NCBI RefSeq assembly: GCF_006402735.1
Contig: NZ_CP017174.1
Span: 9,140,001 to 9,204,000 of the forward strand
Reading direction: 5' to 3'
Origin: Myxococcus xanthus
GTDB lineage: Bacteria; Myxococcota; Myxococcia; Myxococcales; Myxococcaceae
DNA length: 64,000 bases
Shown here: positions 1 to 64,000 of the stretch, piece by piece
Layout of the letters: the number at the start of each line of letters is the position of its first letter
How positions within the stretch are numbered: position 1 is the first letter of the stretch
Position numbers and translations under genes: made by a program
The notes under the pieces: model-generated
Databases searched by the model: none
What the model saw: only the letters and a program-made list of their open reading frames with translations
What the model was told of the DNA's origin: nothing

Positions 1-89
1 AGCTTCTCGAGCGGAGGGCCGAAGTCAGTCACGGGCTTGGTGGACGAGGTGAGGACCTTATGGGGCCAGATGACGATGTCGCGAGCCAT
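1..89 (-). CDS. def: Peptide deformylase, N-terminal part (cut by window edge)
   Basis: Reading leftward from an ATG at 87-89, the 29 visible codons give MARDIVIWPHKVL followed by TKPVTDFGPPLEKL. This matches the start of peptide deformylases, which begin with a short strand, then a pattern of I-x-x-x-P-D/H-x-V-L and a K-P-V stretch. The enzyme removes the formyl group from the initiator methionine of new proteins in the cytoplasm. The metal site (EGC and HExxH) lies outside the window, so only the N-terminus supports the call. No strong ribosome site is seen directly before this ATG; a G-rich stretch lies about 25 bases upstream. Confidence 0.75.
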   Translation of the reverse strand, partial: MARDIVIWPHKVLTSSTKPVTDFGPPLEK

Positions 90-184
90 GGGCCGCAATC
101 TGCCATGCACGCCCCCTCAGCGCCGCCCGATTCGGCATGCCAACGGTCCACCGGTTCACACGACCGCCCTGCCCCACCGGGCCC

Positions 185-1552
185 TCACTGGGGCTCTGGC
201 CACAACAGGCAATACAGCTCCGCGAAGGGCAGCGTGGCGCGGCGGTACAACACCGCGTTGCCCAGAGGCGCATCGCCCTCCAGCCAGGCCACATGCACCT
301 GGGCGCCGCATTGCGAGTATGCCATGGAGGCCTCTCCTGAATCCTCAAGGCTGCGGCTCAGGTTCTCCACCGGTCCCAAGGCAATGCCCAACCCCACCGT
401 GGCGCGCGTCAGGACCTCCCGCTCCCCGTTGAAGCCTTCCGCCCAAACCAGCCGGACGCCCGTTCCCGCAGGAACCATGCGGGGGGAGAGCGCTTGGACC
501 TGCGCCTGCGACACCTTCCTGGGCGCGGAAAACGTCGCCCCACCATCGACGCTCATCGCCAGGACGACCTCCGGCCCCAAGGCGCCCGGGCGTTGGTCCA
601 GCCATGCGACGAAGAGCCGTGAGTCACGCGCCACCACCTGCGGCCTGGAGGAGACACGCGTGTCGTTGCTGACGTTGACCACCGGGCCGAAGGAAGTCCC
701 CGCATTCGCGCTCCGGCGCAGCAGCACCTCGCAGGACGAAAGCCCCGTGCCGCATTCGGTCCAGACCGCGTAGACGTCGCTGCCCTGCACCGCCAGCTTG
801 TGGTCCCTGGAGTTCCCTCCCAGCCCGGCGAGTTGCTGTACCGGCTCGAAGGTGCCGCCTCCGTCGGTGCTGCGCCGGAAATAGAGGCTCGACTTCTCAT
901 CGCTGCCGGCCCCGTTCCACAACACGTAGACATGCTCGCCCAGGGCCGCCAACTCCACGTCGCCATAGCCCTGCTGGCCGTTCAGCGCCTCGATGTCGGC
1001 GAAGACGCCCCCCGTGGGACCGCGGATGAAGTGGATGCCGCCTTGGTCGTCTTCGCTCGAGCGGAACCACCCCATGTAGACGTGGCTCCGGGTGGCCGCG
1101 AGGCGCAGGCCCCCCTCCTTCTCCTGGGTCAGTTCGAGGACGGGGCCAAAGGTGCCTCCCCGGTCGTTGCTCGAACGAAACCGCAGCCCGCTGTCCAGCC
1201 ACGTCACATAGACGTTTTCACCTTGGGCCAGCACCCTCGCGCCACGGGCGGCCGCCCCGGGTATCGAGTTGTCCGGTCCCAGGCTGCGCACCGGACGGAA
1301 GCTGACACCCCCATCCGTGCTCCGCTGATATTTCACAACCCTCCCCGCCTGGGCGCCGTCCACCCAGACGACGTGCACGTCCCCCTCCCACGTGCACACC
1401 TGCGGGACCTGGAAGCCCACCGCCGTCGTGGTCAACGTCTGCGCCGGAGTGAAGAACTGCGCCATGGCACTGCCTGGCCCTCCTCCCGCCCACATCACCA
1501 CCGCGGCCAGCAGCGTCCCCGCCGCCGAGCCGCCACGCTTCGGACTCCGCAT
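185..1552 (-). CDS. Secreted Asp-box (sialidase-like propeller) protein
   Basis: A 455-residue protein with a clear N-terminal signal peptide: basic RSPKR, a hydrophobic core, then an AMA-Q cleavage site near residue 31. The mature part has five Asp-box motifs of the form S-x-D-x-G-x-x-F (STDGGVSF, SNDRGGTF, STDGGGTF, SANAGTSF, SVDGGATF), the hallmark of BNR/sialidase-type beta propellers. Asp boxes are structural, and I see no clear sialidase catalytic set, so the substrate is unknown. The start at 1552 has a purine-rich GGGGG-TAGGCA upstream. It probably acts in the periplasm or outside the cell. It lies just upstream of def on the same strand, but a shared function is not suggested. Confidence 0.8.
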   Translation of the reverse strand: MRSPKRGGSAAGTLLAAVVMWAGGGPGSAMAQFFTPAQTLTTTAVGFQVPQVCTWEGDVHVVWVDGAQAGRVVKYQRSTDGGVSFRPVRSLGPDNSIPGAAARGARVLAQGENVYVTWLDSGLRFRSSNDRGGTFGPVLELTQEKEGGLRLAATRSHVYMGWFRSSEDDQGGIHFIRGPTGGVFADIEALNGQQGYGDVELAALGEHVYVLWNGAGSDEKSSLYFRRSTDGGGTFEPVQQLAGLGGNSRDHKLAVQGSDVYAVWTECGTGLSSCEVLLRRSANAGTSFGPVVNVSNDTRVSSRPQVVARDSRLFVAWLDQRPGALGPEVVLAMSVDGGATFSAPRKVSQAQVQALSPRMVPAGTGVRLVWAEGFNGEREVLTRATVGLGIALGPVENLSRSLEDSGEASMAYSQCGAQVHVAWLEGDAPLGNAVLYRRATLPFAELYCLLWPEPQ

Positions 1553-1705
1553 TGCCTACCCCCGGCGCCATGGCACACGGCGCGGCCGACGGGGCTAGCG
1601 CGGGGGGCGCCCCGCAGCCATGCGGCCCTGGGACGTTTCACCCTCCGAGCGATGCCATCCGGACAGTTGGCGCGTCTTCACTGACAGGTCTGCTACACCT
1701 GTCCC

Positions 1706-2188
1706 ATGCACCCGCACGCCCAGCTCATCACTGACTTCTACTCGGCGTTCCAACGCCGGGACGCCCAGGCCATGGCCGCCTGCTACCACCCGGAGGTGGA
1801 GTTCTCCGACGCCGCCTTCGCCGGACTCCGTCACCGGGAGCCCGGTGCCATGTGGCTCATGCTCTGCGAGCGCGGCAAGGACCTGGAGGTCACCTTCCGC
1901 GACGTGCAGGCCGATGACCACCGGGGCCGCGCCCACTGGGATGCCCGCTACACGTTCAGCGGCACCGGAAGGAAGGTGCTCAACCGCATCGATGCTGAGT
2001 TCGAGTTCCGCGACGGAAAGATTGTCCGGCACCGCGACCACTTCGACTTCTGGACCTGGTCCCGCCAGGCGCTGGGCCCCACGGGACTGCTGCTCGGGTG
2101 GACACCCCTGTTGAAGAAGAAGGTCCAGGCGAAGGCCCGGAAGTCCCTGGACATCTTCATGCGCGAGCGTGGCATTCCCCAGGAGTGA
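1706..2188 (+). CDS. NTF2-like (SnoaL-like) family protein
   Basis: A 160-residue protein whose first 125 residues fit the NTF2-like fold: an N-terminal helix with F-Y-S-A-F-x-R-R-D, then C-Y-H-P-E-V-E-F-S-D, a central strand pair, and W-D-A-R-Y-T-F followed by F-E-F-R-D-G-K-I-V-R-H-R-D-H-F-D. The fold is used by polyketide cyclases, isomerases and many proteins of unknown role. The C-terminal 35 residues are a Lys-rich helix (LLKKKVQAKARKSLDIF) that is common in this subgroup. The next gene starts nine bases after its stop, so the two are likely co-transcribed. The specific reaction is unknown. Confidence 0.85.
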   Translation: MHPHAQLITDFYSAFQRRDAQAMAACYHPEVEFSDAAFAGLRHREPGAMWLMLCERGKDLEVTFRDVQADDHRGRAHWDARYTFSGTGRKVLNRIDAEFEFRDGKIVRHRDHFDFWTWSRQALGPTGLLLGWTPLLKKKVQAKARKSLDIFMRERGIPQE

Positions 2189-2197
2189 GGAGGACGC

Positions 2198-2857
2198 ATG
2201 GCACCGCCCGATAGTGAGAGCCCGCCCGTGGAGGCTCTGGACCTCTGGCTTCTGGAGGCCGCCATGGAGTTGCCTACACCCCTGCACATGCTCGTGGAGC
2301 CGAACCCGCATATCGCGCTCAACATGGCGGACGACCCGCGGCTGTCCCGGGAGGAGCTGTGTGAGCGGCTGTCGCTGCTCGCAGAGCGCGGACTCATCCG
2401 CGTCCACGCACTTCCGGATGGACTGCAGGAGCTGTTCTCCCCCGAGGAGATTTCAAGCGCCATTGATGCCCGGCAGTCCCGCACTCCCTTTGGCTACTCG
2501 CTCACGGGTGACGGGGGCGCCGTCTGGGAGCAGCACGCCAGGCCTGATTGGAGCCGGTTCGTCAACGCGGGGCAGGAGCCCTCCGCCGACGATGCCCAGG
2601 ACGCCTGGGTCATCGAGGCCGCGAGCCTTGAAGCCGCGGACGCGGAGTTCCACTTTCATGAGTCACTCGGCGATGCGCATCAGCCGGTCAGCGCGTCGAA
2701 ACACGGCGAGGTGCTGACGCCGTGGCAGGTGACGTATTGGAAGGCGCTGCCCCACGGATACCGGCTCCGCTACGTCACCGTGCCGCGCCCTGCTGACCCG
2801 GCTCGGAGCAGGAGCGTGCCTTCCCGAGCACCTTGGTACACGCGCGTCTGGCTGTGA
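2198..2857 (+). CDS. Hypothetical protein, possible winged-helix N-terminus
   Basis: A 219-residue protein with no family I recognise. It begins nine bases after the NTF2-like gene, with AGGAGG four bases before the ATG, so an operon is likely. Residues 12-75 (helix, then D-P-R-L-S-R-E-E-L-C-E-R-L, then G-L-I-R-V) look like a small winged-helix unit. The rest is acidic in the middle and basic at the C-terminus (RSRSVPSRAPW). No signal peptide or membrane segment is visible. The next gene is convergent and only 16 bases away. Confidence 0.7.
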   Translation: MAPPDSESPPVEALDLWLLEAAMELPTPLHMLVEPNPHIALNMADDPRLSREELCERLSLLAERGLIRVHALPDGLQELFSPEEISSAIDARQSRTPFGYSLTGDGGAVWEQHARPDWSRFVNAGQEPSADDAQDAWVIEAASLEAADAEFHFHESLGDAHQPVSASKHGEVLTPWQVTYWKALPHGYRLRYVTVPRPADPARSRSVPSRAPWYTRVWL

Positions 2858-2873
2858 CGCCGCGCCCTCGCGC

Positions 2874-4325
2874 TCACGGCTCCGATTCGGACGTCTCAAG
2901 GTGCTGGTACGTCAGCGGGCCCATCCCCTCGCGGGCCAGTTTGGCCGTGCAGCGGACGTTGCCCCTCCAGTCCAGGAGTTGGAGGCCCAACGTGCCGTCC
3001 TCGTGCAGCAGCAGCGAGCCATAGCCGTTGTTGCCCAGTTCGGGTCTCAGGTCCGTCCACTCGGGGAAGCGTGCGTGCGACTCCAGGAAGCGCACGGGTG
3101 CTGGAGACTTCAGTCCCGGCGTCACCGCTCGCACCGGGAGACCGGCGTGCCCCAGGCTTCCTCCCAGGAATGGGAACGCGGCGCTCCGGTCGAACAGTGC
3201 TCCATATGGCGTGGCGCCCCAGAACCACAGGTCGACCTGTGCGCGCTCGACCGCCAGTTCCCGGAGGTCTTCCAGCAAACCGGCGTGCCTCGGTTCTCCG
3301 TACCGGTAGGGCGCGTCGTGGCTCAGGAGGATGTTCGTTGCTCCTCGCTGGCGGCCCTCCTTCAGCACCGACTCCAGCCAGCTCAGGAGCGCGGGCTCCT
3401 GGTGCCGTCCTGGCTCGAAGTACGCGGTGTCCAGACCGATGAGCTGGAAGCGCTCCGAGGCCAGGCAGAAGTAGCTTCCCTCCTGGACTTGCTTCGCTCG
3501 TGAGGCGCCTCGCCGCTCGTCCAGGTAGCGGTAGAAGGGGGTGCCCCCGGAACGCATCTCCGAGCCCGCGTTCAGCGTCATCAGCGTTGTCACTGGCAAC
3601 AGTGGTTCGAGCGGCTCGGCCACGTGCGCGTCGAATTCGCCCTGACGGCCCGCGTAGTACACGCCCCCGAGGTGCACGGCGTACTCCAGGCGCTCGCCTC
3701 GCATGATGAGCTGACGGGCCACGTAGCGCGCGGGGTACTCGCCCGTGCCGAAGCCTCCGAACAGCGCCACTTCCACCGGCCGTCCCGGCGCGGGCTCGCG
3801 GAGCTCGTAGCGAAAACGGGTGGCGTGATGCGCATCGTCGTGCCGACGGAACTCCGCCCGGTGCCAGCCGCCGTGGAGCCAGGCGCGACCGCTGAACAGG
3901 AGCCATCCGCGCAGGTCCGCTACCGGCTCGAAACGGGTTCGCGCCGGGTCGATGGGGATTTCATTCGTCATCAGCGGGAAGGTGAAGTCCGGCGGCAGTG
4001 ACACCGAGGCCCGTGCCTGGAATGCCGGCTGCTTCAGTGCTTGAAGCGCGGCTTCGGGCTCGCGCAGGGACTGCTCCATTTCCTGGAGCACGTGCACCAG
4101 GGCTCCCTCTGAAACGGGCGCGCCCAAGTCCTGGCGGATGAGGCTCAGGATTTCTTCCGGCTCGCGCAGGAAGCGCTCGCGCAGCGCGCCCAGGTCGTCT
4201 GGACCGAGCGGCGGTAACTCCGATACGTCGGCGCTCGCGGCTCCGGACGTCGTCTGAGCCGTTGCCGAGGCTGAAGGAGCCCGGTACCCGAGTGCCGTGT
4301 AGAACTCGACCCGCTTGCGGTCCAT
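2874..4325 (-). CDS. Metallophosphoesterase-fold protein with lost metal ligands
   Basis: A 483-residue protein. Residues 185-350 follow the calcineurin-like phosphoesterase pattern closely (beta strand, G-F-G-T-G, H-L-G-x-V-Y-Y-A-G, M-R-S-G-G, Q-L-I-G-L-D-T-A-Y, L-S-H). The metal-binding residues are substituted, though: the usual GDFG reads GGFG near 190, the usual HLGD reads HLGG near 220, the usual GNHEM reads AGSEM near 254, the usual SHHQP reads SHDAP near 345, and the late GHEH reads GATP. It is therefore probably catalytically inactive and may act as a binding or scaffold protein. The ATG at 4325 starts a natural N-terminus (MDRKRVEFYTALGY); an upstream extension to 4460 is possible but has poor composition. 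Confidence 0.8.
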   Translation of the reverse strand: MDRKRVEFYTALGYRAPSASATAQTTSGAASADVSELPPLGPDDLGALRERFLREPEEILSLIRQDLGAPVSEGALVHVLQEMEQSLREPEAALQALKQPAFQARASVSLPPDFTFPLMTNEIPIDPARTRFEPVADLRGWLLFSGRAWLHGGWHRAEFRRHDDAHHATRFRYELREPAPGRPVEVALFGGFGTGEYPARYVARQLIMRGERLEYAVHLGGVYYAGRQGEFDAHVAEPLEPLLPVTTLMTLNAGSEMRSGGTPFYRYLDERRGASRAKQVQEGSYFCLASERFQLIGLDTAYFEPGRHQEPALLSWLESVLKEGRQRGATNILLSHDAPYRYGEPRHAGLLEDLRELAVERAQVDLWFWGATPYGALFDRSAAFPFLGGSLGHAGLPVRAVTPGLKSPAPVRFLESHARFPEWTDLRPELGNNGYGSLLLHEDGTLGLQLLDWRGNVRCTAKLAREGMGPLTYQHLETSESEP

Positions 4326-4457
4326 GGGCACATCATCGCCCGTTGGCCCGACGCGGGGAATGCCGCGCCCGACACGTTCATCGGGCTCGGGCCAACGTGG
4401 GGGATGCCAAGCCTGCCGCAGGACCGCCACGTTTGCGCATCGGGACTGGGCAATGAA

Positions 4458-4491
4458 CACAGGGGGGCGCCGTCTACAGCGCCCTCCTGTG
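4458..4491 (-). terminator. Strong hairpin, likely terminator
   Basis: A 13-bp stem (4458-4470 with 4479-4491, one G-U pair) encloses an 8-base loop. It lies about 70 bases downstream of the secreted-protein gene that ends at 4560 on the minus strand. A short T-containing stretch follows on that strand, but there is no long U-tract. Confidence 0.5.
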
Positions 4492-4559
4492 CCTGGGGCC
4501 CCTGTGTCCGGCGCTCGCCCCGGGCCCAGTCCCGTGGTTCCAGTGCGGCCGAGGGGCGA

Positions 4560-5168
4560 CTACTCCCGCGCCTTCGCGGCGGCCGCGGCCTCCTGCGCTT
4601 CCTTCACCTTGCTCGCGTCACGCTGGCGGCCATCACGGTAGGCGTAGAGCGTGTAATACGAACCCGTGGCGTAGCCCGGCAGCTTTCGGGGATTGAAGAC
4701 GCTGGTGCTCGACACCGAGCCACCCACGAAGCCCTTGGGCACGTCCACCAGCCGCATCGCACAGCCAGCCAGGACCAGCCCCGCCGCTGGCACGTCGTTG
4801 CTCACCAGGGTGCACGTGCCCCGCGCCGTGAAGCCCCCCTCCGGCAGGTTGTAGCGCATGTAGACATTCAGCTGCTGCCCGGCGGGGAAGGCGTTGTCCG
4901 TCACCTGGACGCACGCCGTCGCCGAGCCCACGCGCCGGCCTCCCCCATCAACCACCTTGCCGTCCTTGGGATTGTGCTCCGGCACATACACACTCCCGCC
5001 CAGCTTCACGTTCACCTCGAAGGGCGCCGCCGCGCACACCGCCGGGTCCGCGGGGCTCGCCGGGTCCTCCTGCGTGCGGAACTGCATCACCACCTCATTG
5101 GCTCCCGCCTGCGCCGACAGCAACAGGACACCCAACATCCCCACCGCACCGCCGAGCTTTCGCGACAT
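4560..5168 (-). CDS. Secreted hypothetical protein
   Basis: A 202-residue protein with a classic signal peptide (MSRKLGGAVGMLGVLLLSAQAGA, cleavage after AGA near residue 23). The mature region is predicted to be mostly beta strands and has four Cys (in VCAAAPF, TACVQV, GTCTLV and AGCAMRL) that could form two disulphides. The C-terminal 25 residues are an Ala/Lys/Glu helix. No known catalytic motif is visible. It sits just downstream of the KAS III/TIGR02265 pair on the same strand with a 75-base gap, so it might share their transcript. Function unknown. Confidence 0.75.
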   Translation of the reverse strand: MSRKLGGAVGMLGVLLLSAQAGANEVVMQFRTQEDPASPADPAVCAAAPFEVNVKLGGSVYVPEHNPKDGKVVDGGGRRVGSATACVQVTDNAFPAGQQLNVYMRYNLPEGGFTARGTCTLVSNDVPAAGLVLAGCAMRLVDVPKGFVGGSVSSTSVFNPRKLPGYATGSYYTLYAYRDGRQRDASKVKEAQEAAAAAKARE

Positions 5169-5243
5169 GGCGTACCTCCCTCCGGACCGTGAGGGGCTTT
5201 TCAGCCCACCGCTAGCACCCCTTCGACGCGCCCCGCGCCGGGG

Positions 5244-5840
5244 CTACTGCCACGACAGCGTGTATTCGGTGTCGAGCGGCCCCGTCTGCCGGCCGTGCAC
5301 CTGGACCTGCTTGCCCCCCACCGCCTCGATGACGGCCTGGAGCGTGCCCTCGTGGTAGGCGGGCGGCATGAAGTCCCGCTTCATCGTGAAGATGCCGCTG
5401 GTGTCGCCCGTCCACTTCACACCGCGCTCGCCGTAGCTGACCGCCGCGCGGTAACCCGAGTGCAGGTTGCCCACGAGCCGCTTCGGACTGTCCGACGCCA
5501 GCAGCAACAACGTCTTGCCCGCCGCCGAGGACAGGAAGTCCGTCGTGGCCACCACCCCCATGCGCCGCAGCGCTCCGTCAAAGCCACCGTGCTCCGGGCC
5601 CATCACCTGCGCCGCCGTGAAGGACATCCGCAGGAAGGCGGCCACCGGGTAGTTGAAGAAGTCGATGAAGCGCGTCTCGCCGCTGGCCGCCAGACAGCGC
5701 TCCACCGCCGCGTCCCCTCCCATCGTGCGAACGGCGGACACCACGCCGTTGAAGAAGAGCCCGCGGGCCGTGTCGTCCTTCGTCGCCAGCGCCAACCGCG
5801 CGTCCAGCTCCTTGCCGATATTCGAATCCAACTTGTTCAT
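5244..5840 (-). CDS. TIGR02265 (DUF2378) family protein
   Basis: A 198-residue protein. The sequence D-T-A-R-G-L-F-F-N-G-V near residue 23, the R-F-I-D-F-F-N-Y-P block and the long helical middle match TIGR02265, a paralogous family expanded in Myxococcus and relatives. The biochemical function of the family is not established. Its ATG overlaps the stop codon of the KAS III-like gene (TAATG, one shared base), which implies translational coupling and a linked role. No signal peptide or membrane helix is seen. Confidence 0.85.
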   Translation of the reverse strand: MNKLDSNIGKELDARLALATKDDTARGLFFNGVVSAVRTMGGDAAVERCLAASGETRFIDFFNYPVAAFLRMSFTAAQVMGPEHGGFDGALRRMGVVATTDFLSSAAGKTLLLLASDSPKRLVGNLHSGYRAAVSYGERGVKWTGDTSGIFTMKRDFMPPAYHEGTLQAVIEAVGGKQVQVHGRQTGPLDTEYTLSWQ

Positions 5841-6952
5841 TACAACCTCACGAGTTGCGCGCCGTAATGGACGTTCGCGCCTACCGCTGCCACCACCACC
5901 AGGTCACCACTTCCCAGACGCACGCGGCCGGCCTCCAGGTCTTCGGCCAGAAGGATGAGCATCCCCGCCGCCGACGTGTTGCCGTAGCGGTCCACGTTGC
6001 ACGCCACCGCCTCAGGCGGCAGCCCCGCCCGCTCCACGAAGGCGTCCATCACCCGCTTGTTCGGCTGGTGGAAGTAGTACCGCTCCACCTTCGAACGGAG
6101 CTCTGGCCGCGGCCCCAGGACGACATCCAGGCACTTCTGCATGTACTCCGGATAGCTGCGCGCCACGCGGAAGCCATCCACCACGAACGCCATGTCCGCC
6201 GGACGCATCCGCCCCGGCTGATACGGCAGCTTCAACAGGCCGCCACCCTTGCGGATGACCAGGTCTCCGTACGCGTTGCCGGAGAAGGACGCCAGGATGC
6301 CCTCCGCCCCCGCATCCCCCGGCTTCGACTGGAGCACCACCGCGCCCGCCCCGTCGCCGAAGACATACATGGAGAGGTAGCCCTGCAGCGTCTTCGAGCG
6401 GCCAGGCCCGGGCGGCAGCTCGTCCGTGTAGACCTCCCGGTTCACCAGCGGAGACGTGAAGGCAGAGGCCACCACCGCCACCGTGCGGAAGCGCCCTCCG
6501 TCCATCATCTTCTTCACCATGTCCAACACGTACGGCGTGCCACCGCAGCCGTCGTCCACCACGAGCCCGAACGCGTCCTCGCGCAGCTCCAGCCGCCGGT
6601 GCAGCTCCATGGCGTCGTGGTTGAAGTGCGGCGCGTCCGGCGTACACGTCACCACGAAGAGCGCGTCCAACGCCTTGGGGTCCACACCCGCCTGGGCGAG
6701 CGCCTTCCGGAGCGCTACCTCGCACATGTCCGTGTTGCTGGCCGGGTAGATGTGTCCGTCATTCTCGGGAGGTGGAATCGCCCGGCCCGTGGCCTCGTCG
6801 ATGTCCCAGAGGAAGCGGCGCTCGCGGATGCCGACCTTCTCCTCGATGCGCTCCGCCGACCACCCCGGGATGGCCCTGGCGATCCGCTCGTTGCTCACCA
6901 CACGTGAAGGAACGAAGGCACCAGCTCCGACGACACAGACATTGGGTGTCAT
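5840..6952 (-). CDS. 3-oxoacyl-ACP synthase III-like protein (FabH family)
   Basis: A 370-residue thiolase-fold enzyme. The triad of KAS III enzymes is visible: Cys in V-D-D-G-C-G-G-T near 135, His in Y-Y-F-H-Q-P-N-K near 293, and Asn in D-R-Y-G-N-T-S-A-A-G near 324. The family condenses an acyl-CoA starter with malonyl-ACP or transfers acyl groups. The active-site context differs from the housekeeping FabH form (usually A-C-S-G), and an insert with P-P-G-P-G-R-S near 182 suggests a specialised starter or partner. It is the first gene of a coupled pair with the TIGR02265 gene. Upstream lies a 470-base region rich in inverted repeats. Confidence 0.85.
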   Translation of the reverse strand: MTPNVCVVGAGAFVPSRVVSNERIARAIPGWSAERIEEKVGIRERRFLWDIDEATGRAIPPPENDGHIYPASNTDMCEVALRKALAQAGVDPKALDALFVVTCTPDAPHFNHDAMELHRRLELREDAFGLVVDDGCGGTPYVLDMVKKMMDGGRFRTVAVVASAFTSPLVNREVYTDELPPGPGRSKTLQGYLSMYVFGDGAGAVVLQSKPGDAGAEGILASFSGNAYGDLVIRKGGGLLKLPYQPGRMRPADMAFVVDGFRVARSYPEYMQKCLDVVLGPRPELRSKVERYYFHQPNKRVMDAFVERAGLPPEAVACNVDRYGNTSAAGMLILLAEDLEAGRVRLGSGDLVVVAAVGANVHYGAQLVRL

Positions 6953-7070
6953 TTAATGGCCCCGTTTTTTCACAGTCTCGCCATATGGGAGGGATTCCCT
7001 GGCAACGGGGATTGAGCAGGATTCAGGCCATATACGAAGTCATTGAAACAACTGCCGCTGGCGAACGGGG

Positions 7071-7179
7071 CAGCTTCATTCGTGAATCATCCTCCAGCCG
7101 GCGGCACGAGGAAACCACCGGGATTACTGGAGATTTCCAGTGCTTCACAAATGAAGTAGCAACCGTTGCGAATGAAGCA
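7071..7179. promoter_or_regulatory. Cluster of TTCA/TGAA inverted repeats upstream of KAS III gene
   Basis: The 473-base gap 6953-7425 has no credible gene and lower GC than its surroundings. It holds a perfect TTCA-TTCG-TGAA at 7075-7086, a perfect CTTCA-CAAA-TGAAG at 7143-7156, and a TGAAGCA at 7173-7179 that pairs with TGCTTCA at 7141-7147. The ten bases GCTTCATTCG occur at 7073-7082 and again inverted at 7168-7177. This looks like an operator array for a dimeric repressor or activator of the KAS III operon. The binding protein is unknown. Confidence 0.45.
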
Positions 7180-7380
7180 CCTCGTCATGAGAATTTCCTC
7201 TCAGTGACTGAGCATGTCACCCCAGGTGTCGCCTATGACTTCGCTGCACTGTGAAAAGAGCCGATACGTGCATGAGTGACTAAAGACCCATGCGACGAAT
7301 CTGGGCGCCGAGCCTCTCACTGAGAGTGTCTGGCTTGAAGAGCGGATGAGACAACTGTGCTGAAATCAACATATCGGGAA

Positions 7381-7405
7381 GGCCGCCCACCCACTGGGGG
7401 CGGCC
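7381..7405 (-). terminator. Hairpin downstream of SSB-tail protein gene
   Basis: GGCCGCCC at 7381-7388 pairs perfectly with GGGCGGCC at 7398-7405 across a nine-base loop, twenty bases after the stop codon of the minus-strand gene at 7426. Only two T residues follow directly on the minus strand, so termination strength is uncertain. Confidence 0.5.
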
Positions 7406-7425
7406 ACTCACCGACCTGGCGCGGC

Positions 7426-7968
7426 TCAGAACGGGATGTTGTCGTCGTCGTTCGGCGGAGGGATGTCGTCGCCGCCGTAGCTCCCGCCTCCGAAGCCGCC
7501 ACCGCCCCGGCCGCCACCACCGTAGCCGCCCTGGTTGCCGTAGCCGCCGTCGTTGCCACCACCCGCGTCGCCGCCCCGCTGCCGCGCGATTTCCGCCTCG
7601 ATGGCGGCGAGCAGCTGGCGCTCCTTGTCGTGCCAGCGCGACTTGCTCGCGTCATTCAGCGTGCGGCGCGCGCCGTTGGCGTAGAACTCCAGGTCGCCCA
7701 TGCTGGCGCCGACAATGGGTCCGCCCTTGCTGCGGCCGTAGTTGGGGAAGACCATTCCATCACCACCACCACCGCCGCCACCGCTGCTCGCGGGCGCTGA
7801 ACGCCGCGCCGCCGGGGCCGCCGCGTCCGGCGTGCCACCGATGGACATCTCTCCCAGCGTCAGCGTGAAGCCCTCGCCGCTCTTGAACGCCGTGCCCACA
7901 CGAACCTGCTCCACCCGCCCGTCGGGACGACGCACCGCCACGGTGACCGGATAACCTTGCTCGCTCAT
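7426..7968 (-). CDS. Gly-rich protein with ExoX-like region and SSB-like acidic tip
   Basis: A 180-residue protein. Residues 1-45 form a small beta domain. Residues about 72-130 (V-F-P-N-Y-G-R-S-K-G-G-P-I ... E-R-Q-L-L-A-A-I-E-A-E-I-A) resemble the small domain found after exonuclease X-type nucleases and in DUF3820-like proteins. Residues 132-165 are a Gly-rich linker, and the protein ends in D-D-D-N-I-P-F. That ending closely copies the D-D-D-I-P-F tip of bacterial single-stranded DNA-binding protein, which recruits repair and replication enzymes. There is no OB fold, so this is not SSB itself. I infer a DNA-metabolism factor. Confidence 0.75.
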   Translation of the reverse strand: MSEQGYPVTVAVRRPDGRVEQVRVGTAFKSGEGFTLTLGEMSIGGTPDAAAPAARRSAPASSGGGGGGGDGMVFPNYGRSKGGPIVGASMGDLEFYANGARRTLNDASKSRWHDKERQLLAAIEAEIARQRGGDAGGGNDGGYGNQGGYGGGGRGGGGFGGGSYGGDDIPPPNDDDNIPF

Positions 7969-8130
7969 GCCGGGCCGAATCCCATCCCCGCCCCGCCACT
8001 GTCAACGGAGACTCGAAGGGGACGTCCGGGAACCGGCCGCTCGTCCGGCCTGCTCACCGCGCTCCCTGGATTCCACTTGAGCCGCTCGGGCCCGAAGGCC
8101 CGAGGGAATCCGCGGGGCGCGGCGCTCGAA

Positions 8131-8937
8131 TCAGAACAGCGAGCCCTGGGAGGACCGGCCCTTCTTGCGCTTGCCGGCTCCGGCCTTCACCTTGGTGGTC
8201 TTGACCTGGCGCCCCCCCTTGGCCGCGGCCTTCTTCGCGGCCGGCGCCTTCTTGGCCACTGACTTCTTCGCGGCGGCCGGGGCCTTCTTCGCCCGTGCGG
8301 CCTTCTTCGCGCCCGCGGCCTTCCGACCCGCTGACTTCTTCGCGGCGGCCGGCGCCTTCTCCTCGGCGGGCGGCGGCGGCGCCGCCACGGGGGCCGGGGC
8401 CTTCGCCGGGGCCTTCTTCCTGGCGCCACCCTCACGCAGCGCCTTGCTGGCGGCGCGGCCCCGCGGCAGCGTCACGTCCTCCACCGATTGCGGAAGCGCG
8501 TCGTCCTTCCACGCCGACGGCCGGCGGTTGGTCCGCATCAGCAACCGCAGCTTCTGGTAGTGCGCCGAGCAGTACCCCTTGGAACGGCTGGGGCGCTCGC
8601 AACCGATGACGGCGCACGCCCGGGCGCCCTCCTCCGCGCGCGCCTGACTGACGACCGGCTTCGCGGCCACGGGCCGGCCCACGGATGCGCGGCCCTTTGG
8701 CGCCGCGACCACCTGCTTGCGGCCTCCGCGCGTGGACGCGGGCAGCACCGTGGGCGTCCGCACTCCCGCCATGGCGCCGAGACGACTGGTCAGCGGCGCC
8801 AACCGGTGCGTCACCTCGCGCACCAACTCCAGGGCCTCCAGGCCTTCCTCCATGCGCCGGACCGCCTGCTGCAACGGGACCAACTGCGCATCGAGTTCGC
8901 GCCGGAAGATTTCGCCAAGAGCATTCGCAATGGACAT
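8131..8937 (-). CDS. Cys/His-motif protein with histone H1-like tail
   Basis: A 268-residue protein in three parts. Residues 1-55 are a helical region rich in heptads. Residues 105-160 carry C-A-V-I-G-C-E-R-P-S-R-S-K-G-Y-C-S-A-H-Y, a likely zinc-binding Cys/His motif, followed by R-T-N-R-R-P-S-x-W-K-D. Residues 175-268 are an Ala/Lys/Pro-rich tail with repeated KKAPAAAKK units, like histone H1 tails known from myxobacteria. It shares the helical and Cys/His parts with the protein at 59576-60112. DNA or RNA binding is likely, but the target is unknown. Confidence 0.75.
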   Translation of the reverse strand: MSIANALGEIFRRELDAQLVPLQQAVRRMEEGLEALELVREVTHRLAPLTSRLGAMAGVRTPTVLPASTRGGRKQVVAAPKGRASVGRPVAAKPVVSQARAEEGARACAVIGCERPSRSKGYCSAHYQKLRLLMRTNRRPSAWKDDALPQSVEDVTLPRGRAASKALREGGARKKAPAKAPAPVAAPPPPAEEKAPAAAKKSAGRKAAGAKKAARAKKAPAAAKKSVAKKAPAAKKAAAKGGRQVKTTKVKAGAGKRKKGRSSQGSLF

Positions 8938-9063
8938 TGCTCGGGAGAATACACGGGGCCCCAGGCAACCGGTGTGAAAACCTGTGCTTGGCTCGCACCA
9001 ATCGTTGACCGGCGGGCGAAGCCATACATCCCGTGAGGTCGGTCCCTCCCGCCAGAGCAGCCT

Positions 9064-9231
9064 CTACCCCCGGACGCTGACGGTGGCCGGCGGCTCGGCC
9101 CGAGGGAGGACGCGCTCCGGGGCCTCCCGCTGGAGCTCGGACGGCCGGCTGACGGCGGCCGTCCCGCAGGTGCGCGCCGCCAGGGAGACGGCCCCCACGA
9201 GCAACAGTGCTGGAACAAACAGGTGAACCAT
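9064..9231 (-). CDS. Small membrane or exported peptide (55 residues)
   Basis: A short reading frame starting MVHLFVPALLLVGAVSLAAR and ending VSVRG. The ATG at 9231 is preceded by GGAGG six bases upstream, one of the better ribosome sites in the window, which is the main support for translation. Residues 3-19 are a hydrophobic segment that could be a signal peptide or membrane anchor; the remainder is polar with one Cys. It is divergent from the MoxR gene. No homologue is recognised. Confidence 0.5.
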   Translation of the reverse strand: MVHLFVPALLLVGAVSLAARTCGTAAVSRPSELQREAPERVLPRAEPPATVSVRG

Positions 9232-9416
9232 GGCGCCTCCTCGAAGCAGGTGACGGACGTGAACGCCGGCCAACTCCGCGGGTCTCCTCCCCCACAGGCC
9301 GCCCGGCTGCCTCTGCCCGAGACATACGAGCGAGCTTGCCGTTCGGGTCTGACGTTTCCGGAGCCCCGGGTACGTGAGCCCCCCAGGCAACGCGGCGGAT
9401 GTTAAAGGGATGGAGC

Positions 9417-10265
9417 ATGAGCCAGGCGCCCACTCCCGTCCGCTTCAAAGGCACCGACACCTACCTGACCCACGAGAGCCTCCAGGCCGCGGTCAACTGC
9501 GCGCTGACCCTCCAGCGCCCCCTGCTGGTGAAGGGCGAGCCCGGCACCGGCAAGACGCTGCTGGCGGAGGCCATCGCCGAGGCCCTGGGGCACCGGCTCA
9601 TCACCTGGCACGTGAAGAGCACCACCCGCGCGCAGGACGGCCTCTACGTCTACGACACCGTGCAGCGCCTGTATGACTCGCGCTTCAACGACGGGGACGT
9701 GCGCGACATCCGCAAGTACATCCGCCAGGGCCCGCTGGGCGAGGCCTTCTCCTCCCCCGAGCGCGTGGTGCTGCTCATCGACGAGGTGGACAAGGCGGAC
9801 CTGGAGTTCCCCAACGACTTGCTCCACGAGCTGGACCGGATGCGCTTCCGCGTCACCGAGACGGGTGACGAGGTGGTGGCGAAGCACCGCCCCGTGGTGG
9901 TGATTACATCCAACAACGAGAAGGAGCTGCCCGACGCCTTCCTGCGCCGGTGCGTGTTCCACTTCATCGACTTCCCGGACGCGGAGCTGATGCGCCGTAT
10001 CGTCGGCGTGCACCATCCGGGGCTGGACAGCGCGCTGTCCGAGCAGGCGCTGAAGGTCTTCTACGAGCTGCGCAGCTTCACCCGCCTGCGCAAGAAGCCC
10101 TCCACCAGCGAGCTCATCGACTGGATTGCCGTGCTCAAGGCACAGGGCGTCCACGACCTCAAGCTGGACGAGCAGCTCCCCTTCCTGGGCGCGCTGCTGA
10201 AGAAGGAGCAGGACCTGGTCTCCGTGGCGGAGGCCTTCGGGCGCGGGCGCCGTCCCCGGGCCTAG
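9417..10265 (+). CDS. MoxR-family AAA+ ATPase
   Basis: A 282-residue AAA+ protein with Walker A G-E-P-G-T-G-K-T, Walker B L-L-I-D-E-V-D-K, sensor 1 I-T-S-N-N-E-K and an arginine-finger region L-R-R-C. The pattern L-L-V-K-G-E-P-G-T-G-K-T-L-L-A is typical of MoxR proteins, which act as chaperones in assembling or activating metal-dependent complexes and work with VWA-domain partners. The VWA gene starts twelve bases downstream, matching the usual MoxR-VWA pairing. I chose the ATG at 9417 (MSQAP), preceded by GGAG; an ATG six codons upstream is also in frame. Confidence 0.9.
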   Translation: MSQAPTPVRFKGTDTYLTHESLQAAVNCALTLQRPLLVKGEPGTGKTLLAEAIAEALGHRLITWHVKSTTRAQDGLYVYDTVQRLYDSRFNDGDVRDIRKYIRQGPLGEAFSSPERVVLLIDEVDKADLEFPNDLLHELDRMRFRVTETGDEVVAKHRPVVVITSNNEKELPDAFLRRCVFHFIDFPDAELMRRIVGVHHPGLDSALSEQALKVFYELRSFTRLRKKPSTSELIDWIAVLKAQGVHDLKLDEQLPFLGALLKKEQDLVSVAEAFGRGRRPRA

Positions 10266-10277
10266 AGAGGCGCTGCC

Positions 10278-11486
10278 ATGTTCCTGCCCTTCTTCTACGA
10301 GCTGCGCCGGCGCGGGCTGAAGGTCGGCGCCCAGGAGGCGCTGGCGCTGGCCGGCGCGCTGCGAGCGGGCCTGCACGACAGCCACCTGGACGGCTTCTAC
10401 CATGTGGCCCGGGCGCTGCTCGTGCACTCGGAGACGCAGCTGGATGCGTTCGACCAGGCCTTCCTCGCGCACTTCCAGGGCGTGGAGACGGCGAGCCTGG
10501 AGCTGACGCAGGAGCTGCTCAACTGGCTGGAGGAGGCGCGCGAGCGGCCGGACCTGAGCCCCGAGGAGGTCGCCCTGCTGGAGCAGTTGGACCCGGAGGA
10601 GATTCGCCGGCTGTTCGAGGAGCGCCTGAAGGAGCAGAAGGAGCGCCACGACGGCGGCAACCGCTGGGTGGGCACCGGCGGTACGTCTCCCTTCGGCAAC
10701 AACGGCTTCGGCCGCGAGGGCATCCGCGTGGGCGGCGGCGCGGGCAACCGCCAGGGACGCGCGCTGATGCAGGCCGGGGCCCGGAGGTACGCCGGCTACC
10801 GCGACGACGTGGTGCTGGACACCCGGCAGATGGCGGTGGCGCTGCGCAAGCTGCGCGCCTTCGCCCGGGACGGCGCGCCGGACGAGCTGGACGTGGACGA
10901 GTCCATCGCCGCCACCGCGCGCAACGCCGGTGAGCTGGAGGTGGTGACTCGGCCGCCGCGCCGGCCCAACACGCGCGTGGTGCTGGCCATGGACGTGGGC
11001 GGCTCCATGGACCCGTACGCGGCGCTGGTGAGCCGGCTGTTCAGCGTGGCCAGCCAGGCGACACACTTCAAGGAGTTGCGCACCTACTACTTCCACAACT
11101 GCGTCTACGGAAAGCTCTACGCCACGCCGCAGCTCACGGGCGGAATCACGGTGCCGGAGTTGGTGGCCCAGGTGGGACGGCACCACAAGCTGGTGATGGT
11201 GGGGGATGCCTCCATGGCGCCCTACGAGCTGTCCATCCGCACCGACGCGCAGGGGCACTACAAGACGGACGGGCTGGAAGGGCTGACGTGGCTGATGCAG
11301 TTGGCGCAGCACTTCGAGCGCAACGTGTGGCTCAACCCGGAGCCCATGGGCACGTGGCGCACGGGGACCATCTCCGTGATTGCCCGCATCTTCCCCATGT
11401 TCGCCCTGACGGTGGAGGGCCTGGGTGAAGCCGTCACGCACCTGACACGGGGCCGCACCGTGAGGGGCGCGGCGGCGCGGCGCTGA
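10278..11486 (+). CDS. VWA domain protein (CoxE/YehP-like), MoxR partner
   Basis: A 402-residue protein. The N-terminal half is helical. A Gly-rich linker with G-G-T-S-P-F-G-N-N-G-F-G lies near 135-150. The C-terminal 170 residues form a von Willebrand A domain with the metal-site motif D-V-G-G-S-M near 238 (D-x-G-x-S) and a later V-G-D-A-S-M. The layout matches CoxE-like proteins that function with a MoxR ATPase. It lies twelve bases after the MoxR gene, clearly the same operon. The client complex is not identifiable here. Confidence 0.88.
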   Translation: MFLPFFYELRRRGLKVGAQEALALAGALRAGLHDSHLDGFYHVARALLVHSETQLDAFDQAFLAHFQGVETASLELTQELLNWLEEARERPDLSPEEVALLEQLDPEEIRRLFEERLKEQKERHDGGNRWVGTGGTSPFGNNGFGREGIRVGGGAGNRQGRALMQAGARRYAGYRDDVVLDTRQMAVALRKLRAFARDGAPDELDVDESIAATARNAGELEVVTRPPRRPNTRVVLAMDVGGSMDPYAALVSRLFSVASQATHFKELRTYYFHNCVYGKLYATPQLTGGITVPELVAQVGRHHKLVMVGDASMAPYELSIRTDAQGHYKTDGLEGLTWLMQLAQHFERNVWLNPEPMGTWRTGTISVIARIFPMFALTVEGLGEAVTHLTRGRTVRGAAARR

Positions 11487-11656
11487 GGCGTGTCCGTAGG
11501 CGCGCGGGATTCATTCCCGTGCCCCCCAGGGCAGGAATTCCGGGTGTGCCCGTGGACTGGCGGACGGCCGGGCGGGCCCCAGCGCATTTGGTGCAGCACC
11601 TGGAGCGTCACTTGCGGCATGGTGCGCGCGCACGCGAGCGGGACCGCGAGGACACC

Positions 11657-13720
11657 ATGACAACCGACAAGCAGGACGTGCTGGCCATCAACACCATCCG
11701 CACCCTCGCCATGGATGCGGTACAGCAGGCCCACTCGGGCCACCCGGGGGCTCCCATGTCCCTGGCCCCCGTGGCGTACCAGCTCTGGCAGCAGGAGCTC
11801 CGGTATGACCCGTCCCACCCCATCTGGCCGGACCGGGACAGGTTCATCCTGTCCAACGGCCACGCCTCCATGCTGCTGTACGCGCTGCTCCACCTGGCCG
11901 GGGTGAAGCGCGTCACGCGGGAGTACACCGTCGAGGACGCGCCCACCGTGTCGCTCGAGGACATCAAGAAGTTCCGGCAGCTCGACTCGTCCACCCCGGG
12001 CCACCCCGAGTACCGGTGGACCAGCGGCGTGGAGACGACCACCGGCCCCTTGGGCCAGGGCGTGTCCAACAGCGTGGGCATGGCCATGGCCAGCCGCTGG
12101 CTCGCGAGCTACTACAACCGCCCCGGCTTCGAGATGTTCGGCTACGACGTCTACGCCATCTGCGGCGACGGCGACCTGATGGAAGGCGTGGCGTCCGAGG
12201 CGGCGTCCATCGCCGGCCACCTCCAACTGCCCAACCTGTGCTGGATCTACGACAGCAACCACATCTCCATCGACGGCAGCACCGACCTGGCCTTCACCGA
12301 GGACGTGGGCCGGCGCTTCGAGGCCTACGGCTGGCGCGTGCTGCGCGTGCCGGACGCCAACGATTTGAACGCCATGGGTGAGGCGCTGCGCACCTTCAAG
12401 ACGGCGCGCGGCAAGCCCACGCTCATCATCGTCACCACCCAGATTGCCTACGGCGCGCCCAAGCTCCAGGGCTCCTCCAAGGCCCACGGCGAGCCGCTGG
12501 GCGACGAGGAAATCAAGGGCACCAAGCGCTTCTACGGCTGGCCCGAGGACGAGAAGTTCCTGGTCCCCGACGGCGTGCGCGAGCGCTTCCAGGAGCGCAT
12601 GGGCGCTCGGGGCAAGCAGCTGCGCACGGAGTGGGAGCAGAAGTTCGCCGAGTACCGCAAGCAGTTCCCCGAGCTGGCCGACCAGTTGGAGCGCATGCAG
12701 CGCCGCGACGCGCCCCAGGGCTGGGACGCGGAGCTGCCGACGTTCCCCGCCGACGCCAAGGGACTGGCCACGCGCGACTCCAGCGGCAAGGTGCTCAACG
12801 CTATCGCCAAGCACTACCCGTGGCTGGTGGGCGGCTCGGCGGACCTCAACCCGTCCACGAAGACGTACATCACCGGCGGGGAGGCGATGAAGCCGGGCGA
12901 GTACGCGGGGCGCAACATCCACTTCGGCGTGCGCGAGCACGCGATGGGCTCCATCGTCAACGGCCTGTGCCTGAGCAAGCTGCGCGGCTACGGCGCCACG
13001 TTCCTCATCTTCAGTGACTACGAGCGCCCCGCCATCCGCCTGTCCGCGCTGATGGAGCTGCCCGCCATCCACATCTTCACCCACGACTCCATTGGCGTGG
13101 GCGAGGACGGCCCCACGCACCAGCCGGTGGAGCAGTTGGCGTCGCTGCGCGCGATTCCCGGCATCATCGTGCTGCGCCCCGGTGACGCCAACGAGGTGGT
13201 CGAGTCGTGGCGGGTGATTGCCCAGCAGCGCAAGCACCCGGTGGTGCTGGTGCTCACGCGCCAGCCCGTGCCCACGCTGGACCGCAGCAAGTTCGGCGCG
13301 GCGTCCGGCGTGGCTCGCGGCGGCTACGTGCTGTCCGAGGCGGAGGGCGGCAAGCCGGAGGTCATCCTCATCGGCACCGGCAGCGAGGTGTCGCTGTGCC
13401 TGGACGCCCAGGAGAAGCTCAAGGCGGACGGCATCCCGGCGCGCGTGGTCAGCCTGCCGTCGTGGGAGCTGTTCGAGGAGCAGTCCCAGGAGTACCGGGA
13501 CAGCGTGCTGCCTCCGTCCGTGCGCGCCCGCGTCGCGGTGGAGAAGGGCGCCACCTTCGGCTGGGAGCGCTTCGTGGGGCATGACGGCAACATCGTCGCC
13601 ATGCGCAGCTTCGGCGCCTCCGCGCCCATCAAGGCGCTGCAGCAGAAGTTCGGCTTCACCGCGGACCACGTGGCCCAGCAGGCGAAGGACTCGCTGAAGA
13701 AGACGAAGACGCGGCCGTAG
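11657..13720 (+). CDS. tkt: Transketolase
   Basis: A 687-residue thiamine-diphosphate enzyme, the usual length for transketolase. It moves two-carbon units between sugar phosphates in the pentose phosphate pathway. Visible motifs include G-H-P-G-A-P-M near 29, D-R-D-R-F-I-L-S-N-G-H-A-S near 58, T-T-G-P-L-G-Q-G, the thiamine-binding G-D-G-D-L-M-E-G, and the pyrimidine-domain F-G-V-R-E-H-A-M-G and I-G-V-G-E-D-G-P-T-H-Q-P. The ATG at 11657 with GCGAGGA upstream fits the family start; the frame stays open further upstream but that part is not protein-like. A stem-loop terminator follows. Confidence 0.97.
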   Translation: MTTDKQDVLAINTIRTLAMDAVQQAHSGHPGAPMSLAPVAYQLWQQELRYDPSHPIWPDRDRFILSNGHASMLLYALLHLAGVKRVTREYTVEDAPTVSLEDIKKFRQLDSSTPGHPEYRWTSGVETTTGPLGQGVSNSVGMAMASRWLASYYNRPGFEMFGYDVYAICGDGDLMEGVASEAASIAGHLQLPNLCWIYDSNHISIDGSTDLAFTEDVGRRFEAYGWRVLRVPDANDLNAMGEALRTFKTARGKPTLIIVTTQIAYGAPKLQGSSKAHGEPLGDEEIKGTKRFYGWPEDEKFLVPDGVRERFQERMGARGKQLRTEWEQKFAEYRKQFPELADQLERMQRRDAPQGWDAELPTFPADAKGLATRDSSGKVLNAIAKHYPWLVGGSADLNPSTKTYITGGEAMKPGEYAGRNIHFGVREHAMGSIVNGLCLSKLRGYGATFLIFSDYERPAIRLSALMELPAIHIFTHDSIGVGEDGPTHQPVEQLASLRAIPGIIVLRPGDANEVVESWRVIAQQRKHPVVLVLTRQPVPTLDRSKFGAASGVARGGYVLSEAEGGKPEVILIGTGSEVSLCLDAQEKLKADGIPARVVSLPSWELFEEQSQEYRDSVLPPSVRARVAVEKGATFGWERFVGHDGNIVAMRSFGASAPIKALQQKFGFTADHVAQQAKDSLKKTKTRP

Positions 13721-13736
13721 CCCGCAAAAAGAAAGA

Positions 13737-13766
13737 GCCTCGGACCGTCCCCCAACGGTCCGAGGC
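13737..13766 (+). terminator. Stem-loop terminator after tkt
   Basis: A perfect 12-bp stem (13737-13748 with 13755-13766) has a six-base loop and starts 16 bases after the tkt stop codon. A short CTTCGGGCCTTTTC tail follows, so it is T-containing but not a strict U-tract. Confidence 0.7.
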
Positions 13767-13806
13767 CTTCGGGCCTTTTCGGCATCCAGGTGCTCGTCCT
13801 GGCGGA

Positions 13807-14089
13807 CTCATGGCGCGGAGAGGCGCGACCCCCGTCGCGTCCCAGCCCCCCGGCTGGGGTTCCCCCCACGCCATGAGCCCATCAGGTCACTTCAACGTCG
13901 TTCCCGGCTGCCTCGTGGGCGTGAGCGTTGCGTCCCCCCGGTCGCATCCCGGTTCCCCCGAACCGGCTTCCGCTCGCGCATTCAAGTCCTCCAGGTCCGA
14001 CTGACTCGTTCGCTCGGGAGGTTCGCCCCCCAGCGCCTGGCCCCCCGGCCAGGCCCCCCGTGCTTCGAGCCCCGCTCCGTGTTGGAGCG
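13807..14089. ncRNA. Candidate structured RNA or hairpin array with C4 loops
   Basis: The 629-base gap between the convergent tkt and truB genes holds a run of perfect hairpins. A 9-bp outer stem (13807-13815 with 13869-13877) encloses two hairpins, 13824-13839 (6 bp) and 13841-13858 (7 bp). Two more lie at 13949-13966 (7 bp) and 14035-14054 (8 bp). All four have a loop of exactly CCCC. A fifth at 14073-14089 has a GTGTT loop. On the opposite strand the loops are GGGG. The strand is not settled. A weak minus-strand frame of 85 codons (13887-14144) covers part of it but uses codons unusual here, including ATA. Confidence 0.35.
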
Positions 14090-14211
14090 TGATGTCCTGT
14101 CCTATTGCGCGTGGCGTGCCACACACCGGTCCCGGTGGGCCCACTTGGGCGTCCCGAGTCTTTTCAGTGGGTTATGAATTCGGGTGCCCTTCTCACGGGG
14201 CCGTGCGGGGT

Positions 14212-14281
14212 GGTGACAACTGTCATCACCGGTGACAACCGTCATCACCGGGATGGCCCCCAGGTGGTGACTCTTGTCACC
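14212..14281. promoter_or_regulatory. Tandem palindromic operator-like repeats
   Basis: A 19-base unit, GGTGACAACTGTCATCACC, at 14212-14230 is followed directly by a copy with one change at 14231-14249. A third related palindrome, GGTGAC-TCTT-GTCACC, lies at 14266-14281. The core TGACA-AC-TGTCA at 14214-14225 is a perfect palindrome. Such an array normally marks a promoter, yet the flanking genes both end toward it, so an unrecognised transcript probably starts here, most likely leftward into the hairpin array. The regulator is unknown. Confidence 0.5.
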
Positions 14282-14349
14282 GGTGGCCCATCCCGGGCGG
14301 AGCGCGTGACACCTTGGCAACGGCGGGGCGGGGCTTCCAGCGCGCGGGC

Positions 14350-15282
14350 CTACAGCCCTCCGCGCAGCTCCAGTTCGCTCCAGAGCGCGCCGTCACGCTC
14401 CCGCAGCAGGAAGGTGAGGCGGCCCTGGTGGAAGCCTCGCACCGGCGCCTCCGGGTCCGGGAAACCGGGGGGCAGCTTCCAGTCCGCGGGCTGAAGGCCG
14501 CTCGCGGGGATGGGGCGCTCGCGGCGCAGCTCGCCCACCTCCGCGTCCGTGAGCGTCCGCACGCGGGCCCAGGGCAGCAGCTCGCGTCCGTGCAGCCACA
14601 CCCGTTGCTCCAGCCCCGGGTCCTCCCACGGGCCAATCGCCGTGCGCCGCAGGGTGGACAGGTGCGCCCCGCAGCCCAGCGCGCGCCCCACGTCGCGGGC
14701 CAGCGAGCGCACGTAGTAGCCCCCGCGGCAGCTCAGCCACAGGCGGCTGGCGCGCGGCAGGTCGTGGGACAGCCAGCGCACCGCGTGCAGGTACACGCGC
14801 GAGGGCGGCAGCTCCACGGCTTCTCCCCGGTGCGCCTTCCGGTAGGCGGGCTCGCCCCCCACCTTCTTCGCGCTGGTGGCCGGAGGCACCTGTTCCCGCC
14901 AGCCCACGAAGGACGCCAGCGCCGCGTCCAGGGCCTCGGGCGTCAGCGCCCCCGTGTCTCCCTGGAGGACGGGCCGGCCGTGCAGGTCCCCCGTGTCCGT
15001 CTCCGTGCCCCAGACGACCTCCGCCTCGTAGACCTTGGGCACGGCGTGCAGCAGCTCGAACAGGCGCGGCGCCTGCCCCACCAGCACCAGCAGCAGCCCT
15101 TCCGCGAAGGGGTCCAGCGTCCCGCCGTGGCACACCGGTATCCGCTTGCCCGGCTGCGCGGCCTTCGCCTCCTCCATGAACCGCTGCACCACCGAGAAGC
15201 TCGTGGCGCCCACCGGCTTGTGGACCCGGTAGATGCCCGGACTCAGTTTCCCTCCCACCGCGACCCTCCTGTGGCCTCCCAC
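14350..15282 (-). CDS. truB: tRNA pseudouridine(55) synthase TruB
   Basis: A 310-residue enzyme that isomerises uridine 55 in the T-loop of tRNAs. The catalytic motif H-G-G-T-L-D-P-F-A-E-G with the nucleophilic Asp lies near residue 57, and G-Y-Y-V-R-S-L-A-R-D-V-G lies near 196. The N-terminal K-P-V-G-A-T-S-F matches the family's K-P-x-G-x-T-S. The C-terminal 70 residues vary in this family. It faces tkt convergently across a 629-base gap and is divergent from the LVIVD lipoprotein gene. Confidence 0.95.
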   Translation of the reverse strand: MGGHRRVAVGGKLSPGIYRVHKPVGATSFSVVQRFMEEAKAAQPGKRIPVCHGGTLDPFAEGLLLVLVGQAPRLFELLHAVPKVYEAEVVWGTETDTGDLHGRPVLQGDTGALTPEALDAALASFVGWREQVPPATSAKKVGGEPAYRKAHRGEAVELPPSRVYLHAVRWLSHDLPRASRLWLSCRGGYYVRSLARDVGRALGCGAHLSTLRRTAIGPWEDPGLEQRVWLHGRELLPWARVRTLTDAEVGELRRERPIPASGLQPADWKLPPGFPDPEAPVRGFHQGRLTFLLRERDGALWSELELRGGL

Positions 15283-15551
15283 CCTACCCTGGCCGGGAGT
15301 GCGGTGGCGGAAGGTCGCGCCCCCGCCGCGTCCGCAATGAAAGACACTTCATGCCGTGCGCCGGGGCGCCGCGCGCCTGCAAGGCCAGGACCATTTCCCG
15401 CCCCAAACAAGCAACCGCTGCATTGCCCGTCCTTTGGCATTCATCTGGCAATCATCTCGAATCGCGAACGCCATGACAGGCGTATGCCTGCGTGCAGGTG
15501 CAGGACGGCCATCCCCGCAGTGCCTCGCATTACCCCATGAGGAGTGTCTCC

Positions 15552-17276
15552 ATGACGTCCCCGCTTCGCCCGGGCTGGGCCCTGCTGTCCGCCCTGACCC
15601 TGCTGTTGTCCGCCACCACCGGCTGTGATGACGACCCGCCTCCGCCCGTTCCCGACGCTGGGCAGCACCCCACGGACTCCGGCACGGACGCGGGTTCCGA
15701 GGACGCGGGCACCGAGGACGCCGGGACGGACGCGGGTCCCGAGGCGCCCTGGGACGGGGGCTACACCGTGCTGGACGACCCGGGCGACTGGATTGACCGG
15801 GGCGCGTTCTCCGCGTGCCGCTTCACCGTGGAGAACCCCAGCCTCGAGGCCTGCGCGGATCCGGCGAACTTCGACATGTCGTCCTGCAATGCGGACCAGC
15901 TCGCCGCGGTGGAGCAACACGGCATCTATGTGGGCGACGGGCGGTCGGAGAGGCTGCTCGCGGATGGGGGCACGTCCGTCACGCCGGGCAGCGCCGCCTT
16001 CCAGCTCTTCGCGGATGGGGGGCCCGACAAGGTCATGGGCATTCCCGTCACCACGCGGATGACGACCGGCGGCACATTCTTCCTCTCCGGCAGACAGTCG
16101 AATCCCTACACCGGAGAGCGCGTCGTCTCGGTGGCGGGCTGTGAGACGCCCAGGCCCGACGTCATCACCGGCTGCTATGTCCGTTGCACTGAGACGCCCC
16201 GGTCCTCCTCCCGGAGCATGGGCACCTTCGAGGCCGAGCGGGCGGAGCGGCGCGGCGAAGCCGAGTCGTCCGGCGGGATGCAGCTCGTCGCCGAGTACTT
16301 CGTGGACCTGGGCGTGCCGGTGGATGTCTACGTCACCCAGGGCCACGCCTACGTGGTGTCCACCGACGAGGCCGGCCGCTTCGGCGGGCTCACCGTCTTC
16401 GACGTGAGCGACCCGGCGCATCCCTTCTTCAAGACATCCATCAGCCTGCCGGGCGACTCGTATTGGAACGGCGTGTGGGCGAAGGGCGACGCGCTGTATG
16501 TCGCCAGCGCCGACACCGGCGTCTCCGTTTTCGACATCTCCAACCCGGGGTCACCGGAGTTCGTCCTCACCCTGCCGGGCAACGGCTACACCAACGTGCA
16601 CACCGTCCTGGTGGATGGGGACCGTCTGTATGCGTCCGACATCACCGACTTCGTGGGCAGCACCCGCGTCTACGACATCAGCACGCCGCTGGCGCCCGTC
16701 CTGCGGCAGGTCATCACCCTGCCGGAGATGTACTCGCTCGGCGGGCCCCATGACTTCTTCGCGTACGAGGGCCGCCTCTACATCAGCAACGCCTCCGGCG
16801 GTTACTCCATCGTGGACGTCAGCGACCTGGAGAACGTGCAGCACCTGGGGCAGTACTTCTACCCGGGGTTCGGTGGCTTCGCGCACCACAGCGCGGTGGG
16901 CACCTTCGCGGGCCGCACCATCGCCTTCGAGGGCGGCGAGTTTCCGGGTTCGCACCTGCGAGTGCTGGACGTCACCGACCCGGCGAGCATCGTGAAGATT
17001 GGCGAGCACCGCATGCGGTACTCCACTTCCATCCACAACATGATTCTCAAGGGCGAGCGGCTGTACGTCGCCTGGTACCACGAGGGCGTGCGCGTGCTGG
17101 ACGTGGCCAACCCCACCCAGCCCCGGCAGGTGGCGCACTTCAACACCTTCAGGGAGACGGACCCGCACCGGGCGGGCGGCGCCTTCGAGGGCGCCATTGG
17201 CATCCGCCTGCCCGGAGATGGGTACGTCTACGTCGTGGACACGTCGCGCGGGCTGCTCATCTTCAACGAGCCGTGA
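15552..17276 (+). CDS. LVIVD-repeat lipoprotein (first of tandem pair)
   Basis: A 574-residue protein with a lipoprotein signal (hydrophobic LLSALTLLLSATTGC, lipidated Cys near 25), then an acidic Asp/Gly/Thr-rich linker. The second half has repeats of the LVIVD type (G-G-L-T-V-F-D-V-S-D-P-A-H-P, V-S-V-F-D-I-S-N-P-G-S-P, I-V-D-V-S-D-L-E-N-V, R-V-L-D-V-A-N-P-T-Q-P), which build a beta propeller. I chose the ATG at 15552 because GAGGAG sits seven bases upstream. It is paralogous to the next gene. It is probably anchored in the outer membrane; binding target unknown. Confidence 0.85.
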   Translation: MTSPLRPGWALLSALTLLLSATTGCDDDPPPPVPDAGQHPTDSGTDAGSEDAGTEDAGTDAGPEAPWDGGYTVLDDPGDWIDRGAFSACRFTVENPSLEACADPANFDMSSCNADQLAAVEQHGIYVGDGRSERLLADGGTSVTPGSAAFQLFADGGPDKVMGIPVTTRMTTGGTFFLSGRQSNPYTGERVVSVAGCETPRPDVITGCYVRCTETPRSSSRSMGTFEAERAERRGEAESSGGMQLVAEYFVDLGVPVDVYVTQGHAYVVSTDEAGRFGGLTVFDVSDPAHPFFKTSISLPGDSYWNGVWAKGDALYVASADTGVSVFDISNPGSPEFVLTLPGNGYTNVHTVLVDGDRLYASDITDFVGSTRVYDISTPLAPVLRQVITLPEMYSLGGPHDFFAYEGRLYISNASGGYSIVDVSDLENVQHLGQYFYPGFGGFAHHSAVGTFAGRTIAFEGGEFPGSHLRVLDVTDPASIVKIGEHRMRYSTSIHNMILKGERLYVAWYHEGVRVLDVANPTQPRQVAHFNTFRETDPHRAGGAFEGAIGIRLPGDGYVYVVDTSRGLLIFNEP

Positions 17277-17386
17277 GCCAACCGGGGGCGCCTCTTCGCG
17301 GCGCTCGCGATGGCCTCACATGCTGAACACAGGGCGTCCGCGGAACGATGCGGGCGCCCATTCTCCTCCTCCAGAGGCTGCACCTC

Positions 17387-18991
17387 ATGTCTGTTCGTAT
17401 CGCATGCCCGTTGCTGACGCTCGTTTGCGCCGTGTCGTTGTCCGCCTGTTCTTCGTCGGAGCCCCCGCCCCCCACGCCGCCTCCCGAGCCGCCGGCGTAT
17501 ACCGGCCCCTGGGCGGTGCTTCCGGAGATGGGGGAATGGGTGGACCCCGGGGCCTTCGAGTCTTGTCCCGCGCAGACGTCCCAAGCGGCGTGCAACGCGC
17601 CGGAGACACTGGTGATGCCAGACTGTGACTTCGGCTCGCTCGCGGGCCTGGAGCGGCAGGGCGCCATCTACCGCGCGGAAATCCGGTACGAGACCCAGGT
17701 ACAGCCCGGCACCGTACAAGTCCTCCCGGAGAACGGTGGTTTCCAGTTCGATGCCTCGGGCCAGCCCATGTCCGTCATGGGGCGCAATCCCCATGCAGCC
17801 ACCATGAATGGCGAGCGGTTCTTCATCTCCTCCGGACCCACGAGCCAAACCAATCTCCAGGACCGCTACACATTCATCGGCTGTCACGCCCAGGGTCCAC
17901 GGAGCCTCACCGGCTGCGTTCTCTGGTGCCGAGGCAGCACCCTGCGCCATAGCGGTAGCTTCCGCGCCGAGCGCATGACGTGGCGAGAGGGCGAGCCCGA
18001 GTCCGCCAACCTCCAGCTCCTGTCCGAAATGCCCGTGGGCCTGGACACGCCTGTGGACGTGTATGTCACCCACGGCCACGCCTATGTCGTGGCCATCGAC
18101 CGGCGAGGAGTCGGCGGCGGCCTCGCCGTCTTCAACGTGAGCAATCCCTACATTCCCGTCCAGCAGACGGTCATCCGATTCGGCCATAGCGACTACTGGA
18201 ATGCCGTGTGGGCTCGAGACAATGCGCTCTACGTCGGCAGCGCTCGCTCCGGCCTGCTCGTGTTCGACCTGGCCGACCCGCGGTTGCCCGCCTTCGTGCG
18301 CAACCACCCGAGCGGTGGCGGCCCAGTCGACGTGCACACCCTCTTCGTGGATGGAAACCGGCTCTATGCCATGTCGCCATCCCACAAGCAGACGATCATC
18401 TTCGACATCACCCAACCACTGGAGCCTCAGCTCCTCACCCGCTTCACGTATCCCAGAAGTGCGGGCTATCCGCATGACGCCTTCGCGTATGAGGGGCGCC
18501 TCTACATCAACCACCTCGACGATGGCTTCCTCATCGCAGGGCTGGACGGCGAGACGCCGGAGTTGCTCGGCCGATACACCTATCCCCATGCCTTCAGCCA
18601 CGCCAACGCGGTGGGTACCTTCAATGGCCGCACCGTGGCCTTCGAGGGCGGCGAGACCATGGGCTCCCATATCCGCGTGCTGGACGTCACCGACCCGGCG
18701 AACATCGTGAAGATTGGCGAGTACCGGCTGCGCGGCCTCACCTCCGTCCACAACATGCTGCTGGTGGGCACGCGGCTCTACGTCGCGTACTACCATGAGG
18801 GTGTGCGCGTATTGGACGTGTCCAATCCCTCGCAGCCTCGCGAGATCGCGTACTACAACACCTTCCGCGAGTCAGACCCGAACCGGACAGACAAGCTGAC
18901 CGACGGCGCCATCGGCATCCGCGTGCCGGGGGACGGCCGCATCTACGTCGTGGACACGTCGCGCGGGCTGCTCATCTTCAACGAGCCGTAG
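17387..18991 (+). CDS. LVIVD-repeat lipoprotein (second of tandem pair)
   Basis: A 534-residue paralogue of the preceding protein, with its own lipobox (L-S-A-C near 20) and a short Pro-rich linker in place of the Asp-rich one. The propeller part has G-G-L-A-V-F-N-V-S-N-P, L-L-V-F-D-L-A-D-P and R-V-L-D-V-S-N-P-S-Q-P. The start at 17387 is supported by GAGG nine bases upstream; a Leu-rich in-frame extension exists. The last 16 codons match the first copy almost base for base although the middles have diverged, suggesting local gene conversion. It ends nine bases from a convergent gene. Confidence 0.85.
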   Translation: MSVRIACPLLTLVCAVSLSACSSSEPPPPTPPPEPPAYTGPWAVLPEMGEWVDPGAFESCPAQTSQAACNAPETLVMPDCDFGSLAGLERQGAIYRAEIRYETQVQPGTVQVLPENGGFQFDASGQPMSVMGRNPHAATMNGERFFISSGPTSQTNLQDRYTFIGCHAQGPRSLTGCVLWCRGSTLRHSGSFRAERMTWREGEPESANLQLLSEMPVGLDTPVDVYVTHGHAYVVAIDRRGVGGGLAVFNVSNPYIPVQQTVIRFGHSDYWNAVWARDNALYVGSARSGLLVFDLADPRLPAFVRNHPSGGGPVDVHTLFVDGNRLYAMSPSHKQTIIFDITQPLEPQLLTRFTYPRSAGYPHDAFAYEGRLYINHLDDGFLIAGLDGETPELLGRYTYPHAFSHANAVGTFNGRTVAFEGGETMGSHIRVLDVTDPANIVKIGEYRLRGLTSVHNMLLVGTRLYVAYYHEGVRVLDVSNPSQPREIAYYNTFRESDPNRTDKLTDGAIGIRVPGDGRIYVVDTSRGLLIFNEP

Positions 18992-19000
18992 CCCTGGAGC

Positions 19001-21022
19001 TCACGCCTCGATGCGGTTGCGGCCGTTCTCCTTCGCGCGTAGCAACCGCGCATCCGCGGTCCGCAGCAGCGCCTCCACCGTGTCGCCGTCCCCCGGTGAC
19101 ACCGCGATGCCCGCGCTAAAGGTGACGTGGAAGGGCTCGCCGGTGTCGCCGTCGAAGGTCATCTCCGACAGCTCCGCCGCGGTGCGGGCGAGGATTTCCG
19201 AGGCGCTGCCCGCGCCCTCCCCCAAGAGCCCCACCACGAACTCCTCCCCACCCCAGCGGCCCCGCACGTCCTCGCGGCGGAAGCGCGCGCCCAGCAGCCG
19301 GCCCAACCACATCAACACGCGGTCGCCCGCCAGGTGGCCGTAGCGGTCATGCACCTGCTTGAAGTGGTCCACGTCCAGGAAGCACAACGCCAGCGGCTTT
19401 CCCTGGCGCCGTGACTCGGCCAACCGGGCACGGAGCCCGTCCAGGAAGGGCCGGCGCAGCAGCAGGCCCGTCAGCCCGTCCCGCTCCGCCCGCTCGCGCG
19501 ACAGGCGCGTGCGCTCCAGCCGGGCCTGCACGCGCGCGCGCAGCTCCTCGCGCAGCACCGGCTTGGAGAGGTAGTCATCCGCCCCCGCCTGGAAGGCCGC
19601 CAGCCGGAACTCCAGCCCCAGGTGCGCGGTAATCAGCAACACCGGCAACTCCTGCCACTCCGGCGTGGAGCGCAGAATCCGGCACAGGTCGAAGCCGCTG
19701 GGCCCCGGCATCTGCACGTCCAACAGCAGCAGGTCCGGCCGGTGCTGCGCCAGCGCCTCCATCAGCCCGTGCGCGTCGTTCAGCCCCACCACCTCAATCT
19801 GGTCGCTGGCCAGGGCCTGCGTCAGCGCGGCGATGGCGTCCGGGTCGTCATCCACCACCATCACCCGCGCGCGCTCCGGGCGGCGCGCCGCCACCATGCG
19901 CTCGGCCGCAGCGGAGAAGTCCCGCGCGGTGAAGGGCCGTGGCAGGAAGAGGGACGCCCCCGCGTGCGCCGCCGCCACCCGTTCCTCCAGCACGTCCCGG
20001 GCACCCGTGACGGCCAGCGGCAGCACGGGCAGGCTCTCCTCCGCGCGCAGCGCATGCGCCACGGCCAGGCCGCCCAGTGGACCGCCCAGGTCCAGGTGGA
20101 CCAGCACACCATCCACCCACTGCCGCCGCGCCACCTCACACGCCGCGTCCGCCGTGCGCGCCGTCACCACGCCCACGCCCACCTGTCGCCCCATGCGCTC
20201 CGCTTCGGCCAGCAGCTTCGCGTCCTCGTCCACCACCAGCAGCACACCCTCGGAGGATTGCGGCGGCGCGGCGGCGGGCTTCACCGGAACGGAGGCCGCG
20301 GCGGCCAGCGTGCGGAAGGACGCGTCCAGCGCCGCCACATCCACGGGCGCCCCGGCCCGAGCCGGCAGCAGCACCGCCTCCAGCTGGCCCGCCCGGATGC
20401 TCACCTCCGCGAAGCCGTAGCTGCCCGCGGTGCCGTGCAACTTGTGGACAACCGTGTAGGCCTCCTCCAGCGCCGCCGCGTCACCTCCGCGCCCGCGGAC
20501 GAGCAGCGCCTCCAGCGCCGCCACCTTCTCCTTCAGCCGGGCGCCGTACTCCGCGTTGAGCGACGCCAGGCTGGCGGCCAGGTCGTCCACCTCCACGTCC
20601 ACTTCCTCCGCCTCCTCCAGCGCCTCGGGCGGCGGTGGAGGCGGCAGAGCGGGCGCGGGGAAGAGCTGGTTCACCCAGACGAGCAGCTCCTCCGGCTTGT
20701 AGGGCTTGTGGATGATGCGCACCACGCCCAGCTGCCGCGTCAGCAGCTCGTGGCTCTTCAAATCCTTCCAGAAGGCGGAGGCGAAGAGGATGGGCAGCTT
20801 GGGCTGCGTCTTGCGCAACTCACGGATGAAGTCCGCGCCCGTCATCCCCGGCAGCAGGCCGTCCACGATGGCGGCGTCCACCGGCACGCGCGCCAACACG
20901 GCCTGCGCCTCCGCCGCGCTGCGCGCGGGCTCCACGCGGTAGCCCTTCTCACGCAGGAAGGTGCCCACCAGGGACTGCAAATCCTTGTCGTCCTCCAGGA
21001 ACAGGAGCGTCCTGCTGTTCAT
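19001..21022 (-). CDS. Multi-receiver/Hpt diguanylate cyclase response regulator
   Basis: A 673-residue cytoplasmic regulator. Order: receiver (1-120, phospho-Asp in A-I-V-D-G near 54), Pro-rich linker, Hpt domain (about 150-245 with H-K-L-H-G-T-A-G-S), a second receiver-like domain (255-375), a third receiver (380-500, L-L-L-D-V-Q-M-P-G), and a GGDEF domain (510-673) reading G-G-E-E-F. An inhibitory I-site R-R-E-D precedes GGEEF by five residues, so cyclic-di-GMP synthesis with product inhibition is expected. Its ATG overlaps the stop of the hybrid kinase by four bases, placing it third in the operon. Confidence 0.92.
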   Translation of the reverse strand: MNSRTLLFLEDDKDLQSLVGTFLREKGYRVEPARSAAEAQAVLARVPVDAAIVDGLLPGMTGADFIRELRKTQPKLPILFASAFWKDLKSHELLTRQLGVVRIIHKPYKPEELLVWVNQLFPAPALPPPPPPEALEEAEEVDVEVDDLAASLASLNAEYGARLKEKVAALEALLVRGRGGDAAALEEAYTVVHKLHGTAGSYGFAEVSIRAGQLEAVLLPARAGAPVDVAALDASFRTLAAAASVPVKPAAAPPQSSEGVLLVVDEDAKLLAEAERMGRQVGVGVVTARTADAACEVARRQWVDGVLVHLDLGGPLGGLAVAHALRAEESLPVLPLAVTGARDVLEERVAAAHAGASLFLPRPFTARDFSAAAERMVAARRPERARVMVVDDDPDAIAALTQALASDQIEVVGLNDAHGLMEALAQHRPDLLLLDVQMPGPSGFDLCRILRSTPEWQELPVLLITAHLGLEFRLAAFQAGADDYLSKPVLREELRARVQARLERTRLSRERAERDGLTGLLLRRPFLDGLRARLAESRRQGKPLALCFLDVDHFKQVHDRYGHLAGDRVLMWLGRLLGARFRREDVRGRWGGEEFVVGLLGEGAGSASEILARTAAELSEMTFDGDTGEPFHVTFSAGIAVSPGDGDTVEALLRTADARLLRAKENGRNRIEA

Positions 21023-23547
21023 GAGGGGTGTGCCTTTCTCGCCAGCAGGCCGTTGAGGAGGTCACGCACGGAGGAGACCAGCTCCTCTTCAGAGGCGCGC
21101 GACTTGGTGAAGTGCCGGGTGATGCCCAGGGTGAGCTGCCGCTCATCCATGCGCGTCAAATCCCGGCCAGTGAAGACGATGAGCGGCGTGGCGCGGCCCT
21201 TGCCCTGACGGAGGATGTCGACGACCTCGAAGCCGTCCAGGCGCGGCAGGCCGACGTCCAGGACGATGAGGTCCGGTGTCGTCTCGCGCGCGAGCTCCAC
21301 CGCGCTCTCGCCGTCCGCCGCCTCGAAGACCTGCACGCCCAGCCGCTCCATCTGCGCGCACAGCGTGCGCCGGGTGCTGGCGTCGTCATCCACCACCAGC
21401 ACGCGCGCCTGGCCCGGCTGCCGAGTGGCGTAGCGCAGCGACTTGAGCAGCCGTGACTCCTCCAGCGGCCGGGGCATCCAGTCCACCCAGTGCGGAACGC
21501 CCTCCGCTTCGTCCGAGCGGCCGGACAACGCCAACACCGGCAGCTCGTGCGTGCGCGGCTGTTCGCGCAGGCGCCGCACCCAGTCCAGCGCGTGCCCTTC
21601 CGGAAGCTGCATGTCCACCACCAGCGCGTCCGGCAGGGACGTGTCCAGGTGCTTCGCCGCCTCGATGAGACTGGTGGCGCGCAGCACGCGGTAGCCTTCG
21701 TGCGCGAGGAGCCCGCCCAGCAGCGACGCCAATTCCGCGTCCGCGGTGGTCACCAGCACCTCATGGCGGGACGCGTCCTCGGGGATGACGGGCGGCGACG
21801 TGACGGACGCGGGCCGGGCCGACTCCAGCGTGAAGGTGAAGGTGGAGCCCCGGCCCTCCTCGCTCTCCACGGAGATGCGGCTGCCGTGCTGCTCCACGAT
21901 GGACTGGGAGATGGCCAGCCCCAGACCCGTGCCCCCCTTGGAGCGTGTATCCGAGCTGTCCAGCTGCTGGAAGCGGCCGAAGAGGCGCGCACGCTGCTCC
22001 TGGGAGATGCCGGGGCCCTGGTCCACCACACTGAAACGCACCCGCCCGTCCGCCTCTTCCCCCACGCGCACCGTCACCCCCGCGCCCTGCGGGGAGAACT
22101 TCACCGCGTTGGACACCAGGTTGGTGAGCACCTGCACCAGCCGGTCCCGGTCCGCCTTCACCTGTGGCGTGCCCGTCACCTCGGCGTGGAGCGATACACC
22201 CGCGCCGTCCGCCATGCCCCGGACGCCCGCGAAGGTGGACTCCACCAGGTCCGCGCATTCCGGCGTGGAGACCTTCAGCTCCAGCTTGCCCGCCTCCATC
22301 TTCTCCAGGTCGAGGATGTCGTTGATGAGCCGGATGAGGCGTTCGGTGTTGGTGCGGGCGATGCGCACCATGTCCAGCGCCTGGGGCGGAATATCGCCCA
22401 CGATGCCGCCCTCCAGCAGGCCCAGGGAGCCACGGATGGAGGTGAGTGGCGTGCGCAGCTCATGGCTGACGGTGGAGATGAACTCGTTCTTCATCCGCTC
22501 CACCGCCTTGCGCTCGGTGATGTCGCGAACGAAGACGGTGTAGCGAGGCGGGCCGTCTCCGGGCACGCGGACGATGGTCAGCTCCGCGGGGAAGGTGCTG
22601 CCATCCATGCGCAGGCACGGGGACTCCAGCCGCGTGGCCTGCCCCGACGCGGTGTTCCACCCCGCGGCCAGCACCTTCTGGCGGGCACCGTCCGGCAGCT
22701 CCTCCGGGAGCGCCACGGAGAGGAAGTTGCGGCCCACCACGTCTGCGGCGACCACCTGGAAGGTCTTCTGCGCCGAGGGGTTCAGCTCCAGCAAGTCCCC
22801 GCCGCCGTCCAGCAGGAGGATGCCGTCCGGAGAGGCCTCCAGAATCGCGGCCTTGCGTGCCTCGCTGGCGCGCAGCCCCTCGTTGGCGGCGGACAAGGCC
22901 TTGGTGCGTTCCTCTACCCGCCGCTCCAAATCCGTGTTGAGCGCGGCCAGGTCGGCGGTGGCCCGCGACAGCCGCACCATCACCACCAGCACGTAGGCCA
23001 CCAGCGCCAGCGAGACGATGAAGAAGATGATGCGCGAGCGCTCGTTGCGCTCCTGCGTGCGCTCGTAGAGCTCCAGGTAGGTGCTGATGAGGCGGTCCGC
23101 CCGCGTGCTGGCGGTGCCCTCCAACAGGGCCTGGACAGCCGCGTCCGCCTCTTCCTTCTCACCCCGCGCGTCCGCGGCGTGGGCTCGCTCCAGCAGCGCG
23201 GCGCTCTCCTCCAGCGCGCTGACGAACAGGTCCAGCGCCGCGTTCATCGTGCGCCGGTCCATGGCGGACAGGAAGGAGGGGAACTGCCGCAGCGCGTCCG
23301 CGCGAGCCCTCAGCGCGGCGAAGTCCTCCGGGTCCGAACCGTGGAGCGTGCGCAGGCCCATGCGTTCGCGCAGCACGTCCATCTCCAAATCGCCGCTGGC
23401 CACGCGCAGGTGCCGCAGCGCGCTGCGGTAGCGGTCATTGTCGGAGGTGGCCCACGGACGGCCCATGGCGAACAGGCCGCACAAGAGCAGCAGCGCGCCC
23501 GCCGCCAACACGCCCGAGCGGCGGGAGAGGCGAAGCCCCTGACTCAC
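21019..23547 (-). CDS. Hybrid sensor histidine kinase (2 TM, PAS, HisKA, two receivers)
   Basis: An 842-residue inner-membrane kinase. Two membrane helices (about 11-29 and 173-191) bracket a periplasmic helical sensor. A coiled coil (195-228), a PAS domain (228-342), HisKA with phospho-His near 362 in S-H-E-L-R-T-P-L, an ATPase domain with D-Q-G-P-G-I and G-T-G-L-G-L-A, and two C-terminal receivers follow. The first receiver lacks the N-terminal acid pair; the second has V-V-D-D-D and V-L-D-V-G-L-P. I set the start at a GTG that overlaps the stop of the CheY gene (GTGA). A longer upstream frame is only a shadow of that gene. Confidence 0.92.
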   Translation of the reverse strand: MSQGLRLSRRSGVLAAGALLLLCGLFAMGRPWATSDNDRYRSALRHLRVASGDLEMDVLRERMGLRTLHGSDPEDFAALRARADALRQFPSFLSAMDRRTMNAALDLFVSALEESAALLERAHAADARGEKEEADAAVQALLEGTASTRADRLISTYLELYERTQERNERSRIIFFIVSLALVAYVLVVMVRLSRATADLAALNTDLERRVEERTKALSAANEGLRASEARKAAILEASPDGILLLDGGGDLLELNPSAQKTFQVVAADVVGRNFLSVALPEELPDGARQKVLAAGWNTASGQATRLESPCLRMDGSTFPAELTIVRVPGDGPPRYTVFVRDITERKAVERMKNEFISTVSHELRTPLTSIRGSLGLLEGGIVGDIPPQALDMVRIARTNTERLIRLINDILDLEKMEAGKLELKVSTPECADLVESTFAGVRGMADGAGVSLHAEVTGTPQVKADRDRLVQVLTNLVSNAVKFSPQGAGVTVRVGEEADGRVRFSVVDQGPGISQEQRARLFGRFQQLDSSDTRSKGGTGLGLAISQSIVEQHGSRISVESEEGRGSTFTFTLESARPASVTSPPVIPEDASRHEVLVTTADAELASLLGGLLAHEGYRVLRATSLIEAAKHLDTSLPDALVVDMQLPEGHALDWVRRLREQPRTHELPVLALSGRSDEAEGVPHWVDWMPRPLEESRLLKSLRYATRQPGQARVLVVDDDASTRRTLCAQMERLGVQVFEAADGESAVELARETTPDLIVLDVGLPRLDGFEVVDILRQGKGRATPLIVFTGRDLTRMDERQLTLGITRHFTKSRASEEELVSSVRDLLNGLLARKAHPS

Positions 23548-23921
23548 CCTGGCACCAGCTTGCGAATCTCCTGGGGCAACGTCATCGGGTCGAAGGGCTT
23601 CCCGATGACGCCCAACGCGCCCAGCTCCAGGTAGCGCGCGACCTCCTGCTTCTGGATTTTCGCCGTCATGAAGATGATGGGCGTGTGCGCCGTGGCCTCC
23701 TCGGCGCGCAGCCTGCCAAAGGTGGTGGGCCCATCCATGCCCGGCATCATCACGTCCAGCAAGATGAGGTCGGGCTTCTCCGCGCGGGCCTTCTCCAGGG
23801 CCTCCGCGCCGGACGCGGCGAGCACCGTCTGCCATCCCCCCACACGGCTGAGGCTGAGATTGCCGATGGTGCGGATGTCATCTTCATCGTCAACGAGCAT
23901 CACCTTGCGAAGGGTCGTCAT
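23544..23921 (-). CDS. CheY-like single-domain response regulator
   Basis: A 125-residue receiver domain with the acid pair in L-V-D-D-E-D near 10-13, phospho-Asp in L-I-L-L-D-V-M-M-P-G near 57, conserved Thr in F-M-T-A near 85 and Lys in G-K-P-F near 108. No output domain. It is the first gene of a three-gene operon, overlapping the hybrid kinase by four bases, so it probably shuttles phosphate from or to that kinase. Confidence 0.93.
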   Translation of the reverse strand: MTTLRKVMLVDDEDDIRTIGNLSLSRVGGWQTVLAASGAEALEKARAEKPDLILLDVMMPGMDGPTTFGRLRAEEATAHTPIIFMTAKIQKQEVARYLELGALGVIGKPFDPMTLPQEIRKLVPG

Positions 23922-24076
23922 GGCTGAGGCGGGACTCTACCAGGGCGGCAGTGCCCGGAAGCGGCCGCAACAACGCCAGGAATTGGCCCGTCTCACGGAA
24001 CAGTCCGTTACCAGCCACCCCGGCTCTCACTGGGGGAGCGGCAGGTGGAGGCGTGGTCCCCCGCGCCGTGAGGGCG

Positions 24077-25714
24077 CTACGGCACGCCCGCGAGCACGCG
24101 CCCGTCGTACCCTCGGATGTAGCCCCCGCCCTGGTCCGTGACGGCGCCGAAGCCGCCGGTCACCACGACATCGCCCGCTGGGGTGAGCGCGAGGCCGCTG
24201 ATACGGACCGGGCCTCCCGCCCCCGTGCTCCCCTCGACGTAGGTCACCGGGCCGGGAGCGCGGGTCGTGAGGTTCATCGCCGAGAACCAGCCCCGGCCAA
24301 TCTCCGTTCCGCCCGCGAGGAGCTCGTGCCCGCCGATGAGCAGCGTGCCGGAGGGCGAGAAGGTCTGCAGGGTGAGCACGCCCGGCCCGTTCGGGACCGC
24401 CGCGCTCCATTGCGTCATCCCGTTCGCGCCAATCCACCGCTGAGTGAAGCCCTCGGTGGACTCGCCGCTGGGGGAGAGGGTGCTCGTCGCGCCCTCTGCG
24501 TTGACGGCGAAGAGGTTCCAGACGTCCTGCGTCTCCCACCGGATGGCGCCCTCGGCGCTGTACTTCCGGAGGTAGGACTTCACGAACACCAACTCCCCGG
24601 ACGTCGCGTTCCGGTTGAACACGGTGCCGGACAGATAGACCTCCCCCTGGGCATCCACCGCCAGGCCGGAGGCGTGGTTGAACTGGCCCTCATTGAAGAG
24701 CAGGCTCCAGCGCTCGGCACCCTGCGGTGAGAGGGCGATGAGCTTGAGCTGACGCGCGAGCTCATGATTGCCCAGGCTCAACAGCACGTAGACGTGCCCG
24801 CTGGTGCTCACCGCGAGCTCGGGCCAGTTGGAAGTCTCGGCGGACCCTGAAGAGGTCCACAGCACCTGCCCGTCCGCGTCGTACCGGGTCACTCGCCCGG
24901 AGAAGTCCACCACGTAGCTGTTGCCCTGGCCGTCCAAGGCCATCTCCACCCCGCCGCTCAGGGAGACCGACCAGCGCACCTGCCCGGTGCCGCTGAGCCG
25001 CAGCAACTGCCCGACCTCCAGGACGAGGATGTCGCCGTCGGGCATGACCGCCACGCTCCGTGGATGGGAGCTCCGCCGCACCTCCCACTGCAGGAGGGGC
25101 GCGAACCCCTGCAGGGAGACGACCTTCGTCCCGTCGATGACGAGCGAGCAGCCGCCGCCCGCCACCACGGTGCAGTCCCCGCCCCAAGTCGGAAACCCCG
25201 CCGGCGCGGTCCGGAGGGTCACCTGCGCCTTGCGGACCGGCACCTTGCACGGCTCGCCGCAGGACCAGCCGTCCCCCTCGGCCACCACGTGCGCTCCGGC
25301 ACCGGGCAGGCTCCGCACCTCCACATAGCCGACGCCCATGCCCTTGAGGACCGCACTGTCCACGTCGGGAGCGCCCTCTACCTTGAGGTGGGCCTCGCTC
25401 GGCCCCGCCAGCCGGGGCGAGAACCGCACCCGCACCTCGCACTCCATGCCCGCGTCGAGGAAGCGCTCGCAGGTGTTGGCGGCGATGGTGAACCCGCTGC
25501 CCTCCACCTTGACGGACACGGACTCCACCGCCGACGGAGACGCATTGCGCACGGTGAAGAGGTGCTCGGGGGAGGTCTGGCCCACCTCCAGCTCACCGAA
25601 GTCGACCGCCTCCCGGTCGATGATGAGCACGGCTGGCTTCTGTTCGTCGTCGGAGCACGCGGCGGAAAGGACAGACGCGCTGAGCAGCAGGGCGAGCAAA
25701 GGCTTGCGAAGCAT
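24077..25714 (-). CDS. Lipoprotein with ASH-like domain and beta-propeller
   Basis: A 545-residue protein with lipobox L-S-A-A-C near residue 19. Residues 30-110 form an immunoglobulin-like domain of the ASH/HYDIN type (V-D-F-G-E-L-E-V-G-Q-T and F-T-V-R-N-A-S-P). Four Cys (in W-S-C-G-E-P-C and D-C-T-V ... G-C-S-L) may form disulphides. From about 185 there are propeller-like repeats (G-D-I-L-V-L, G-N-S-Y-V-V-D, G-H-V-Y-V-L, G-E-V-Y-L-S-G). The ATG at 25714 has AAGG six bases upstream. It is likely a surface or periplasmic structural protein of unknown function. Confidence 0.82.
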   Translation of the reverse strand: MLRKPLLALLLSASVLSAACSDDEQKPAVLIIDREAVDFGELEVGQTSPEHLFTVRNASPSAVESVSVKVEGSGFTIAANTCERFLDAGMECEVRVRFSPRLAGPSEAHLKVEGAPDVDSAVLKGMGVGYVEVRSLPGAGAHVVAEGDGWSCGEPCKVPVRKAQVTLRTAPAGFPTWGGDCTVVAGGGCSLVIDGTKVVSLQGFAPLLQWEVRRSSHPRSVAVMPDGDILVLEVGQLLRLSGTGQVRWSVSLSGGVEMALDGQGNSYVVDFSGRVTRYDADGQVLWTSSGSAETSNWPELAVSTSGHVYVLLSLGNHELARQLKLIALSPQGAERWSLLFNEGQFNHASGLAVDAQGEVYLSGTVFNRNATSGELVFVKSYLRKYSAEGAIRWETQDVWNLFAVNAEGATSTLSPSGESTEGFTQRWIGANGMTQWSAAVPNGPGVLTLQTFSPSGTLLIGGHELLAGGTEIGRGWFSAMNLTTRAPGPVTYVEGSTGAGGPVRISGLALTPAGDVVVTGGFGAVTDQGGGYIRGYDGRVLAGVP

Positions 25715-26094
25715 GCGCGACCTTCTATGCGAGCCCATGTCCGCGCGACAAGTGACGACCCTGGCCCCACCCCGCATGGAGCCTGCGCGGACGGTGCGCA
25801 TGCGTCTGTCATTGCCCGGCGGGCGGGAGGCAGCCCGGCGTGGCCCCGACCACCCGGGCTCCGTGGGAGACGGGGACGAGGCGCCCAGGAACCAGCGCGC
25901 CTTGGCGGGTCCGGCGCGGAAGGCGGGCGGACGGACGGGCGTCCGTCGTGGCCCATCAGGAAGGCGTTCGACCGTCAGCCGCCAGGAAGGCGCCTGTTCG
26001 TTGACTCCTGGCGGCTCCAGAATCTTTGTGACGCGGCGGACGCATCCGCGCTGTTAACTCAATACACCCGCGCTGGGGTACGGAGGAGACACAT
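25715..26094. other. Divergent intergenic region, no gene seen
   Basis: This 380-base gap separates the divergent lipoprotein and PAS-kinase genes. I see no protein-like reading frame on either strand and no strong hairpin. Its right end has the lower-GC stretch CTGTTAACTCAATACAC near 26051-26067 and the strong ribosome site of the next gene. Confidence 0.5.
26082..26088 (+). promoter_or_regulatory. Strong ribosome-binding site fixing a TTG start
   Basis: GGAGGAG ends six bases before the TTG at 26095. There is no ATG or GTG at the right distance, so this site decides the unusual TTG start of the kinase gene. Confidence 0.7.
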
Positions 26095-27726
26095 TTGGGG
26101 GGGGCCGAGACAGCCGGAGACGCGCGCTACCAGGAGCTGTTCAACGGAGCGGATGTCTCCCTCTGGGAGGAGGACTTCACCGCCGTTTCGGCCGCGCTCG
26201 ACGGCCTGCGTGCCTCCGGCGTCCAGGACCTGCGTGCCTGGCTCGCGGCGCGTCCCAGGTTCGCGATGGAGGCCGCGGAGTGGGTGAAGGTCGTGGATGT
26301 GAACGAGGCCACGGTGCGCCTGCTCGAAGCGCGTACCCGGGATGAGGTGCTTCGCACCTTGTCCGTGTCCCGGTCCCGCGTCTTCGTTCCGGAGACGTCG
26401 AAGGCCTTCACCGCCGAGCTCCTCCTGTTCTGGGAAGGCGGCACGCGGCTGGAGGTGGAGACCGAGCTCCAGACCCTGGGAGGCCGCCGCATCGAGGTGA
26501 TGCTCACCCTGACCCGGCCGTCGAGGGAGCGGAGCGACCGGGTCTTCGTCACCATGCGGGAGGTCACCGCGCAGAAGGCGTCCCAACGGGCGCGCCAGGA
26601 GAGCGAGGCCCGCTTCCGGAACATGGCGGACCACGCGCCGGTGATGCTGTGGGTGACGGACGTCACCGGCCGCTGCATCTACCTCAGCCGGACCTGGTAC
26701 GAGTTCACCGGACAGACGGAGGCAGAAGGCCTGGGCTTCGGCTGGCTCAAGGCCGTGCATCCCGACGACTCCGAGCATTCAGGGGCGGTGTTCCTCGGCG
26801 CCAATGCGCGGCGCAGCCCCTTCCGGCTCGACTACCGGCTGCGGCGCAAGGATGGTGAGTACCGGTGGGCCATCGACTCGGCCAGCCCCCGCTTCGGGCT
26901 GGACGGCGAGTTCCTGGGCTACATCGGCTCCGTCATCGACATCTCCGAGCGGAAGCAGGTCGAGCAGGACCGCGAGCGGCTGCTGACCGCCATGGACGAG
27001 GCCATCCGGCTGCGCGACGAGTTCCTCGCCGTGGCCAGCCACGAGCTCAAGACGCCGCTGACGCCGCTCAACCTGAAACTCCAGACGCTGGCGCGGGCCG
27101 CCCAGGAGCGGCGCGGACCGGAGCTGCTGGAGCGGCTGCCCGCGGACCTGGAGGTCATGCAGCGGCAGGTGAAGCGGCTGTCGACACTGGTGGGTGAGCT
27201 GCTGGACGTGACGCTCATCAGCAGCGGTCAGCTGCGCCTGGAGCCGGAGCCGGTGGACCTGGGAGCGCTGGTCCAAGAGGTGGCCGCGCGCTTCGAGGGC
27301 GAGTCACAGCGCACCGGGACGCCCATCCAGGCGGAGTTGGACGAGGTGGTGGTGGGGCAGTGGGACCGGATGCGGCTGGAGCAGGCGGTGTCGAACCTCC
27401 TCGCCAACGCCCTGAAGTACGGCGTGGGTCACCCCGTTCACCTGCAGGCCGGAAGGACGGCGGAGCACGCCTGGTTCAGCGTCCGTGACGAAGGCATTGG
27501 CATCCCCCTCGATGCGGTGGGCCGCATCTTCGAGAAGTTCGAGCGCGCCGTCTCCGAGCGGCACTATGGCGGACTGGGGCTGGGGCTGTACGTCACGCGG
27601 CAGAACGTCCGGGCCATGGGTGGAACCATCGACGTGCGAAGCACGCTGGGCCAGGGCGCCACCTTCACGGTGCGCCTGCCCTGCCAGGTGTCCAGCGAGA
27701 GCGCGGCGCGGGAAAAGGCGTCATGA
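26095..27726 (+). CDS. Soluble PAS-domain sensor histidine kinase
   Basis: A 543-residue cytoplasmic kinase without membrane helices. Two PAS domains (about 10-155 and 165-290; the second has the PAC ending G-E-Y-R-W and G-S-V-I-D-I-S-E-R-K) precede HisKA with phospho-His in A-S-H-E-L-K-T-P-L near 315 and an ATPase domain with N-L-L-A-N-A-L-K-Y, D-E-G-I-G-I and G-G-L-G-L-G-L. No receiver is attached and no regulator gene is adjacent, so it is an orphan kinase. Translation starts at TTG. Its stop overlaps the ATG of a possible 36-residue peptide. Confidence 0.92.
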   Translation: MGGAETAGDARYQELFNGADVSLWEEDFTAVSAALDGLRASGVQDLRAWLAARPRFAMEAAEWVKVVDVNEATVRLLEARTRDEVLRTLSVSRSRVFVPETSKAFTAELLLFWEGGTRLEVETELQTLGGRRIEVMLTLTRPSRERSDRVFVTMREVTAQKASQRARQESEARFRNMADHAPVMLWVTDVTGRCIYLSRTWYEFTGQTEAEGLGFGWLKAVHPDDSEHSGAVFLGANARRSPFRLDYRLRRKDGEYRWAIDSASPRFGLDGEFLGYIGSVIDISERKQVEQDRERLLTAMDEAIRLRDEFLAVASHELKTPLTPLNLKLQTLARAAQERRGPELLERLPADLEVMQRQVKRLSTLVGELLDVTLISSGQLRLEPEPVDLGALVQEVAARFEGESQRTGTPIQAELDEVVVGQWDRMRLEQAVSNLLANALKYGVGHPVHLQAGRTAEHAWFSVRDEGIGIPLDAVGRIFEKFERAVSERHYGGLGLGLYVTRQNVRAMGGTIDVRSTLGQGATFTVRLPCQVSSESAAREKAS

Positions 27727-27833
27727 AGCGCTCCCAGACCGTGGAGGAAGTGCCGCGCGGCGGCGCGCGTGCTGCAAGGCAACGCGCGGAGTTCGAGCAG
27801 CAGCTCGCAACCCGCTCAGCGCGATTCATCTGA
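27723..27833 (+). CDS. Possible 36-residue peptide coupled to kinase
   Basis: The kinase stop codon is embedded in ATGA, and the ATG opens a frame of 36 codons (MKRSQTVEEVPRGG...ARFI) ending at TGA 27831-27833. The peptide is basic with an amphipathic middle (ARQRAEFEQQLATR). Codon third positions are G/C-rich at first but less so near the end. Support is only the overlap and composition; no homologue is recognised. Confidence 0.3.
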   Translation: MKRSQTVEEVPRGGARAARQRAEFEQQLATRSARFI

Positions 27834-27848
27834 GCCGGGCGCTGAGCG

Positions 27849-28301
27849 CTAGCCCGTCGCCCGGCGCTTGCGCGCCGCACGCGCGGCGGGCTTCGCCGGG
27901 GTGGCGGGCGCCGGAACCACCGGCTGAGGCAACACGGTGACGACGGCGTTCACCACCCGGGACACCGCGCGGAGCTGACCGGGCTCGAGCTCCCGCAGCT
28001 TGCGCGTCATGCGGCGCAGCTCCACCGGGTCTTCCTTCACCGTCTTGCGAGGCGTGGCGGGCGCCCCGTCGGGACGGCCCACGCCCAGCAGCGTGTCCGC
28101 GGAGACCTGGAGCACGTCACACAGCCGGCGCAGCGTCTGGGTCCGGGGCAGCATCTTCCCGCGCTCCAGGCGGCTGTAGACCTCCATGGCCATGCCCATG
28201 CGTTCGGCGACGTCGCCCTGGGTGAGGCCCAGACGCAGGCGGGCGTCACGCGCGGCACCTCCCAGCACGGCTGCCAGCTTGTGGTCGACGGGCTCACGCA
28301 T
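27849..28301 (-). CDS. XRE-family transcriptional regulator
   Basis: A 150-residue protein. Residues 8-65 form a Cro/C1-type helix-turn-helix (L-G-L-T-Q-G-D-V-A-E-R-M-G-M-A-M-E-V-Y-S-R-L-E-R-G). The middle has L-R-R-M-T-R-K-L-R-E-L, probably a dimer helix, and the tail is Ala/Pro/Arg-rich. It is divergent from the Ser/Thr kinase gene. The shared 217-base promoter region has four copies of an A-C-C-T/A-G-G-T palindrome, which I infer to be its operator. The ATG at 28301 lacks a strong ribosome site, so an upstream GTG or TTG start is possible. Confidence 0.85.
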   Translation of the reverse strand: MREPVDHKLAAVLGGAARDARLRLGLTQGDVAERMGMAMEVYSRLERGKMLPRTQTLRRLCDVLQVSADTLLGVGRPDGAPATPRKTVKEDPVELRRMTRKLRELEPGQLRAVSRVVNAVVTVLPQPVVPAPATPAKPAARAARKRRATG

Positions 28302-28379
28302 GACGGCCGAGGGTCGCACGCTCGCCGGGTCCTGCAAGTTTCCAATCGCCTCCCTGGCGCATCCCCTCCCCCGAAACCT

Positions 28380-28501
28380 ACCTCCCAAGTCAGGACACTA
28401 CCTCAAAGGGCAAACGTCATGCTATGGACCTCCAAGGTTGAATCATGACGCCACCCACAATGACAGCCGCTGGAACCACGTCTGAATTGGACCTCCAAGG
28501 T
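28380..28501. promoter_or_regulatory. Palindromic operator array between XRE and kinase genes
   Basis: ACCTCCAAGGT occurs at 28428-28438 and 28491-28501, each within a 14-base direct repeat TGGACCTCCAAGGT. Weaker copies lie at 28400-28410 (ACCTCAAAGGG) and 28380-28390 (ACCTCCCAAGT), the latter two spaced 20 bases apart. The half-sites ACCT and AGGT are inverted around a three-base centre. The copy at 28491 abuts the kinase ribosome site, so binding there should block expression. Confidence 0.6.
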
Positions 28502-28518
28502 CCTATGGGAGTCCATCC

Positions 28519-29691
28519 GTGATGCCGGGAGAGGACCTGCACCCGCTGATGCTCCAGGACTCAGAGGAGGTGGGGGCCTTCCGCATCGTCCGGCGGCTGG
28601 CCACCGGGGGCTTTGGCGCCATCTTCCTGGCCGAATCCGAGACGCACCGGCAGGTGGCGCTGAAGTTCGCGCTCCAGGGCCCCTCGGAGGAGGACTCGCC
28701 CGGGGCGGACGCGCGGACCTGGAAGGAGGTCCACGTCCTCATGCGACTGGAGCACCCCAACGTCGTGGAGCTGCTGGGCTACCGGCGGTGGCCGGATGCG
28801 CGCGATGGCTACCTGGTCCTCATCATGGGCTACGTGGAGGGCCCCACCCTGTCCGAGTGGGCCCTGTCCGCGCAGCCCACGCCCCGGCGCGCGGTGCAGG
28901 TGTTCCAGCAGCTGGCGCTCACGCTGGATGCCATCCACCGCGCGGGCGTGCTCCACCGAGACATCAAGGGCAACAACATCATCATCCGCGCGTCGGACGG
29001 ACAGCCGGTGCTGGTGGACTTCGGCTCGGGGGACCATGCGTGCTCGCCCGTGCTGACCGAGGACACCCTGCCGCCGGGCACGCCCAGCTATCGCAGCCCG
29101 GAGGCCCTGCGCTTCTGGGCCCAGCCTCGGCCGGCGGGCTCGCGTTATGCGTTCGCGCCCACGGATGATCTCTACTCGCTGGGGCTGGTGCTCTACGAGG
29201 TGCTCACCGGGAGCTTTCCCTATCCGGCGCAGCTGCCGCCCGCCGGGCTGCTGGCCAGCATCGAGTCCGGTGGCTTTCCCCCGCCCTCTGTCCGCAACCC
29301 GCGCGCCCCGAAGGCGCTGGACGCCATCGTGGCGCGCCTGCTGTCGCCCTCCGCGGCGGGGCGGCCTCCCTCGGGTGCGGCCCTGTTCGATGCGCTGGAC
29401 GCGGCGCTGGCGGGCGCGGACTCGGCCTGGGATGAGCACCTGTTTCCGCCCCTCGCTCCCGAGGAGGCCGTCACCGAGGAGGCGCTGGAGTTCTTCGACG
29501 GGGACGAGGAGGCGCGCGAGCTGCGCCGCTGGATGCGTGTCCCGGAGCGAGCGCGCCCGCCAGCCTCCTTCGCGCCTCCCACCGAGCCCACCTCACCCTG
29601 GGCCTTGACGGAGGTCCGCGCGAGCACCGGGTGGCGGCGGTGGCGGGACGCGCTGAAGCGGCTTCTGGCCACGCTGCGCTCGTGGCGCTGA
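28519..29691 (+). CDS. Eukaryote-like Ser/Thr protein kinase
   Basis: A 390-residue kinase with an intact catalytic set: Gly loop A-T-G-G-F-G near 29-33, Lys49 in V-A-L-K-F, the catalytic loop H-R-D-I-K-G-N-N with Asp148, D-F-G at 167-169, and P-G-T-P-S-Y-R-S-P-E. The domain spans about 20-285; the acidic tail ends in a basic R-W-R-R-W-R-D-A-L-K-R-L-L helix. There is no membrane helix. GTG at 28519 and ATG at 28522 are both possible starts; GGGAG fits the GTG better. It lies under the operator array shared with the XRE gene and is followed by a pseudokinase gene. Confidence 0.9.
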   Translation: MMPGEDLHPLMLQDSEEVGAFRIVRRLATGGFGAIFLAESETHRQVALKFALQGPSEEDSPGADARTWKEVHVLMRLEHPNVVELLGYRRWPDARDGYLVLIMGYVEGPTLSEWALSAQPTPRRAVQVFQQLALTLDAIHRAGVLHRDIKGNNIIIRASDGQPVLVDFGSGDHACSPVLTEDTLPPGTPSYRSPEALRFWAQPRPAGSRYAFAPTDDLYSLGLVLYEVLTGSFPYPAQLPPAGLLASIESGGFPPPSVRNPRAPKALDAIVARLLSPSAAGRPPSGAALFDALDAALAGADSAWDEHLFPPLAPEEAVTEEALEFFDGDEEARELRRWMRVPERARPPASFAPPTEPTSPWALTEVRASTGWRRWRDALKRLLATLRSWR

Positions 29692-29710
29692 GCCGGCGCG
29701 CCATTCCTTG

Positions 29711-29736
29711 GGAGGGGCCTGGGCGCCTGGCCCTCC
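29711..29736 (+). terminator. Bulged hairpin after Ser/Thr kinase gene
   Basis: GGAGGGGCC at 29711-29719 pairs with GGCCCTCC at 29729-29736 with one bulged G, followed by a T-rich stretch (TTCATTTTCATT) after about 13 bases. It may end or attenuate transcription before the pseudokinase gene. Confidence 0.35.
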
Positions 29737-29760
29737 GGGAAATCCATTCATTTTCATTCA

Positions 29761-29771
29761 ACCTCAGAGGT
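29761..29771. promoter_or_regulatory. Operator-like palindrome at pseudokinase start
   Basis: ACCTCAGAGGT, the same ACCT/AGGT palindrome as at 28428 and 28491, lies ten bases before the ATG of the second kinase-like gene and contains its only ribosome-site candidate (AGAGG). Control by the same XRE regulator is inferred. Confidence 0.5.
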
Positions 29772-29781
29772 CCATGAGCCC

Positions 29782-31275
29782 ATGATGACGCCTGACACGA
29801 CGACGGAGGAGCTTCCTGGAGGTCCGCGCAGACCACGCGTGCTGTTCACCGTGGCCGGCACGGTGTTCGAGTTCGTCCGCAAGCTGGAGATGCGCTCCAC
29901 GGGGGAACTGCTGATGCTGGCGCAGCGCCGCTACCGCAATGGCCTGAGCGGCCCGGTGGTGGTGAAGCGGCTGCGGAACCCCGCCACCTTCGTTGAGCGG
30001 CGACGGCTGGTGGAGGAGGTGGACCTCACGTTCCGGCTCAACCATCCCGCCATCGCCAAGGTGATGCTGCTGAAGCTCTACCGCGGCGCGCCTCACATCG
30101 TCATGGAGTACGTGGAAGGGCGTTCGCTGGACACGGTGTTGAACCTGGCGGCCATGCGGCGGCGGCCCCTGTCCGCGGAGTTCGCGGCGCACGTGACGGC
30201 GGAGGTGGCGGAGGCGCTGAGCCATGCGCACGGCCTCACGGATGAGTGGAGCCGGCCGCTGCACATCGTCCACCGGGACGTGAGCCCGCGGAACATCCGC
30301 GTGGGCGTCCATGGCGAGGTGAAGCTGACCAACTTCACGGTGGCGGCCTCGTCGCTCTCCGGGCGCGAGGTGACGAGCCGGGAGCTGGTGAAGGGTGACA
30401 TCGCCTACGCCTCGCCCGAGGCACTGCGGCGACGGAAGGTCGATGCCCGGTCGGACCTGTTCTCACTGGGACTGGTGCTGCTGGAGCTGCTGACGGGCCG
30501 GCACCCGTTGATGGTGGATGACCTGGCGCCCGTACTGGAGTCGGAGCCTCTGGAGCTTCACGCGCAAGGGCCCACGTGGATGCCCGTGAAGGAGGTGGCG
30601 GCGCGGATGGCCCAGGTGGGCCCGGAGCAGGTGGAGCGATTGGCGGCGGGTGTCGCCGAGCCTCTGCGGGCCATCCTGCTGCGGGCGCTGCGGCAGAATC
30701 CCTCGGAGCGGTTCCAGACGGGCGCGGAGATGGCGGAGGCGCTGCGTGCGTGGCTGGATGCGCAGGGAGGCCACCGGGGACGTCAGGCCATCGCGCAGGA
30801 GGTGGAGCAGGCCGCCGTGGAGGCGACGGTCCGGCGCAACCAGGCGGAGCTGCTCGAGGGCGGGCTGCATCCGGAAGGGCTGACGGTGGAGGAAGCGGCC
30901 CTGGCCGGAGAGCCCTCGTCCGAGACGCCCCTGGGCGAAGCCGCGGGGTCCGCGGTCCGATTGTCACAGGTGGCCGAGCTGACGCTGGAGGCGCGCATCA
31001 CCCAGACGGTGGAGCCAGCAGCGGACGCGCGGCACGCCGCCACGGAGGCTCCCGCGCTCGCGACACGGCTCGACGGCGCCCACACGGAGGCACGCTCGCA
31101 TCCGGGCCTCGAAGCGCCCACCACTCCGGTGGCGGAGACGGCGCCGCCTCCGCCCGCCCCCGAGGCACCGGACGAGGCACGTCCCGAGGCCTCCTCATCC
31201 CAGCCGCCTTCCCCACCGGAGCCCTCTGGCACGGCCCCAGAGGCCACGACGCCTGAGGAGCCCGACACACCGTGA
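29782..31275 (+). CDS. Ser/Thr kinase-like protein, probable pseudokinase
   Basis: A 497-residue protein with a kinase fold at about 25-330: Lys62 in V-V-V-K-R, H-R-D-V-S-P-R-N with Asp166, Y-A-S-P-E-A-L, and D-L-F-S-L-G-L-V-L-L-E-L-L-T-G. Two features are lost: the Gly-rich loop reads L-E-M-R-S-T-G-E, and the DFG motif reads N-F-T (Asn184 for the Mg-binding Asp). Catalysis is therefore doubtful. The last 150 residues are Ala/Glu/Pro-rich and disordered, with no membrane helix. A shared operator motif and position beside an intact kinase suggest an adaptor or allosteric partner role. Confidence 0.85.
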   Translation: MMTPDTTTEELPGGPRRPRVLFTVAGTVFEFVRKLEMRSTGELLMLAQRRYRNGLSGPVVVKRLRNPATFVERRRLVEEVDLTFRLNHPAIAKVMLLKLYRGAPHIVMEYVEGRSLDTVLNLAAMRRRPLSAEFAAHVTAEVAEALSHAHGLTDEWSRPLHIVHRDVSPRNIRVGVHGEVKLTNFTVAASSLSGREVTSRELVKGDIAYASPEALRRRKVDARSDLFSLGLVLLELLTGRHPLMVDDLAPVLESEPLELHAQGPTWMPVKEVAARMAQVGPEQVERLAAGVAEPLRAILLRALRQNPSERFQTGAEMAEALRAWLDAQGGHRGRQAIAQEVEQAAVEATVRRNQAELLEGGLHPEGLTVEEAALAGEPSSETPLGEAAGSAVRLSQVAELTLEARITQTVEPAADARHAATEAPALATRLDGAHTEARSHPGLEAPTTPVAETAPPPPAPEAPDEARPEASSSQPPSPPEPSGTAPEATTPEEPDTP

Positions 31276-31294
31276 CGCGCGTGGCGTCACGGTG
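31268..31294. terminator. Perfect bidirectional terminator hairpin
   Basis: CACCGTGACGC at 31268-31278 pairs perfectly with 31284-31294 around a five-base loop. It overlaps the pseudokinase stop codon and ends two bases before the stop of the convergent zinc-ribbon gene, so it can serve both. Confidence 0.7.
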
Positions 31295-31296
31295 GG

Positions 31297-32268
31297 CTAC
31301 AGCACACCAGCGCCGTACAGCACGCCCGCCAGCACCAGCAGCGTCACGGCGATGACCGCCACCACGCGCAACGCGGAGATGGGCGCCTCGCCCAACACCA
31401 CCCGCTCATCCTGCCCGTGCACCAGCACCCGGTACGGCTTGTCGCGGTAGCGGTAAGCCAGCACGTACACGGGCAGGGCCAACCGCTGGGTGCGCAGGCT
31501 GAATAGCGCCACGGCGACGTGGATGTTCCGGAAGCGACTGCCCGGAATGACGCCCTGCTGGAGGCGCTCGCCGGCTAGGCGCTCCACCGCCTCCAGCACG
31601 CTCCGCCGGGCGCCCGAGCGCGTGGCCTCGAAGCGCTCGACGTGCGCGCCCTCCGGCCCATGGGGCGTGTCCTGACCGGAGCCTCGCTGATAGTGGGGCG
31701 CCAACGCCTCGCACTCCCGCACCTTCAACCCGCGCGAGGCCGGCACCGGGATGCCCTCGAAATCGAAGCGCGTCCGGCCCGCGTGCGGCGCCCAGTCCGA
31801 CCGCCTCGAGCCCGCGTTCGAGTCCGCCGTCCAGCTCACGTCCACGCCCGCGTCGAACATCCACGCCGGCCACCACACCGGACGCAGCGACTCCAGCGAG
31901 GCCTCCTGTGCCAGCCCGGACGGCCGGAAGAAGCCGCCCCGCCCCAGGAAGCCCATCAGCGCGCCGCGCGCGGACTCGGTGTCCACGGTGAAGGGGAGCC
32001 AGTGCTGCGCCTGCTCCACCGGGTCCGCCGTCGTCTCCACATGGGTGACGGAGCCGCAGTAGTCACACCGGGGCGCCTTCGCCTCCACGGAGTACTCCAC
32101 CGCCGCGCCGCAGCTGTCACACCGCACCACGCGGGCCCGCGCGCGCTCCACCGCGGCACGCGGCGGAGGCGGCGCCGTCAGCCCGCAGATGGGGCAACGC
32201 AGGTCCTCCGCCTCCAGCGCGCAGTCACAGCGCTGACAGGGCTCCACCCACACCGCTTCGGCGCTCAT
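31297..32268 (-). CDS. Zinc-ribbon protein with C-terminal membrane helix (second of pair)
   Basis: A 323-residue protein. The N-terminus carries three C-x-x-C pairs (C-Q-R-C, C-P-I-C, C-D-S-C) and then C-D-Y-C, consistent with two zinc ribbons. The central region has V-W-W-P-A-W-M-F-D-A and H-Y-Q-R-G; the C-terminus has Y-V-L-A-Y-R-Y-R-D-K-P-Y-R-V-L-V-H-G-Q, G-E-A-P-I-S, and one membrane helix (about 302-320). It overlaps the upstream paralogue by four bases (ATGA). The shared tail suggests the pair forms a membrane complex. Function unknown. Confidence 0.8.
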   Translation of the reverse strand: MSAEAVWVEPCQRCDCALEAEDLRCPICGLTAPPPPRAAVERARARVVRCDSCGAAVEYSVEAKAPRCDYCGSVTHVETTADPVEQAQHWLPFTVDTESARGALMGFLGRGGFFRPSGLAQEASLESLRPVWWPAWMFDAGVDVSWTADSNAGSRRSDWAPHAGRTRFDFEGIPVPASRGLKVRECEALAPHYQRGSGQDTPHGPEGAHVERFEATRSGARRSVLEAVERLAGERLQQGVIPGSRFRNIHVAVALFSLRTQRLALPVYVLAYRYRDKPYRVLVHGQDERVVLGEAPISALRVVAVIAVTLLVLAGVLYGAGVL

Positions 32269-33215
32269 CGCCCACCTCCCGTGAGCAGCCAGCCCACGGC
32301 CAGCACCGCCAGCAGCGCCACCAAGGCGGACAGCACCTTCCATGAAGAGATGGGCGCCTCGCCATGGACGGCCCCCGTCTGCCCGTTGACGAGCACCCGC
32401 AGCGGCGGCGCGTCCTCCGCGTACTTCACCGCCAGCACCCAGACGGGCAGCAGGCACACGTCGAGCGCCTCCCAGTCCAGCCGGGACTGATGCTCCAGGC
32501 CCCGGTGCGAGTCCCCCGGCATGGAGCGCGACAACAGCCCGCCCACGCGCTCCACCGCTTCCTTCCGGGCCAGCTCCTGACACTGCGCCAACGTGAGCGA
32601 GGGCTCCTCCGCCACCCAGCCGGAGATGAGCGCCGGGGTGTAGCGAGCCAGGCCGCGCAGGTCGAAGGGCTCCAGCGCCTCCAGCTCCGCGTTGTCCAGC
32701 CCCTTGGACGCGGTGACGAGCACGTCCGCCACGTAGCTGACCAGCTCGCCCTCCAGCGAACGCCACTCCGTGCGCGTCACGGTGCGCGTGCGCGTCACCG
32801 TCTTTCCGTTCTCCGTCGTCCTATACGTCTCCGTCTCCTGGTAGTTCTCCCCAATGGAGGCGCGGTAGCGCGCCTGCGCCAGCACGCTGTAGAGGTACGC
32901 GGGCACGTACACGCCTCGCACCTCGCCCGGCGCGGCGGAGCGGATGCCCGAGCGCGTGAAGCGGCTGCGCGAACGCAACCACCGCGCCACATGCTCCTTC
33001 GCCGCCATGTGCGTGAGCGCGAAGCCCAGCGCGAAGACGGGCTCGGGCACACCGGGTACCGGAGGACGCTCCACCACGGCAGGCGCGGCGCAGTAGGGAC
33101 AGCGCGTGGTCCGCAGCGCGGGCTCCAGCACCAGACGCGCGCCGCAGGACTGACACCCCAGGTGGAGCAACGGTCCGGCCACGGCGGACGGTGTCTGTTG
33201 GGATTGCTCGGCCAT
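32265..33215 (-). CDS. Zinc-ribbon protein with C-terminal membrane helix (first of pair)
   Basis: A 316-residue protein with one zinc ribbon (C-Q-S-C near 21 and C-P-Y-C near 39), an A-R-Y-R-A-S-I-G-E-N-Y-Q-E-T-E-T-Y-R segment and a C-terminal part V-W-V-L-A-V-K-Y, L-R-V-L-V-N-G-Q-T-G-A-V-H-G-E-A-P-I-S followed by a membrane helix ending L-L-T-G-G-G-R. The last third is clearly homologous to the following gene. I chose ATG 33215 (MAEQSQQ); an in-frame extension to 33350 overlaps the next gene's start and is poor in composition. Confidence 0.8.
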   Translation of the reverse strand: MAEQSQQTPSAVAGPLLHLGCQSCGARLVLEPALRTTRCPYCAAPAVVERPPVPGVPEPVFALGFALTHMAAKEHVARWLRSRSRFTRSGIRSAAPGEVRGVYVPAYLYSVLAQARYRASIGENYQETETYRTTENGKTVTRTRTVTRTEWRSLEGELVSYVADVLVTASKGLDNAELEALEPFDLRGLARYTPALISGWVAEEPSLTLAQCQELARKEAVERVGGLLSRSMPGDSHRGLEHQSRLDWEALDVCLLPVWVLAVKYAEDAPPLRVLVNGQTGAVHGEAPISSWKVLSALVALLAVLAVGWLLTGGGR

Positions 33216-33348
33216 CCCGTCAGTCTTGGCGCACCTGACCAGGGACGTCCATCCCGTCCGCCTGCCCACCCTCCTGGCGTGCGTGCCCGTTGGCCCGTTG
33301 CCGCCGGCCTGTCCCGTCACGAACGTAGTGTGACGGAGGGAATCCATC

Positions 33349-33657
33349 ATGGCTCAGCGCGACAAGCATCAACAGCCGGGCATCCAGCCACCCGAGGATT
33401 ACTATGGCCGTACGGAGGAACCGCGGCAATACACTCCGGAGACAGAAGAGAACGGAGCGAAGCGCGACCTGGCGGACGCCGCCGAGTCGACAGAAGACAC
33501 GCATCGCATGCGCACCATCGACCCGACGGAGCGCACGCCCGGCGCCATCCTGGATGAGATTGGGGACGGGGATGGTCCGCGCAGCGACGCCGGCACCAAC
33601 CCATTGCCCGACACCTACTGGAGCGCCTACCCCGAGGGCGAACCCCAGAGGGAGTGA
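33349..33657 (+). CDS. Small acidic hypothetical protein
   Basis: A 102-residue hydrophilic protein (Q-Q-P-G-I-Q-P-P-E-D-Y-Y-G-R-T-E-E-P-R-Q-Y), rich in Glu, Asp, Pro and Thr, probably disordered. GGAGG lies a suitable distance before the ATG. It is divergent from the zinc-ribbon pair. A good hairpin follows. No domain is recognised. Confidence 0.65.
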   Translation: MAQRDKHQQPGIQPPEDYYGRTEEPRQYTPETEENGAKRDLADAAESTEDTHRMRTIDPTERTPGAILDEIGDGDGPRSDAGTNPLPDTYWSAYPEGEPQRE

Positions 33658-33668
33658 GCCCTCACGAA

Positions 33669-33704
33669 GGGCCGCTCTGGAGGCCATGGCTTCCCGAGCG
33701 GCCC
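33669..33704 (+). terminator. Terminator hairpin after small acidic gene
   Basis: GGGCCGCTC at 33669-33677 pairs perfectly with GAGCGGCCC at 33696-33704, and the interior can extend the stem with a further seven pairs. It begins eleven bases after the stop codon. There is no U-tract. Confidence 0.6.
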
Positions 33705-33801
33705 GTCAGCTCCCTGATTTCAAGCACTCACGCCGTCCAATGCGTGTCAGCCCCCCTCTGTACTGTGTGCTCATTCGCCAGCACCCAGGGGGAGCGATTC
33801 C

Positions 33802-34485
33802 ATGGCGGAAATCCGTGAACTGCCGCGTGTGTCCGTGAACAAGTTGGGCGAGTACCTCGTCGCCACGCCCGCGCGTCGCAAGCGCATCATCCACGACCAG
33901 AAGCACCCGCCGGAGCAGCAGTATCTGCGCTACCCGGAGGCGTCGCATGCGATTACGGACTTCCTCTGCCGGGGCATGGACCTGTCCATCCTCCGCGAGC
34001 ACCAGCGCCGCTTCGCGTGCAGCGTGCCCCAGACGGAGTTCGAGGCGCAGCGGCTGCAGTTGTGCTCGGAGGCGCTCGAGCGCTTCGCGGACCTGGTGCC
34101 CTGGCTGGACCTGGAGGAGACGCTCATCAGCGCGGTGGGCGCGGAGCCTCCCGTGCTGGAGGTGGCGGGCGTCACCATCAGCGTGCGGCCGGAGGTCGTG
34201 CTCCAGCGCATGGACAGACATGGCAACGCGCGCGTGGGCCTGATGAAGCTGTACTTCTCCAAGCACCAGCCACTGGATGAACGGTCGGGGCAGTACATCG
34301 GCACGCTGCTCCAGCGCTTCACCGAGCAGCACCTGTGCCCGCTGGGCCCGTGTGACCACCGCCTCATCCAGGTGGTGGACGTCTTCGCGGGGACGGTCTT
34401 CACCGCGCCGCGGGCCCACATCCGGCGGCTGAGCGACGTGGTGCTCGCCTGCGAGGAAATCGCGGAGCGCTGGTCCGTCCACTGA
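33802..34485 (+). CDS. Hypothetical protein, possible PD-(D/E)XK-like fold
   Basis: A 227-residue cytoplasmic protein starting after a strong GGGGGAG seven bases upstream. It begins V-S-V-N-K-L-G-E-Y-L-V-A-T-P-A-R-R-K-R-I-I-H-D-Q-K. The central part V-R-P-E-V-V-L-Q followed twelve residues later by G-L-M-K-L-Y-F-S-K has the E-...-K spacing and strand pattern of PD-(D/E)XK nuclease-like folds, but the first Asp is not obvious and activity is speculative. Cysteines at F-A-C-S and L-C-P-L-G-P-C are notable. No operon partner. Confidence 0.65.
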   Translation: MAEIRELPRVSVNKLGEYLVATPARRKRIIHDQKHPPEQQYLRYPEASHAITDFLCRGMDLSILREHQRRFACSVPQTEFEAQRLQLCSEALERFADLVPWLDLEETLISAVGAEPPVLEVAGVTISVRPEVVLQRMDRHGNARVGLMKLYFSKHQPLDERSGQYIGTLLQRFTEQHLCPLGPCDHRLIQVVDVFAGTVFTAPRAHIRRLSDVVLACEEIAERWSVH

Positions 34486-34618
34486 CGCGGCGAGCCATGG
34501 GCTCGGGTGCAGTGCTCAACGAAGCAACCGCCTGGGACACTACGAGGGTGGACACGTCGAAGGACTTCATCGAAATCGATGGTCCTGCTTCGCGCCACCC
34601 GATACCCCAGGGAGTTCC

Positions 34619-35839
34619 ATGAGCACCGAGCACGCCGCCCACGCCCTCTCCACGCGCGACTTCATCGACCTGGAGGAGCGGTATGGCGCGCACAACTACC
34701 ATCCGCTGGACCTCGTCATCGAACGGGGCGAGGGCTGCTGGGTCCATGACGTGGAGGGCCGCAAGTACCTGGACTGCCTGAGCGCGTACTCGGCGGTGAA
34801 CCAGGGGCACTGCCACCCGCGCATCCTGGAGACGCTGCGCGAGCAAGCCGCGAAGGTGACGCTGACGTCACGGGCCTTCCGCAACGACCAGCTTCCCCAC
34901 CTCTACAAGGCCCTGCGCGAGCTGTCTGGATTGAGCCGCGCGCTGCCGATGAACTCGGGCGCGGAGGCGTGCGAGACGGCCATCAAGCTGGCGCGCAAGT
35001 GGGGCCACACCGTCAAGGGCATCCCCGAGGACAAGGCGGAGGTCATCGTCTTCGCGAACAACTTCCACGGGCGCACCATCAGCCTCATCAGCTTCTCCAC
35101 CGAGCGGAGCTACCGGCAGGGCTTCGGCCCCTTCACCCCCGGCTTCACCGTGGTGCCCTACGACGACGTGGAGGCGGTGCGGCGCGCCATCACCCCCAAC
35201 ACCTGCGCCATCCTGATGGAGCCCATCCAGGCGGAGGCCGGCGTGCTGATTCCGCGCGACGGCTACCTGAAGCAGGTGGCCGAGCTCTGCAAGCAGCACC
35301 GCGTGCTGTTCATGGTGGATGAAATCCAGACGGGCCTGGGGCGCACCGGGAAGACGTTCGCCTTCCAGCATGAGGACGTGCGGCCGGACGTCATCGTGGT
35401 GGGCAAGGCGCTGTCGGGCGGCTTCTATCCGGTGTCCGCCGTCATGGCGGATGACGAGGTCATGGGCGTGCTCCGGCCCGGCGAGCACGGCAGCACCTAC
35501 GGCGGCAATCCGCTGGGCTGCGCCGTGGCGCGCACCGCCCTGGACGTGCTGCGCGACGAGCGCCTGGTGGAGCGCTCCGCCGAGTTGGGCAAGTCGTTCC
35601 TGGCCATGCTGAAGACGCTGAAGAATCGCCACATCGTGGAGGTGCGCGGCCGGGGGCTGATGATTGGCGTGGCGCTGGACATCTCCGCGCGGCCCACCTG
35701 CGAGGCGTTGATGAAGGAGGGCGTGCTCTGCAAGGAGACACACGACTCCGTCATCCGCCTCACGCCGCCGCTCATCATCACCCAGGCCGAATTGGACTGG
35801 GCCTTCGAGCGCATCAAGAAGGTCATCGAGGCGCTGTAG
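34619..35839 (+). CDS. rocD: Ornithine aminotransferase
   Basis: A 406-residue class III PLP aminotransferase. Y-L-D-C-L-S-A-Y-S-A-V-N-Q-G-H-C-H-P near 54 is characteristic of ornithine-oxo-acid transaminase. Other marks: N-S-G-A-E-A-C-E-T-A-I-K-L-A-R-K, N-N-F-H-G-R-T-I, V-D-E-I-Q-T-G-L-G-R-T-G, and the PLP Lys in V-V-G-K-A-L-S-G-G near 264. It converts ornithine and 2-oxoglutarate to glutamate semialdehyde and glutamate, linking arginine and proline metabolism. AGGGAG precedes the start by four bases. It stands alone; a proline dehydrogenase lies about 27 kb away. Confidence 0.95.
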   Translation: MSTEHAAHALSTRDFIDLEERYGAHNYHPLDLVIERGEGCWVHDVEGRKYLDCLSAYSAVNQGHCHPRILETLREQAAKVTLTSRAFRNDQLPHLYKALRELSGLSRALPMNSGAEACETAIKLARKWGHTVKGIPEDKAEVIVFANNFHGRTISLISFSTERSYRQGFGPFTPGFTVVPYDDVEAVRRAITPNTCAILMEPIQAEAGVLIPRDGYLKQVAELCKQHRVLFMVDEIQTGLGRTGKTFAFQHEDVRPDVIVVGKALSGGFYPVSAVMADDEVMGVLRPGEHGSTYGGNPLGCAVARTALDVLRDERLVERSAELGKSFLAMLKTLKNRHIVEVRGRGLMIGVALDISARPTCEALMKEGVLCKETHDSVIRLTPPLIITQAELDWAFERIKKVIEAL

Positions 35840-35850
35840 TCCCAGCGCCA

Positions 35851-35880
35851 CCCGGGCACGCGAGCGGCCGCGTGCCCGGG
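35851..35880 (+). terminator. Terminator hairpin after rocD
   Basis: A perfect 12-bp stem, CCCGGGCACGCG at 35851-35862 with CGCGTGCCCGGG at 35869-35880, with a six-base loop, twelve bases after the stop codon. No U-tract follows. Confidence 0.7.
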
Positions 35881-35977
35881 ACCGCCGCACCAGGGCCGCG
35901 GTTGTCCTGGCGTGTCGCCTTCCACACCGTGTGGGGAACAGCGCGCAGCCTGGGGCGCTGCGACAGGACGGTGGCCG

Positions 35978-36922
35978 GTGCTCGAAGCCCTCTGGGACAG
36001 GCGTGCGCTGCTCGTATCGGGCAAGGGAGGCGTGGGGAAGACGACGCTGGCGGCGGCGCTGGCCGTAGCCGCCGCGCGCGCGGGCCGCACCGTGCTGCTG
36101 GCGGAGCTGGCGCCGGAGGAGGACGGGCCTTCGCCCCTGGCGGCGCGCGTTGGGGTGCGCCAGGCGGGGCCGCAGGTGACGCGCGTGCGTCCCGGGCTCC
36201 ACTTCGTGCGGCTGTCCGCATCGGTAGGGCACCGGCACTTCCTGGAGCGCGCCCTGCCCGCGCGCTGGCTGGCCGACGCCGCGCTGCGCACCCGCGCCCT
36301 GCGCCGCTTCCTGGAAGCAGGGCCCGCGCTCCGGGAGATGGGGCTGATGTACCAGTTGCTGGCCCTGCTCCGGCGCACCCGGCCGGATGGACGCTTCGTC
36401 CACCCGCTGACCGTCGTCGACCTGCCCGCCACGGGACACGCGCTGGCGCTGGCCGCCCTTCCCCAGCGCGTGCTGTCCCTGATGCCCGGGGGCCCCATCG
36501 GACGCGACGTGCGGGAGGGGCTCGACTTCCTCCAGGATGCGGAACGCACCGCGGTGGTCCTCACCAGCCTGCCGGAGCCGCTGCCCGTCAGCGAGGCGCT
36601 CACCGTGGCCGCCGAGCTGCGCCGGCTGGAGCTGCCGCTGTCCGCGGCCGTCCTCAACCGGATGCCGGAGGACCCCTTCACGCCCGAGTCCCGCGCCGCC
36701 CTGGGCCGGATGCTCGCCGCGCACGGGCCGCACCAGGGGTGGCGTGAGCTGGAGCGGCTGGAACGGGCCCGGGCCGCCTTCGTCCGGCTGTCGCGCACGC
36801 TGCGCGCGCCGCTGCTCACCCTGCCAGAGCTCCACGCCACGGGCCCCGCGCTGGTCGAGGCGCTGGCGGAGGGCTTCGCACCTCACCCGGAGCACGCGCT
36901 CTGGCAGGAGGCCCTGCCGTGA
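35978..36922 (+). CDS. ArsA/Get3-family ATPase, subunit A
   Basis: A 314-residue P-loop ATPase with the deviant Walker A G-K-G-G-V-G-K-T-T near 15, including the signature Lys, and a switch region V-V-D-L-P-A-T-G-H-A-L near 150. ArsA/Get3 proteins use ATP to move metalloids, tail-anchored proteins or other cargo; most bacterial ones are not arsenite pumps. No ars genes are nearby. I chose GTG 35978 with AGGA nine bases upstream over an ATG at 35912. It is followed 52 bases later by a second ArsA-like gene; the pair resembles the two-gene ArsA-like locus of actinobacteria. Confidence 0.88.
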   Translation: MLEALWDRRALLVSGKGGVGKTTLAAALAVAAARAGRTVLLAELAPEEDGPSPLAARVGVRQAGPQVTRVRPGLHFVRLSASVGHRHFLERALPARWLADAALRTRALRRFLEAGPALREMGLMYQLLALLRRTRPDGRFVHPLTVVDLPATGHALALAALPQRVLSLMPGGPIGRDVREGLDFLQDAERTAVVLTSLPEPLPVSEALTVAAELRRLELPLSAAVLNRMPEDPFTPESRAALGRMLAAHGPHQGWRELERLERARAAFVRLSRTLRAPLLTLPELHATGPALVEALAEGFAPHPEHALWQEALP

Positions 36923-36974
36923 GCCACGGACCACAAGGCGGTGGGCCCCGGCGCGTGGCACAGGGGCTCACGCC

Positions 36975-38099
36975 GTGAGCGCGGGCGACCTGCGCCGGCT
37001 GCTGCGTGACAAGCGCATCGTCGTCCTGTGTGGCGCGGGCGGCGTGGGCAAGACGACGACCGCGGCGGCCCTGGGCGTGGCCGCCGCGCGCGCGGGACGG
37101 CGGGTGCTGGTGCTCACCATCGACCCGGCGCGGAGGCTCGCGGAAGCCATGGGGTTGCAAGAGAGTGGCCCCGAGCCCACGTCGATTCCCTCCGAGCGCC
37201 TCTTCGCCGACGGCCCCCAGGGCCCGGGCCTCCTCGACGTGTGGATGCTGGACCCACGCGCCATCTTCGAGCGCATGGTGCACCGGCTGGCGCCCACGCC
37301 CGAGGCGGCGCGCGCGATTGTCGACCACCGCCTCTACCGCTTCTTGTCGGAGCTGGTGGCGGGCGTGCAGGAGTACGCCGCCGCCGAAGCCCTGGACGGC
37401 TTCCTCGCGGACGGCCGCTACGAGCTCATCTTGCTGGACACGCCCCCCAGCCGGCACGCACTGGACTTCCTGGACGCGCCCGGCCGGCTGGCGCGCTTCC
37501 TGGATGAACGCATCGTGTCGCTGTTCGGCCCGGAGAAGCGGTCGCGCGGAGGGCGGCTGTGGCACGGCGCGCAGGCGGTGGTGGACCGCGTCCTGGCGGG
37601 CATCTTCGGCGCGGGCTTCACCCAGGAGATGCGCGGCTTCATCGGCGCGTTCGGCGGCCTCTTCTCCGGCATGCGGCTGCACACGGAGCGGCTGCACCAG
37701 CGGTTGGCCTCACCGGACGCGGCCTTCCTGCTGGTGACGTCCCCCGAACCCGCCTCCCTTCGCGAGGCCACCTGGTTTCGCGAGACGCTGGCCGAGCGGG
37801 GCCTGCCCTTCGCGGGCTACGTGCTGAACCGGAGTTGGGCCCACGACGACGTGCTCGCGGCGCCAGAGGCCCTGCTGGAGCACACGGGAGGCGACCGCCA
37901 CGCGGAGCACGCCGTGGCGGCCCTGTCCCGCCTGGCCGCGGTGGAGCAGGCGCGCGCCAAGGCCCACCAAGACGTGCTCGACCGCCTCACCCGGCACCTT
38001 CCCTCGGGGACGCTCGCGGTGGCCGCGCCGGACGCGGGCGCAGAGCTGGAGGAGTTCAGCGGACTGGTGCGCCTGGGTGACGCGCTGGCCGCGGGGTGA
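36975..38099 (+). CDS. ArsA/Get3-family ATPase, subunit B
   Basis: A 374-residue ATPase with Walker A G-A-G-G-V-G-K-T-T near 16, where the signature Lys is replaced by Ala, then T-I-D-P-A-R-R-L-A-E and the switch L-L-D-T-P-P-S-R-H-A-L near 157. The start is GTG 36975 with AGGGG eight bases upstream. The signature Lys normally reaches across the dimer to the partner nucleotide, so a heterodimer with the preceding protein, which keeps that Lys, is a reasonable inference. Cargo unknown; the protein is cytoplasmic. Confidence 0.88.
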   Translation: MSAGDLRRLLRDKRIVVLCGAGGVGKTTTAAALGVAAARAGRRVLVLTIDPARRLAEAMGLQESGPEPTSIPSERLFADGPQGPGLLDVWMLDPRAIFERMVHRLAPTPEAARAIVDHRLYRFLSELVAGVQEYAAAEALDGFLADGRYELILLDTPPSRHALDFLDAPGRLARFLDERIVSLFGPEKRSRGGRLWHGAQAVVDRVLAGIFGAGFTQEMRGFIGAFGGLFSGMRLHTERLHQRLASPDAAFLLVTSPEPASLREATWFRETLAERGLPFAGYVLNRSWAHDDVLAAPEALLEHTGGDRHAEHAVAALSRLAAVEQARAKAHQDVLDRLTRHLPSGTLAVAAPDAGAELEEFSGLVRLGDALAAG

Positions 38100-38209
38100 G
38101 GAACGCCAGAGTGGGACAGGCACCCGCTCGCTCGGACGCCCGCACCTTGGAGGCACGCGGCCTCACCACCAGCGTTGCAGTTTGAACCCGACTTCGCCCA
38201 AGGAGAGTC

Positions 38210-39412
38210 ATGGCCCACAGAAGCATGGACAACGGCAGGGACGAACCCCACCGCGAGGCGGACGTGGCGCCTCCGGGCTCGCGTGAGCGCGCCGAGTCCG
38301 ACCTCACCGGCTGGAACCCCGCCCGCGACGAGGAGTCCTCCACCCGACAGGGCCGCTACCACCGCGCGGCGACGATGCGCATGGCCCTGCCGCGCACCCA
38401 GGTGGACGACGGGCCTCGCGAGGACGCGTATGGCGCGCCCCCGGAGGACAGCGGCCCCTACGGCAGGGACGACCGGGACAGCCACTATGCCACCGGCTGG
38501 GGCCCCCGGCACGACACCGGGGAACAGGACGTCGAGTTCTCCCGCCAACGCGCCGACTACCGGCCCTGGGACCGCTCCGGCTACGGCGGCGGTGGCGGCG
38601 AGCCCTCCCGCCCCCAGCCCCCACAGGGGGAGGCCTACCGCGACGTGCGCTTCCATGGCCGTGAACGCGGCTTGCACGGCGAGGAGCGCCATGGCGACGC
38701 GCGCCCCCGCTACCAGATGGACCGGAGCGCTTCCCATGACCCGGGCCGCGACGAGGCGAGCACCCACCGGGGGGAAGGCGCGGCGTCCGCTTCGGCCCGT
38801 GACGAAGCGAGCACCCACCGCTGGGCTGGAACAGGCGCGCCTTCGCCCACCGGCGCACGACGTGACGGCGCGAGCACCCAGGTCTACACCGCCGTCGCGG
38901 GCCGCTCCGAGGCGAGCACCTCCCGCCGGGACGACCGCGCCCGCCGCGGCCACTGGCGTCATGAGCCCCTGCTGGCCCGCGAAGTGATGACGCGCAACGT
39001 GCGCACGGCGCGCCCGGAGAGCCCGCTGCGGGATGTGGCGCAAATCATGAAGGATGAGTCCTGCGGCATCGTCCCCATCGTGGACGAGCGGGGCCGACTG
39101 GTGGGCATCGTCACCGACCGGGACCTGGTGGTCCGCGCCTTCACCGGGGGCCGCTCGCCGGAGCAACTTCGCGCGTCCGACGTGATGACGGATGACGTGG
39201 AGGTCGTCACGCCGGACGACACGCTCCATGACGTCATCGGGCTGATGGGGCGCCGACAGCTGCGCCGCATCCCCGTGGTGGAGCGAGACGACGGCATCGT
39301 GGGAATCATCTCCCTGGGCGACATCGCCCTGCGCGCCGACCACGACGAGGAGCTGCAACAAGCCCTGGAGCGCATCTCCTCCAAGCGCTCCTTCTGGAGC
39401 CGGCTCGGCTGA
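38210..39412 (+). CDS. CBS-pair protein with long disordered N-terminus
   Basis: A 400-residue protein. The C-terminal 140 residues are a CBS pair (V-M-T-R-N-V-R-T-A, C-G-I-V-P-I-V-D, G-R-L-V-G-I-V-T-D-R-D-L, then D-V-M-T-D-D-V-E-V-V and L-R-R-I-P-V-V-E, G-I-I-S-L-G-D-I-A), which typically binds adenine nucleotides. The first 250 residues are charged, Arg/Asp/Gly/His-rich and disordered, with repeated short units R-D-E-A-S-T-H-R, R-D-G-A-S-T-Q-V and R-S-E-A-S-T-S-R. AAGGAG lies four bases before the ATG. Single gene. Confidence 0.85.
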   Translation: MAHRSMDNGRDEPHREADVAPPGSRERAESDLTGWNPARDEESSTRQGRYHRAATMRMALPRTQVDDGPREDAYGAPPEDSGPYGRDDRDSHYATGWGPRHDTGEQDVEFSRQRADYRPWDRSGYGGGGGEPSRPQPPQGEAYRDVRFHGRERGLHGEERHGDARPRYQMDRSASHDPGRDEASTHRGEGAASASARDEASTHRWAGTGAPSPTGARRDGASTQVYTAVAGRSEASTSRRDDRARRGHWRHEPLLAREVMTRNVRTARPESPLRDVAQIMKDESCGIVPIVDERGRLVGIVTDRDLVVRAFTGGRSPEQLRASDVMTDDVEVVTPDDTLHDVIGLMGRRQLRRIPVVERDDGIVGIISLGDIALRADHDEELQQALERISSKRSFWSRLG

Positions 39413-39435
39413 GCGATGCCGCGTTCCCTTCGGGT

Positions 39436-39465
39436 GCGGGCGGGCCCTGTGTCTGGCCCACCCGC
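39436..39465. terminator. Bidirectional hairpin between CBS and Rieske genes
   Basis: GCGGG at 39436-39440 pairs with CCCGC at 39461-39465, and GGGCC at 39442-39446 pairs with GGCCC at 39455-39459, with one internal mismatch and an eight-base loop. It sits between convergent genes. Confidence 0.55.
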
Positions 39466-39479
39466 GCCCGGCGCATGGC

Positions 39480-40298
39480 TCACGCCACGCCGGTCAGCAC
39501 CACGGAGTCGCCCGTCTCAGACACCGTGAACTTCTTGAGGGGAATGGTGGCCGGACCCTGCGTCACCGCGCCGGCGCGCGTGAAGATGGACGCGTGGCAG
39601 GCACAGAACAGGTCCGCCTCCTGCTCCCGGTAGTTCACCTCGCAGAAGGCGTGGGTGCACACGGAGTCCACCGCCGACAGCGAACCGTCCTGCAATCGGA
39701 ACACGAAGATGCGCTTGCCGTACCCGGACGGCACCCCCGTCACCGAGCCGCCCACGTCACGCAGCTGGGGGAACTGGCTGAGCGGCAGCACCACCTGCCC
39801 GTTCACCGCGGACGGGAAGTCGCTCTGGCCCGCGCGCAGGTTGATGCGCAGCACACCGGTGTTGGGGTTGTACGCCGCCGAGAACGTCTGCAGCGGCACG
39901 GTGGCCGGCCGCTGGAGCACCGAGCCATCCGTGGCGCTGAAGCGCGACAGGTGGCAGGGGCAGATGACGTCCTTGCCGTCGAAGCCCAGCGGGCACCCCA
40001 CGTGGGTGCACAGCGACGACAGCACGGAGAAGTCGTCCGGCGCGCCGTCGTCCTTGGAGTGCACCACCAGCAGCGGCACCTGCTCACCCGGGACGCGCAC
40101 CGTCAACGCGCCGCCCACGGGCTCCAAATCCGGATAGCGCGACACCAGGATGTCCACTGTCCCCTGCTCGCTGGCCGTGACGTCCGTCACCGGAGCGGGG
40201 TTGATGTCCGGCGCGCAGCCCGGCAGCGTCGTCGCCGCCGCGCTCGCCGCGCCTGTTCCCAGAATGCCCTTGAGGAATCCTCGTCGCGTCGAACTCAC
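39480..40298 (-). CDS. Double-Rieske [2Fe-2S] protein with Tat signal
   Basis: A 272-residue protein with a twin-arginine signal (S-T-R-R-G-F-L-K-G, residues 3-11) and a possible lipobox L-P-G-C at 25-28. It carries two complete Rieske sites: C-T-H-V-G-C at 97-102 with C-P-C-H at 113-116, and C-T-H-A-F-C at 214-219 with C-A-C-H at 232-235. Both keep the two Cys and two His ligands and the extra Cys pair of high-potential Rieske clusters. The start is a GTG overlapping the YceI stop (GTGA). Third gene of a redox operon; expected in the periplasm. Confidence 0.9.
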   Translation of the reverse strand: MSSTRRGFLKGILGTGAASAAATTLPGCAPDINPAPVTDVTASEQGTVDILVSRYPDLEPVGGALTVRVPGEQVPLLVVHSKDDGAPDDFSVLSSLCTHVGCPLGFDGKDVICPCHLSRFSATDGSVLQRPATVPLQTFSAAYNPNTGVLRINLRAGQSDFPSAVNGQVVLPLSQFPQLRDVGGSVTGVPSGYGKRIFVFRLQDGSLSAVDSVCTHAFCEVNYREQEADLFCACHASIFTRAGAVTQGPATIPLKKFTVSETGDSVVLTGVA

Positions 40299-40873
40299 GT
40301 ACCCTCCACCTCGAATACCAGCTTGGGCTCCAGCACCAGGACGTCATCCACCTTCACCATCAACAGCGACGGGCGGTTGACGTTGTAGGCATCCAGGCTG
40401 ATGTCGAAGCTGCCCTCGGCCACCGCCTCCTTCTCCGACTTGAACAGCACCGTCATCGGAATTTCCACGGTCTTCTTCACGCCGTGGAACGTCAGCTGGC
40501 CCTTCACCTTCACCGGCACCTTCGCCGGGAAGCTGGTGGGCGGCTTCACGCCGGTGGCCACGCCCTTGAAGTCGATGATGGGAAACCTGGCCGCGTCCGT
40601 CGTCTCCAGCATGTGCGCGTCGCGGTTGGCGTTGCCCGAATCGAAGTCCTTCACGTTGGCGCGCACCGCCACCTGGAGCGTGCCGTCCGGCAGCAGGCGG
40701 GCCTTGCCGTCGCTGGGCGGCGCCTTGCCCACCACCTCATGCAGCTTGTGCTTGAGCTTGTAGGTGAGCGAGCTGGCGTCCTTCTTGACGCTATACGTGC
40801 GGGCCTGCGACTGCGCGACTGCGGGCAGCGCGAGCACCAGGGTGGCGATCAGGGCGATTCGTCGAGCAATCAC
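40295..40873 (-). CDS. YceI-family periplasmic protein
   Basis: A 192-residue protein with a signal peptide (M-I-A-R-R-I-A-L-I-A-T-L-V-L-A-L-P-A-V-A-Q-S-Q-A, cleavage near 24). The mature part fits the YceI lipocalin-like barrel (Y-S-V-K-K-D-A-S-S-L-T-Y, F-P-I-I-D-F-K-G, G-Q-L-T-F-H-G-V-K-K-T-V-E-I-P), which binds isoprenoid or lipid molecules. YceI genes often sit beside cytochrome b561-like genes, as appears to be the case here. It overlaps the Rieske gene by four bases and follows the membrane-protein gene by 37 bases. Confidence 0.9.
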   Translation of the reverse strand: MIARRIALIATLVLALPAVAQSQARTYSVKKDASSLTYKLKHKLHEVVGKAPPSDGKARLLPDGTLQVAVRANVKDFDSGNANRDAHMLETTDAARFPIIDFKGVATGVKPPTSFPAKVPVKVKGQLTFHGVKKTVEIPMTVLFKSEKEAVAEGSFDISLDAYNVNRPSLLMVKVDDVLVLEPKLVFEVEGT

Positions 40874-40910
40874 GTCAACCTCCAGGGAACCACTACGAAA
40901 GGCATGCGCT

Positions 40911-41777
40911 TCAGAAGAACAGTGTGAAGACGCCGGCCGACACCGCGCCCAACGTCACGTAACCGGAGATCTGATGAGCGGTGGCCATGTCCGTCTCGGA
41001 CAGCCGGCCAAAACGGTCCGTGGCCATGATGCCGAGGACGATCTGCGCCACCATGCCGACGGTGGCGAGCGCCATGAACATCTTGTGGACGGTGATGGTG
41101 TCCCACCGGAACTCCTTCTCGAAGGGTTCCGGCGCCAGCACACCCAGCAGACCCACGGTGGCGAACAGCGCCGACGTGCCAATGGCGAGCCCCCGGTGCA
41201 GGCCCAGCAGGTTGCGGTCATCACCGCCGCCGCGGAACGAGTCGTTGAACTGGAGCTGGCCCACCACCGTGGTGCCGACCAGACCGGCGGCCATCGCGAA
41301 GCCCAGGCCCTGGTGCAGCTTGAGCATGGTGCGGCGCCGGCCAATGCGCTTCTCCAGGTCCGGGTCCACCTTCGCGGCGGCCGCGGCCTCGGCGGGCTCC
41401 AGCAGGTCGAAGTCCAGCGAGTCGCCCCCTTCCGCCGGGGCCTCCCCGGACTTCTTCTGGACGGTGGGCGCGTCGTCCGTCGGAGACAGGAGCCTGGCGG
41501 GCTCCACCTGCATCGTGGGCTGGGCGTGCTGAAGCTCCGGGGCGTCCACGTCCCGTGAATCCACGGCCGGCGTGGCCTTCTTGCCCTTCTTCGCGGGCTT
41601 GCGCTTCGACGTGGCCTTGGCCGGCTTCGCGGCCTTCATCTTCGTGGCCTTCGTCTTGGAGGAGGACTTCACCGCCCGGGTCTTTTTCGCGGACTCGGTC
41701 TGGCGCTGCTGGGCCCAGGCGGTGTGGGGGGCGGCAATCAACGACAGGACGACGAAGAAGGCAGCAAAGCGGGTCAT
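40911..41777 (-). CDS. Four-helix, four-His membrane protein (cytochrome b561-like)
   Basis: A 288-residue protein. A signal peptide or first helix (M-T-R-F-A-A-F-F-V-V-L-S-L-I-A-A, cleavage near 22) is followed by a Lys/Ala-rich stretch (30-70) and an acidic linker. The C-terminal 135 residues hold four hydrophobic helices, each with one His near its start: His155, His194, His231 and His268. That layout resembles cytochrome b561-type and related two-haem membrane proteins, though I recognise no exact family. As first gene of the operon with YceI and the double-Rieske protein, it is a candidate quinol-linked electron carrier. Confidence 0.8.
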   Translation of the reverse strand: MTRFAAFFVVLSLIAAPHTAWAQQRQTESAKKTRAVKSSSKTKATKMKAAKPAKATSKRKPAKKGKKATPAVDSRDVDAPELQHAQPTMQVEPARLLSPTDDAPTVQKKSGEAPAEGGDSLDFDLLEPAEAAAAAKVDPDLEKRIGRRRTMLKLHQGLGFAMAAGLVGTTVVGQLQFNDSFRGGGDDRNLLGLHRGLAIGTSALFATVGLLGVLAPEPFEKEFRWDTITVHKMFMALATVGMVAQIVLGIMATDRFGRLSETDMATAHQISGYVTLGAVSAGVFTLFF

Positions 41778-41883
41778 CAGGCTTTTCCGTGTAGACGCAA
41801 AGCAAACTGCCGGGTCAGGACCGGTCATCCGAGCTCGTGTCCTCCGCCACACCATCACCAACCCACCTTCTCCGAGGACGGAG

Positions 41884-41938
41884 CGAACGGTATCGCGTCC
41901 GGACTTTCCGGGAAACGCACCGCGTCGAACGGTACCGC
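41884..41938. promoter_or_regulatory. 13-base direct repeat upstream of redox operon
   Basis: CGAACGGTATCGC at 41884-41896 recurs with one change (CGAACGGTACCGC) at 41926-41938, 42 bases apart or about four helical turns. A partial copy, ACGGTAGCGTCCG, lies at 42018-42030. This spacing suits an activator bound on one face of the helix upstream of the 41777 start. The whole gap 41778-42172 (395 bases) holds no credible gene. Confidence 0.4.
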
Positions 41939-42172
41939 CCAAAAATCGGCGGACCGGCATCATTTTCCGCGGCCCCCTGTCCGGACAGGCGTCGGCAGTC
42001 CGGGGACGTGGCGGCTGACGGTAGCGTCCGCACTTGGGAATCGGGAGGTGCCTGAAGGTCACGGCTCAGTGTCGAGCACCGGCCAGGGGTGAAGGGCGCG
42101 TCCGGGCGGCGAGCCCGGCGGCTCACTTCACAGAGAACAACCTGACGCCCCAAGGCGGGGCGGCCTCACGCC

Positions 42173-42598
42173 TCACGCGGGGGTGGTGGCGGGGACTTCC
42201 GAGCGCGGCGCGCTGCCGGAGGTCAGCTCCAGGCCAAGCGCGTGCGGATCAAAGTACGCGTAGAAACGGCGGATCCGGTCGCCATCCCACTCGATGATGG
42301 ACACGCCCTCATAGGCCACCGCCGCGCCGTTGTGGGCGGTGCCCTGCGTCTCCCATTCGAGCGCGACGCGGGAGCCCGCCTCAATCATGTTGCGGAAGGT
42401 GGACTCCACGCGATGGAGGGTGCCCTTGTATTCACGCCAGAACCGCCGGGCGCCCTCCTGGCCGGAGAAGACCTGCGGCGAGGCCACGTTGCTCACCTGC
42501 GCGTCGTCACTGAAGAGGGAGACGAGGGTCTCCAGGTCCCCCTCCTTCTCCAGCTTCGCCAGTGCATCCACGAACCGCTGCGCTCGCTCCATCGCCAT
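42173..42598 (-). CDS. NTF2-like (SnoaL-like) family protein
   Basis: A 141-residue protein with the NTF2-like pattern: R-F-V-D-A-L-A-K-L-E-K-E-G-D-L-E-T-L-V-S-L-F-S-D-D-A, F-W-R-E-Y-K-G-T-L, V-A-L-E-W-E-T-Q-G-T, Y-E-G-V-S-I-I-E-W-D-G-D-R-I-R-R-F-Y-A-Y-F-D-P. Such proteins include isomerases and small-molecule binders; this one lacks diagnostic residues for a single reaction. The ATG at 42598 is chosen because GAGG lies seven bases upstream; a start at 42646 would add a basic stretch. Single gene, divergent from the membrane protein at 42750. Confidence 0.82.
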   Translation of the reverse strand: MAMERAQRFVDALAKLEKEGDLETLVSLFSDDAQVSNVASPQVFSGQEGARRFWREYKGTLHRVESTFRNMIEAGSRVALEWETQGTAHNGAAVAYEGVSIIEWDGDRIRRFYAYFDPHALGLELTSGSAPRSEVPATTPA

Positions 42599-42749
42599 GC
42601 GCTGCCTCGCTCTCGTGAAAGAGTCACCCAGGGGAAGGGTGCGCACGCCTTCAGGACATGTCCCTCCAAAGGGCCCGGCCCCTCGCCCTCCGGACGGTCG
42701 CGCGGGGGACTCGCCGCAGGGCCGGTGGTAGACTCACGTCTCCGCGGCC

Positions 42750-43556
42750 ATGACCTCCACGCATACCCGCCCCGCCGAGCCGACGAGCGATTCCCTTGTG
42801 GAATCCCTGGCGCCACTGCCTGCCCCCCCTTCCCTGGCCGCGCTGCGGGACGCCCTGAGCTCGCCCGGCGTCATCCCCTCGGAGGTGGACGCGCTCATCG
42901 CGGCGATTGCCCAGCGTCCCGATGGAGACCCGGAGGCCCTGCGCGAGCGAACGGACTACCTGCTGTCCCTGATGACGCTGCCGGGGGATGCCAGTGTCCT
43001 GACGGGGAGCGCCGGCATCACGGTGCGCACCGCGGCGGTGGAGGCCCTGCTGGAGCTGGGCTACCCGTATGCGCTGGAAGTCCCCCCGGACGCCCTGGAG
43101 CGGGCCCGGCGTGAGCAGGGGCTGCCGACGACGGAGGCCCCCACGTCGCGCCTCCTCCGCTCGCCCATCCTGGCGACGGCCGTCACGCTCCTCGGCCTGG
43201 TGATGCAGCTCATCATGATGGCCCTCCCCCAGCTCGGTAGGCTCGGCGATGTGGATGCGTGGCTGACGCCTTACCTGCTGCCCATCTTCGCGCCCGCGGT
43301 GCTGGCCATCCTCGGCACCTGGACGAAGGCGCGCCCGCTCCAGTACCTCGGAAGCCTGGGCCTGGGGATTCAGGGACTGCTCTGGTTCGGCGGCGTCCTC
43401 ATGCTGACACAGGCGGCGAAGAACATTCCGTGGCTGTGGGTGGCTGCGCCCTGGTACCTCCCCCTGATCGCCTGCTACCTGGTGTGGCCTCGGAAGCAGT
43501 CCGATGACCCCGCTCGCCCCCTGCCGCCCCCCGAGACACCGGAAGCGGCTTCCTGA
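42750..43556 (+). CDS. Hypothetical four-helix membrane protein
   Basis: A 268-residue protein. The first 130 residues are soluble, Pro-rich at first and then helical (L-R-D-A-L-S-S-P-G-V-I-P-S-E-V-D-A-L-I-A-A-I). Four hydrophobic segments follow between about 140 and 245 (A-T-A-V-T-L-L-G-L-V-M-Q-L-I-M-M, L-L-P-I-F-A-P-A-V-L-A-I-L-G, G-I-Q-G-L-L-W-F-G-G-V, W-L-W-V-A-A-P-W-Y-L-P-L). The tail is Pro-rich. No family is recognised. Confidence 0.7.
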   Translation: MTSTHTRPAEPTSDSLVESLAPLPAPPSLAALRDALSSPGVIPSEVDALIAAIAQRPDGDPEALRERTDYLLSLMTLPGDASVLTGSAGITVRTAAVEALLELGYPYALEVPPDALERARREQGLPTTEAPTSRLLRSPILATAVTLLGLVMQLIMMALPQLGRLGDVDAWLTPYLLPIFAPAVLAILGTWTKARPLQYLGSLGLGIQGLLWFGGVLMLTQAAKNIPWLWVAAPWYLPLIACYLVWPRKQSDDPARPLPPPETPEAAS

Positions 43557-43574
43557 GGGCCAGGCTCGTGGCCC
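43557..43574. terminator. Short hairpin between convergent genes
   Basis: GGGCC at 43557-43561 pairs with GGCCC at 43570-43574 around an eight-base loop, directly after the stop of the plus-strand gene and just before the end of the minus-strand gene at 43587. Confidence 0.4.
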
Positions 43575-43586
43575 AGGCCCGGGTCC

Positions 43587-45050
43587 TCAGCGCGGCAAGG
43601 CCCGGGTCCACGCCTCCCGATTCCACCCCTCCTTCGCATAGGCCGCTCGCGTGGATTCAGGCAGCGCGTCCCAGGCCGTGCGGGATGCCAGCTCGGCGGG
43701 CTGTTGGAAGACGCCCCGATGCCCGGGGGCGAAGGATTGCTGGGCTCGCTCCGCCGTCAGGCCCTTCATGGAGAAGCCCGCCTCGGCGCTGGCCTGGCTC
43801 CCATCCGCCTTGAGCTTCGCTGACACGCCGCCCCCGAGCTCCGCCTTCTTCGCGTTGAGCGTCGCGTGCACCTGGAACAGCGTGCCGACGCCCACCGCGA
43901 CGCGCTGCTCGCCGTCCGAGGCCAGGCTGAGTTCCACGAGTCCCAGGTTCACCTTGACCTTCCCCTCCGTCTCGCCCGAGCTGTCATGTGACACCTCGAC
44001 ACCCACGGGGCCCGCGCGCGCGGCGACACCCACGTCCCCCTTCAGCTCGCCATGTCCCCGGGTGTCGAGCGCCGCCTTCGCGCTCCACTGGGCGCTCTCG
44101 CTGCTGACACCCACCTTGCCGTGAAGCTGCACCGTGCCCCCGGCGCGCTCCCCAGAGAGTTCCCGCTGCCGGGCGCTGACGTGTTGCAGCACCAGGTTGA
44201 GCGTCTTCGGCTGGCCGATGCCCGACTTCCAGGCCGCCTCGTAGTCCCGCCGCGACGGGTCCTTCCACTCGAGGCCCAGGAGGGATTCGGGCAGGCGCGC
44301 GGCGCGTGGCGGTCCCAGCGCTCCCAGTTCCTGGAGGCTCTGGGCCCCATCCACCGCGCGGGCATACCGGCCGAGGTATTCGGTGTGCGCCCGGTAGAAG
44401 CCCGCGCCCACGTCGATGGCGTGTGCGTTCACCGCGTCACGCATCGCCCCCGGCAGCCGCCGGTCATTGACGAAGACGTCCGGCACCGCCGGGTAGCCCA
44501 GGGGACCCACCGGGCCCGACTCCCCGTTGCGCCGATGGAGCACGCCCTTCGACTCCGCCTGCTCCAGGAAAGCGAGCCGCGAGCCCGCGTCCTGCGCCTT
44601 CACGTATGCGCCCAGCAGTCCCTCTTGCTGCAAGCGCTCCAGCGCGACCCGGTACGTGCCCGCCGGGAGACTTCCCAGCGCGGTGTGCACCGCCCGCACG
44701 TCATCGGCACCGACGGTCCAGTTCTCCAGGCTCCGCGTCAGGCGCGCGCGGATGCCTTCGAGCACGTCCGTGGGCGCATCCTTCGAGCCCTCCGGGCGCG
44801 ACCAGCCTCCCAGCACGGCCATCTCCCCCGCGGACCGGGCGGGGCCCGCGCCAGCAGGCGTGGATCCGTGAGACGAGGGCTCCGGCGTCCTGGCGGCGGA
44901 TCCGTCGAAGGCGCGCACCTCGTTACGCCGAGGGGACGCCTGCGCGCGGGGCTCCGCGGCGCGTGACGGAGACGGGGGCGCCGCTCCGGCCTCCGCGGGG
45001 GTGTCGATGGTGGACAACGAGGAACTGCCGGACGAATCGATACGAGGCAT
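43587..45050 (-). CDS. Large hypothetical protein with beta-strand repeats
   Basis: A 487-residue protein without signal peptide. Residues 1-75 are Ser/Pro/Ala-rich and disordered. Residues 90-310 are helical and charged. Residues 320-440 consist of alternating short strands with repeated patterns (G-K-V-G-V-S-S-E-S-A-Q-W-S-A-K-A-A-L, G-E-L-K-G-D-V-G-V-A-A-R-A-G, G-K-V-K-V-N-L-G-L, G-G-G-V-S-A-K-L-K-A-D-G-S), like an amphipathic barrel or fibre. The start at 45050 has CGGAG eight bases upstream. It lies downstream of the LysM-GH19 gene on the same strand; a secreted effector role is possible but unproven. Confidence 0.7.
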   Translation of the reverse strand: MPRIDSSGSSSLSTIDTPAEAGAAPPSPSRAAEPRAQASPRRNEVRAFDGSAARTPEPSSHGSTPAGAGPARSAGEMAVLGGWSRPEGSKDAPTDVLEGIRARLTRSLENWTVGADDVRAVHTALGSLPAGTYRVALERLQQEGLLGAYVKAQDAGSRLAFLEQAESKGVLHRRNGESGPVGPLGYPAVPDVFVNDRRLPGAMRDAVNAHAIDVGAGFYRAHTEYLGRYARAVDGAQSLQELGALGPPRAARLPESLLGLEWKDPSRRDYEAAWKSGIGQPKTLNLVLQHVSARQRELSGERAGGTVQLHGKVGVSSESAQWSAKAALDTRGHGELKGDVGVAARAGPVGVEVSHDSSGETEGKVKVNLGLVELSLASDGEQRVAVGVGTLFQVHATLNAKKAELGGGVSAKLKADGSQASAEAGFSMKGLTAERAQQSFAPGHRGVFQQPAELASRTAWDALPESTRAAYAKEGWNREAWTRALPR

Positions 45051-45246
45051 GGGACGCGCTCCGGGTGGGAACGGCCTGTCCGATGCAGTTGGCACACCAG
45101 GGTGCCTCCCAGGGCCACGCGCGTTCGACGGTCGCCCCGGATGGACGCGGCATCTCCCCAATGGGACTCGCCCGAAACGCGACGGGGACCGGGGCCTCCA
45201 TGGCCACGGTCCCCGCTTCACCGCACCGCGCGTTGGGAGCGCGGGC

Positions 45247-46368
45247 TCAGAAGACGTTCTGCGCGCGGCGGTAGTACATCTCGCGGTCCGCCATGCCGTT
45301 GTAGCCACCGTTGATGCGGCGGGTGACCTCGCGGAAGTTGCCCGCGTCCGCGTAGGTGTTGAGGTTGCGCGACGACCAGTACCAGCCGGCGATGCGGAAC
45401 GCGACGTCCGGGTCCTTGGCGCGCTGGGGGTTGCCCTCCAGGTCGATGCCCAGCGCCTGGCCCGCGGCGCGGTAGTTGGCGCGGCCCGTCAGCTGGATGG
45501 GGCCACGGCCCTTGTAGCGGACGCCGTCGCCCGGCTGGGTGTTGCCCAGGTCCCTGCGGCCCTCGTAGGCGGCGCCGGAGGCAATCTCCTCCATGTAACG
45601 GAGCTGGCCGCTCTCGTGCGCGAGCTGCGCCAGGAAGGCAGCCTTGCGCATGGGCGTGGTGATGTTCGCCTCCGCCATGGCCCGGTTCAGGTGGGGCAGG
45701 TACTGCTCCGCCGTCGCCTGGGACAGGTTGGGCATCACCGCCCGGAGCTGCTGCACCGTCACGCCGGCGGATCCACCGGTCGGCGGCTTCGGGCCACCCA
45801 CGCCCCCCACCGGCGGCTGGTTCGGCGTCGGCCGGGTGGGCGACGCGCCGCCCCCACCCGGAATCGTGAGCCGCTGGCCCGCGTAGATGAGGTTGGGGTT
45901 GGAGATGTTGTTGGCCTTGGCCAGCGCGCCCACCGACGTGCCGTACCGCCCGGCGATGCCGCTGAGCGTGTCGCCCGACTTCACGGTGTACGAACCGCCG
46001 CCCGAGGAAGGCGCCGGGCTGCTCGGCGCCGCGCCGCCCGTGCCCGGAATCGTGAGCTTCTGGCCCGCGTAGATTCGGTCCGGGTTGGAGATGTTGTTGG
46101 CCGTGGCCAGCGCGCCCACCGACGTGCCGTACCGGCCGGCGATGCCGCTGAGCGTGTCGCCCGACTTCACGGTGTAGCTGGAAGCCGCCCGGCCCCCACC
46201 CGAAGCACGAGGCGCGTCGAAGCCGTCCGGGATGCGGAGCTGCTGCCCCGCGTAGATGAGGTTCGGGTTGGAGATGCCGTTGCTCTTCGCGAGCGACGAC
46301 ACCGAGGTGTTGAAGCGCTGGGCCAGCGCGCTGAGGGTATCGCCACGGCGAACGGAGTAGGTCGTCAC
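45247..46368 (-). CDS. Triple-LysM protein with GH19 chitinase-like domain
   Basis: A 373-residue protein: three LysM domains (about 2-48, 64-110, 126-172; each with Y-[ST]-V-[RK]-x-G-D-T-L-S), a Pro/Gly linker, and a GH19-type hydrolase domain (205-373) with H-E-S-G-Q-L-R-Y-M-E-E, Y-K-G-R-G-P-I-Q-L-T-G-R-A-N-Y and G-W-Y-W. GH19 relatives cut chitin or peptidoglycan. I set the start at a GTG with AGGAG about ten bases upstream; a frame open to 46443 adds no signal peptide either. Export without a signal, or release on lysis, fits a predation or competition role. Second and third LysM are near-identical at DNA level. Confidence 0.88.
   Translation of the reverse strand: MTTYSVRRGDTLSALAQRFNTSVSSLAKSNGISNPNLIYAGQQLRIPDGFDAPRASGGGRAASSYTVKSGDTLSGIAGRYGTSVGALATANNISNPDRIYAGQKLTIPGTGGAAPSSPAPSSGGGSYTVKSGDTLSGIAGRYGTSVGALAKANNISNPNLIYAGQRLTIPGGGGASPTRPTPNQPPVGGVGGPKPPTGGSAGVTVQQLRAVMPNLSQATAEQYLPHLNRAMAEANITTPMRKAAFLAQLAHESGQLRYMEEIASGAAYEGRRDLGNTQPGDGVRYKGRGPIQLTGRANYRAAGQALGIDLEGNPQRAKDPDVAFRIAGWYWSSRNLNTYADAGNFREVTRRINGGYNGMADREMYYRRAQNVF
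45920..46176. repeat. Near-identical 71-base repeat within LysM modules
   Basis: Bases 45920-45990 and 46106-46176 differ at one position, with a period of 186 bases that equals one LysM module plus linker. This marks a recent internal duplication of the second and third LysM domains; the first LysM is diverged. Confidence 0.8.
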
Positions 46369-46610
46369 GGGGGGCAGACTCCTGAAAACAGAGAGGCGAC
46401 GTGCCCACATTTTCGTAACGACTGAGAGAAAGTTTCCCCGCAATGCCAGTTATTTATGCATAAACTTATTCAAAATCACCGAAATCACGGAATTGTGACA
46501 CAAGGGATGGGTCGTCACAGACTCGTGACATCATCCCCCCAAGTAGCCAGGATGTCGCACCCCAGCGGCCACGCTTGTGTGACTCCGGGGGTTCCGTTAC
46601 CTCCGGGGCC

Positions 46611-47273
46611 ATGTCCGCTGACTCCGTCCTTCCGGCCCCTCGGGCCCGTCTCACGCAGCGCCCGGGCTTCTGGGCTGGTGTCGCCGTGGCCGCGCTTGGC
46701 GTCACCGCCACGATGGGGGCCATGCTGATCCGCGGCCAGAGCAGTGGGCCCCTGCCCCAGTTGGGCGCGCTGCCAGACTTCACCTTCACCCGTCATGACG
46801 GCCAGCCCTTCGGGAGCACGCAGCTGAGGGGCAAGCCCTTCGTGGCCAACTTCATCTTCACGCGCTGCCCCACCATCTGCCCGGCCTTCACGCGGAAGAT
46901 GGTGGGCGTGCAGGACGCCACCGCGTCCCATGGCGCCGGGCTCCAGTTGGTGTCGTTCTCCGTGGATCCGAAGTACGACACCCCGGAGCGGCTCACCGAG
47001 TATGGCGAGCGCCACGGCGCGGACTTCTCCCGCTGGAGCTTCCTCACTGGCGACTACGAGCAGCTGAAGGAGACCATCGTCCAGGGCTTCAAGGTCAGCA
47101 TGGGCCGAGAGCCCGGCGCGCCCGAGGACGACCTGCTCTCCATCTTCCACGGGACGCACTTCGTGCTCGTGGACGACGCCGGGCAGATTCGCGGCTACTA
47201 CGACAGCGCGGACAGCGACTCCACCGAGCGCCTCATCCGCGACACCCGGCGCCTGGCCCAGACAGGGCACTGA
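46611..47273 (+). CDS. SCO1/SenC-family copper chaperone
   Basis: A 220-residue protein with one N-terminal membrane anchor (W-A-G-V-A-V-A-A-L-G-V-T-A-T-M-G-A-M, about 22-40) and a thioredoxin-like domain. The copper site is present: C-P-T-I-C in F-T-R-C-P-T-I-C-P near 87-91 and His in G-T-H-F-V-L-V-D near 176. SCO proteins help insert copper into the CuA site of cytochrome oxidase, or act as redox regulators. The ATG at 46611 gives a normal N-terminus. No oxidase genes are adjacent. A convergent terminator follows. Confidence 0.92.
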   Translation: MSADSVLPAPRARLTQRPGFWAGVAVAALGVTATMGAMLIRGQSSGPLPQLGALPDFTFTRHDGQPFGSTQLRGKPFVANFIFTRCPTICPAFTRKMVGVQDATASHGAGLQLVSFSVDPKYDTPERLTEYGERHGADFSRWSFLTGDYEQLKETIVQGFKVSMGREPGAPEDDLLSIFHGTHFVLVDDAGQIRGYYDSADSDSTERLIRDTRRLAQTGH

Positions 47274-47312
47274 GCGCCGCCGCGCGGGGGGCCGCGTCGC
47301 CCGCAAAGCCGA

Positions 47313-47348
47313 AGGGCCGGCCCCGCAGCTTCGCGGGAGACCGGCCCT
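47313..47348. terminator. Bidirectional terminator hairpin
   Basis: AGGGCCGG at 47313-47320 pairs with CCGGCCCT at 47341-47348, and an inner CCCGC/GCGGG stem (47322-47326 with 47333-47337) extends it with a small bulge. It lies between the convergent SCO1 and 47386 genes. Confidence 0.6.
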
Positions 47349-47385
47349 GGGGCTCGCTACCAGTTCGCGCCAGAGGCGCGGATCA

Positions 47386-47814
47386 TCACTCCACGAAGCG
47401 GGCGTGGTTCTGCGCGATGATGTTCTGGAAGTTCTGCAGACCCAGCGGGTTCTCCGCGAAGGCGCCGACCTTGTCCGCCGCGCCCTTGACCGCCTGCGCG
47501 ATGTTGGTGATGTCCTGCACCTTGGGGGCGATCTTGGACAGGAAGCCCAGGCTGCCCAGCGTGCCCTCACCCAGGAAGGACGCGGCGCCCTGCTTCACCA
47601 GGTTCTCCGCCGTGGGGCCCAGGAACTTGCCGACCAGGGGCAGCTTGCCGACCTTCTCACCGATGAACTTGGCGATGGGGTCCACCAGCGAGCTCAGGGG
47701 CTTCTGGAGGAACTCCATGGCCTTGCCGCCGATGTTCGCGATGCCACCGGCAATCTTGCTGACCGTGCTGGCAACCTTGCTGATGACGTTCGTAACGGAC
47801 TTGAGTGCGCCCAT
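47386..47814 (-). CDS. Small amphipathic-helix protein, function unknown
   Basis: A 142-residue protein with no Cys, Trp or Tyr, rich in Ala, Gly, Lys, Val and Leu. It opens M-G-A-L-K-S-V-T-N-V-I-S-K-V-A-S-T-V-S-K-I-A-G-G-I and continues with K-P-L-S-S-L-V-D-P-I-A-K-F-I-G-E-K-V-G-K-L-P-L-V-G-K-F-L-G, a pattern of amphipathic helices with regular Lys, like membrane-active or phasin-type proteins. There is no signal peptide. Codon use is less GC-rich than the neighbours. It may be secreted by a non-classical route or coat a hydrophobic surface. Confidence 0.65.
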   Translation of the reverse strand: MGALKSVTNVISKVASTVSKIAGGIANIGGKAMEFLQKPLSSLVDPIAKFIGEKVGKLPLVGKFLGPTAENLVKQGAASFLGEGTLGSLGFLSKIAPKVQDITNIAQAVKGAADKVGAFAENPLGLQNFQNIIAQNHARFVE

Positions 47815-47964
47815 GATCGTACCCCTTGGATTCTAGATGCCTGGAAGGCGGAGATTTGTGCCGGAAGGAAAACTCGAGGGGATTCTCGGTGCATGTGGGG
47901 AATTGTTTCCTCCCACCTTTTTCGTCGAATTATCCCCACCCGCCTCCGCCCGTGGTGCCAGGGA

Positions 47965-48432
47965 TTACGGACGGTTACCGCCGCTGCTGCCCTTCTTGAG
48001 CTGATCCATCAGCTCCTGGCGGGCGGCTGGATCTTGCGGACCGGTGGGGGCGGCGCCGCCCACGGGAGGCGAGGTGAGGGACGGCTTGCCGGCGGTGGAG
48101 ACCTTGTCCTGGGTGAACTTGGAGGCCTCGAAGTCCGGGGGTGAGCCGGGCAGCTCGCCCTTCATGCCCTTGATGAGGATGTTGGCGGCCTCCTCGGAGG
48201 AGAGGGGGTTGAAGCCGTTGCGGCGCAGCTCCTCGTCGGAGATGACGGCGACCTCGGCCTCCTTGTCCTTGTCCTGGGCGTACTTGAGGACCAGCTCCAC
48301 GTAGTCCTCGAGCTTCATGCTCACGGCCTCGGCGATCTTCTTCGTCTCCGGATCCTTGAGAAGCTCCGCGCGAACGACCTCGATGGGTCGCTTCAGGCCG
48401 CGCTTCGGCTTTCCGGTGTTTTCCTGGGACAT
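47965..48432 (-). CDS. Hypothetical charged protein
   Basis: A 155-residue hydrophilic protein. The N-terminus is basic (K-P-K-R-G-L-K-R-P), followed by a helical core (D-P-E-T-K-K-I-A-E-A-V-S-M-K-L-E-D-Y-V-E-L-V-L-K-Y-A-Q-D), A-V-I-S-D-E-E-L-R-R-N-G, and a Pro/Gly tail. GGAG lies seven bases before the ATG. No family is recognised; the helical core suggests a small DNA- or protein-binding unit. Single gene. Confidence 0.7.
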   Translation of the reverse strand: MSQENTGKPKRGLKRPIEVVRAELLKDPETKKIAEAVSMKLEDYVELVLKYAQDKDKEAEVAVISDEELRRNGFNPLSSEEAANILIKGMKGELPGSPPDFEASKFTQDKVSTAGKPSLTSPPVGGAAPTGPQDPAARQELMDQLKKGSSGGNRP

Positions 48433-48621
48433 GCTCTTGCTCCGAGAAGGAAATGGGACAGTGCGCCGGACTCTAGCCCAGTTTCCCCGCTTCACACATT
48501 CCCGCCCACCTTGGAATGGCCGGAGCCAGAGTGCGGGAGAAGGAGGGGGACGGCTTCACGCCCGTGTGCCCGTGACTACCTTTGGCGGCAGCGAAGGACA
48601 GCCAGAGAGAAGAGGCGCGCC

Positions 48622-49029
48622 ATGGCGATTTCCAAGCGGGGGCTGGTGGACAGGGTGAAGGAGGTGGCCGTCCAGGCCGGCACGCGCGGCGCGCGGGTCC
48701 TCCTGGGCACCGCGGTGGTGACGGCCCGGGGGGTGGCCAACCTCCAGTCCAAGATTCGGGGCACCCCGGCCCGCGGCCGCGTGAAGACGGCGGCGGAGGG
48801 GACGCGGCGCACGGCCAAGGCGGCCCGCGGCGTCATCGAGAGTGGCAAGCCCACGAAGGCCCCCGCGCGCCGCATGTCACCGTCCACCAAGACGGCCGCC
48901 GCGGCGGGAGCGAACAATCAGGTGGGCCGCAAGTCCGTGCCCGGCCAGGCCGCCGCCGCCAAGCGCGGCACCGCGAAGAAGGCGCGCCCCGCCACCAAGG
49001 CGAAGCGCGGGCAGAAGCACCGGCACTGA
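48622..49029 (+). CDS. Small basic histone-like-tail protein
   Basis: A 135-residue strongly basic protein. The first 45 residues contain R-V-K-E-V-A-V-Q-A-G-T-R-G-A-R-V-L-L-G-T-A-V-V. The remainder is Lys/Arg/Ala-rich (R-T-A-K-A-A-R-G-V-I-E-S-G-K-P-T-K-A-P-A-R-R, K-K-A-R-P-A-T-K-A-K-R-G-Q-K-H-R-H), similar in style to H1-like tails of other proteins here. AGAGG lies six bases before the ATG. Nucleic-acid binding is likely. It converges on the sigma54-AAA-like gene. Confidence 0.7.
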   Translation: MAISKRGLVDRVKEVAVQAGTRGARVLLGTAVVTARGVANLQSKIRGTPARGRVKTAAEGTRRTAKAARGVIESGKPTKAPARRMSPSTKTAAAAGANNQVGRKSVPGQAAAAKRGTAKKARPATKAKRGQKHRH

Positions 49030-49039
49030 GGGCGCGGCT

Positions 49040-49624
49040 TCAGCGGGCGGCGTTCCTGGACACGGCCTTCGCGCGCGAGCCGCCGCTTACCTTCTGCTTG
49101 GGAGCGATGCGCGTCACCGTGCCCGGACGCCGGGCGATGGCCGCCTCGCGGGCCGCTTCCTCCGCGGCGCGGGCCGCGGCGGCCTTCAGCGCGAGCTGTT
49201 CGGCCTGCTGCGCCCAGCGGCGCTTCAACACGTCCCGCAGCCCGTCCTTCTGCAGGTCCACCTGGGCCTTGTGCAGACGGTAGTGCAGGTCCTCGCGCAG
49301 CGTGCCGCGCCCCAGCGCCGCGTCCGCCGAGCCGGAGACGCCCAGCACCAGCTTCGGCCGCTCCTCTTGCGTCCGCAGGCACTGCAGCAGGACGAACTGC
49401 GCGTCCCGCCCCAGCTTCGCCACGTCCGGGATGAACACCACCCCGTTGGGCTGCCGGAGCGCTTGCGGCAGCTCGGCCGCCTGCCGCACCTCCACCAGCT
49501 CCACGTTGAAGTTGCGCGCGGCTTCCTGCGCCCAGCAGCGCCGCTCCTCTTCCGTACCTCCATGGAGGAGCAGCGAGGAACGGTTACAGACGAGCTCTAC
49601 TTCACGATAACCCTGCGGTGTCAC
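49040..49624 (-). CDS. Sigma54-activator AAA-like protein, degenerate
   Basis: A 194-residue protein. Residues 10-130 retain the tail part of a sigma54-interaction AAA domain: V-V-F-I-P-D-V-A-K-L-G-R-D-A-Q-F-V-L-L-Q-C-L at the Walker B position (normal F-L-D-E), and G-R-G-T-L-R-E-D-L-H-Y-R-L matching the F-R-E-D-L-Y-Y-R-L signature. Walker A reads L-L-L-H-G-G-T-E-E-E-R without the G-x-x-G-x-G-K-[ST] lysine, and GAFTGA is absent. The rest is an Ala/Arg-rich helix and a basic tail. It cannot hydrolyse ATP in the usual way. Start GTG 49624 has a G-rich site six bases upstream. Confidence 0.72.
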   Translation of the reverse strand: MTPQGYREVELVCNRSSLLLHGGTEEERRCWAQEAARNFNVELVEVRQAAELPQALRQPNGVVFIPDVAKLGRDAQFVLLQCLRTQEERPKLVLGVSGSADAALGRGTLREDLHYRLHKAQVDLQKDGLRDVLKRRWAQQAEQLALKAAAARAAEEAAREAAIARRPGTVTRIAPKQKVSGGSRAKAVSRNAAR

Positions 49625-49763
49625 CGGCGGCCCCCCTGCGTCTGGAAATGCGTGATTTCTAGATTCTAATGCAGACGTGCCCCACCGGGCACGTCGGCGC
49701 CGGCACCACCTGACAATCCTTTCAGGTGATGACAGGTGTTCCCGCTGTCTGAAAACACGTGCC

Positions 49764-51125
49764 TCAGGCGGAGGGCACCACCATGACGGGCCGGTGGCAA
49801 CGCGCCACCAGCTCATGGGCCACCTCGCCCTCCAGGGCGTCCCGCAGGCGCGAGGGCTCCAGGGACGTCCCCACGCACACCAGGTCCACCCCTTCGCGCT
49901 CCGTGGCCTGACAGATGGCCAGCGTCACGTCCTCACCCGTCACACCCTCCACGCTCCAGCGCACCGCCTGGGCGGCTTCGTCGCGCGGCACCAGCTCCCA
50001 CAGCCGCTGGAGCACCTGGTCCCTGTCCCTGGCGGGCTCGGGCAGCACGCCGTAGTGGTCCGCGAAGCCACGGTCCTCCAGCTTGCGGCGGTGGACGTGC
50101 AGCAGGTGCACCCGGCCCCCGGGCCCCACCAGCGTGCGCGCCTGGGAGATGGCCTTGGTGCAGGCCTCGGAGAAGTCCACGGGCACCAACACGCTTCGCG
50201 GTGGGCGGTCCGCGCGCCGGGCCTGCACCATGGGCGGCACACACACCACGGACTGCGCCGCGTGCCGCAGCACGCCCGCGGACACCGAGCCATGCCACAG
50301 CCGCTTCACCCCGCTACGCTGGTGCGTGCCCACCACCAGCAGGTCCACGCCGCGCGTGTGCGCCACGTGCATCAGGTGGTCCGCCGGACGGCCGAAGCCG
50401 GGCTCCAGCACCACCTCCACGCTGCCCTCGCCCAACAGGTCCCCCACCTGCTCGCGCACCTCGCGTTGCAGCACGCGCTCCACGATGGGGTCCAGCGCCT
50501 CCATGCTCTGCAGCGCCGGCTCCAGCAGCTCCACATGCACGGGGCTGTGGATGCCCAGCCGTTCCCGCTCGTCCATGGGCGAGCACACGTAAGTGGCCAA
50601 CACGTCACACGGCCCCACCCGGCGCAGCTCGCGCAGGAAGGACACCGCGGCGCCCGTGGTGGAGGAGCCGGGGTCCACGCCCACCAGCACCAACAGCCGC
50701 CTGCGGCCCCGCGCCCAGTCGGTCATCGCGGTGTCGCTGCGCACGGCCAGCACCGGCGCGCAGCCGTAGCGGGACAGGCGTTCGGGCACCGTGGCCCGCC
50801 GCCACGCCGAGGTGCGCCAGCCGGACGCGGCCACCACAATCCACCGCGCGTGCCGGCACTCCTCGTCACTCAGCACTTCATCCGCGGAGGTGCCGGCCTG
50901 CAGCCGGTAGCGCACCACCCTCGCGAGCGTTTCGAGCCGCGCGGCCTCCTCCTCCAACCGTTGCAGGGTGAGGGCCAGCGCGCCGGTGCCGTCGTCGAGG
51001 AAGGCATCGCCCTCCGCGACGCCCAGGAGCAGCAGCGGCTCTTGCAGCCGCCCCGCCACGGCCGCCGCCACGTGGGCCGCCGCGAGGGACTCAGGGGACA
51101 GGTTGGTGACGCACACGATGGCCAT
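49764..51125 (-). CDS. Triple universal-stress-protein (Usp) domain protein
   Basis: A 453-residue protein of three consecutive Usp-like domains of about 150 residues. The second carries a full nucleotide site (V-V-G-T-H-Q-R-S-G-V-K-R-L-W-H-G-S-V); the first (A-A-S-G-W-R-T-S-A-W-R) and third (V-G-T-S-L-E-P-S-R-L-R) are degenerate, so one ATP per chain is expected. The third domain opens with the Usp signature S-V-L-V-P-V-D-F-S-E-A. GGAGG lies six bases before the ATG. Likely a stress-induced cytoplasmic protein; the target is not shown by context. Confidence 0.88.
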   Translation of the reverse strand: MAIVCVTNLSPESLAAAHVAAAVAGRLQEPLLLLGVAEGDAFLDDGTGALALTLQRLEEEAARLETLARVVRYRLQAGTSADEVLSDEECRHARWIVVAASGWRTSAWRRATVPERLSRYGCAPVLAVRSDTAMTDWARGRRRLLVLVGVDPGSSTTGAAVSFLRELRRVGPCDVLATYVCSPMDERERLGIHSPVHVELLEPALQSMEALDPIVERVLQREVREQVGDLLGEGSVEVVLEPGFGRPADHLMHVAHTRGVDLLVVGTHQRSGVKRLWHGSVSAGVLRHAAQSVVCVPPMVQARRADRPPRSVLVPVDFSEACTKAISQARTLVGPGGRVHLLHVHRRKLEDRGFADHYGVLPEPARDRDQVLQRLWELVPRDEAAQAVRWSVEGVTGEDVTLAICQATEREGVDLVCVGTSLEPSRLRDALEGEVAHELVARCHRPVMVVPSA

Positions 51126-51293
51126 GGCCGCCCTCCAGGTTCGGGAAAACCCTTCCCCGTGAAGGAACAGATGGCCATGGCGACGCCAGGAAGCGGGCAC
51201 CCACCCTACGCTGGCTCGCTCCAGGGCCCGGCGCACACCGCGTACGCGGGCTCGCGGGGCGTGGGCACACCCCTGCGCCTGCCCGCCCGCACG

Positions 51294-51716
51294 TCACGTG
51301 CGCTCGGGCGCCACCGTGGGCACAGCGTGCCCGTCGTGGTTGGTGTGATCCTGCTCCTCGCCCGAGCCACCCCGGTCACCGCTCTTGCCGAAGGTGGACA
51401 GGAACACCTCCGTGCCGTTGCTCGTGTAGCGGTACGGCCGGCCCCACGGGTCCAACGGCACGGCGGGCAGGTACGCGGGCACCAGCAGTTCCTCCACGTC
51501 CGCGTCTTCCGGCAGGGTGCCCTTGTCCGCGTGGTAGCGGCCCAGTGCCTCCTCCAGCACGGCGAAGTCCTGGTGGATGCGGTCGGCGTGCACGGCCTTG
51601 GAGCCGCTCAGCGCGCCCACCAGGACGGCGACCACCAACCCGAGTCCGAAGACGAGCCCCACGAACAACACGGGGGAGCGGCGGGACGGAGGGGGCTCGT
51701 CAGACGAGGCGTTCAT
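51294..51716 (-). CDS. GspG-like protein without prepilin cleavage motif
   Basis: A 140-residue protein with one membrane helix (P-V-L-F-V-G-L-V-F-G-L-G-L-V-V-A-V-L-V-G-A, about 15-35) and a periplasmic part strongly like the C-terminal half of type II secretion major pseudopilin GspG (L-E-E-A-L-G-R-Y-H-A-D-K-G-T-L-P, A-V-P-L-D-P-W-G-R-P-Y-R-Y, F-L-S-T-F-G-K-S-G-D-R-G-G-S-G). The Gly-Phe-x-x-x-Glu prepilin peptidase site is absent; the N-terminus is a charged tail and plain anchor. It therefore probably stays in the inner membrane. Confidence 0.8.
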   Translation of the reverse strand: MNASSDEPPPSRRSPVLFVGLVFGLGLVVAVLVGALSGSKAVHADRIHQDFAVLEEALGRYHADKGTLPEDADVEELLVPAYLPAVPLDPWGRPYRYTSNGTEVFLSTFGKSGDRGGSGEEQDHTNHDGHAVPTVAPERT

Positions 51717-51769
51717 GACCCCTTCCTATAGCCGCTTTCCGCTCGCGAGGCGCGCGTGGACTTCACCTC

Positions 51770-53230
51770 TTACAGGGCGCGGAACAATGGAACGGGCTGC
51801 TGCTTGCCCTTCAGCCGCACGGGAGGCAGGTCCTCGAAGGCCGTCTCGTTGGCGTCCACCAGCTCGCGGGTGCGCTCCCCCACCAGGATTTCCCCCGGGC
51901 CCGCGAGCGCGCACAGCCGCGCGGCCACGTTCACCGCGTCACCGATGCAGGTGTACTCGGCGCGCACCGTGCTGCCGATGTTGCCCGCCACCACCACGCC
52001 CGAGTTGATGCCGATGCCCAGCTCCAGCACCAGCGGCTGGCCCTCGCGCCCGCCCGCCGCCCACTCCGCCTCCGCCTCGATGCGCAGGTCCGTCAGCGCA
52101 TCCATCATCATCTTCGCGGACTGGAGCGCACGCAGCGCGTCATCCGGACGGGCCACCGGCGCGCCGAAGACGGCCATCAGCCCGTCGCCCAGGAACTTGT
52201 CCAGCGTGCCGCCGCAGGTGAGCACCGCGTCCGACATCCGCCCGAGCACCTGGTTGAGCACCCCCACCACCTGCTCCGGCGGCAGGCTCTCCGCCAGGCC
52301 GGTGAAGTTGCGGATGTCCGCGAACAGCAGCGTCACCTCGCGCTTCTCGCCGGTGAGCACCACCGCGTCCGCGCTCTTGAGGATTTCCTCCACCACCGCG
52401 TCGGACGTGTAGCGCGCGAACAGCTTGCGCATGCGCTCCGTCTCGCCCGTGCGGCGCACCACGCTTTCGATGCGCGCGGCCAGCTCGTCCATGGACGCGG
52501 ACTTGTTGACGTAGTCATCCGCGCCAGCGCGCAAGCCGCGCACGCGCTCGGCCTCCACGTCGTTGGCGGTGAGGATGATGACGGGCACCGCGTGGCTGGG
52601 GCCTTCCTTCAGTCGGCGGCACAGCTCCACGCCCTCCAGGCCGGGCATCTCCAGGTCACTGAGGACGATGATGGGCTGGAGGCGCCCCATGCTCTCCAGT
52701 GCCTCGAACGGGTCCTGGAAGCAGAGGACTTCGTAGCCCAGCGCCACCAGGCCCTCCTGCACGAAGGCGCAGGCGAGCGGGCTGTCGTCCACCACCACCA
52801 CGCGGCGGCGGCCGTCAGCGGAGGGGCGCGGCAGGTCCTGCCGCCCGGCGATGCGGTTCTGCAGCCCCAGCGCCTCGTAGATTTGCTTGTAGGTGCAGTG
52901 GCCCAGCTCCACCAGGATTTCGCCCAGCTTGCGGCCGTCACGGCGCTGGCGAGCGAGCGCCTCGTCGAGCTGCGCCAGCGTCACGTACTTGAGCCCCACC
53001 AGCAGCTCGCCCAGCGCGGGCTGCAGGGGGCTCTTGTCCTGGTGCAGCCCGAGCGCCTCTCCCAGCGCGTCCTGAATCTGCTCTCGCGTGACGTAGCCCA
53101 GGGACATGAGGGCTTCCCCCACGCGCTGCCCGGTGAGGGCTTGGAGGGCGAGTGCCTCCTGCACCTGACTGGGCGAGACAATCCCCAGCTTGAGCAGCAA
53201 GTCACCAAACAGGGGGCTGGAAGCACTCAT
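51770..53230 (-). CDS. MshEN-like, receiver and class III nucleotide cyclase protein
   Basis: A 486-residue cytoplasmic signalling protein. Two tandem MshEN-type domains (about 6-62 and 71-128: [17 protein letters not shown] and [16 protein letters not shown]), a receiver (143-262: [14 protein letters not shown]), and a class III cyclase domain (295-486: [38 protein letters not shown]). Metal Asp and substrate Lys are present. Some MshEN domains bind cyclic-di-GMP. The ribosome site before ATG 53230 is weak. Confidence 0.9.
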
Positions 53231-53277
53231 GGTGGGTGAGTGTACCTCACACCCCCCACCCACGGGGAGTCCGGGAC

Positions 53278-54285
53278 TTACGGGCGCCCGCGCGGCGCCA
53301 CCACCCGGAGGTCCAGACGGCGGTTGGCCTCGCGTCCCTGGGAAGTCTCGTTCGACTCGACGGGCTTGTCCGGGCCGAATCCCCACGCCTCCAGCCGATC
53401 CGGCGGGACACCCCGCTCCACCAGGTAGTCCCGCACCGCCTCCGCGCGCGCCAGCGTCACCTCCCGCTGCACGTCCGGGTCCCCGCGGTTGTCCGTGTGG
53501 CCCTCGATGGCGATGACACCCAGCCGCGGGTGCACCAGCAGGACTTCGGCCACGTTGTCGAGCGCCGGCTGGACGCGCGGCTGGAGGGCGGCGGTGCCGG
53601 GCGCGAAGGTGATGCGCTCCAACAGCTCCAGCCGGTCCGGGCGGATGACAACGCGCTGCTTGCGCGCCGCCGGGCAGCCCTGGTTGTCCACCGCGCCCCG
53701 CTCGCGCGGGCAGTTGTCCCGGTGGTCCGCCACGCCGTCGCCGTCCACGTCCCGCTCCGGGCAGCCGCGCAGCGAGGGCAGTCCCTCCTCGTCGGGACAG
53801 GCGTCCTCTTCATCCGGCACGCCATCACCGTCCGCGTCACGGATGGGGCACCCCTCGCGCGAGACGGGCCCGGGCTCGTCCGGGCACTTGTCCGCCGCGC
53901 CCTCCACCCCGTCGCGGTCCGGGTCGTCGATGGGGCAGCCCTGCCGCTCCAGCAGGCCGAACACACGCGGGCAGGCGTCCTTCGCGTCCTCCACGCCGTC
54001 CTCGTCCGTGTCGCGGATGGGGCAGCCGTCCCGCGAGGCGGGCCCGGCGTGACGCGGGCACTTGTCCAACGCGTCCTCCACGCCATCCCCGTCCGTGTCC
54101 TTCACGGGGCAGCCCTGGAGTCTCGCGAGCCCTCGAACGGTGGGGCAGGCATCCTCCCCATTGAGGACGCCGTCGCCATCCGCGTCCAGGGCCGGGGCGA
54201 GCGGGGGCGCGTGCCGGCAGCCCGGGGCGGCCACGGCCAGCACGGCGGCGAGCAGGGCCAGTCGGTGGAGTGCGCGCGTCTTCAT
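53278..54285 (-). CDS. OmpA-family lipoprotein with TSP3 calcium repeats
   Basis: A 335-residue outer-membrane lipoprotein. The lipobox A-A-P-G-C is near 19-23. Residues 33-210 hold six thrombospondin type 3 repeats (D-x-D-x-D-G-V-x-x-x-x-D-x-C-P), expected to bind calcium. The C-terminal 125 residues form an OmpA peptidoglycan-binding domain with I-E-G-H-T-D-N-R-G and [11 protein letters not shown], including the Asp and Arg that bind meso-diaminopimelate. It tethers the outer membrane to the wall. The gene follows the four-GAF kinase gene by 41 bases. Confidence 0.92.
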
Positions 54286-54326
54286 CCGCGGAACCAGAGC
54301 GCAGCGAGTGCGGGCTGTCCAGACAC

Positions 54327-57185
54327 TCAGGCAGGCAAGGGCAGCTCCACGGTGAAGGTGGAGCCCTTGCCCGGCTCGCTCGCCAGGCGGATGCAGCCGC
54401 CGTGGGCCTCGACGATGCGCTTGGTAATCCACAAGCCCAGGCCCAGTCCCTTGAAGTGCTGCACCGACGCGGAGCGCTCGAACTGCTCGAAGATGCGCTC
54501 CTGCTCCTCCGGCGACACGCCGATGCCCTCGTCGCGCACGGACAGCCGCGCCACCGGGCCCACCGCGTCCACCTCCACCGTCACCGGCCGGCCCGCGCCG
54601 TACTTCGCCGCGTTGGAGAGGAGGTTCACCAGCACCTGCTCCAGGCGCAGCCGGTCCCACTGCCCCGACACCGGCCTGTCCAGCAGCAGCCGCACCTCGT
54701 TGCCCGCCAGGGCCAGCTCCTCGGACATTCGGCCCACCAGCTCGCGCGTCAGCGCCGCCAGGTCCACCTCTTCACGCTTCAGCCCCAACCGCCCCGAGCT
54801 GAGGCGCGAGACATCCAGCAGGTCATCGATGAGCAACCCCAGCCGCTGGCCCGCCTTCGCCGCCCGCTCCGCGCGCTCCGCCAGACCGTCCACGGCCATG
54901 GCATCGCGGGCCATGCGCGCCAGCAGGTGAATCTGGAGCTGGAGCGCGTTCAGCGGCGACTTCAGCTCGTGCCCCGCCACCGACAGCAGCTCGTCCCGCG
55001 CCTTCACCGCCTGCGTGGCCGCGCCGTATAGCCGCGCGTCCTCAATGGCCAACGCCGCGCGCGCCGCCAGGCTCTCCAGCAACGCGCGCTCCTCCACCGA
55101 ATACTCGCGGCCCTGCGCCTCGCGCATCACCCCCAGCGTGCCCAGCACCCGGCCACGCACGCCCAGCGGAACGACGATGACGCTGTGGGGTCCGTAGCGC
55201 TGGAGGAAGGGCATGCCCTCCGGCACGCGTTCATCGCGCAGGTCCTCGGCCTGGAGGCGGGGCACGAAGAGCGGCTGCCCCGTCGCCGCCACCCGGCCCG
55301 ACAGCCCTTCTCCCACCCGCCCCGGGCAGCGCCGCATGGATGCGTCCAGCACCGCGCGGGCCTCCGCGTTGGGGTGGTGCACCGTCACCAACTCCAAGCG
55401 CGTCTTGTCCTCGGAGAGCAGTTGGAGCACGCACGCGTCTCCGAGCGCCTCCGACACCTTGCGAACCAGCACCTCCAGCACCATGGACAGGTCCAACCCC
55501 GCCTCCGCGATGAGGTGGCTGACCTGCACCAGGACGTGGAGCCGCGCCGCTCCGCGCCGGCTCTCCTCCTCCGCCGCGCGGGCCTTGCGGAACAGATCCG
55601 CGTTGTCGATGGCCAGCGCGGCGCGCCCGGCCAGCTCCTCGGCCAGCGACAGGTCCGGGATGTCGAAGGGCGCGGACGTCTCGCTCCGCATGAAGGTGAG
55701 CACCCCCAGCGTGCGCTGCCGCGCCACCAGCGGCGTCAGGATGAGCGAGCCGACGCCCAGCTCGCGCGCGGCCGCGTACAGCCGCGCCGCCGCCGTACTT
55801 GTGTCCCCGGGCTCCGCGGTGGGGCGCGCCATCATCCACGGACGCCCCGAGGCGAGCACCTCCGCCAGCAACGTGGGGCTGCCTTCCTGTGGAGCGAAGC
55901 GCAGGAGCTCCAACCCGCGCGGCGCCGATTGCGGATTCTCATAGAGCACGGCCAGCCGCCGCACCACGCCGTCCTCGTACGAGTCCACCGCGCAGCCATC
56001 CGCGAAGTGCCCCAGCGCCAGCCGCGCCACGCCCGCCACCGTCTCCTCCCAGTCCAGCGACGCCGACACGAGCGCGCTCGCGTCCGCCAGGAGCCGCAGG
56101 CGCTGTCCCGCCGCCTCCGCCTGAAGCCGCGCGGTGCGCTCCCGCGCGTACAGCCGCGCGCGTTCCAGCGCCTGGCCACACTCGTGCCCCAGGCCGGTGA
56201 TGGACGCCCGCTCCAGCACCGAGAAGCGCCGCGCCTCCGAGAAGCCGAGGCACAACGTGCCGAAGGCATGCCCTTCCACGTGCAAGGGCAGCAGCACCAG
56301 CGCGCGCAGTGCCCCCAGCGCGGGCACCATGTCCCGCGCCGCGGCGGGCGTCTCCAGCCACACTGGCCCTCCCGCGCCGTGCCCCGGCCCACCGCTGCTT
56401 CGCCAGGGTGGAACCCGGAGCGCCTCCCGCTGCGCGTTGGACATCCCCAGCGCGGCCTTCAACGCCAGCGTCCCGTCCGGCTCCACCAGGTACACCAGTC
56501 CCACGCCCGCGCCCACCGCGGGAAGCCCCTGCTCCAGCACCACGCGCGCCACCTCATCCCAGGACAGCGCGCGGCCCAAGGCCTCCGTCACCGCCTGGAA
56601 GCGGCGCAGCCGCAGCACCTCCGACTCCTCCACCTCCGCTCGCGCGGACAGCACGGACTGGCGCAGCGTCTCCGCCATGCGCTCGCGCTCCAGCGCCAGC
56701 GCCGCCAGCTTCACCGAGAGGCCGAAGCGCCGCAGCGCCTCCTCCTGTGGCCGCCACGCCTCGCGAAAGAGCACGCCCAGCACACCGGCGGCGCCCAGGC
56801 CGGAAGCGAAGTAGAGCGGTTGGGACAGCAAGGCCGTGGCCCCCAATCGCCGCAAGGCGTCCGGCTCCGAGGCCAGCAGCGCGTCTTGCGATACGTCCTC
56901 CACCACCCGGGGCAGGCGCGGCTCACCAGGCGCGGGCGCCTGGGCCAGCAGCTGCTGCGCGCAGATGGCGGCCGCCTCCGCGTCCACGCCGTGCGTGGTG
57001 AGCGTGCTCAAGTCGCCCGTCCCGCCCCACCAGCACAGGAAGGCACCCGAGGCCCCCAGCGTGGCGGACGCCTGGCAAAGCAATTCCTCCAGCACCGCCA
57101 CCACCGGCGGTGCTGCGGACAGCCGCTCCAGGGCCCGCGACATGCGGTCCACCGCGGCTCCCACGGTTTTTCCGGGCACATTCAT
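54327..57185 (-). CDS. Four-GAF sensor histidine kinase
   Basis: A 952-residue soluble kinase. Four GAF-like domains occupy about 25-170, 195-345, 365-515 and 545-715, the later two clear (L-I-L-T-P-L-V-A-R-Q-R-T-L-G-V-L-T-F; S-V-I-V-V-P-L-G-V-R-G-R-V-L-G-T-L-G-V). HisKA follows with phospho-His in A-G-H-E-L-K-S-P-L near 735, then an ATPase domain with N-L-L-S-N-A-A-K-Y, D-E-G-I-G-V and G-L-G-L-G-L. No receiver is attached or adjacent. GGAG lies six bases before the ATG. Its ATPase part is close in sequence to that of the kinase at 26095-27726. Confidence 0.92.
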   Translation of the reverse strand: MNVPGKTVGAAVDRMSRALERLSAAPPVVAVLEELLCQASATLGASGAFLCWWGGTGDLSTLTTHGVDAEAAAICAQQLLAQAPAPGEPRLPRVVEDVSQDALLASEPDALRRLGATALLSQPLYFASGLGAAGVLGVLFREAWRPQEEALRRFGLSVKLAALALERERMAETLRQSVLSARAEVEESEVLRLRRFQAVTEALGRALSWDEVARVVLEQGLPAVGAGVGLVYLVEPDGTLALKAALGMSNAQREALRVPPWRSSGGPGHGAGGPVWLETPAAARDMVPALGALRALVLLPLHVEGHAFGTLCLGFSEARRFSVLERASITGLGHECGQALERARLYARERTARLQAEAAGQRLRLLADASALVSASLDWEETVAGVARLALGHFADGCAVDSYEDGVVRRLAVLYENPQSAPRGLELLRFAPQEGSPTLLAEVLASGRPWMMARPTAEPGDTSTAAARLYAAARELGVGSLILTPLVARQRTLGVLTFMRSETSAPFDIPDLSLAEELAGRAALAIDNADLFRKARAAEEESRRGAARLHVLVQVSHLIAEAGLDLSMVLEVLVRKVSEALGDACVLQLLSEDKTRLELVTVHHPNAEARAVLDASMRRCPGRVGEGLSGRVAATGQPLFVPRLQAEDLRDERVPEGMPFLQRYGPHSVIVVPLGVRGRVLGTLGVMREAQGREYSVEERALLESLAARAALAIEDARLYGAATQAVKARDELLSVAGHELKSPLNALQLQIHLLARMARDAMAVDGLAERAERAAKAGQRLGLLIDDLLDVSRLSSGRLGLKREEVDLAALTRELVGRMSEELALAGNEVRLLLDRPVSGQWDRLRLEQVLVNLLSNAAKYGAGRPVTVEVDAVGPVARLSVRDEGIGVSPEEQERIFEQFERSASVQHFKGLGLGLWITKRIVEAHGGCIRLASEPGKGSTFTVELPLPA

Positions 57186-57307
57186 GCCCCACTCCCCCCG
57201 GCACGGACGCCTGGCTCCCTGCCTCGAAGCCTCATTCTCCCATGCCGGACGAAGCGTGGATACCGCACAGCGCGTTGCCCTGAAGTACGGGGTTCCCCGT
57301 GGGTGCC

Positions 57308-58429
57308 TTAGTGCTCGTAGACGCGGAAGAAGGCGAAGAAGATTTCCAGCACGATGAGCAGGACGATGACGGCCTCCAACGTGTGGGAGCGGTCGATGTC
57401 CACGTCACCCTTGAGCAGGCCATACGTCTGGGCCAGCAACTGCTGCTTGCGGGTGACGGCGGCCTGCCACGGCGGGATGCGCATGCGGCGCACGGCGCTC
57501 TCGTAGACCTTGGCCAGGTAGAAGTCGCCGATGATTTTGAGACTGTTGTCCACGCGCTCGATGAACTCGTTGAGGTCCACCAGCGTGGAGAGCGTCTGCC
57601 GAGCCAGGGTGCGGTAGGGACTGCGGAACAACGTGGCCCAGCCATGCCGCGCGGCCTGCACCTTCTCGTGGATGCGGGTGATGTGCGCGTCCAACCGCTC
57701 ATCGTAGTAGCGGAACTCCAACAACTGCGCGTTGGCGATTTCCAGCAGGTCGGGGATGTCTCGCGAGCCGGACGGCTCGTAGACGAAGGCGCTGTTCCAG
57801 TCGATGACGACCAGGTCGTGGATGGTGTAGCTGAAGCGCGACTGGAGCACGGATTCGCTCTCACGCGGAGACAGCGGCACCGTGCCGCTTTCGCCCAGGA
57901 GCAGCCGGGCCAGGTCCGCGCGCGTCACCAGCTCCTCCGCGGTGGGATTGCCACGGATGTGCTCGGCGAAGATGACGGTGTAGCTCTCGTTCTGCTCCCA
58001 CAAATGGGGCGCCTGCGCGGCGGGAGCGATGGTGCGGCGCACACCTTCCACCAACTCCAACGCCAGGGCCTCCAGCGACTGACTGTCATAGAGCTCGTCC
58101 GCCATGCGCGTGAGCGCTTCCAACGAGGTGCCCGGAACGACAGGCACCTGCAGGATGATGGACACGGCGCCATGGTCGAACAGGCGCGCGGTGACATCCA
58201 CCGTGACGGGACCGTCCCGCAGTGCCAGGGGCCGGCGGCCCAGCTCATAGGCCAGCGGCGGGTTGGGCAGCTGGATGTACTGACTGTTCTCCCGTGACAG
58301 CTTGAGCCGGCGCGAGTCCTCCGTGAGCACCCGGCGCGCGCGCTCCAGGTCCAGCTCCTCCGCGATGTCGAAGGTGCGGTAGCAGAGGACGTACGCCTTG
58401 TCGAAGAGCAGCGGTTCGGCAGCGTCCAT
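57308..58429 (-). CDS. RMD1/DUF155-family membrane protein
   Basis: A 373-residue protein. A central V-I-D-W-N-S-A-F-V-Y-E-P, then L-L-E-F-R-Y-Y-D-E-R-L-D and a late R-K-Q-Q-L-L-A-Q-T-Y-G-L-L-K-G-D-V-D-I-D-R-S-H-T-L-E fit the RMD1/YagE (DUF155) family, which ends in a single membrane helix (A-V-I-V-L-L-I-V-L-E-I-F-F-A-F-F, about 350-366). Eukaryotic members are mitochondrial; the bacterial role is unknown. Single gene between the kinase and tryptophan dioxygenase genes. Confidence 0.85.
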   Translation of the reverse strand: MDAAEPLLFDKAYVLCYRTFDIAEELDLERARRVLTEDSRRLKLSRENSQYIQLPNPPLAYELGRRPLALRDGPVTVDVTARLFDHGAVSIILQVPVVPGTSLEALTRMADELYDSQSLEALALELVEGVRRTIAPAAQAPHLWEQNESYTVIFAEHIRGNPTAEELVTRADLARLLLGESGTVPLSPRESESVLQSRFSYTIHDLVVIDWNSAFVYEPSGSRDIPDLLEIANAQLLEFRYYDERLDAHITRIHEKVQAARHGWATLFRSPYRTLARQTLSTLVDLNEFIERVDNSLKIIGDFYLAKVYESAVRRMRIPPWQAAVTRKQQLLAQTYGLLKGDVDIDRSHTLEAVIVLLIVLEIFFAFFRVYEH

Positions 58430-58570
58430 GGTGCGTGAAGCCTAACCCGCGCCCATGACAATCCGTGGCCGGCCACCCTGGCATGCCAGACAGTCGTCAT
58501 TCCCTCCGCGGAGCCGTACCGGAATGGACGGCCCCGGGAGGTGCTGGACTGTCTTCAGTCGAGCGAACGT

Positions 58571-59434
58571 TCAGGGCCGGTGGCGCGGCGGAGGCGGCGT
58601 CAGCTCCGTGCGCACGTCCCACAGCTCCGGGAAGAAGCGCAGGTCCAACGCCTTGCGCAGGAAGCCCACGCCCGACGAGCCGCCCGTGCCCTGCTTGAAG
58701 CCGATGATGCGCATCACCGTCATCATGTGGCGGTAGCGCCAGAGCTGGAAACGCTCCTCGGTGTCCACCAGCTTCTCGCACATCTCATACGCATCCCAGT
58801 GCGCCTCGGCGTCCTGGTAGATGCGCCGGAACACCTCCACCACCTCCGGGCTCTTCTCGTAGGGCTTGCGCCAGTCACGCTGCACGTGGCTCTGCGGCAC
58901 CGGATGTCCCATGCGCGACAGGTGGCGCAGGAACTCGTCATACAAACTGGGGGATTCGAACAGCCGCTCCAACTCGCCGTGGATGGCGGGGACGTGGCGG
59001 AAGGGCATCAACGCCTGCGGGTCCTTGTTGCCCAGCAGGAACTCCAGCGCACGGTACTGGAAGCTCTGGAAGCCAGAGGAGCTGCCCAGCGTGTCGCGGA
59101 ACTCCAGGTACTCGTTCGGCGTGAGCGTCTCCAACACGCTCCACTGCTCGAAGAGCATCCGTTGGATGTGCGCCACGCGCGCGAAAATCTTGAACGACGG
59201 CTCCAGCCGGTCCGCCTGCACGTAACGGATGCAGGCGCCCAGCTCGTGGATGAGCAGCTTCATCCACAGCTCGCTCGTCTGATGCTGGATGATGAACAAC
59301 AGCTCGTCGTGGTGAGGCGGCTGCGAGCGCGTCACCTGGGCCGACAAGAGCCGGTCGAGCTGCAGATAATCACCGTACGTGGTCCTTCCGGCCAGGTCGG
59401 TGATGATTCCAGGCTCCAAATCGCGTTTGTTCAT
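58571..59434 (-). CDS. kynA: Tryptophan 2,3-dioxygenase
   Basis: A 287-residue haem enzyme that opens the indole ring of tryptophan to give N-formylkynurenine, first step of the kynurenine pathway. Family marks: [10 protein letters not shown] near 19, [20 protein letters not shown] near 41, [11 protein letters not shown] near 118, and the haem-ligand His in W-R-Y-R-H-M-M-T-V near 240. Met at 59434 fits the family; an upstream Met at 59446 is possible. No kynureninase or formamidase is adjacent. Confidence 0.96.
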
Positions 59435-59575
59435 GGGCCCGGGCATTCATGCTCGTGCAAGCCCCCACGGGCAAGTCTCTCCCGCATGGGCGGACCCCGA
59501 TTCCTCTCCCGGCAACAGAGCGGAACGACGGGGGCGCGGTCACTCTCTGCCCGGGCCGGGGCAGCGTGCCGCTGG

Positions 59576-60112
59576 CTAGCCTGCGTGCCCAGCCTGAGCG
59601 GCAGCCGCCAACGCCTTGGACGCGGCGCGTCCACGCGGCAGCTTGATGTCGTCCACGCTGTCCGGGTCGGCGTAGTCCTTCCAGTCGCTCGGGCGGCGGT
59701 TGGTCTTCTCCAGCATGCGGAGCTTCTGGTAGTGGGCCGCGCAGTAGCCCTTGGTGCGGCTGGGCTTGCCGCAGCCGATGATGGCGCACGCGCGCGAGCC
59801 GTCAGGACCCGCCGCCGCCGGCTTGCGGCCACGACGCTTGCCACCCACGGCCGCGGGAGCCGCCGTCACGGAGCTGCGAGCCGCGGGAGGACGACCCGGG
59901 CCACGACGGCCGGCCTTGGCGGCCGCGGGAATCTGGGCGCCGAACAGGGGCCCGACGACCTCGGCCAGCGGGGCCAGGCGCTCGGCCACGTTGCGGAGCG
60001 CGTCCAAGTCCGCCGTGCCCTCCTCCAGCCGCGCGACCACGTCACGCAGCGGCTTGAGCTGGACCTCGATTTCATTGCGGATCATGTCGCGAAACGCTTT
60101 ATCCACGGACAT
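59576..60112 (-). CDS. AT-hook/Cys-His protein, paralogue of the 8131-8937 protein
   Basis: A 178-residue basic protein. A helical N-terminus (1-55) precedes two AT-hook-like motifs (G-R-R-G-P-G-R-P-P near 69 and K-R-R-G-R-K-P near 92), then C-A-I-I-G-C-G-K-P-S-R-T-K-G-Y-C-A-A-H-Y, R-T/K-T-N-R-R-P-S-D-W-K-D and L-P-R-G-R-A-A-S-K-A-L. The last 85 residues match the 8131-8937 protein, which has an H1-like tail in addition. GAGGA lies eight bases before the ATG. Minor-groove DNA binding is likely. Confidence 0.8.
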   Translation of the reverse strand: MSVDKAFRDMIRNEIEVQLKPLRDVVARLEEGTADLDALRNVAERLAPLAEVVGPLFGAQIPAAAKAGRRGPGRPPAARSSVTAAPAAVGGKRRGRKPAAAGPDGSRACAIIGCGKPSRTKGYCAAHYQKLRMLEKTNRRPSDWKDYADPDSVDDIKLPRGRAASKALAAAAQAGHAG

Positions 60113-60195
60113 TCGTTGAATCCTCACCTGGGGAACGACAAGGGTAATGCAGTACTAGGGGGGGCTGATGCTCGATGCTTGTGATGCTGCCCATA

Positions 60196-60224
60196 CCCTT
60201 ACCTTCCAAAAATGGTTTTGTCTA
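60196..60224 (-). promoter_or_regulatory. Candidate promoter of AT-hook gene
   Basis: On the minus strand TAGACA (60219-60224) and TAAGGG (60196-60201) are spaced 17 bases, in the lowest-GC patch of this region (60190-60245). The -10 match is poor, so this is only a candidate. Confidence 0.25.
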
Positions 60225-60310
60225 AAGGAAGAGATAAAAGTTGTGACTGAGCAACGGACCATTCGCCCCGTTGTCGCAGGTCTCACCTGTTTCCCGGCGG
60301 CGACAGAGGC

Positions 60311-60808
60311 CTAACCGTCCCAGTGCAGGGACTCCAGCAGGGGGGCCTCCCCCGCCACCTGGAACACCTGGGAGCGTGACAGCAGCTCGTCCCAAGTGGC
60401 CGATAAATCACGACGCAGGCCGTCTAACGACAGGGAATCCAGGGCAATCATGAGCTGGGGCAGTCGTGCATTCTCCTCTTCTTGGAAATGCGCCACCGCC
60501 AGGTCTTCCAGCGTCAACAGACGCGCCTGCCACTCGGGATGGCCCGAGGGCAGCTCTTCCAGCTCAGCCATCAGCTCACGCATGGTGAGATGGTCTTCCG
60601 TCTGCTCACGACAAGACTCGCGGCCCTCCACCCGTGCCATCACCGGGTAGAGGCAACGCTCCTCCAGTCGTGAGTGAAGCCTCAGCAATGCCAGCAGCTC
60701 CGCCGTCAGCCCCCTCAGCTCATCGGGTTCCTCACCCGATGCCAGACGCTCGAGACGCTCTTCCAGTTCCCGATGCTGGTCGATGAGGATGTCGAACGGG
60801 CTGCCCAT
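60311..60808 (-). CDS. Hemerythrin-like (HHE) domain protein
   Basis: A 165-residue helical protein with the hemerythrin pattern of metal-binding His and Glu: D-Q-H-R-E-L-E near 11, L-H-S-R-L-E-E-R-C-L-Y-P-V near 44, D-H-L-T-M-R-E-L near 72, and H-F-Q-E-E-E-N near 111. Such proteins bind a di-iron centre and sense or store oxygen, nitric oxide or iron. ATG 60808 starts a natural N-terminus though without a strong ribosome site; a frame open to 60868 is possible. Confidence 0.85.
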   Translation of the reverse strand: MGSPFDILIDQHRELEERLERLASGEEPDELRGLTAELLALLRLHSRLEERCLYPVMARVEGRESCREQTEDHLTMRELMAELEELPSGHPEWQARLLTLEDLAVAHFQEEENARLPQLMIALDSLSLDGLRRDLSATWDELLSRSQVFQVAGEAPLLESLHWDG

Positions 60809-60992
60809 GCCGGAACGTTCGACATGCACCTGGAAGCAGACAACCTGAGTATGCCTGCAAGCTGGCATTACTCAAACTCCTACGAACCCCCACTGTCGGG
60901 ACGGCCACCGTCTCAGGGGTGCCTGGCCGCCTGGCGGCCAGGAGGAAGGCGCCGCCTGCTGGGGGCGCCACGCATCCCCATGTTTTTCCACC

Positions 60993-61715
60993 ATGGATGC
61001 CCCGCTCGCCAGCCTGCGCCGGGCCGTATTCCGCCTCGCCGAGCAGGGCGCGGCGCTGTCGGCCCTGTACCATCGGGCGCGACTGCTGGGCTGTGAGCAC
61101 CTGCCATTGAAAGGCCCGGTGCTGCTGGTGGGAAACCACGGCGTCTGGGGTTACGAGACACCTGCCTTCTTTCATCTGATCCACCAGCGCACCGGCCGCT
61201 ATCCATTGGGCCTGGCGGAACGAGGGCTCTTCCGCATCCCGTTGATCCGCACGGTGTTGCCATGGCTGGGCGGCGTGGAGGGGACGCGGGAGAACGCCAT
61301 GACGGCGCTGCGGGCGGGCTCACTGGTCGTCTGCTATCCCGGGGGCGCGTGGGAGACCTTCAAGCGCAGCCACGGGCGCTACCGGCTGCGCTGGGAGCAG
61401 GCGCTGGGCTTCGCGCGGCTGGCGGCCCGCGCCGGCGTGCCGGTGGTGCCCTTCGCCGGTCAGGGGGTGGATGACACCTTCCGCTGGCCCCCGGGCGAGG
61501 ACCGCCTGTGTGTGCGCCTGACGAACGATGACAAATACCGGATGCCGTTGGTGATGGGCCTGGGGCCCCTGCCCTGGCCCGTGCGGCTCACCTTCCACCT
61601 GGGGACGCCTCACGCCCCACCGCCTCCGGATGCCAGTGAATCCCGCCTCCGGGCCTTCCGGGACACCGTGGCCGCCAGCGTAGGGCGGCTCCTGACGAGG
61701 CATTCCCATGCTTGA
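60993..61715 (+). CDS. PlsC/DAGAT-like acyltransferase
   Basis: A 240-residue acyltransferase. The catalytic block V-G-N-H-G-V-W-G-Y-E lies near 47 (His with acidic residue six positions on, as in DAGAT/phytyl-ester-synthase-like members), followed by G-L-A-E-R-G-L-F-R-I-P and Y-P-G-G-A-W-E-T-F-K near 118. It should move acyl chains from acyl-CoA or acyl-ACP to an alcohol or lysolipid at the membrane. It overlaps the hydrolase gene by eight bases, so lipid remodelling with that hydrolase is likely. Confidence 0.85.
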   Translation: MDAPLASLRRAVFRLAEQGAALSALYHRARLLGCEHLPLKGPVLLVGNHGVWGYETPAFFHLIHQRTGRYPLGLAERGLFRIPLIRTVLPWLGGVEGTRENAMTALRAGSLVVCYPGGAWETFKRSHGRYRLRWEQALGFARLAARAGVPVVPFAGQGVDDTFRWPPGEDRLCVRLTNDDKYRMPLVMGLGPLPWPVRLTFHLGTPHAPPPPDASESRLRAFRDTVAASVGRLLTRHSHA

Positions 61716-62589
61716 AGCCCTGTCTTCCCGTCCAGGGGGACACCCCCACGGCCCGCCGCTCGTCCCGGATGTGGACGACATCCAGCAGGGCTATGCCCAC
61801 CTGCCCTGTGAACAACATCCCGTGCGAGGCACACCGGTACGCCTGTTCACCTTTCCAGACGGCAACACGGACGAATCACGCACCGTGGTGTGTCTTCCGG
61901 GGCTGGGAGCCAGTGGCCGTTCCTTCGCGCCCATGGAGCCGCTGGCGGACGCGCTGAGGCTGCTGCTCTGGACGCCGCCCCTGCGCACCCCCGCCACCCA
62001 CACCCCGCTCTTGTGGAACCTGGCGGTGCTGGACCACGCGGAGTCCCTGCTGCCGGGGCGCTTCGCCCTGCTGGGGTCGTCCTACGGCAGCCTGCTGTCC
62101 ATGGCCTATGCCCTGGCCCACCCGGAGCGGGTGAAGGCCCTGCTGCTGGTGTCACCGGTGGCCAGCGTGCACCGCATCCACCGGCTGGCCCTGACGCTGT
62201 CCACCCTGGTGCGCGCACCCCGGCCCCTGGCGTACCTGCTGGCCCCCACCGTGGCCCGGGTCCTGGGAGGCCGCCGGTTGCCGCCGGAGGGCCGGGCCGA
62301 AATCGTGCGCGAGGCCCGGCGGCTGTCCCCGGTGGAGCTGCTGCGCCGGCTGCGGGACATCCTGGCCACGGACCTGATGCCCCGGCTCCATGAGCTCCAG
62401 GTGCCCACACTCATCATCCAGGGCGGCCGGGACCTGCTGGTGCCGCCCCGCGCCGCCCGTGACGTGGCCCGGCACATCCCCGGAGCCCGGCTGGCGCTCA
62501 TCCGGGGCGCCAGCCACCTGCCCTACATGAGCCACCCCGAGGCCTTCAACACGCTGGCCGGAGACTTCCTCCGGCAGCACCTGGACTGA
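61708..62589 (+). CDS. Alpha/beta hydrolase
   Basis: A 293-residue enzyme with the nucleophile elbow G-S-S-Y-G-S near 131 (Ser), acid in Q-G-G-R-D-L-L-V-P near 240 and His in G-A-S-H-L-P-Y near 269, and the oxyanion-hole region V-C-L-P-G-L-G-A-S-G-R-S. The first 40 residues are an extra Pro/Gly-rich segment. No signal peptide. Its start lies within the end of the acyltransferase gene (eight-base overlap). An esterase or lipase role is inferred; substrate unknown. Confidence 0.88.
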   Translation: MLEALSSRPGGHPHGPPLVPDVDDIQQGYAHLPCEQHPVRGTPVRLFTFPDGNTDESRTVVCLPGLGASGRSFAPMEPLADALRLLLWTPPLRTPATHTPLLWNLAVLDHAESLLPGRFALLGSSYGSLLSMAYALAHPERVKALLLVSPVASVHRIHRLALTLSTLVRAPRPLAYLLAPTVARVLGGRRLPPEGRAEIVREARRLSPVELLRRLRDILATDLMPRLHELQVPTLIIQGGRDLLVPPRAARDVARHIPGARLALIRGASHLPYMSHPEAFNTLAGDFLRQHLD

Positions 62590-62604
62590 GCCGCCACCCA
62601 CACC

Positions 62605-63543
62605 ATGACCACCGACGCCACCCACCTGTCCCGTTCCGCCCTGCTGTTCCTGGCCCGCCGCCCAGGCCTGGAGGACGCAGCCATGCGCCTGCGCCCCTTC
62701 CGGCGGCTGGCCTCGCGCTTCATCGCCGGAGAGACGCTGGAGGAGGCCGTGGACGCCGTGAAGACGCTGTCCGCGCGCGGGCTCATGGCGTCGTTCGACC
62801 ACCTCAACGAGGCCGTCCAGACGCCCGAGGAGACTCGGGAGGAGGTGCGCCAGTACCAGCGGCTGCTGGCCCGCATCGACACGGTGGGCGTGCGGGCCAA
62901 CGTGTCGATGAAGCTCACCCAGTGCGGGCTGCTGTTCGATGAAGCCCTGGCCCTGGAGAACGCGCGCACGGTGGTGGCCGAGGCCGCGGCCCGCGACTCC
63001 TTCGTGCGCATCGACATGGAGGACAGCTCGGTGACACAGGTGACGCTGGACATCGTGCGTCAGCTCCGCGCGGAGTTCGGCGAACCCCATGTCGGCGCCG
63101 TGTTGCAAAGCGCCTTGCGGCGCACGGAGCAGGACGCGAAGGCGCTGTGCGCACAGCGCATCCGCACCCGCCTATGCAAGGGTGCCTATCTGGAGAAGCC
63201 CGACGTGGCCTTCCCAGACAAGCGGGACGTGGATGCCAGCTTCGTTCGCACCATGCGGGTGCTGCTGGACAGCGGCGTGTATCACGGCATCGCCACGCAC
63301 GATGAACGGATGATTGAAGCGACACTGGACCACGCGGCGAAGCGCGGACTGCCGCGCGGCGCCTTCGAGTTCCAGATGCTCTACGGCATCCGCGGGGACT
63401 TGCAGGAACGACTCGTGAGGGAGGGTCACCCGGTGCGCATCTACGTGCCGTACGGACGGCACTGGTACCCGTACTTCATGCGCCGGCTGGCCGAGCGCCC
63501 CGCCAATCTGGCCTTCCTGCTGCGCAACCTGGTACGTGGGTAG
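62605..63543 (+). CDS. Proline dehydrogenase
   Basis: A 312-residue FAD enzyme oxidising proline to pyrroline-5-carboxylate. Marks: A-N-V-S-M-K-L-T-Q-C-G near 98, I-D-M-E-D-S near 135, R-L-C-K-G-A-Y-L-E near 189, A-T-H-D-E near 230, F-E-F-Q-M-L-Y-G-I-R near 255 and the C-terminal R-I-Y-V-P-Y-G-R-H-W-Y-P-Y-F-M-R-R-L-A-E-R-P-A-N. It is the short monofunctional type, with no P5C dehydrogenase fused or adjacent. It begins 15 bases after the hydrolase gene, an odd operon partner for lipid enzymes. Confidence 0.95.
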   Translation: MTTDATHLSRSALLFLARRPGLEDAAMRLRPFRRLASRFIAGETLEEAVDAVKTLSARGLMASFDHLNEAVQTPEETREEVRQYQRLLARIDTVGVRANVSMKLTQCGLLFDEALALENARTVVAEAAARDSFVRIDMEDSSVTQVTLDIVRQLRAEFGEPHVGAVLQSALRRTEQDAKALCAQRIRTRLCKGAYLEKPDVAFPDKRDVDASFVRTMRVLLDSGVYHGIATHDERMIEATLDHAAKRGLPRGAFEFQMLYGIRGDLQERLVREGHPVRIYVPYGRHWYPYFMRRLAERPANLAFLLRNLVRG

Positions 63544-63898
63544 GAAGCAGTACGCGCCTCCCCGCATGGCATGCGGGGCCAGCGCGGGGCCCGCATGCGG
63601 GTGAAACATGCGGATGAAACACCAGACCGCGCGCGCCTTCGGAGGCCGCGCGCGTCAGGACCAACGCCAATCGAGAATGGACCGGCCCGTATGCACAGTC
63701 ATGTCCGGGCAACCCCATACCGGTGCCGGTTCGGCGCCGCGGCATTTCCTGCTCATGCCCCATGTCTTGTCGCATGGCGTCGCTGCGTCACGAGCGGGCG
63801 ACTGCCCTCTCCTCCGCCATCCGCGGGGCCCGTGGACGGCCCGCCGCTTCGGGTGCCCTGGAGGGACACGCCGCGGGAGGCGTCCCTAGCTTTCCCGC
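63544..63898. other. Intergenic region before GH15 gene
   Basis: A 355-base gap. Its left part has hairpins and a tandem repeat (see 63560-63620). The remainder shows no protein-like frame on either strand. A GGGAGG at 63876-63881 lies too far from the GH15 ATG to be its ideal ribosome site. Confidence 0.5.
63560..63620. repeat. Hairpin and 13-base tandem repeat after proline dehydrogenase
   Basis: CCCCGC at 63560-63565 pairs with GCGGGG at 63573-63578 (seven-base loop), a likely terminator. ATGCGGGTGAAAC at 63595-63607 is followed directly by a copy with one change at 63608-63620. The element CATGCGG recurs four times in the block. Confidence 0.5.
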
Positions 63899-64000
63899 AT
63901 GGCGCTGCCCATCGAAGCCCATGCCCTCATTGGAGACACGCACAGCGCCGCGCTGGTGGCGAATGACGGCACCATCGACTGGCTGTGCTGGCCACGCTTC
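63899..64000 (+). CDS. GH15-family glycoside hydrolase, N-terminal part (cut by window edge)
   Basis: The 34 visible codons read [17 protein letters not shown] followed by [17 protein letters not shown]. This matches the start of bacterial GH15 proteins (glucoamylase- or trehalase-like), which begin with I-x-D/x-Y/H-A-L-I-G-D and then L-V-x-x-D-G-x-I-D-W-L-C-x-P-R-F. The catalytic Glu residues are outside the window, so whether it cuts trehalose, maltodextrin or another glucan cannot be said. No strong ribosome site is seen before the ATG at 63899. Confidence 0.82.

Follow-up and report, generated by a model that had tools for sequence, protein, structure and literature searches.

Candidate operators shared by an XRE regulator gene and a kinase-pseudokinase gene pair in Myxococcus xanthus

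What controls a Ser/Thr kinase gene and the kinase-like gene that follows it, next to a gene for an XRE-family regulator, in Myxococcus xanthus, a predatory bacterium with 99 Ser/Thr protein kinases by published count (PMC6791715), few of them with known control? A preliminary description of the window, the 64,000-nucleotide stretch of M. xanthus DNA that carries these genes, proposed that one palindrome, ACCT-n3-AGGT, places all three under the XRE protein. Here, we compared the locus with its relatives, and from these sequence comparisons we consider it probable that an XRE-autoregulated operator cluster controls the kinase and the pseudokinase. The genes concerned are as follows.

27849..28301, minus strand: XRE-A, a 150-aa regulator (from translation; N-terminal Pfam HTH_3 match, 4.2e-13; recognition helix GMAMEVYSRLERG)
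28522..29691, plus strand: Hanks-type Ser/Thr kinase 1, 389 aa (Pfam Pkinase, 1.1e-32; catalytic motifs intact)
29782..31275, plus strand: kinase 2, 497 aa, a predicted pseudokinase (Pfam Pkinase, 1.5e-26; NFT in place of DFG)

The HTH_3 match of XRE-A exceeds the curated Pfam cut-off, which places its domain in the XRE family, and its PDB matches are 434 repressor and ICEBs1 regulator sequences; a C-terminal extension brings the protein to its full length. The closest named relatives, from Myxococcus sp. CA023 and M. xanthus AM003, are 97% identical, and the recognition helix is conserved among orthologs. Neighboring genes encode a PAS-type histidine kinase and the two kinases. Kinase 1 has the motifs of an active kinase, with VALK (the catalytic Lys), HRD, and DFG all kept in 40 orthologs. 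Kinase 2 retains the lysine and HRD and lacks the DFG aspartate; because NFT or HFT replaces DFG in 24/24 orthologs sampled, it is by sequence a pseudokinase, the name that the preliminary description had given it. PADLOC models matched the kinases (PD-T4-6 and mad6) and the XRE (capH/HTH), matches that we read as generic kinase and HTH similarity, and a defense-system identity was rejected. A sigma-70 promoter and terminator scan of the locus returned no consensus promoter and no terminator.

The palindromes and the elements beside them lie at the following positions.

28380..28390, no strand assigned: weak operator-like site ACCTCCCAAGT; CCTACC unchanged across 26 non-redundant genomes, with a less conserved right half
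28400..28410, no strand assigned: weak operator-like site ACCTCAAAGGG; partner of the main operator, which lies 28 bp downstream
28420..28428, plus strand: TGnTA box TGCTATGGA, a possible extended -10 element; conserved in the alignment and abutting the main operator
28428..28438, no strand assigned: candidate main operator ACCTCCAAGGT, a perfect site
28491..28501, no strand assigned: candidate second operator ACCTCCAAGGT, 63 bp downstream of the main one (63 to 66 bp in relatives, degenerate in some)
29761..29771, no strand assigned: candidate kinase 2 operator ACCTCAGAGGT, overlapping the Shine-Dalgarno-like AGAGG at 29766-29770

Two strong (28428 and 28491) and two weaker (28380 and 28400) copies between the divergent XRE and kinase genes, as well as a further copy over the ribosome site of the next kinase-like gene, had been described before, and all of these were found again; the last, at 29761, contains the AGAGG. 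Perfect ACCTnnnAGGT sites thus occur at 28428-28438, 28491-28501, and 29761-29771, and a fourth lies 5.6 kb off at 22754, so that the window holds 4 compared with 0.37 expected from shuffles. The TGnTA box next to the main operator may be an extended -10 element, in which case the operator would cover the start region and be placed at the transcription start, not inside a leader. Strict helical phasing of the 63-bp operator pair was ruled out, as relatives show 64 to 66 bp.

We compared 40 orthologous loci, drawn from three genera of one family, that of the window among them. Of the XRE-kinase gaps, 29/40 hold a perfect site (shuffles, 0.17), as do 18/34 gaps between kinase 1 and kinase 2 (shuffles, 0.05); with at most one mismatch, a site is present in 38/40 (shuffles, 3.0) and 34/34 (shuffles, 1.6), respectively, although kinship among the relatives means that these shuffle figures overstate significance. 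The difference between arms and spacer inside one site is unaffected by such kinship: among 26 non-redundant genomes, the arms of the main operator are 94% conserved and its three-base spacer is 56% conserved, against a mean of 66% for the whole region. Some relatives (L105, L106, L120, and L123 to L125) carry extra DNA that sets kinase 1 and kinase 2 about 1.4 to 2.8 kb apart, or XRE-A and XRE-B, the second XRE gene of most relatives, about 4.5 kb apart with another kinase-like match. BNCN01 contigs (L255, L277, and L289) titled Comamonas sp. KCTC 72670 bear the Myxococcus locus, and the title is probably wrong.

Spacing between sites was assessed by scoring the motif at each offset from the main operator in 38 kinase gaps. 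The best partner offset in the kinase 1 gaps is -28 bp, with a second pair at -48/-76, and the same -28 is best 5' of two other groups of XRE genes (P0004 and P0005, the L134 and L136 orthogroups), while -27 is best at the XRE promoter of a third (P0006, the L132 orthogroup). In the kinase 2 gap, -63 and -28 are the two best offsets, -28 being near best. A strict composite pattern of the pair, with one mismatch allowed, has just two matches in the genome, one at this locus and one at the L134 XRE promoter. A looser composite gives five matches at distinct places compared with one for its control, three of the five being the promoters used for its design. The fourth lies 5' of an XRE gene, probably xre228, where the match is degenerate and the promoter is too conserved among nine genomes to weigh much; the fifth, with about one expected by chance, lies between a Ser/Thr kinase gene and a divergent gene (L354, around 1501; 9077046 in its own genome). 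For three XRE paralogs, a site with at most one mismatch upstream of the regulator's own gene is kept in 26/27, 27/27, and 27/27 species; an XRE group with a different recognition helix has an upstream site in 2/14, which is chance level.

Three paralogous modules in the window genome (L137, L138, and L139, at about 5.55, 8.64, and 5.37 Mb) each have kinase-2-like, XRE, and kinase-1-like genes adjoining, and in the promoter just 5' of the XRE gene they show no ACCTnnnAGGT, even with one mismatch allowed. Several relatives in the L132 orthogroup (L173 to L199) have a nearby kinase about 47 to 50% identical to kinase 1; within 10 kb around the L132 XRE of the window genome, no such kinase was found.

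The control region of the pseudokinase gene has its own history. In the sampled gaps, a candidate operator precedes the kinase 2 start by about 20 to 24 bp. Most relatives carry a partner to it 63 bp farther upstream, and a conserved TTCGTGYTACCT-like block separates the two. Seven genomes of the window's clade have a shorter gap, from which the block is absent and in which a single operator now overlaps the Shine-Dalgarno sequence. The 29761 operator thus appears to be a remnant of the longer control region kept in most relatives, and it likely arose by deletion or recombination between two operators 63 bp apart; compared with two relatives, its left flank matches the upstream operator at 16 to 18 of 25 positions and the downstream one at 12 to 14 of 25. 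Because the gap has shortened and one operator is left over the ribosome site, kinase 2 in this lineage may depend on read-through from the kinase 1 promoter.

Which protein would bind these sites is suggested by distribution and by the recognition helix. Orthologs of XRE-A and kinase 1 occur in an identical set of 44/96 family genomes, with thresholds chosen to separate orthologs from paralogs and the lists compared by hand. XRE-B lies between XRE-A and the kinase and has nearly the same recognition helix; it has been lost in the window's clade, where the operators are kept. Several further XRE paralogs have a recognition helix nearly identical to that of XRE-A, so crosstalk is possible. The helix type alone fails to predict the site, because DdiA and Xre228 have a similar helix (EVYGRLERG) and the DdiA promoter has no ACCTnnnAGGT site in 9/9 genomes, while that of Xre228 has degenerate sites only. 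Taken on these comparisons, the binder is likely XRE-A, alone or with paralogs.

We propose that XRE-A dimers, together with the second neighboring XRE in most relatives, would bind ACCT-n3-AGGT in the shared XRE/kinase control region, where the operators would act as tandem pairs 28 bp apart, with a further operator before the pseudokinase gene. The main operator would lie across the region where kinase transcription presumably starts, and its 28-bp partner across the presumed -35 region; because the pair overlaps both, the regulator would most likely, by default, repress the kinase, the pseudokinase, and its own gene. We infer the XRE as binder from the conserved sites, their recurrence at XRE genes of the same family, the shared XRE/kinase distribution, and DdiA, which has neither autoregulation nor the site; the sign of regulation and the promoter positions have the same standing, as would any feedback of the kinases on the XRE. 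The arrangement could plausibly serve as a self-contained switch, as had been suggested, and the earlier claim that the XRE controls the kinase pair gains strong support of a comparative kind from the conserved sites, the same pair at other XRE genes, and the co-occurrence in the same 44/96 genomes.

Published expression data bear on this locus. In M. xanthus, several clusters of Xre and Ser/Thr kinase genes are strongly upregulated both in tan phase variants and in a mutant of asgB (PMC3986340), including MXAN_7370 (+187 in tan variants and +293 in the asgB mutant) and MXAN_7371 (+99 and +116, respectively). The kinases studied here are probable orthologs of MXAN_7370/7371, an assignment based on gene order and distance from the chromosome end and not on sequence; L139 and L137 are probably MXAN_4371-4373 and 4479-4481, likewise by position and not by sequence. 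The genes listed as raised in tan cells do not include a neighboring Xre gene beside MXAN_7370/7371 (PMC3986340); if the assignment is correct, this speaks against a simple joint derepression. The preliminary description did not recognize the module as one already described; strong expression changes that very probably include this locus are in print (PMC3986340), and the claim holds only in part. A search of the main text of papers, few of them from subscription journals, found none describing operators of this XRE family.

Other explanations of the palindromes were weighed against this proposal. The plainest, that a common GC-rich palindrome recurs here by chance, draws on its genomic frequency, which the preliminary description had named as a possible refutation: a pattern search of the single-contig, 9.3-Mb genome gave 172 copies of ACCTnnnAGGT compared with 117 for the reversed control, and the flanked form RACCTnnnAGGTY is at background (33 compared with 32), so that the core is not rare and a lone copy carries little weight. 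Chance is almost untenable here, given that three copies fall within 1.35 kb and, in particular, that they are conserved; the arm-spacer contrast, the fixed spacing, and the recurrence at XRE genes also speak against it. With no excess of the flanked form, a genome-wide regulon of single sites was rejected as well. About half of the core copies elsewhere in the genome lie inside predicted ORFs, and GACCTGAGAGGTC occurs in the intergenic gap 5' of another Ser/Thr kinase gene (L327, 1501; 1036513 in its own genome). It is also very improbable that the palindrome works at the RNA level, as a hairpin in the kinase mRNA leaders that hides the kinase 2 ribosome site. GGACCTCCAAGGTCC is able to fold into a 6-bp stem, and the 29761 copy shares bases with the Shine-Dalgarno sequence, yet leader folding (z of 0.24 and -0.08) is no better than that of shuffles, the predicted structure leaves the 29761 palindrome unformed, arm changes number 121 broken, 36 wobble, and 5 compensated, and the TGnTA box points to a transcription start at the main operator.

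Two further alternatives concern the identity and the sign of the regulator. Another trans-acting regulator, such as AsgB or a paralogous XRE, might own the palindromes, with XRE-A merely a co-regulated neighbor. The 293- and 116-fold rises of the probable orthologs in the asgB mutant (PMC3986340) and the crosstalk that shared helices would allow speak for this; we regard it as rather unlikely, since the site goes with this XRE family, and the 44 genomes that have the kinase are the ones that have XRE-A. Moreover, the other asgB-raised clusters (4371-4373 and 4479-4481) lack such a site, and the L132 and L134 XRE genes have it yet are absent from the published table, with genes assigned by position only. 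It is unlikely, too, that XRE-A is chiefly an activator of the kinase promoter, working from the upstream member of the 28-bp pair, and becomes a repressor via the start-proximal site only when abundant, in the manner of the controller (C) proteins of restriction-modification systems. Sites at the presumed -35 and start regions do resemble C-protein OL/OR (PMC4041747, PMC4321490), and the listed data show the kinases up without a neighboring Xre gene (PMC3986340), but the strong conserved site here is start-proximal and the upstream one weak, the reverse of the C.Esp1396I OL/OR affinities, and the promoter positions on which the argument turns are themselves presumed. This alternative touches only the sign of regulation, and the weight that we give it lies within our confidence in the XRE-autoregulated operator cluster.

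That cluster provides a defined candidate operator and a likely regulator for one kinase-pseudokinase pair and offers a mechanism for some of the kinase/Xre genes that shift about 100-fold in M. xanthus phase variation, and its pairs at 28-bp spacing give a pattern by which the XRE family can be searched. A wider reading, which we hold possible though doubtful, is that fixed 28-bp ACCT-n3-AGGT pairs are a common promoter signature of a myxobacterial XRE family and that the locus is a cross-wired kinase-pseudokinase switch, in which paralogs with a common recognition helix recognize one another's operators and contribute to the choice between the yellow and tan phases.

Among known systems, the closest in setting are the M. 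xanthus STK/Xre clusters (MXAN_7370-7371, 4371-4373, and 4479-4481), in which kinase and Xre genes likewise adjoin and are strongly raised in tan variants; the main text of that study gives expression and gene context and names no operator (PMC3986340). DdiA (MXAN_0633), an XRE regulator of a LexA-independent DNA damage response whose gene we identified by its PomXYZ-like neighbors, is a paralog about 48% identical over the N-terminal part, with the similar recognition helix noted above. It differs in being published as not autoregulated (PMC12288472), in the absence of the upstream site, and in having no kinase partner described. The nearest parallel in mechanism is offered by the C-proteins (such as C.Esp1396I, C.AhdI, and C.Csp231I): they are small XRE-type dimers that bind palindromes of 4-n3-4 geometry (consensus GACTTATAGTC), and they have operators in tandem at their own promoter and one more at a second gene (PMC4321490, PMC4041747). 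In contrast, the genes studied here include no restriction-modification genes, the sites are ACCTnnnAGGT and not GACT/AGTC-type C-boxes, and the operators stand 28 bp apart, whereas about 4 bp is typical between C-protein sites and C.Csp231I has an 18-bp spacer; the targets are a kinase and a pseudokinase, and XRE-A, at 150 aa, carries a C-terminal extension. By this analogy, the locus appears to be built like a C-protein switch, yet stands apart from that family in its neighbors, its operator sequence, and its spacing.
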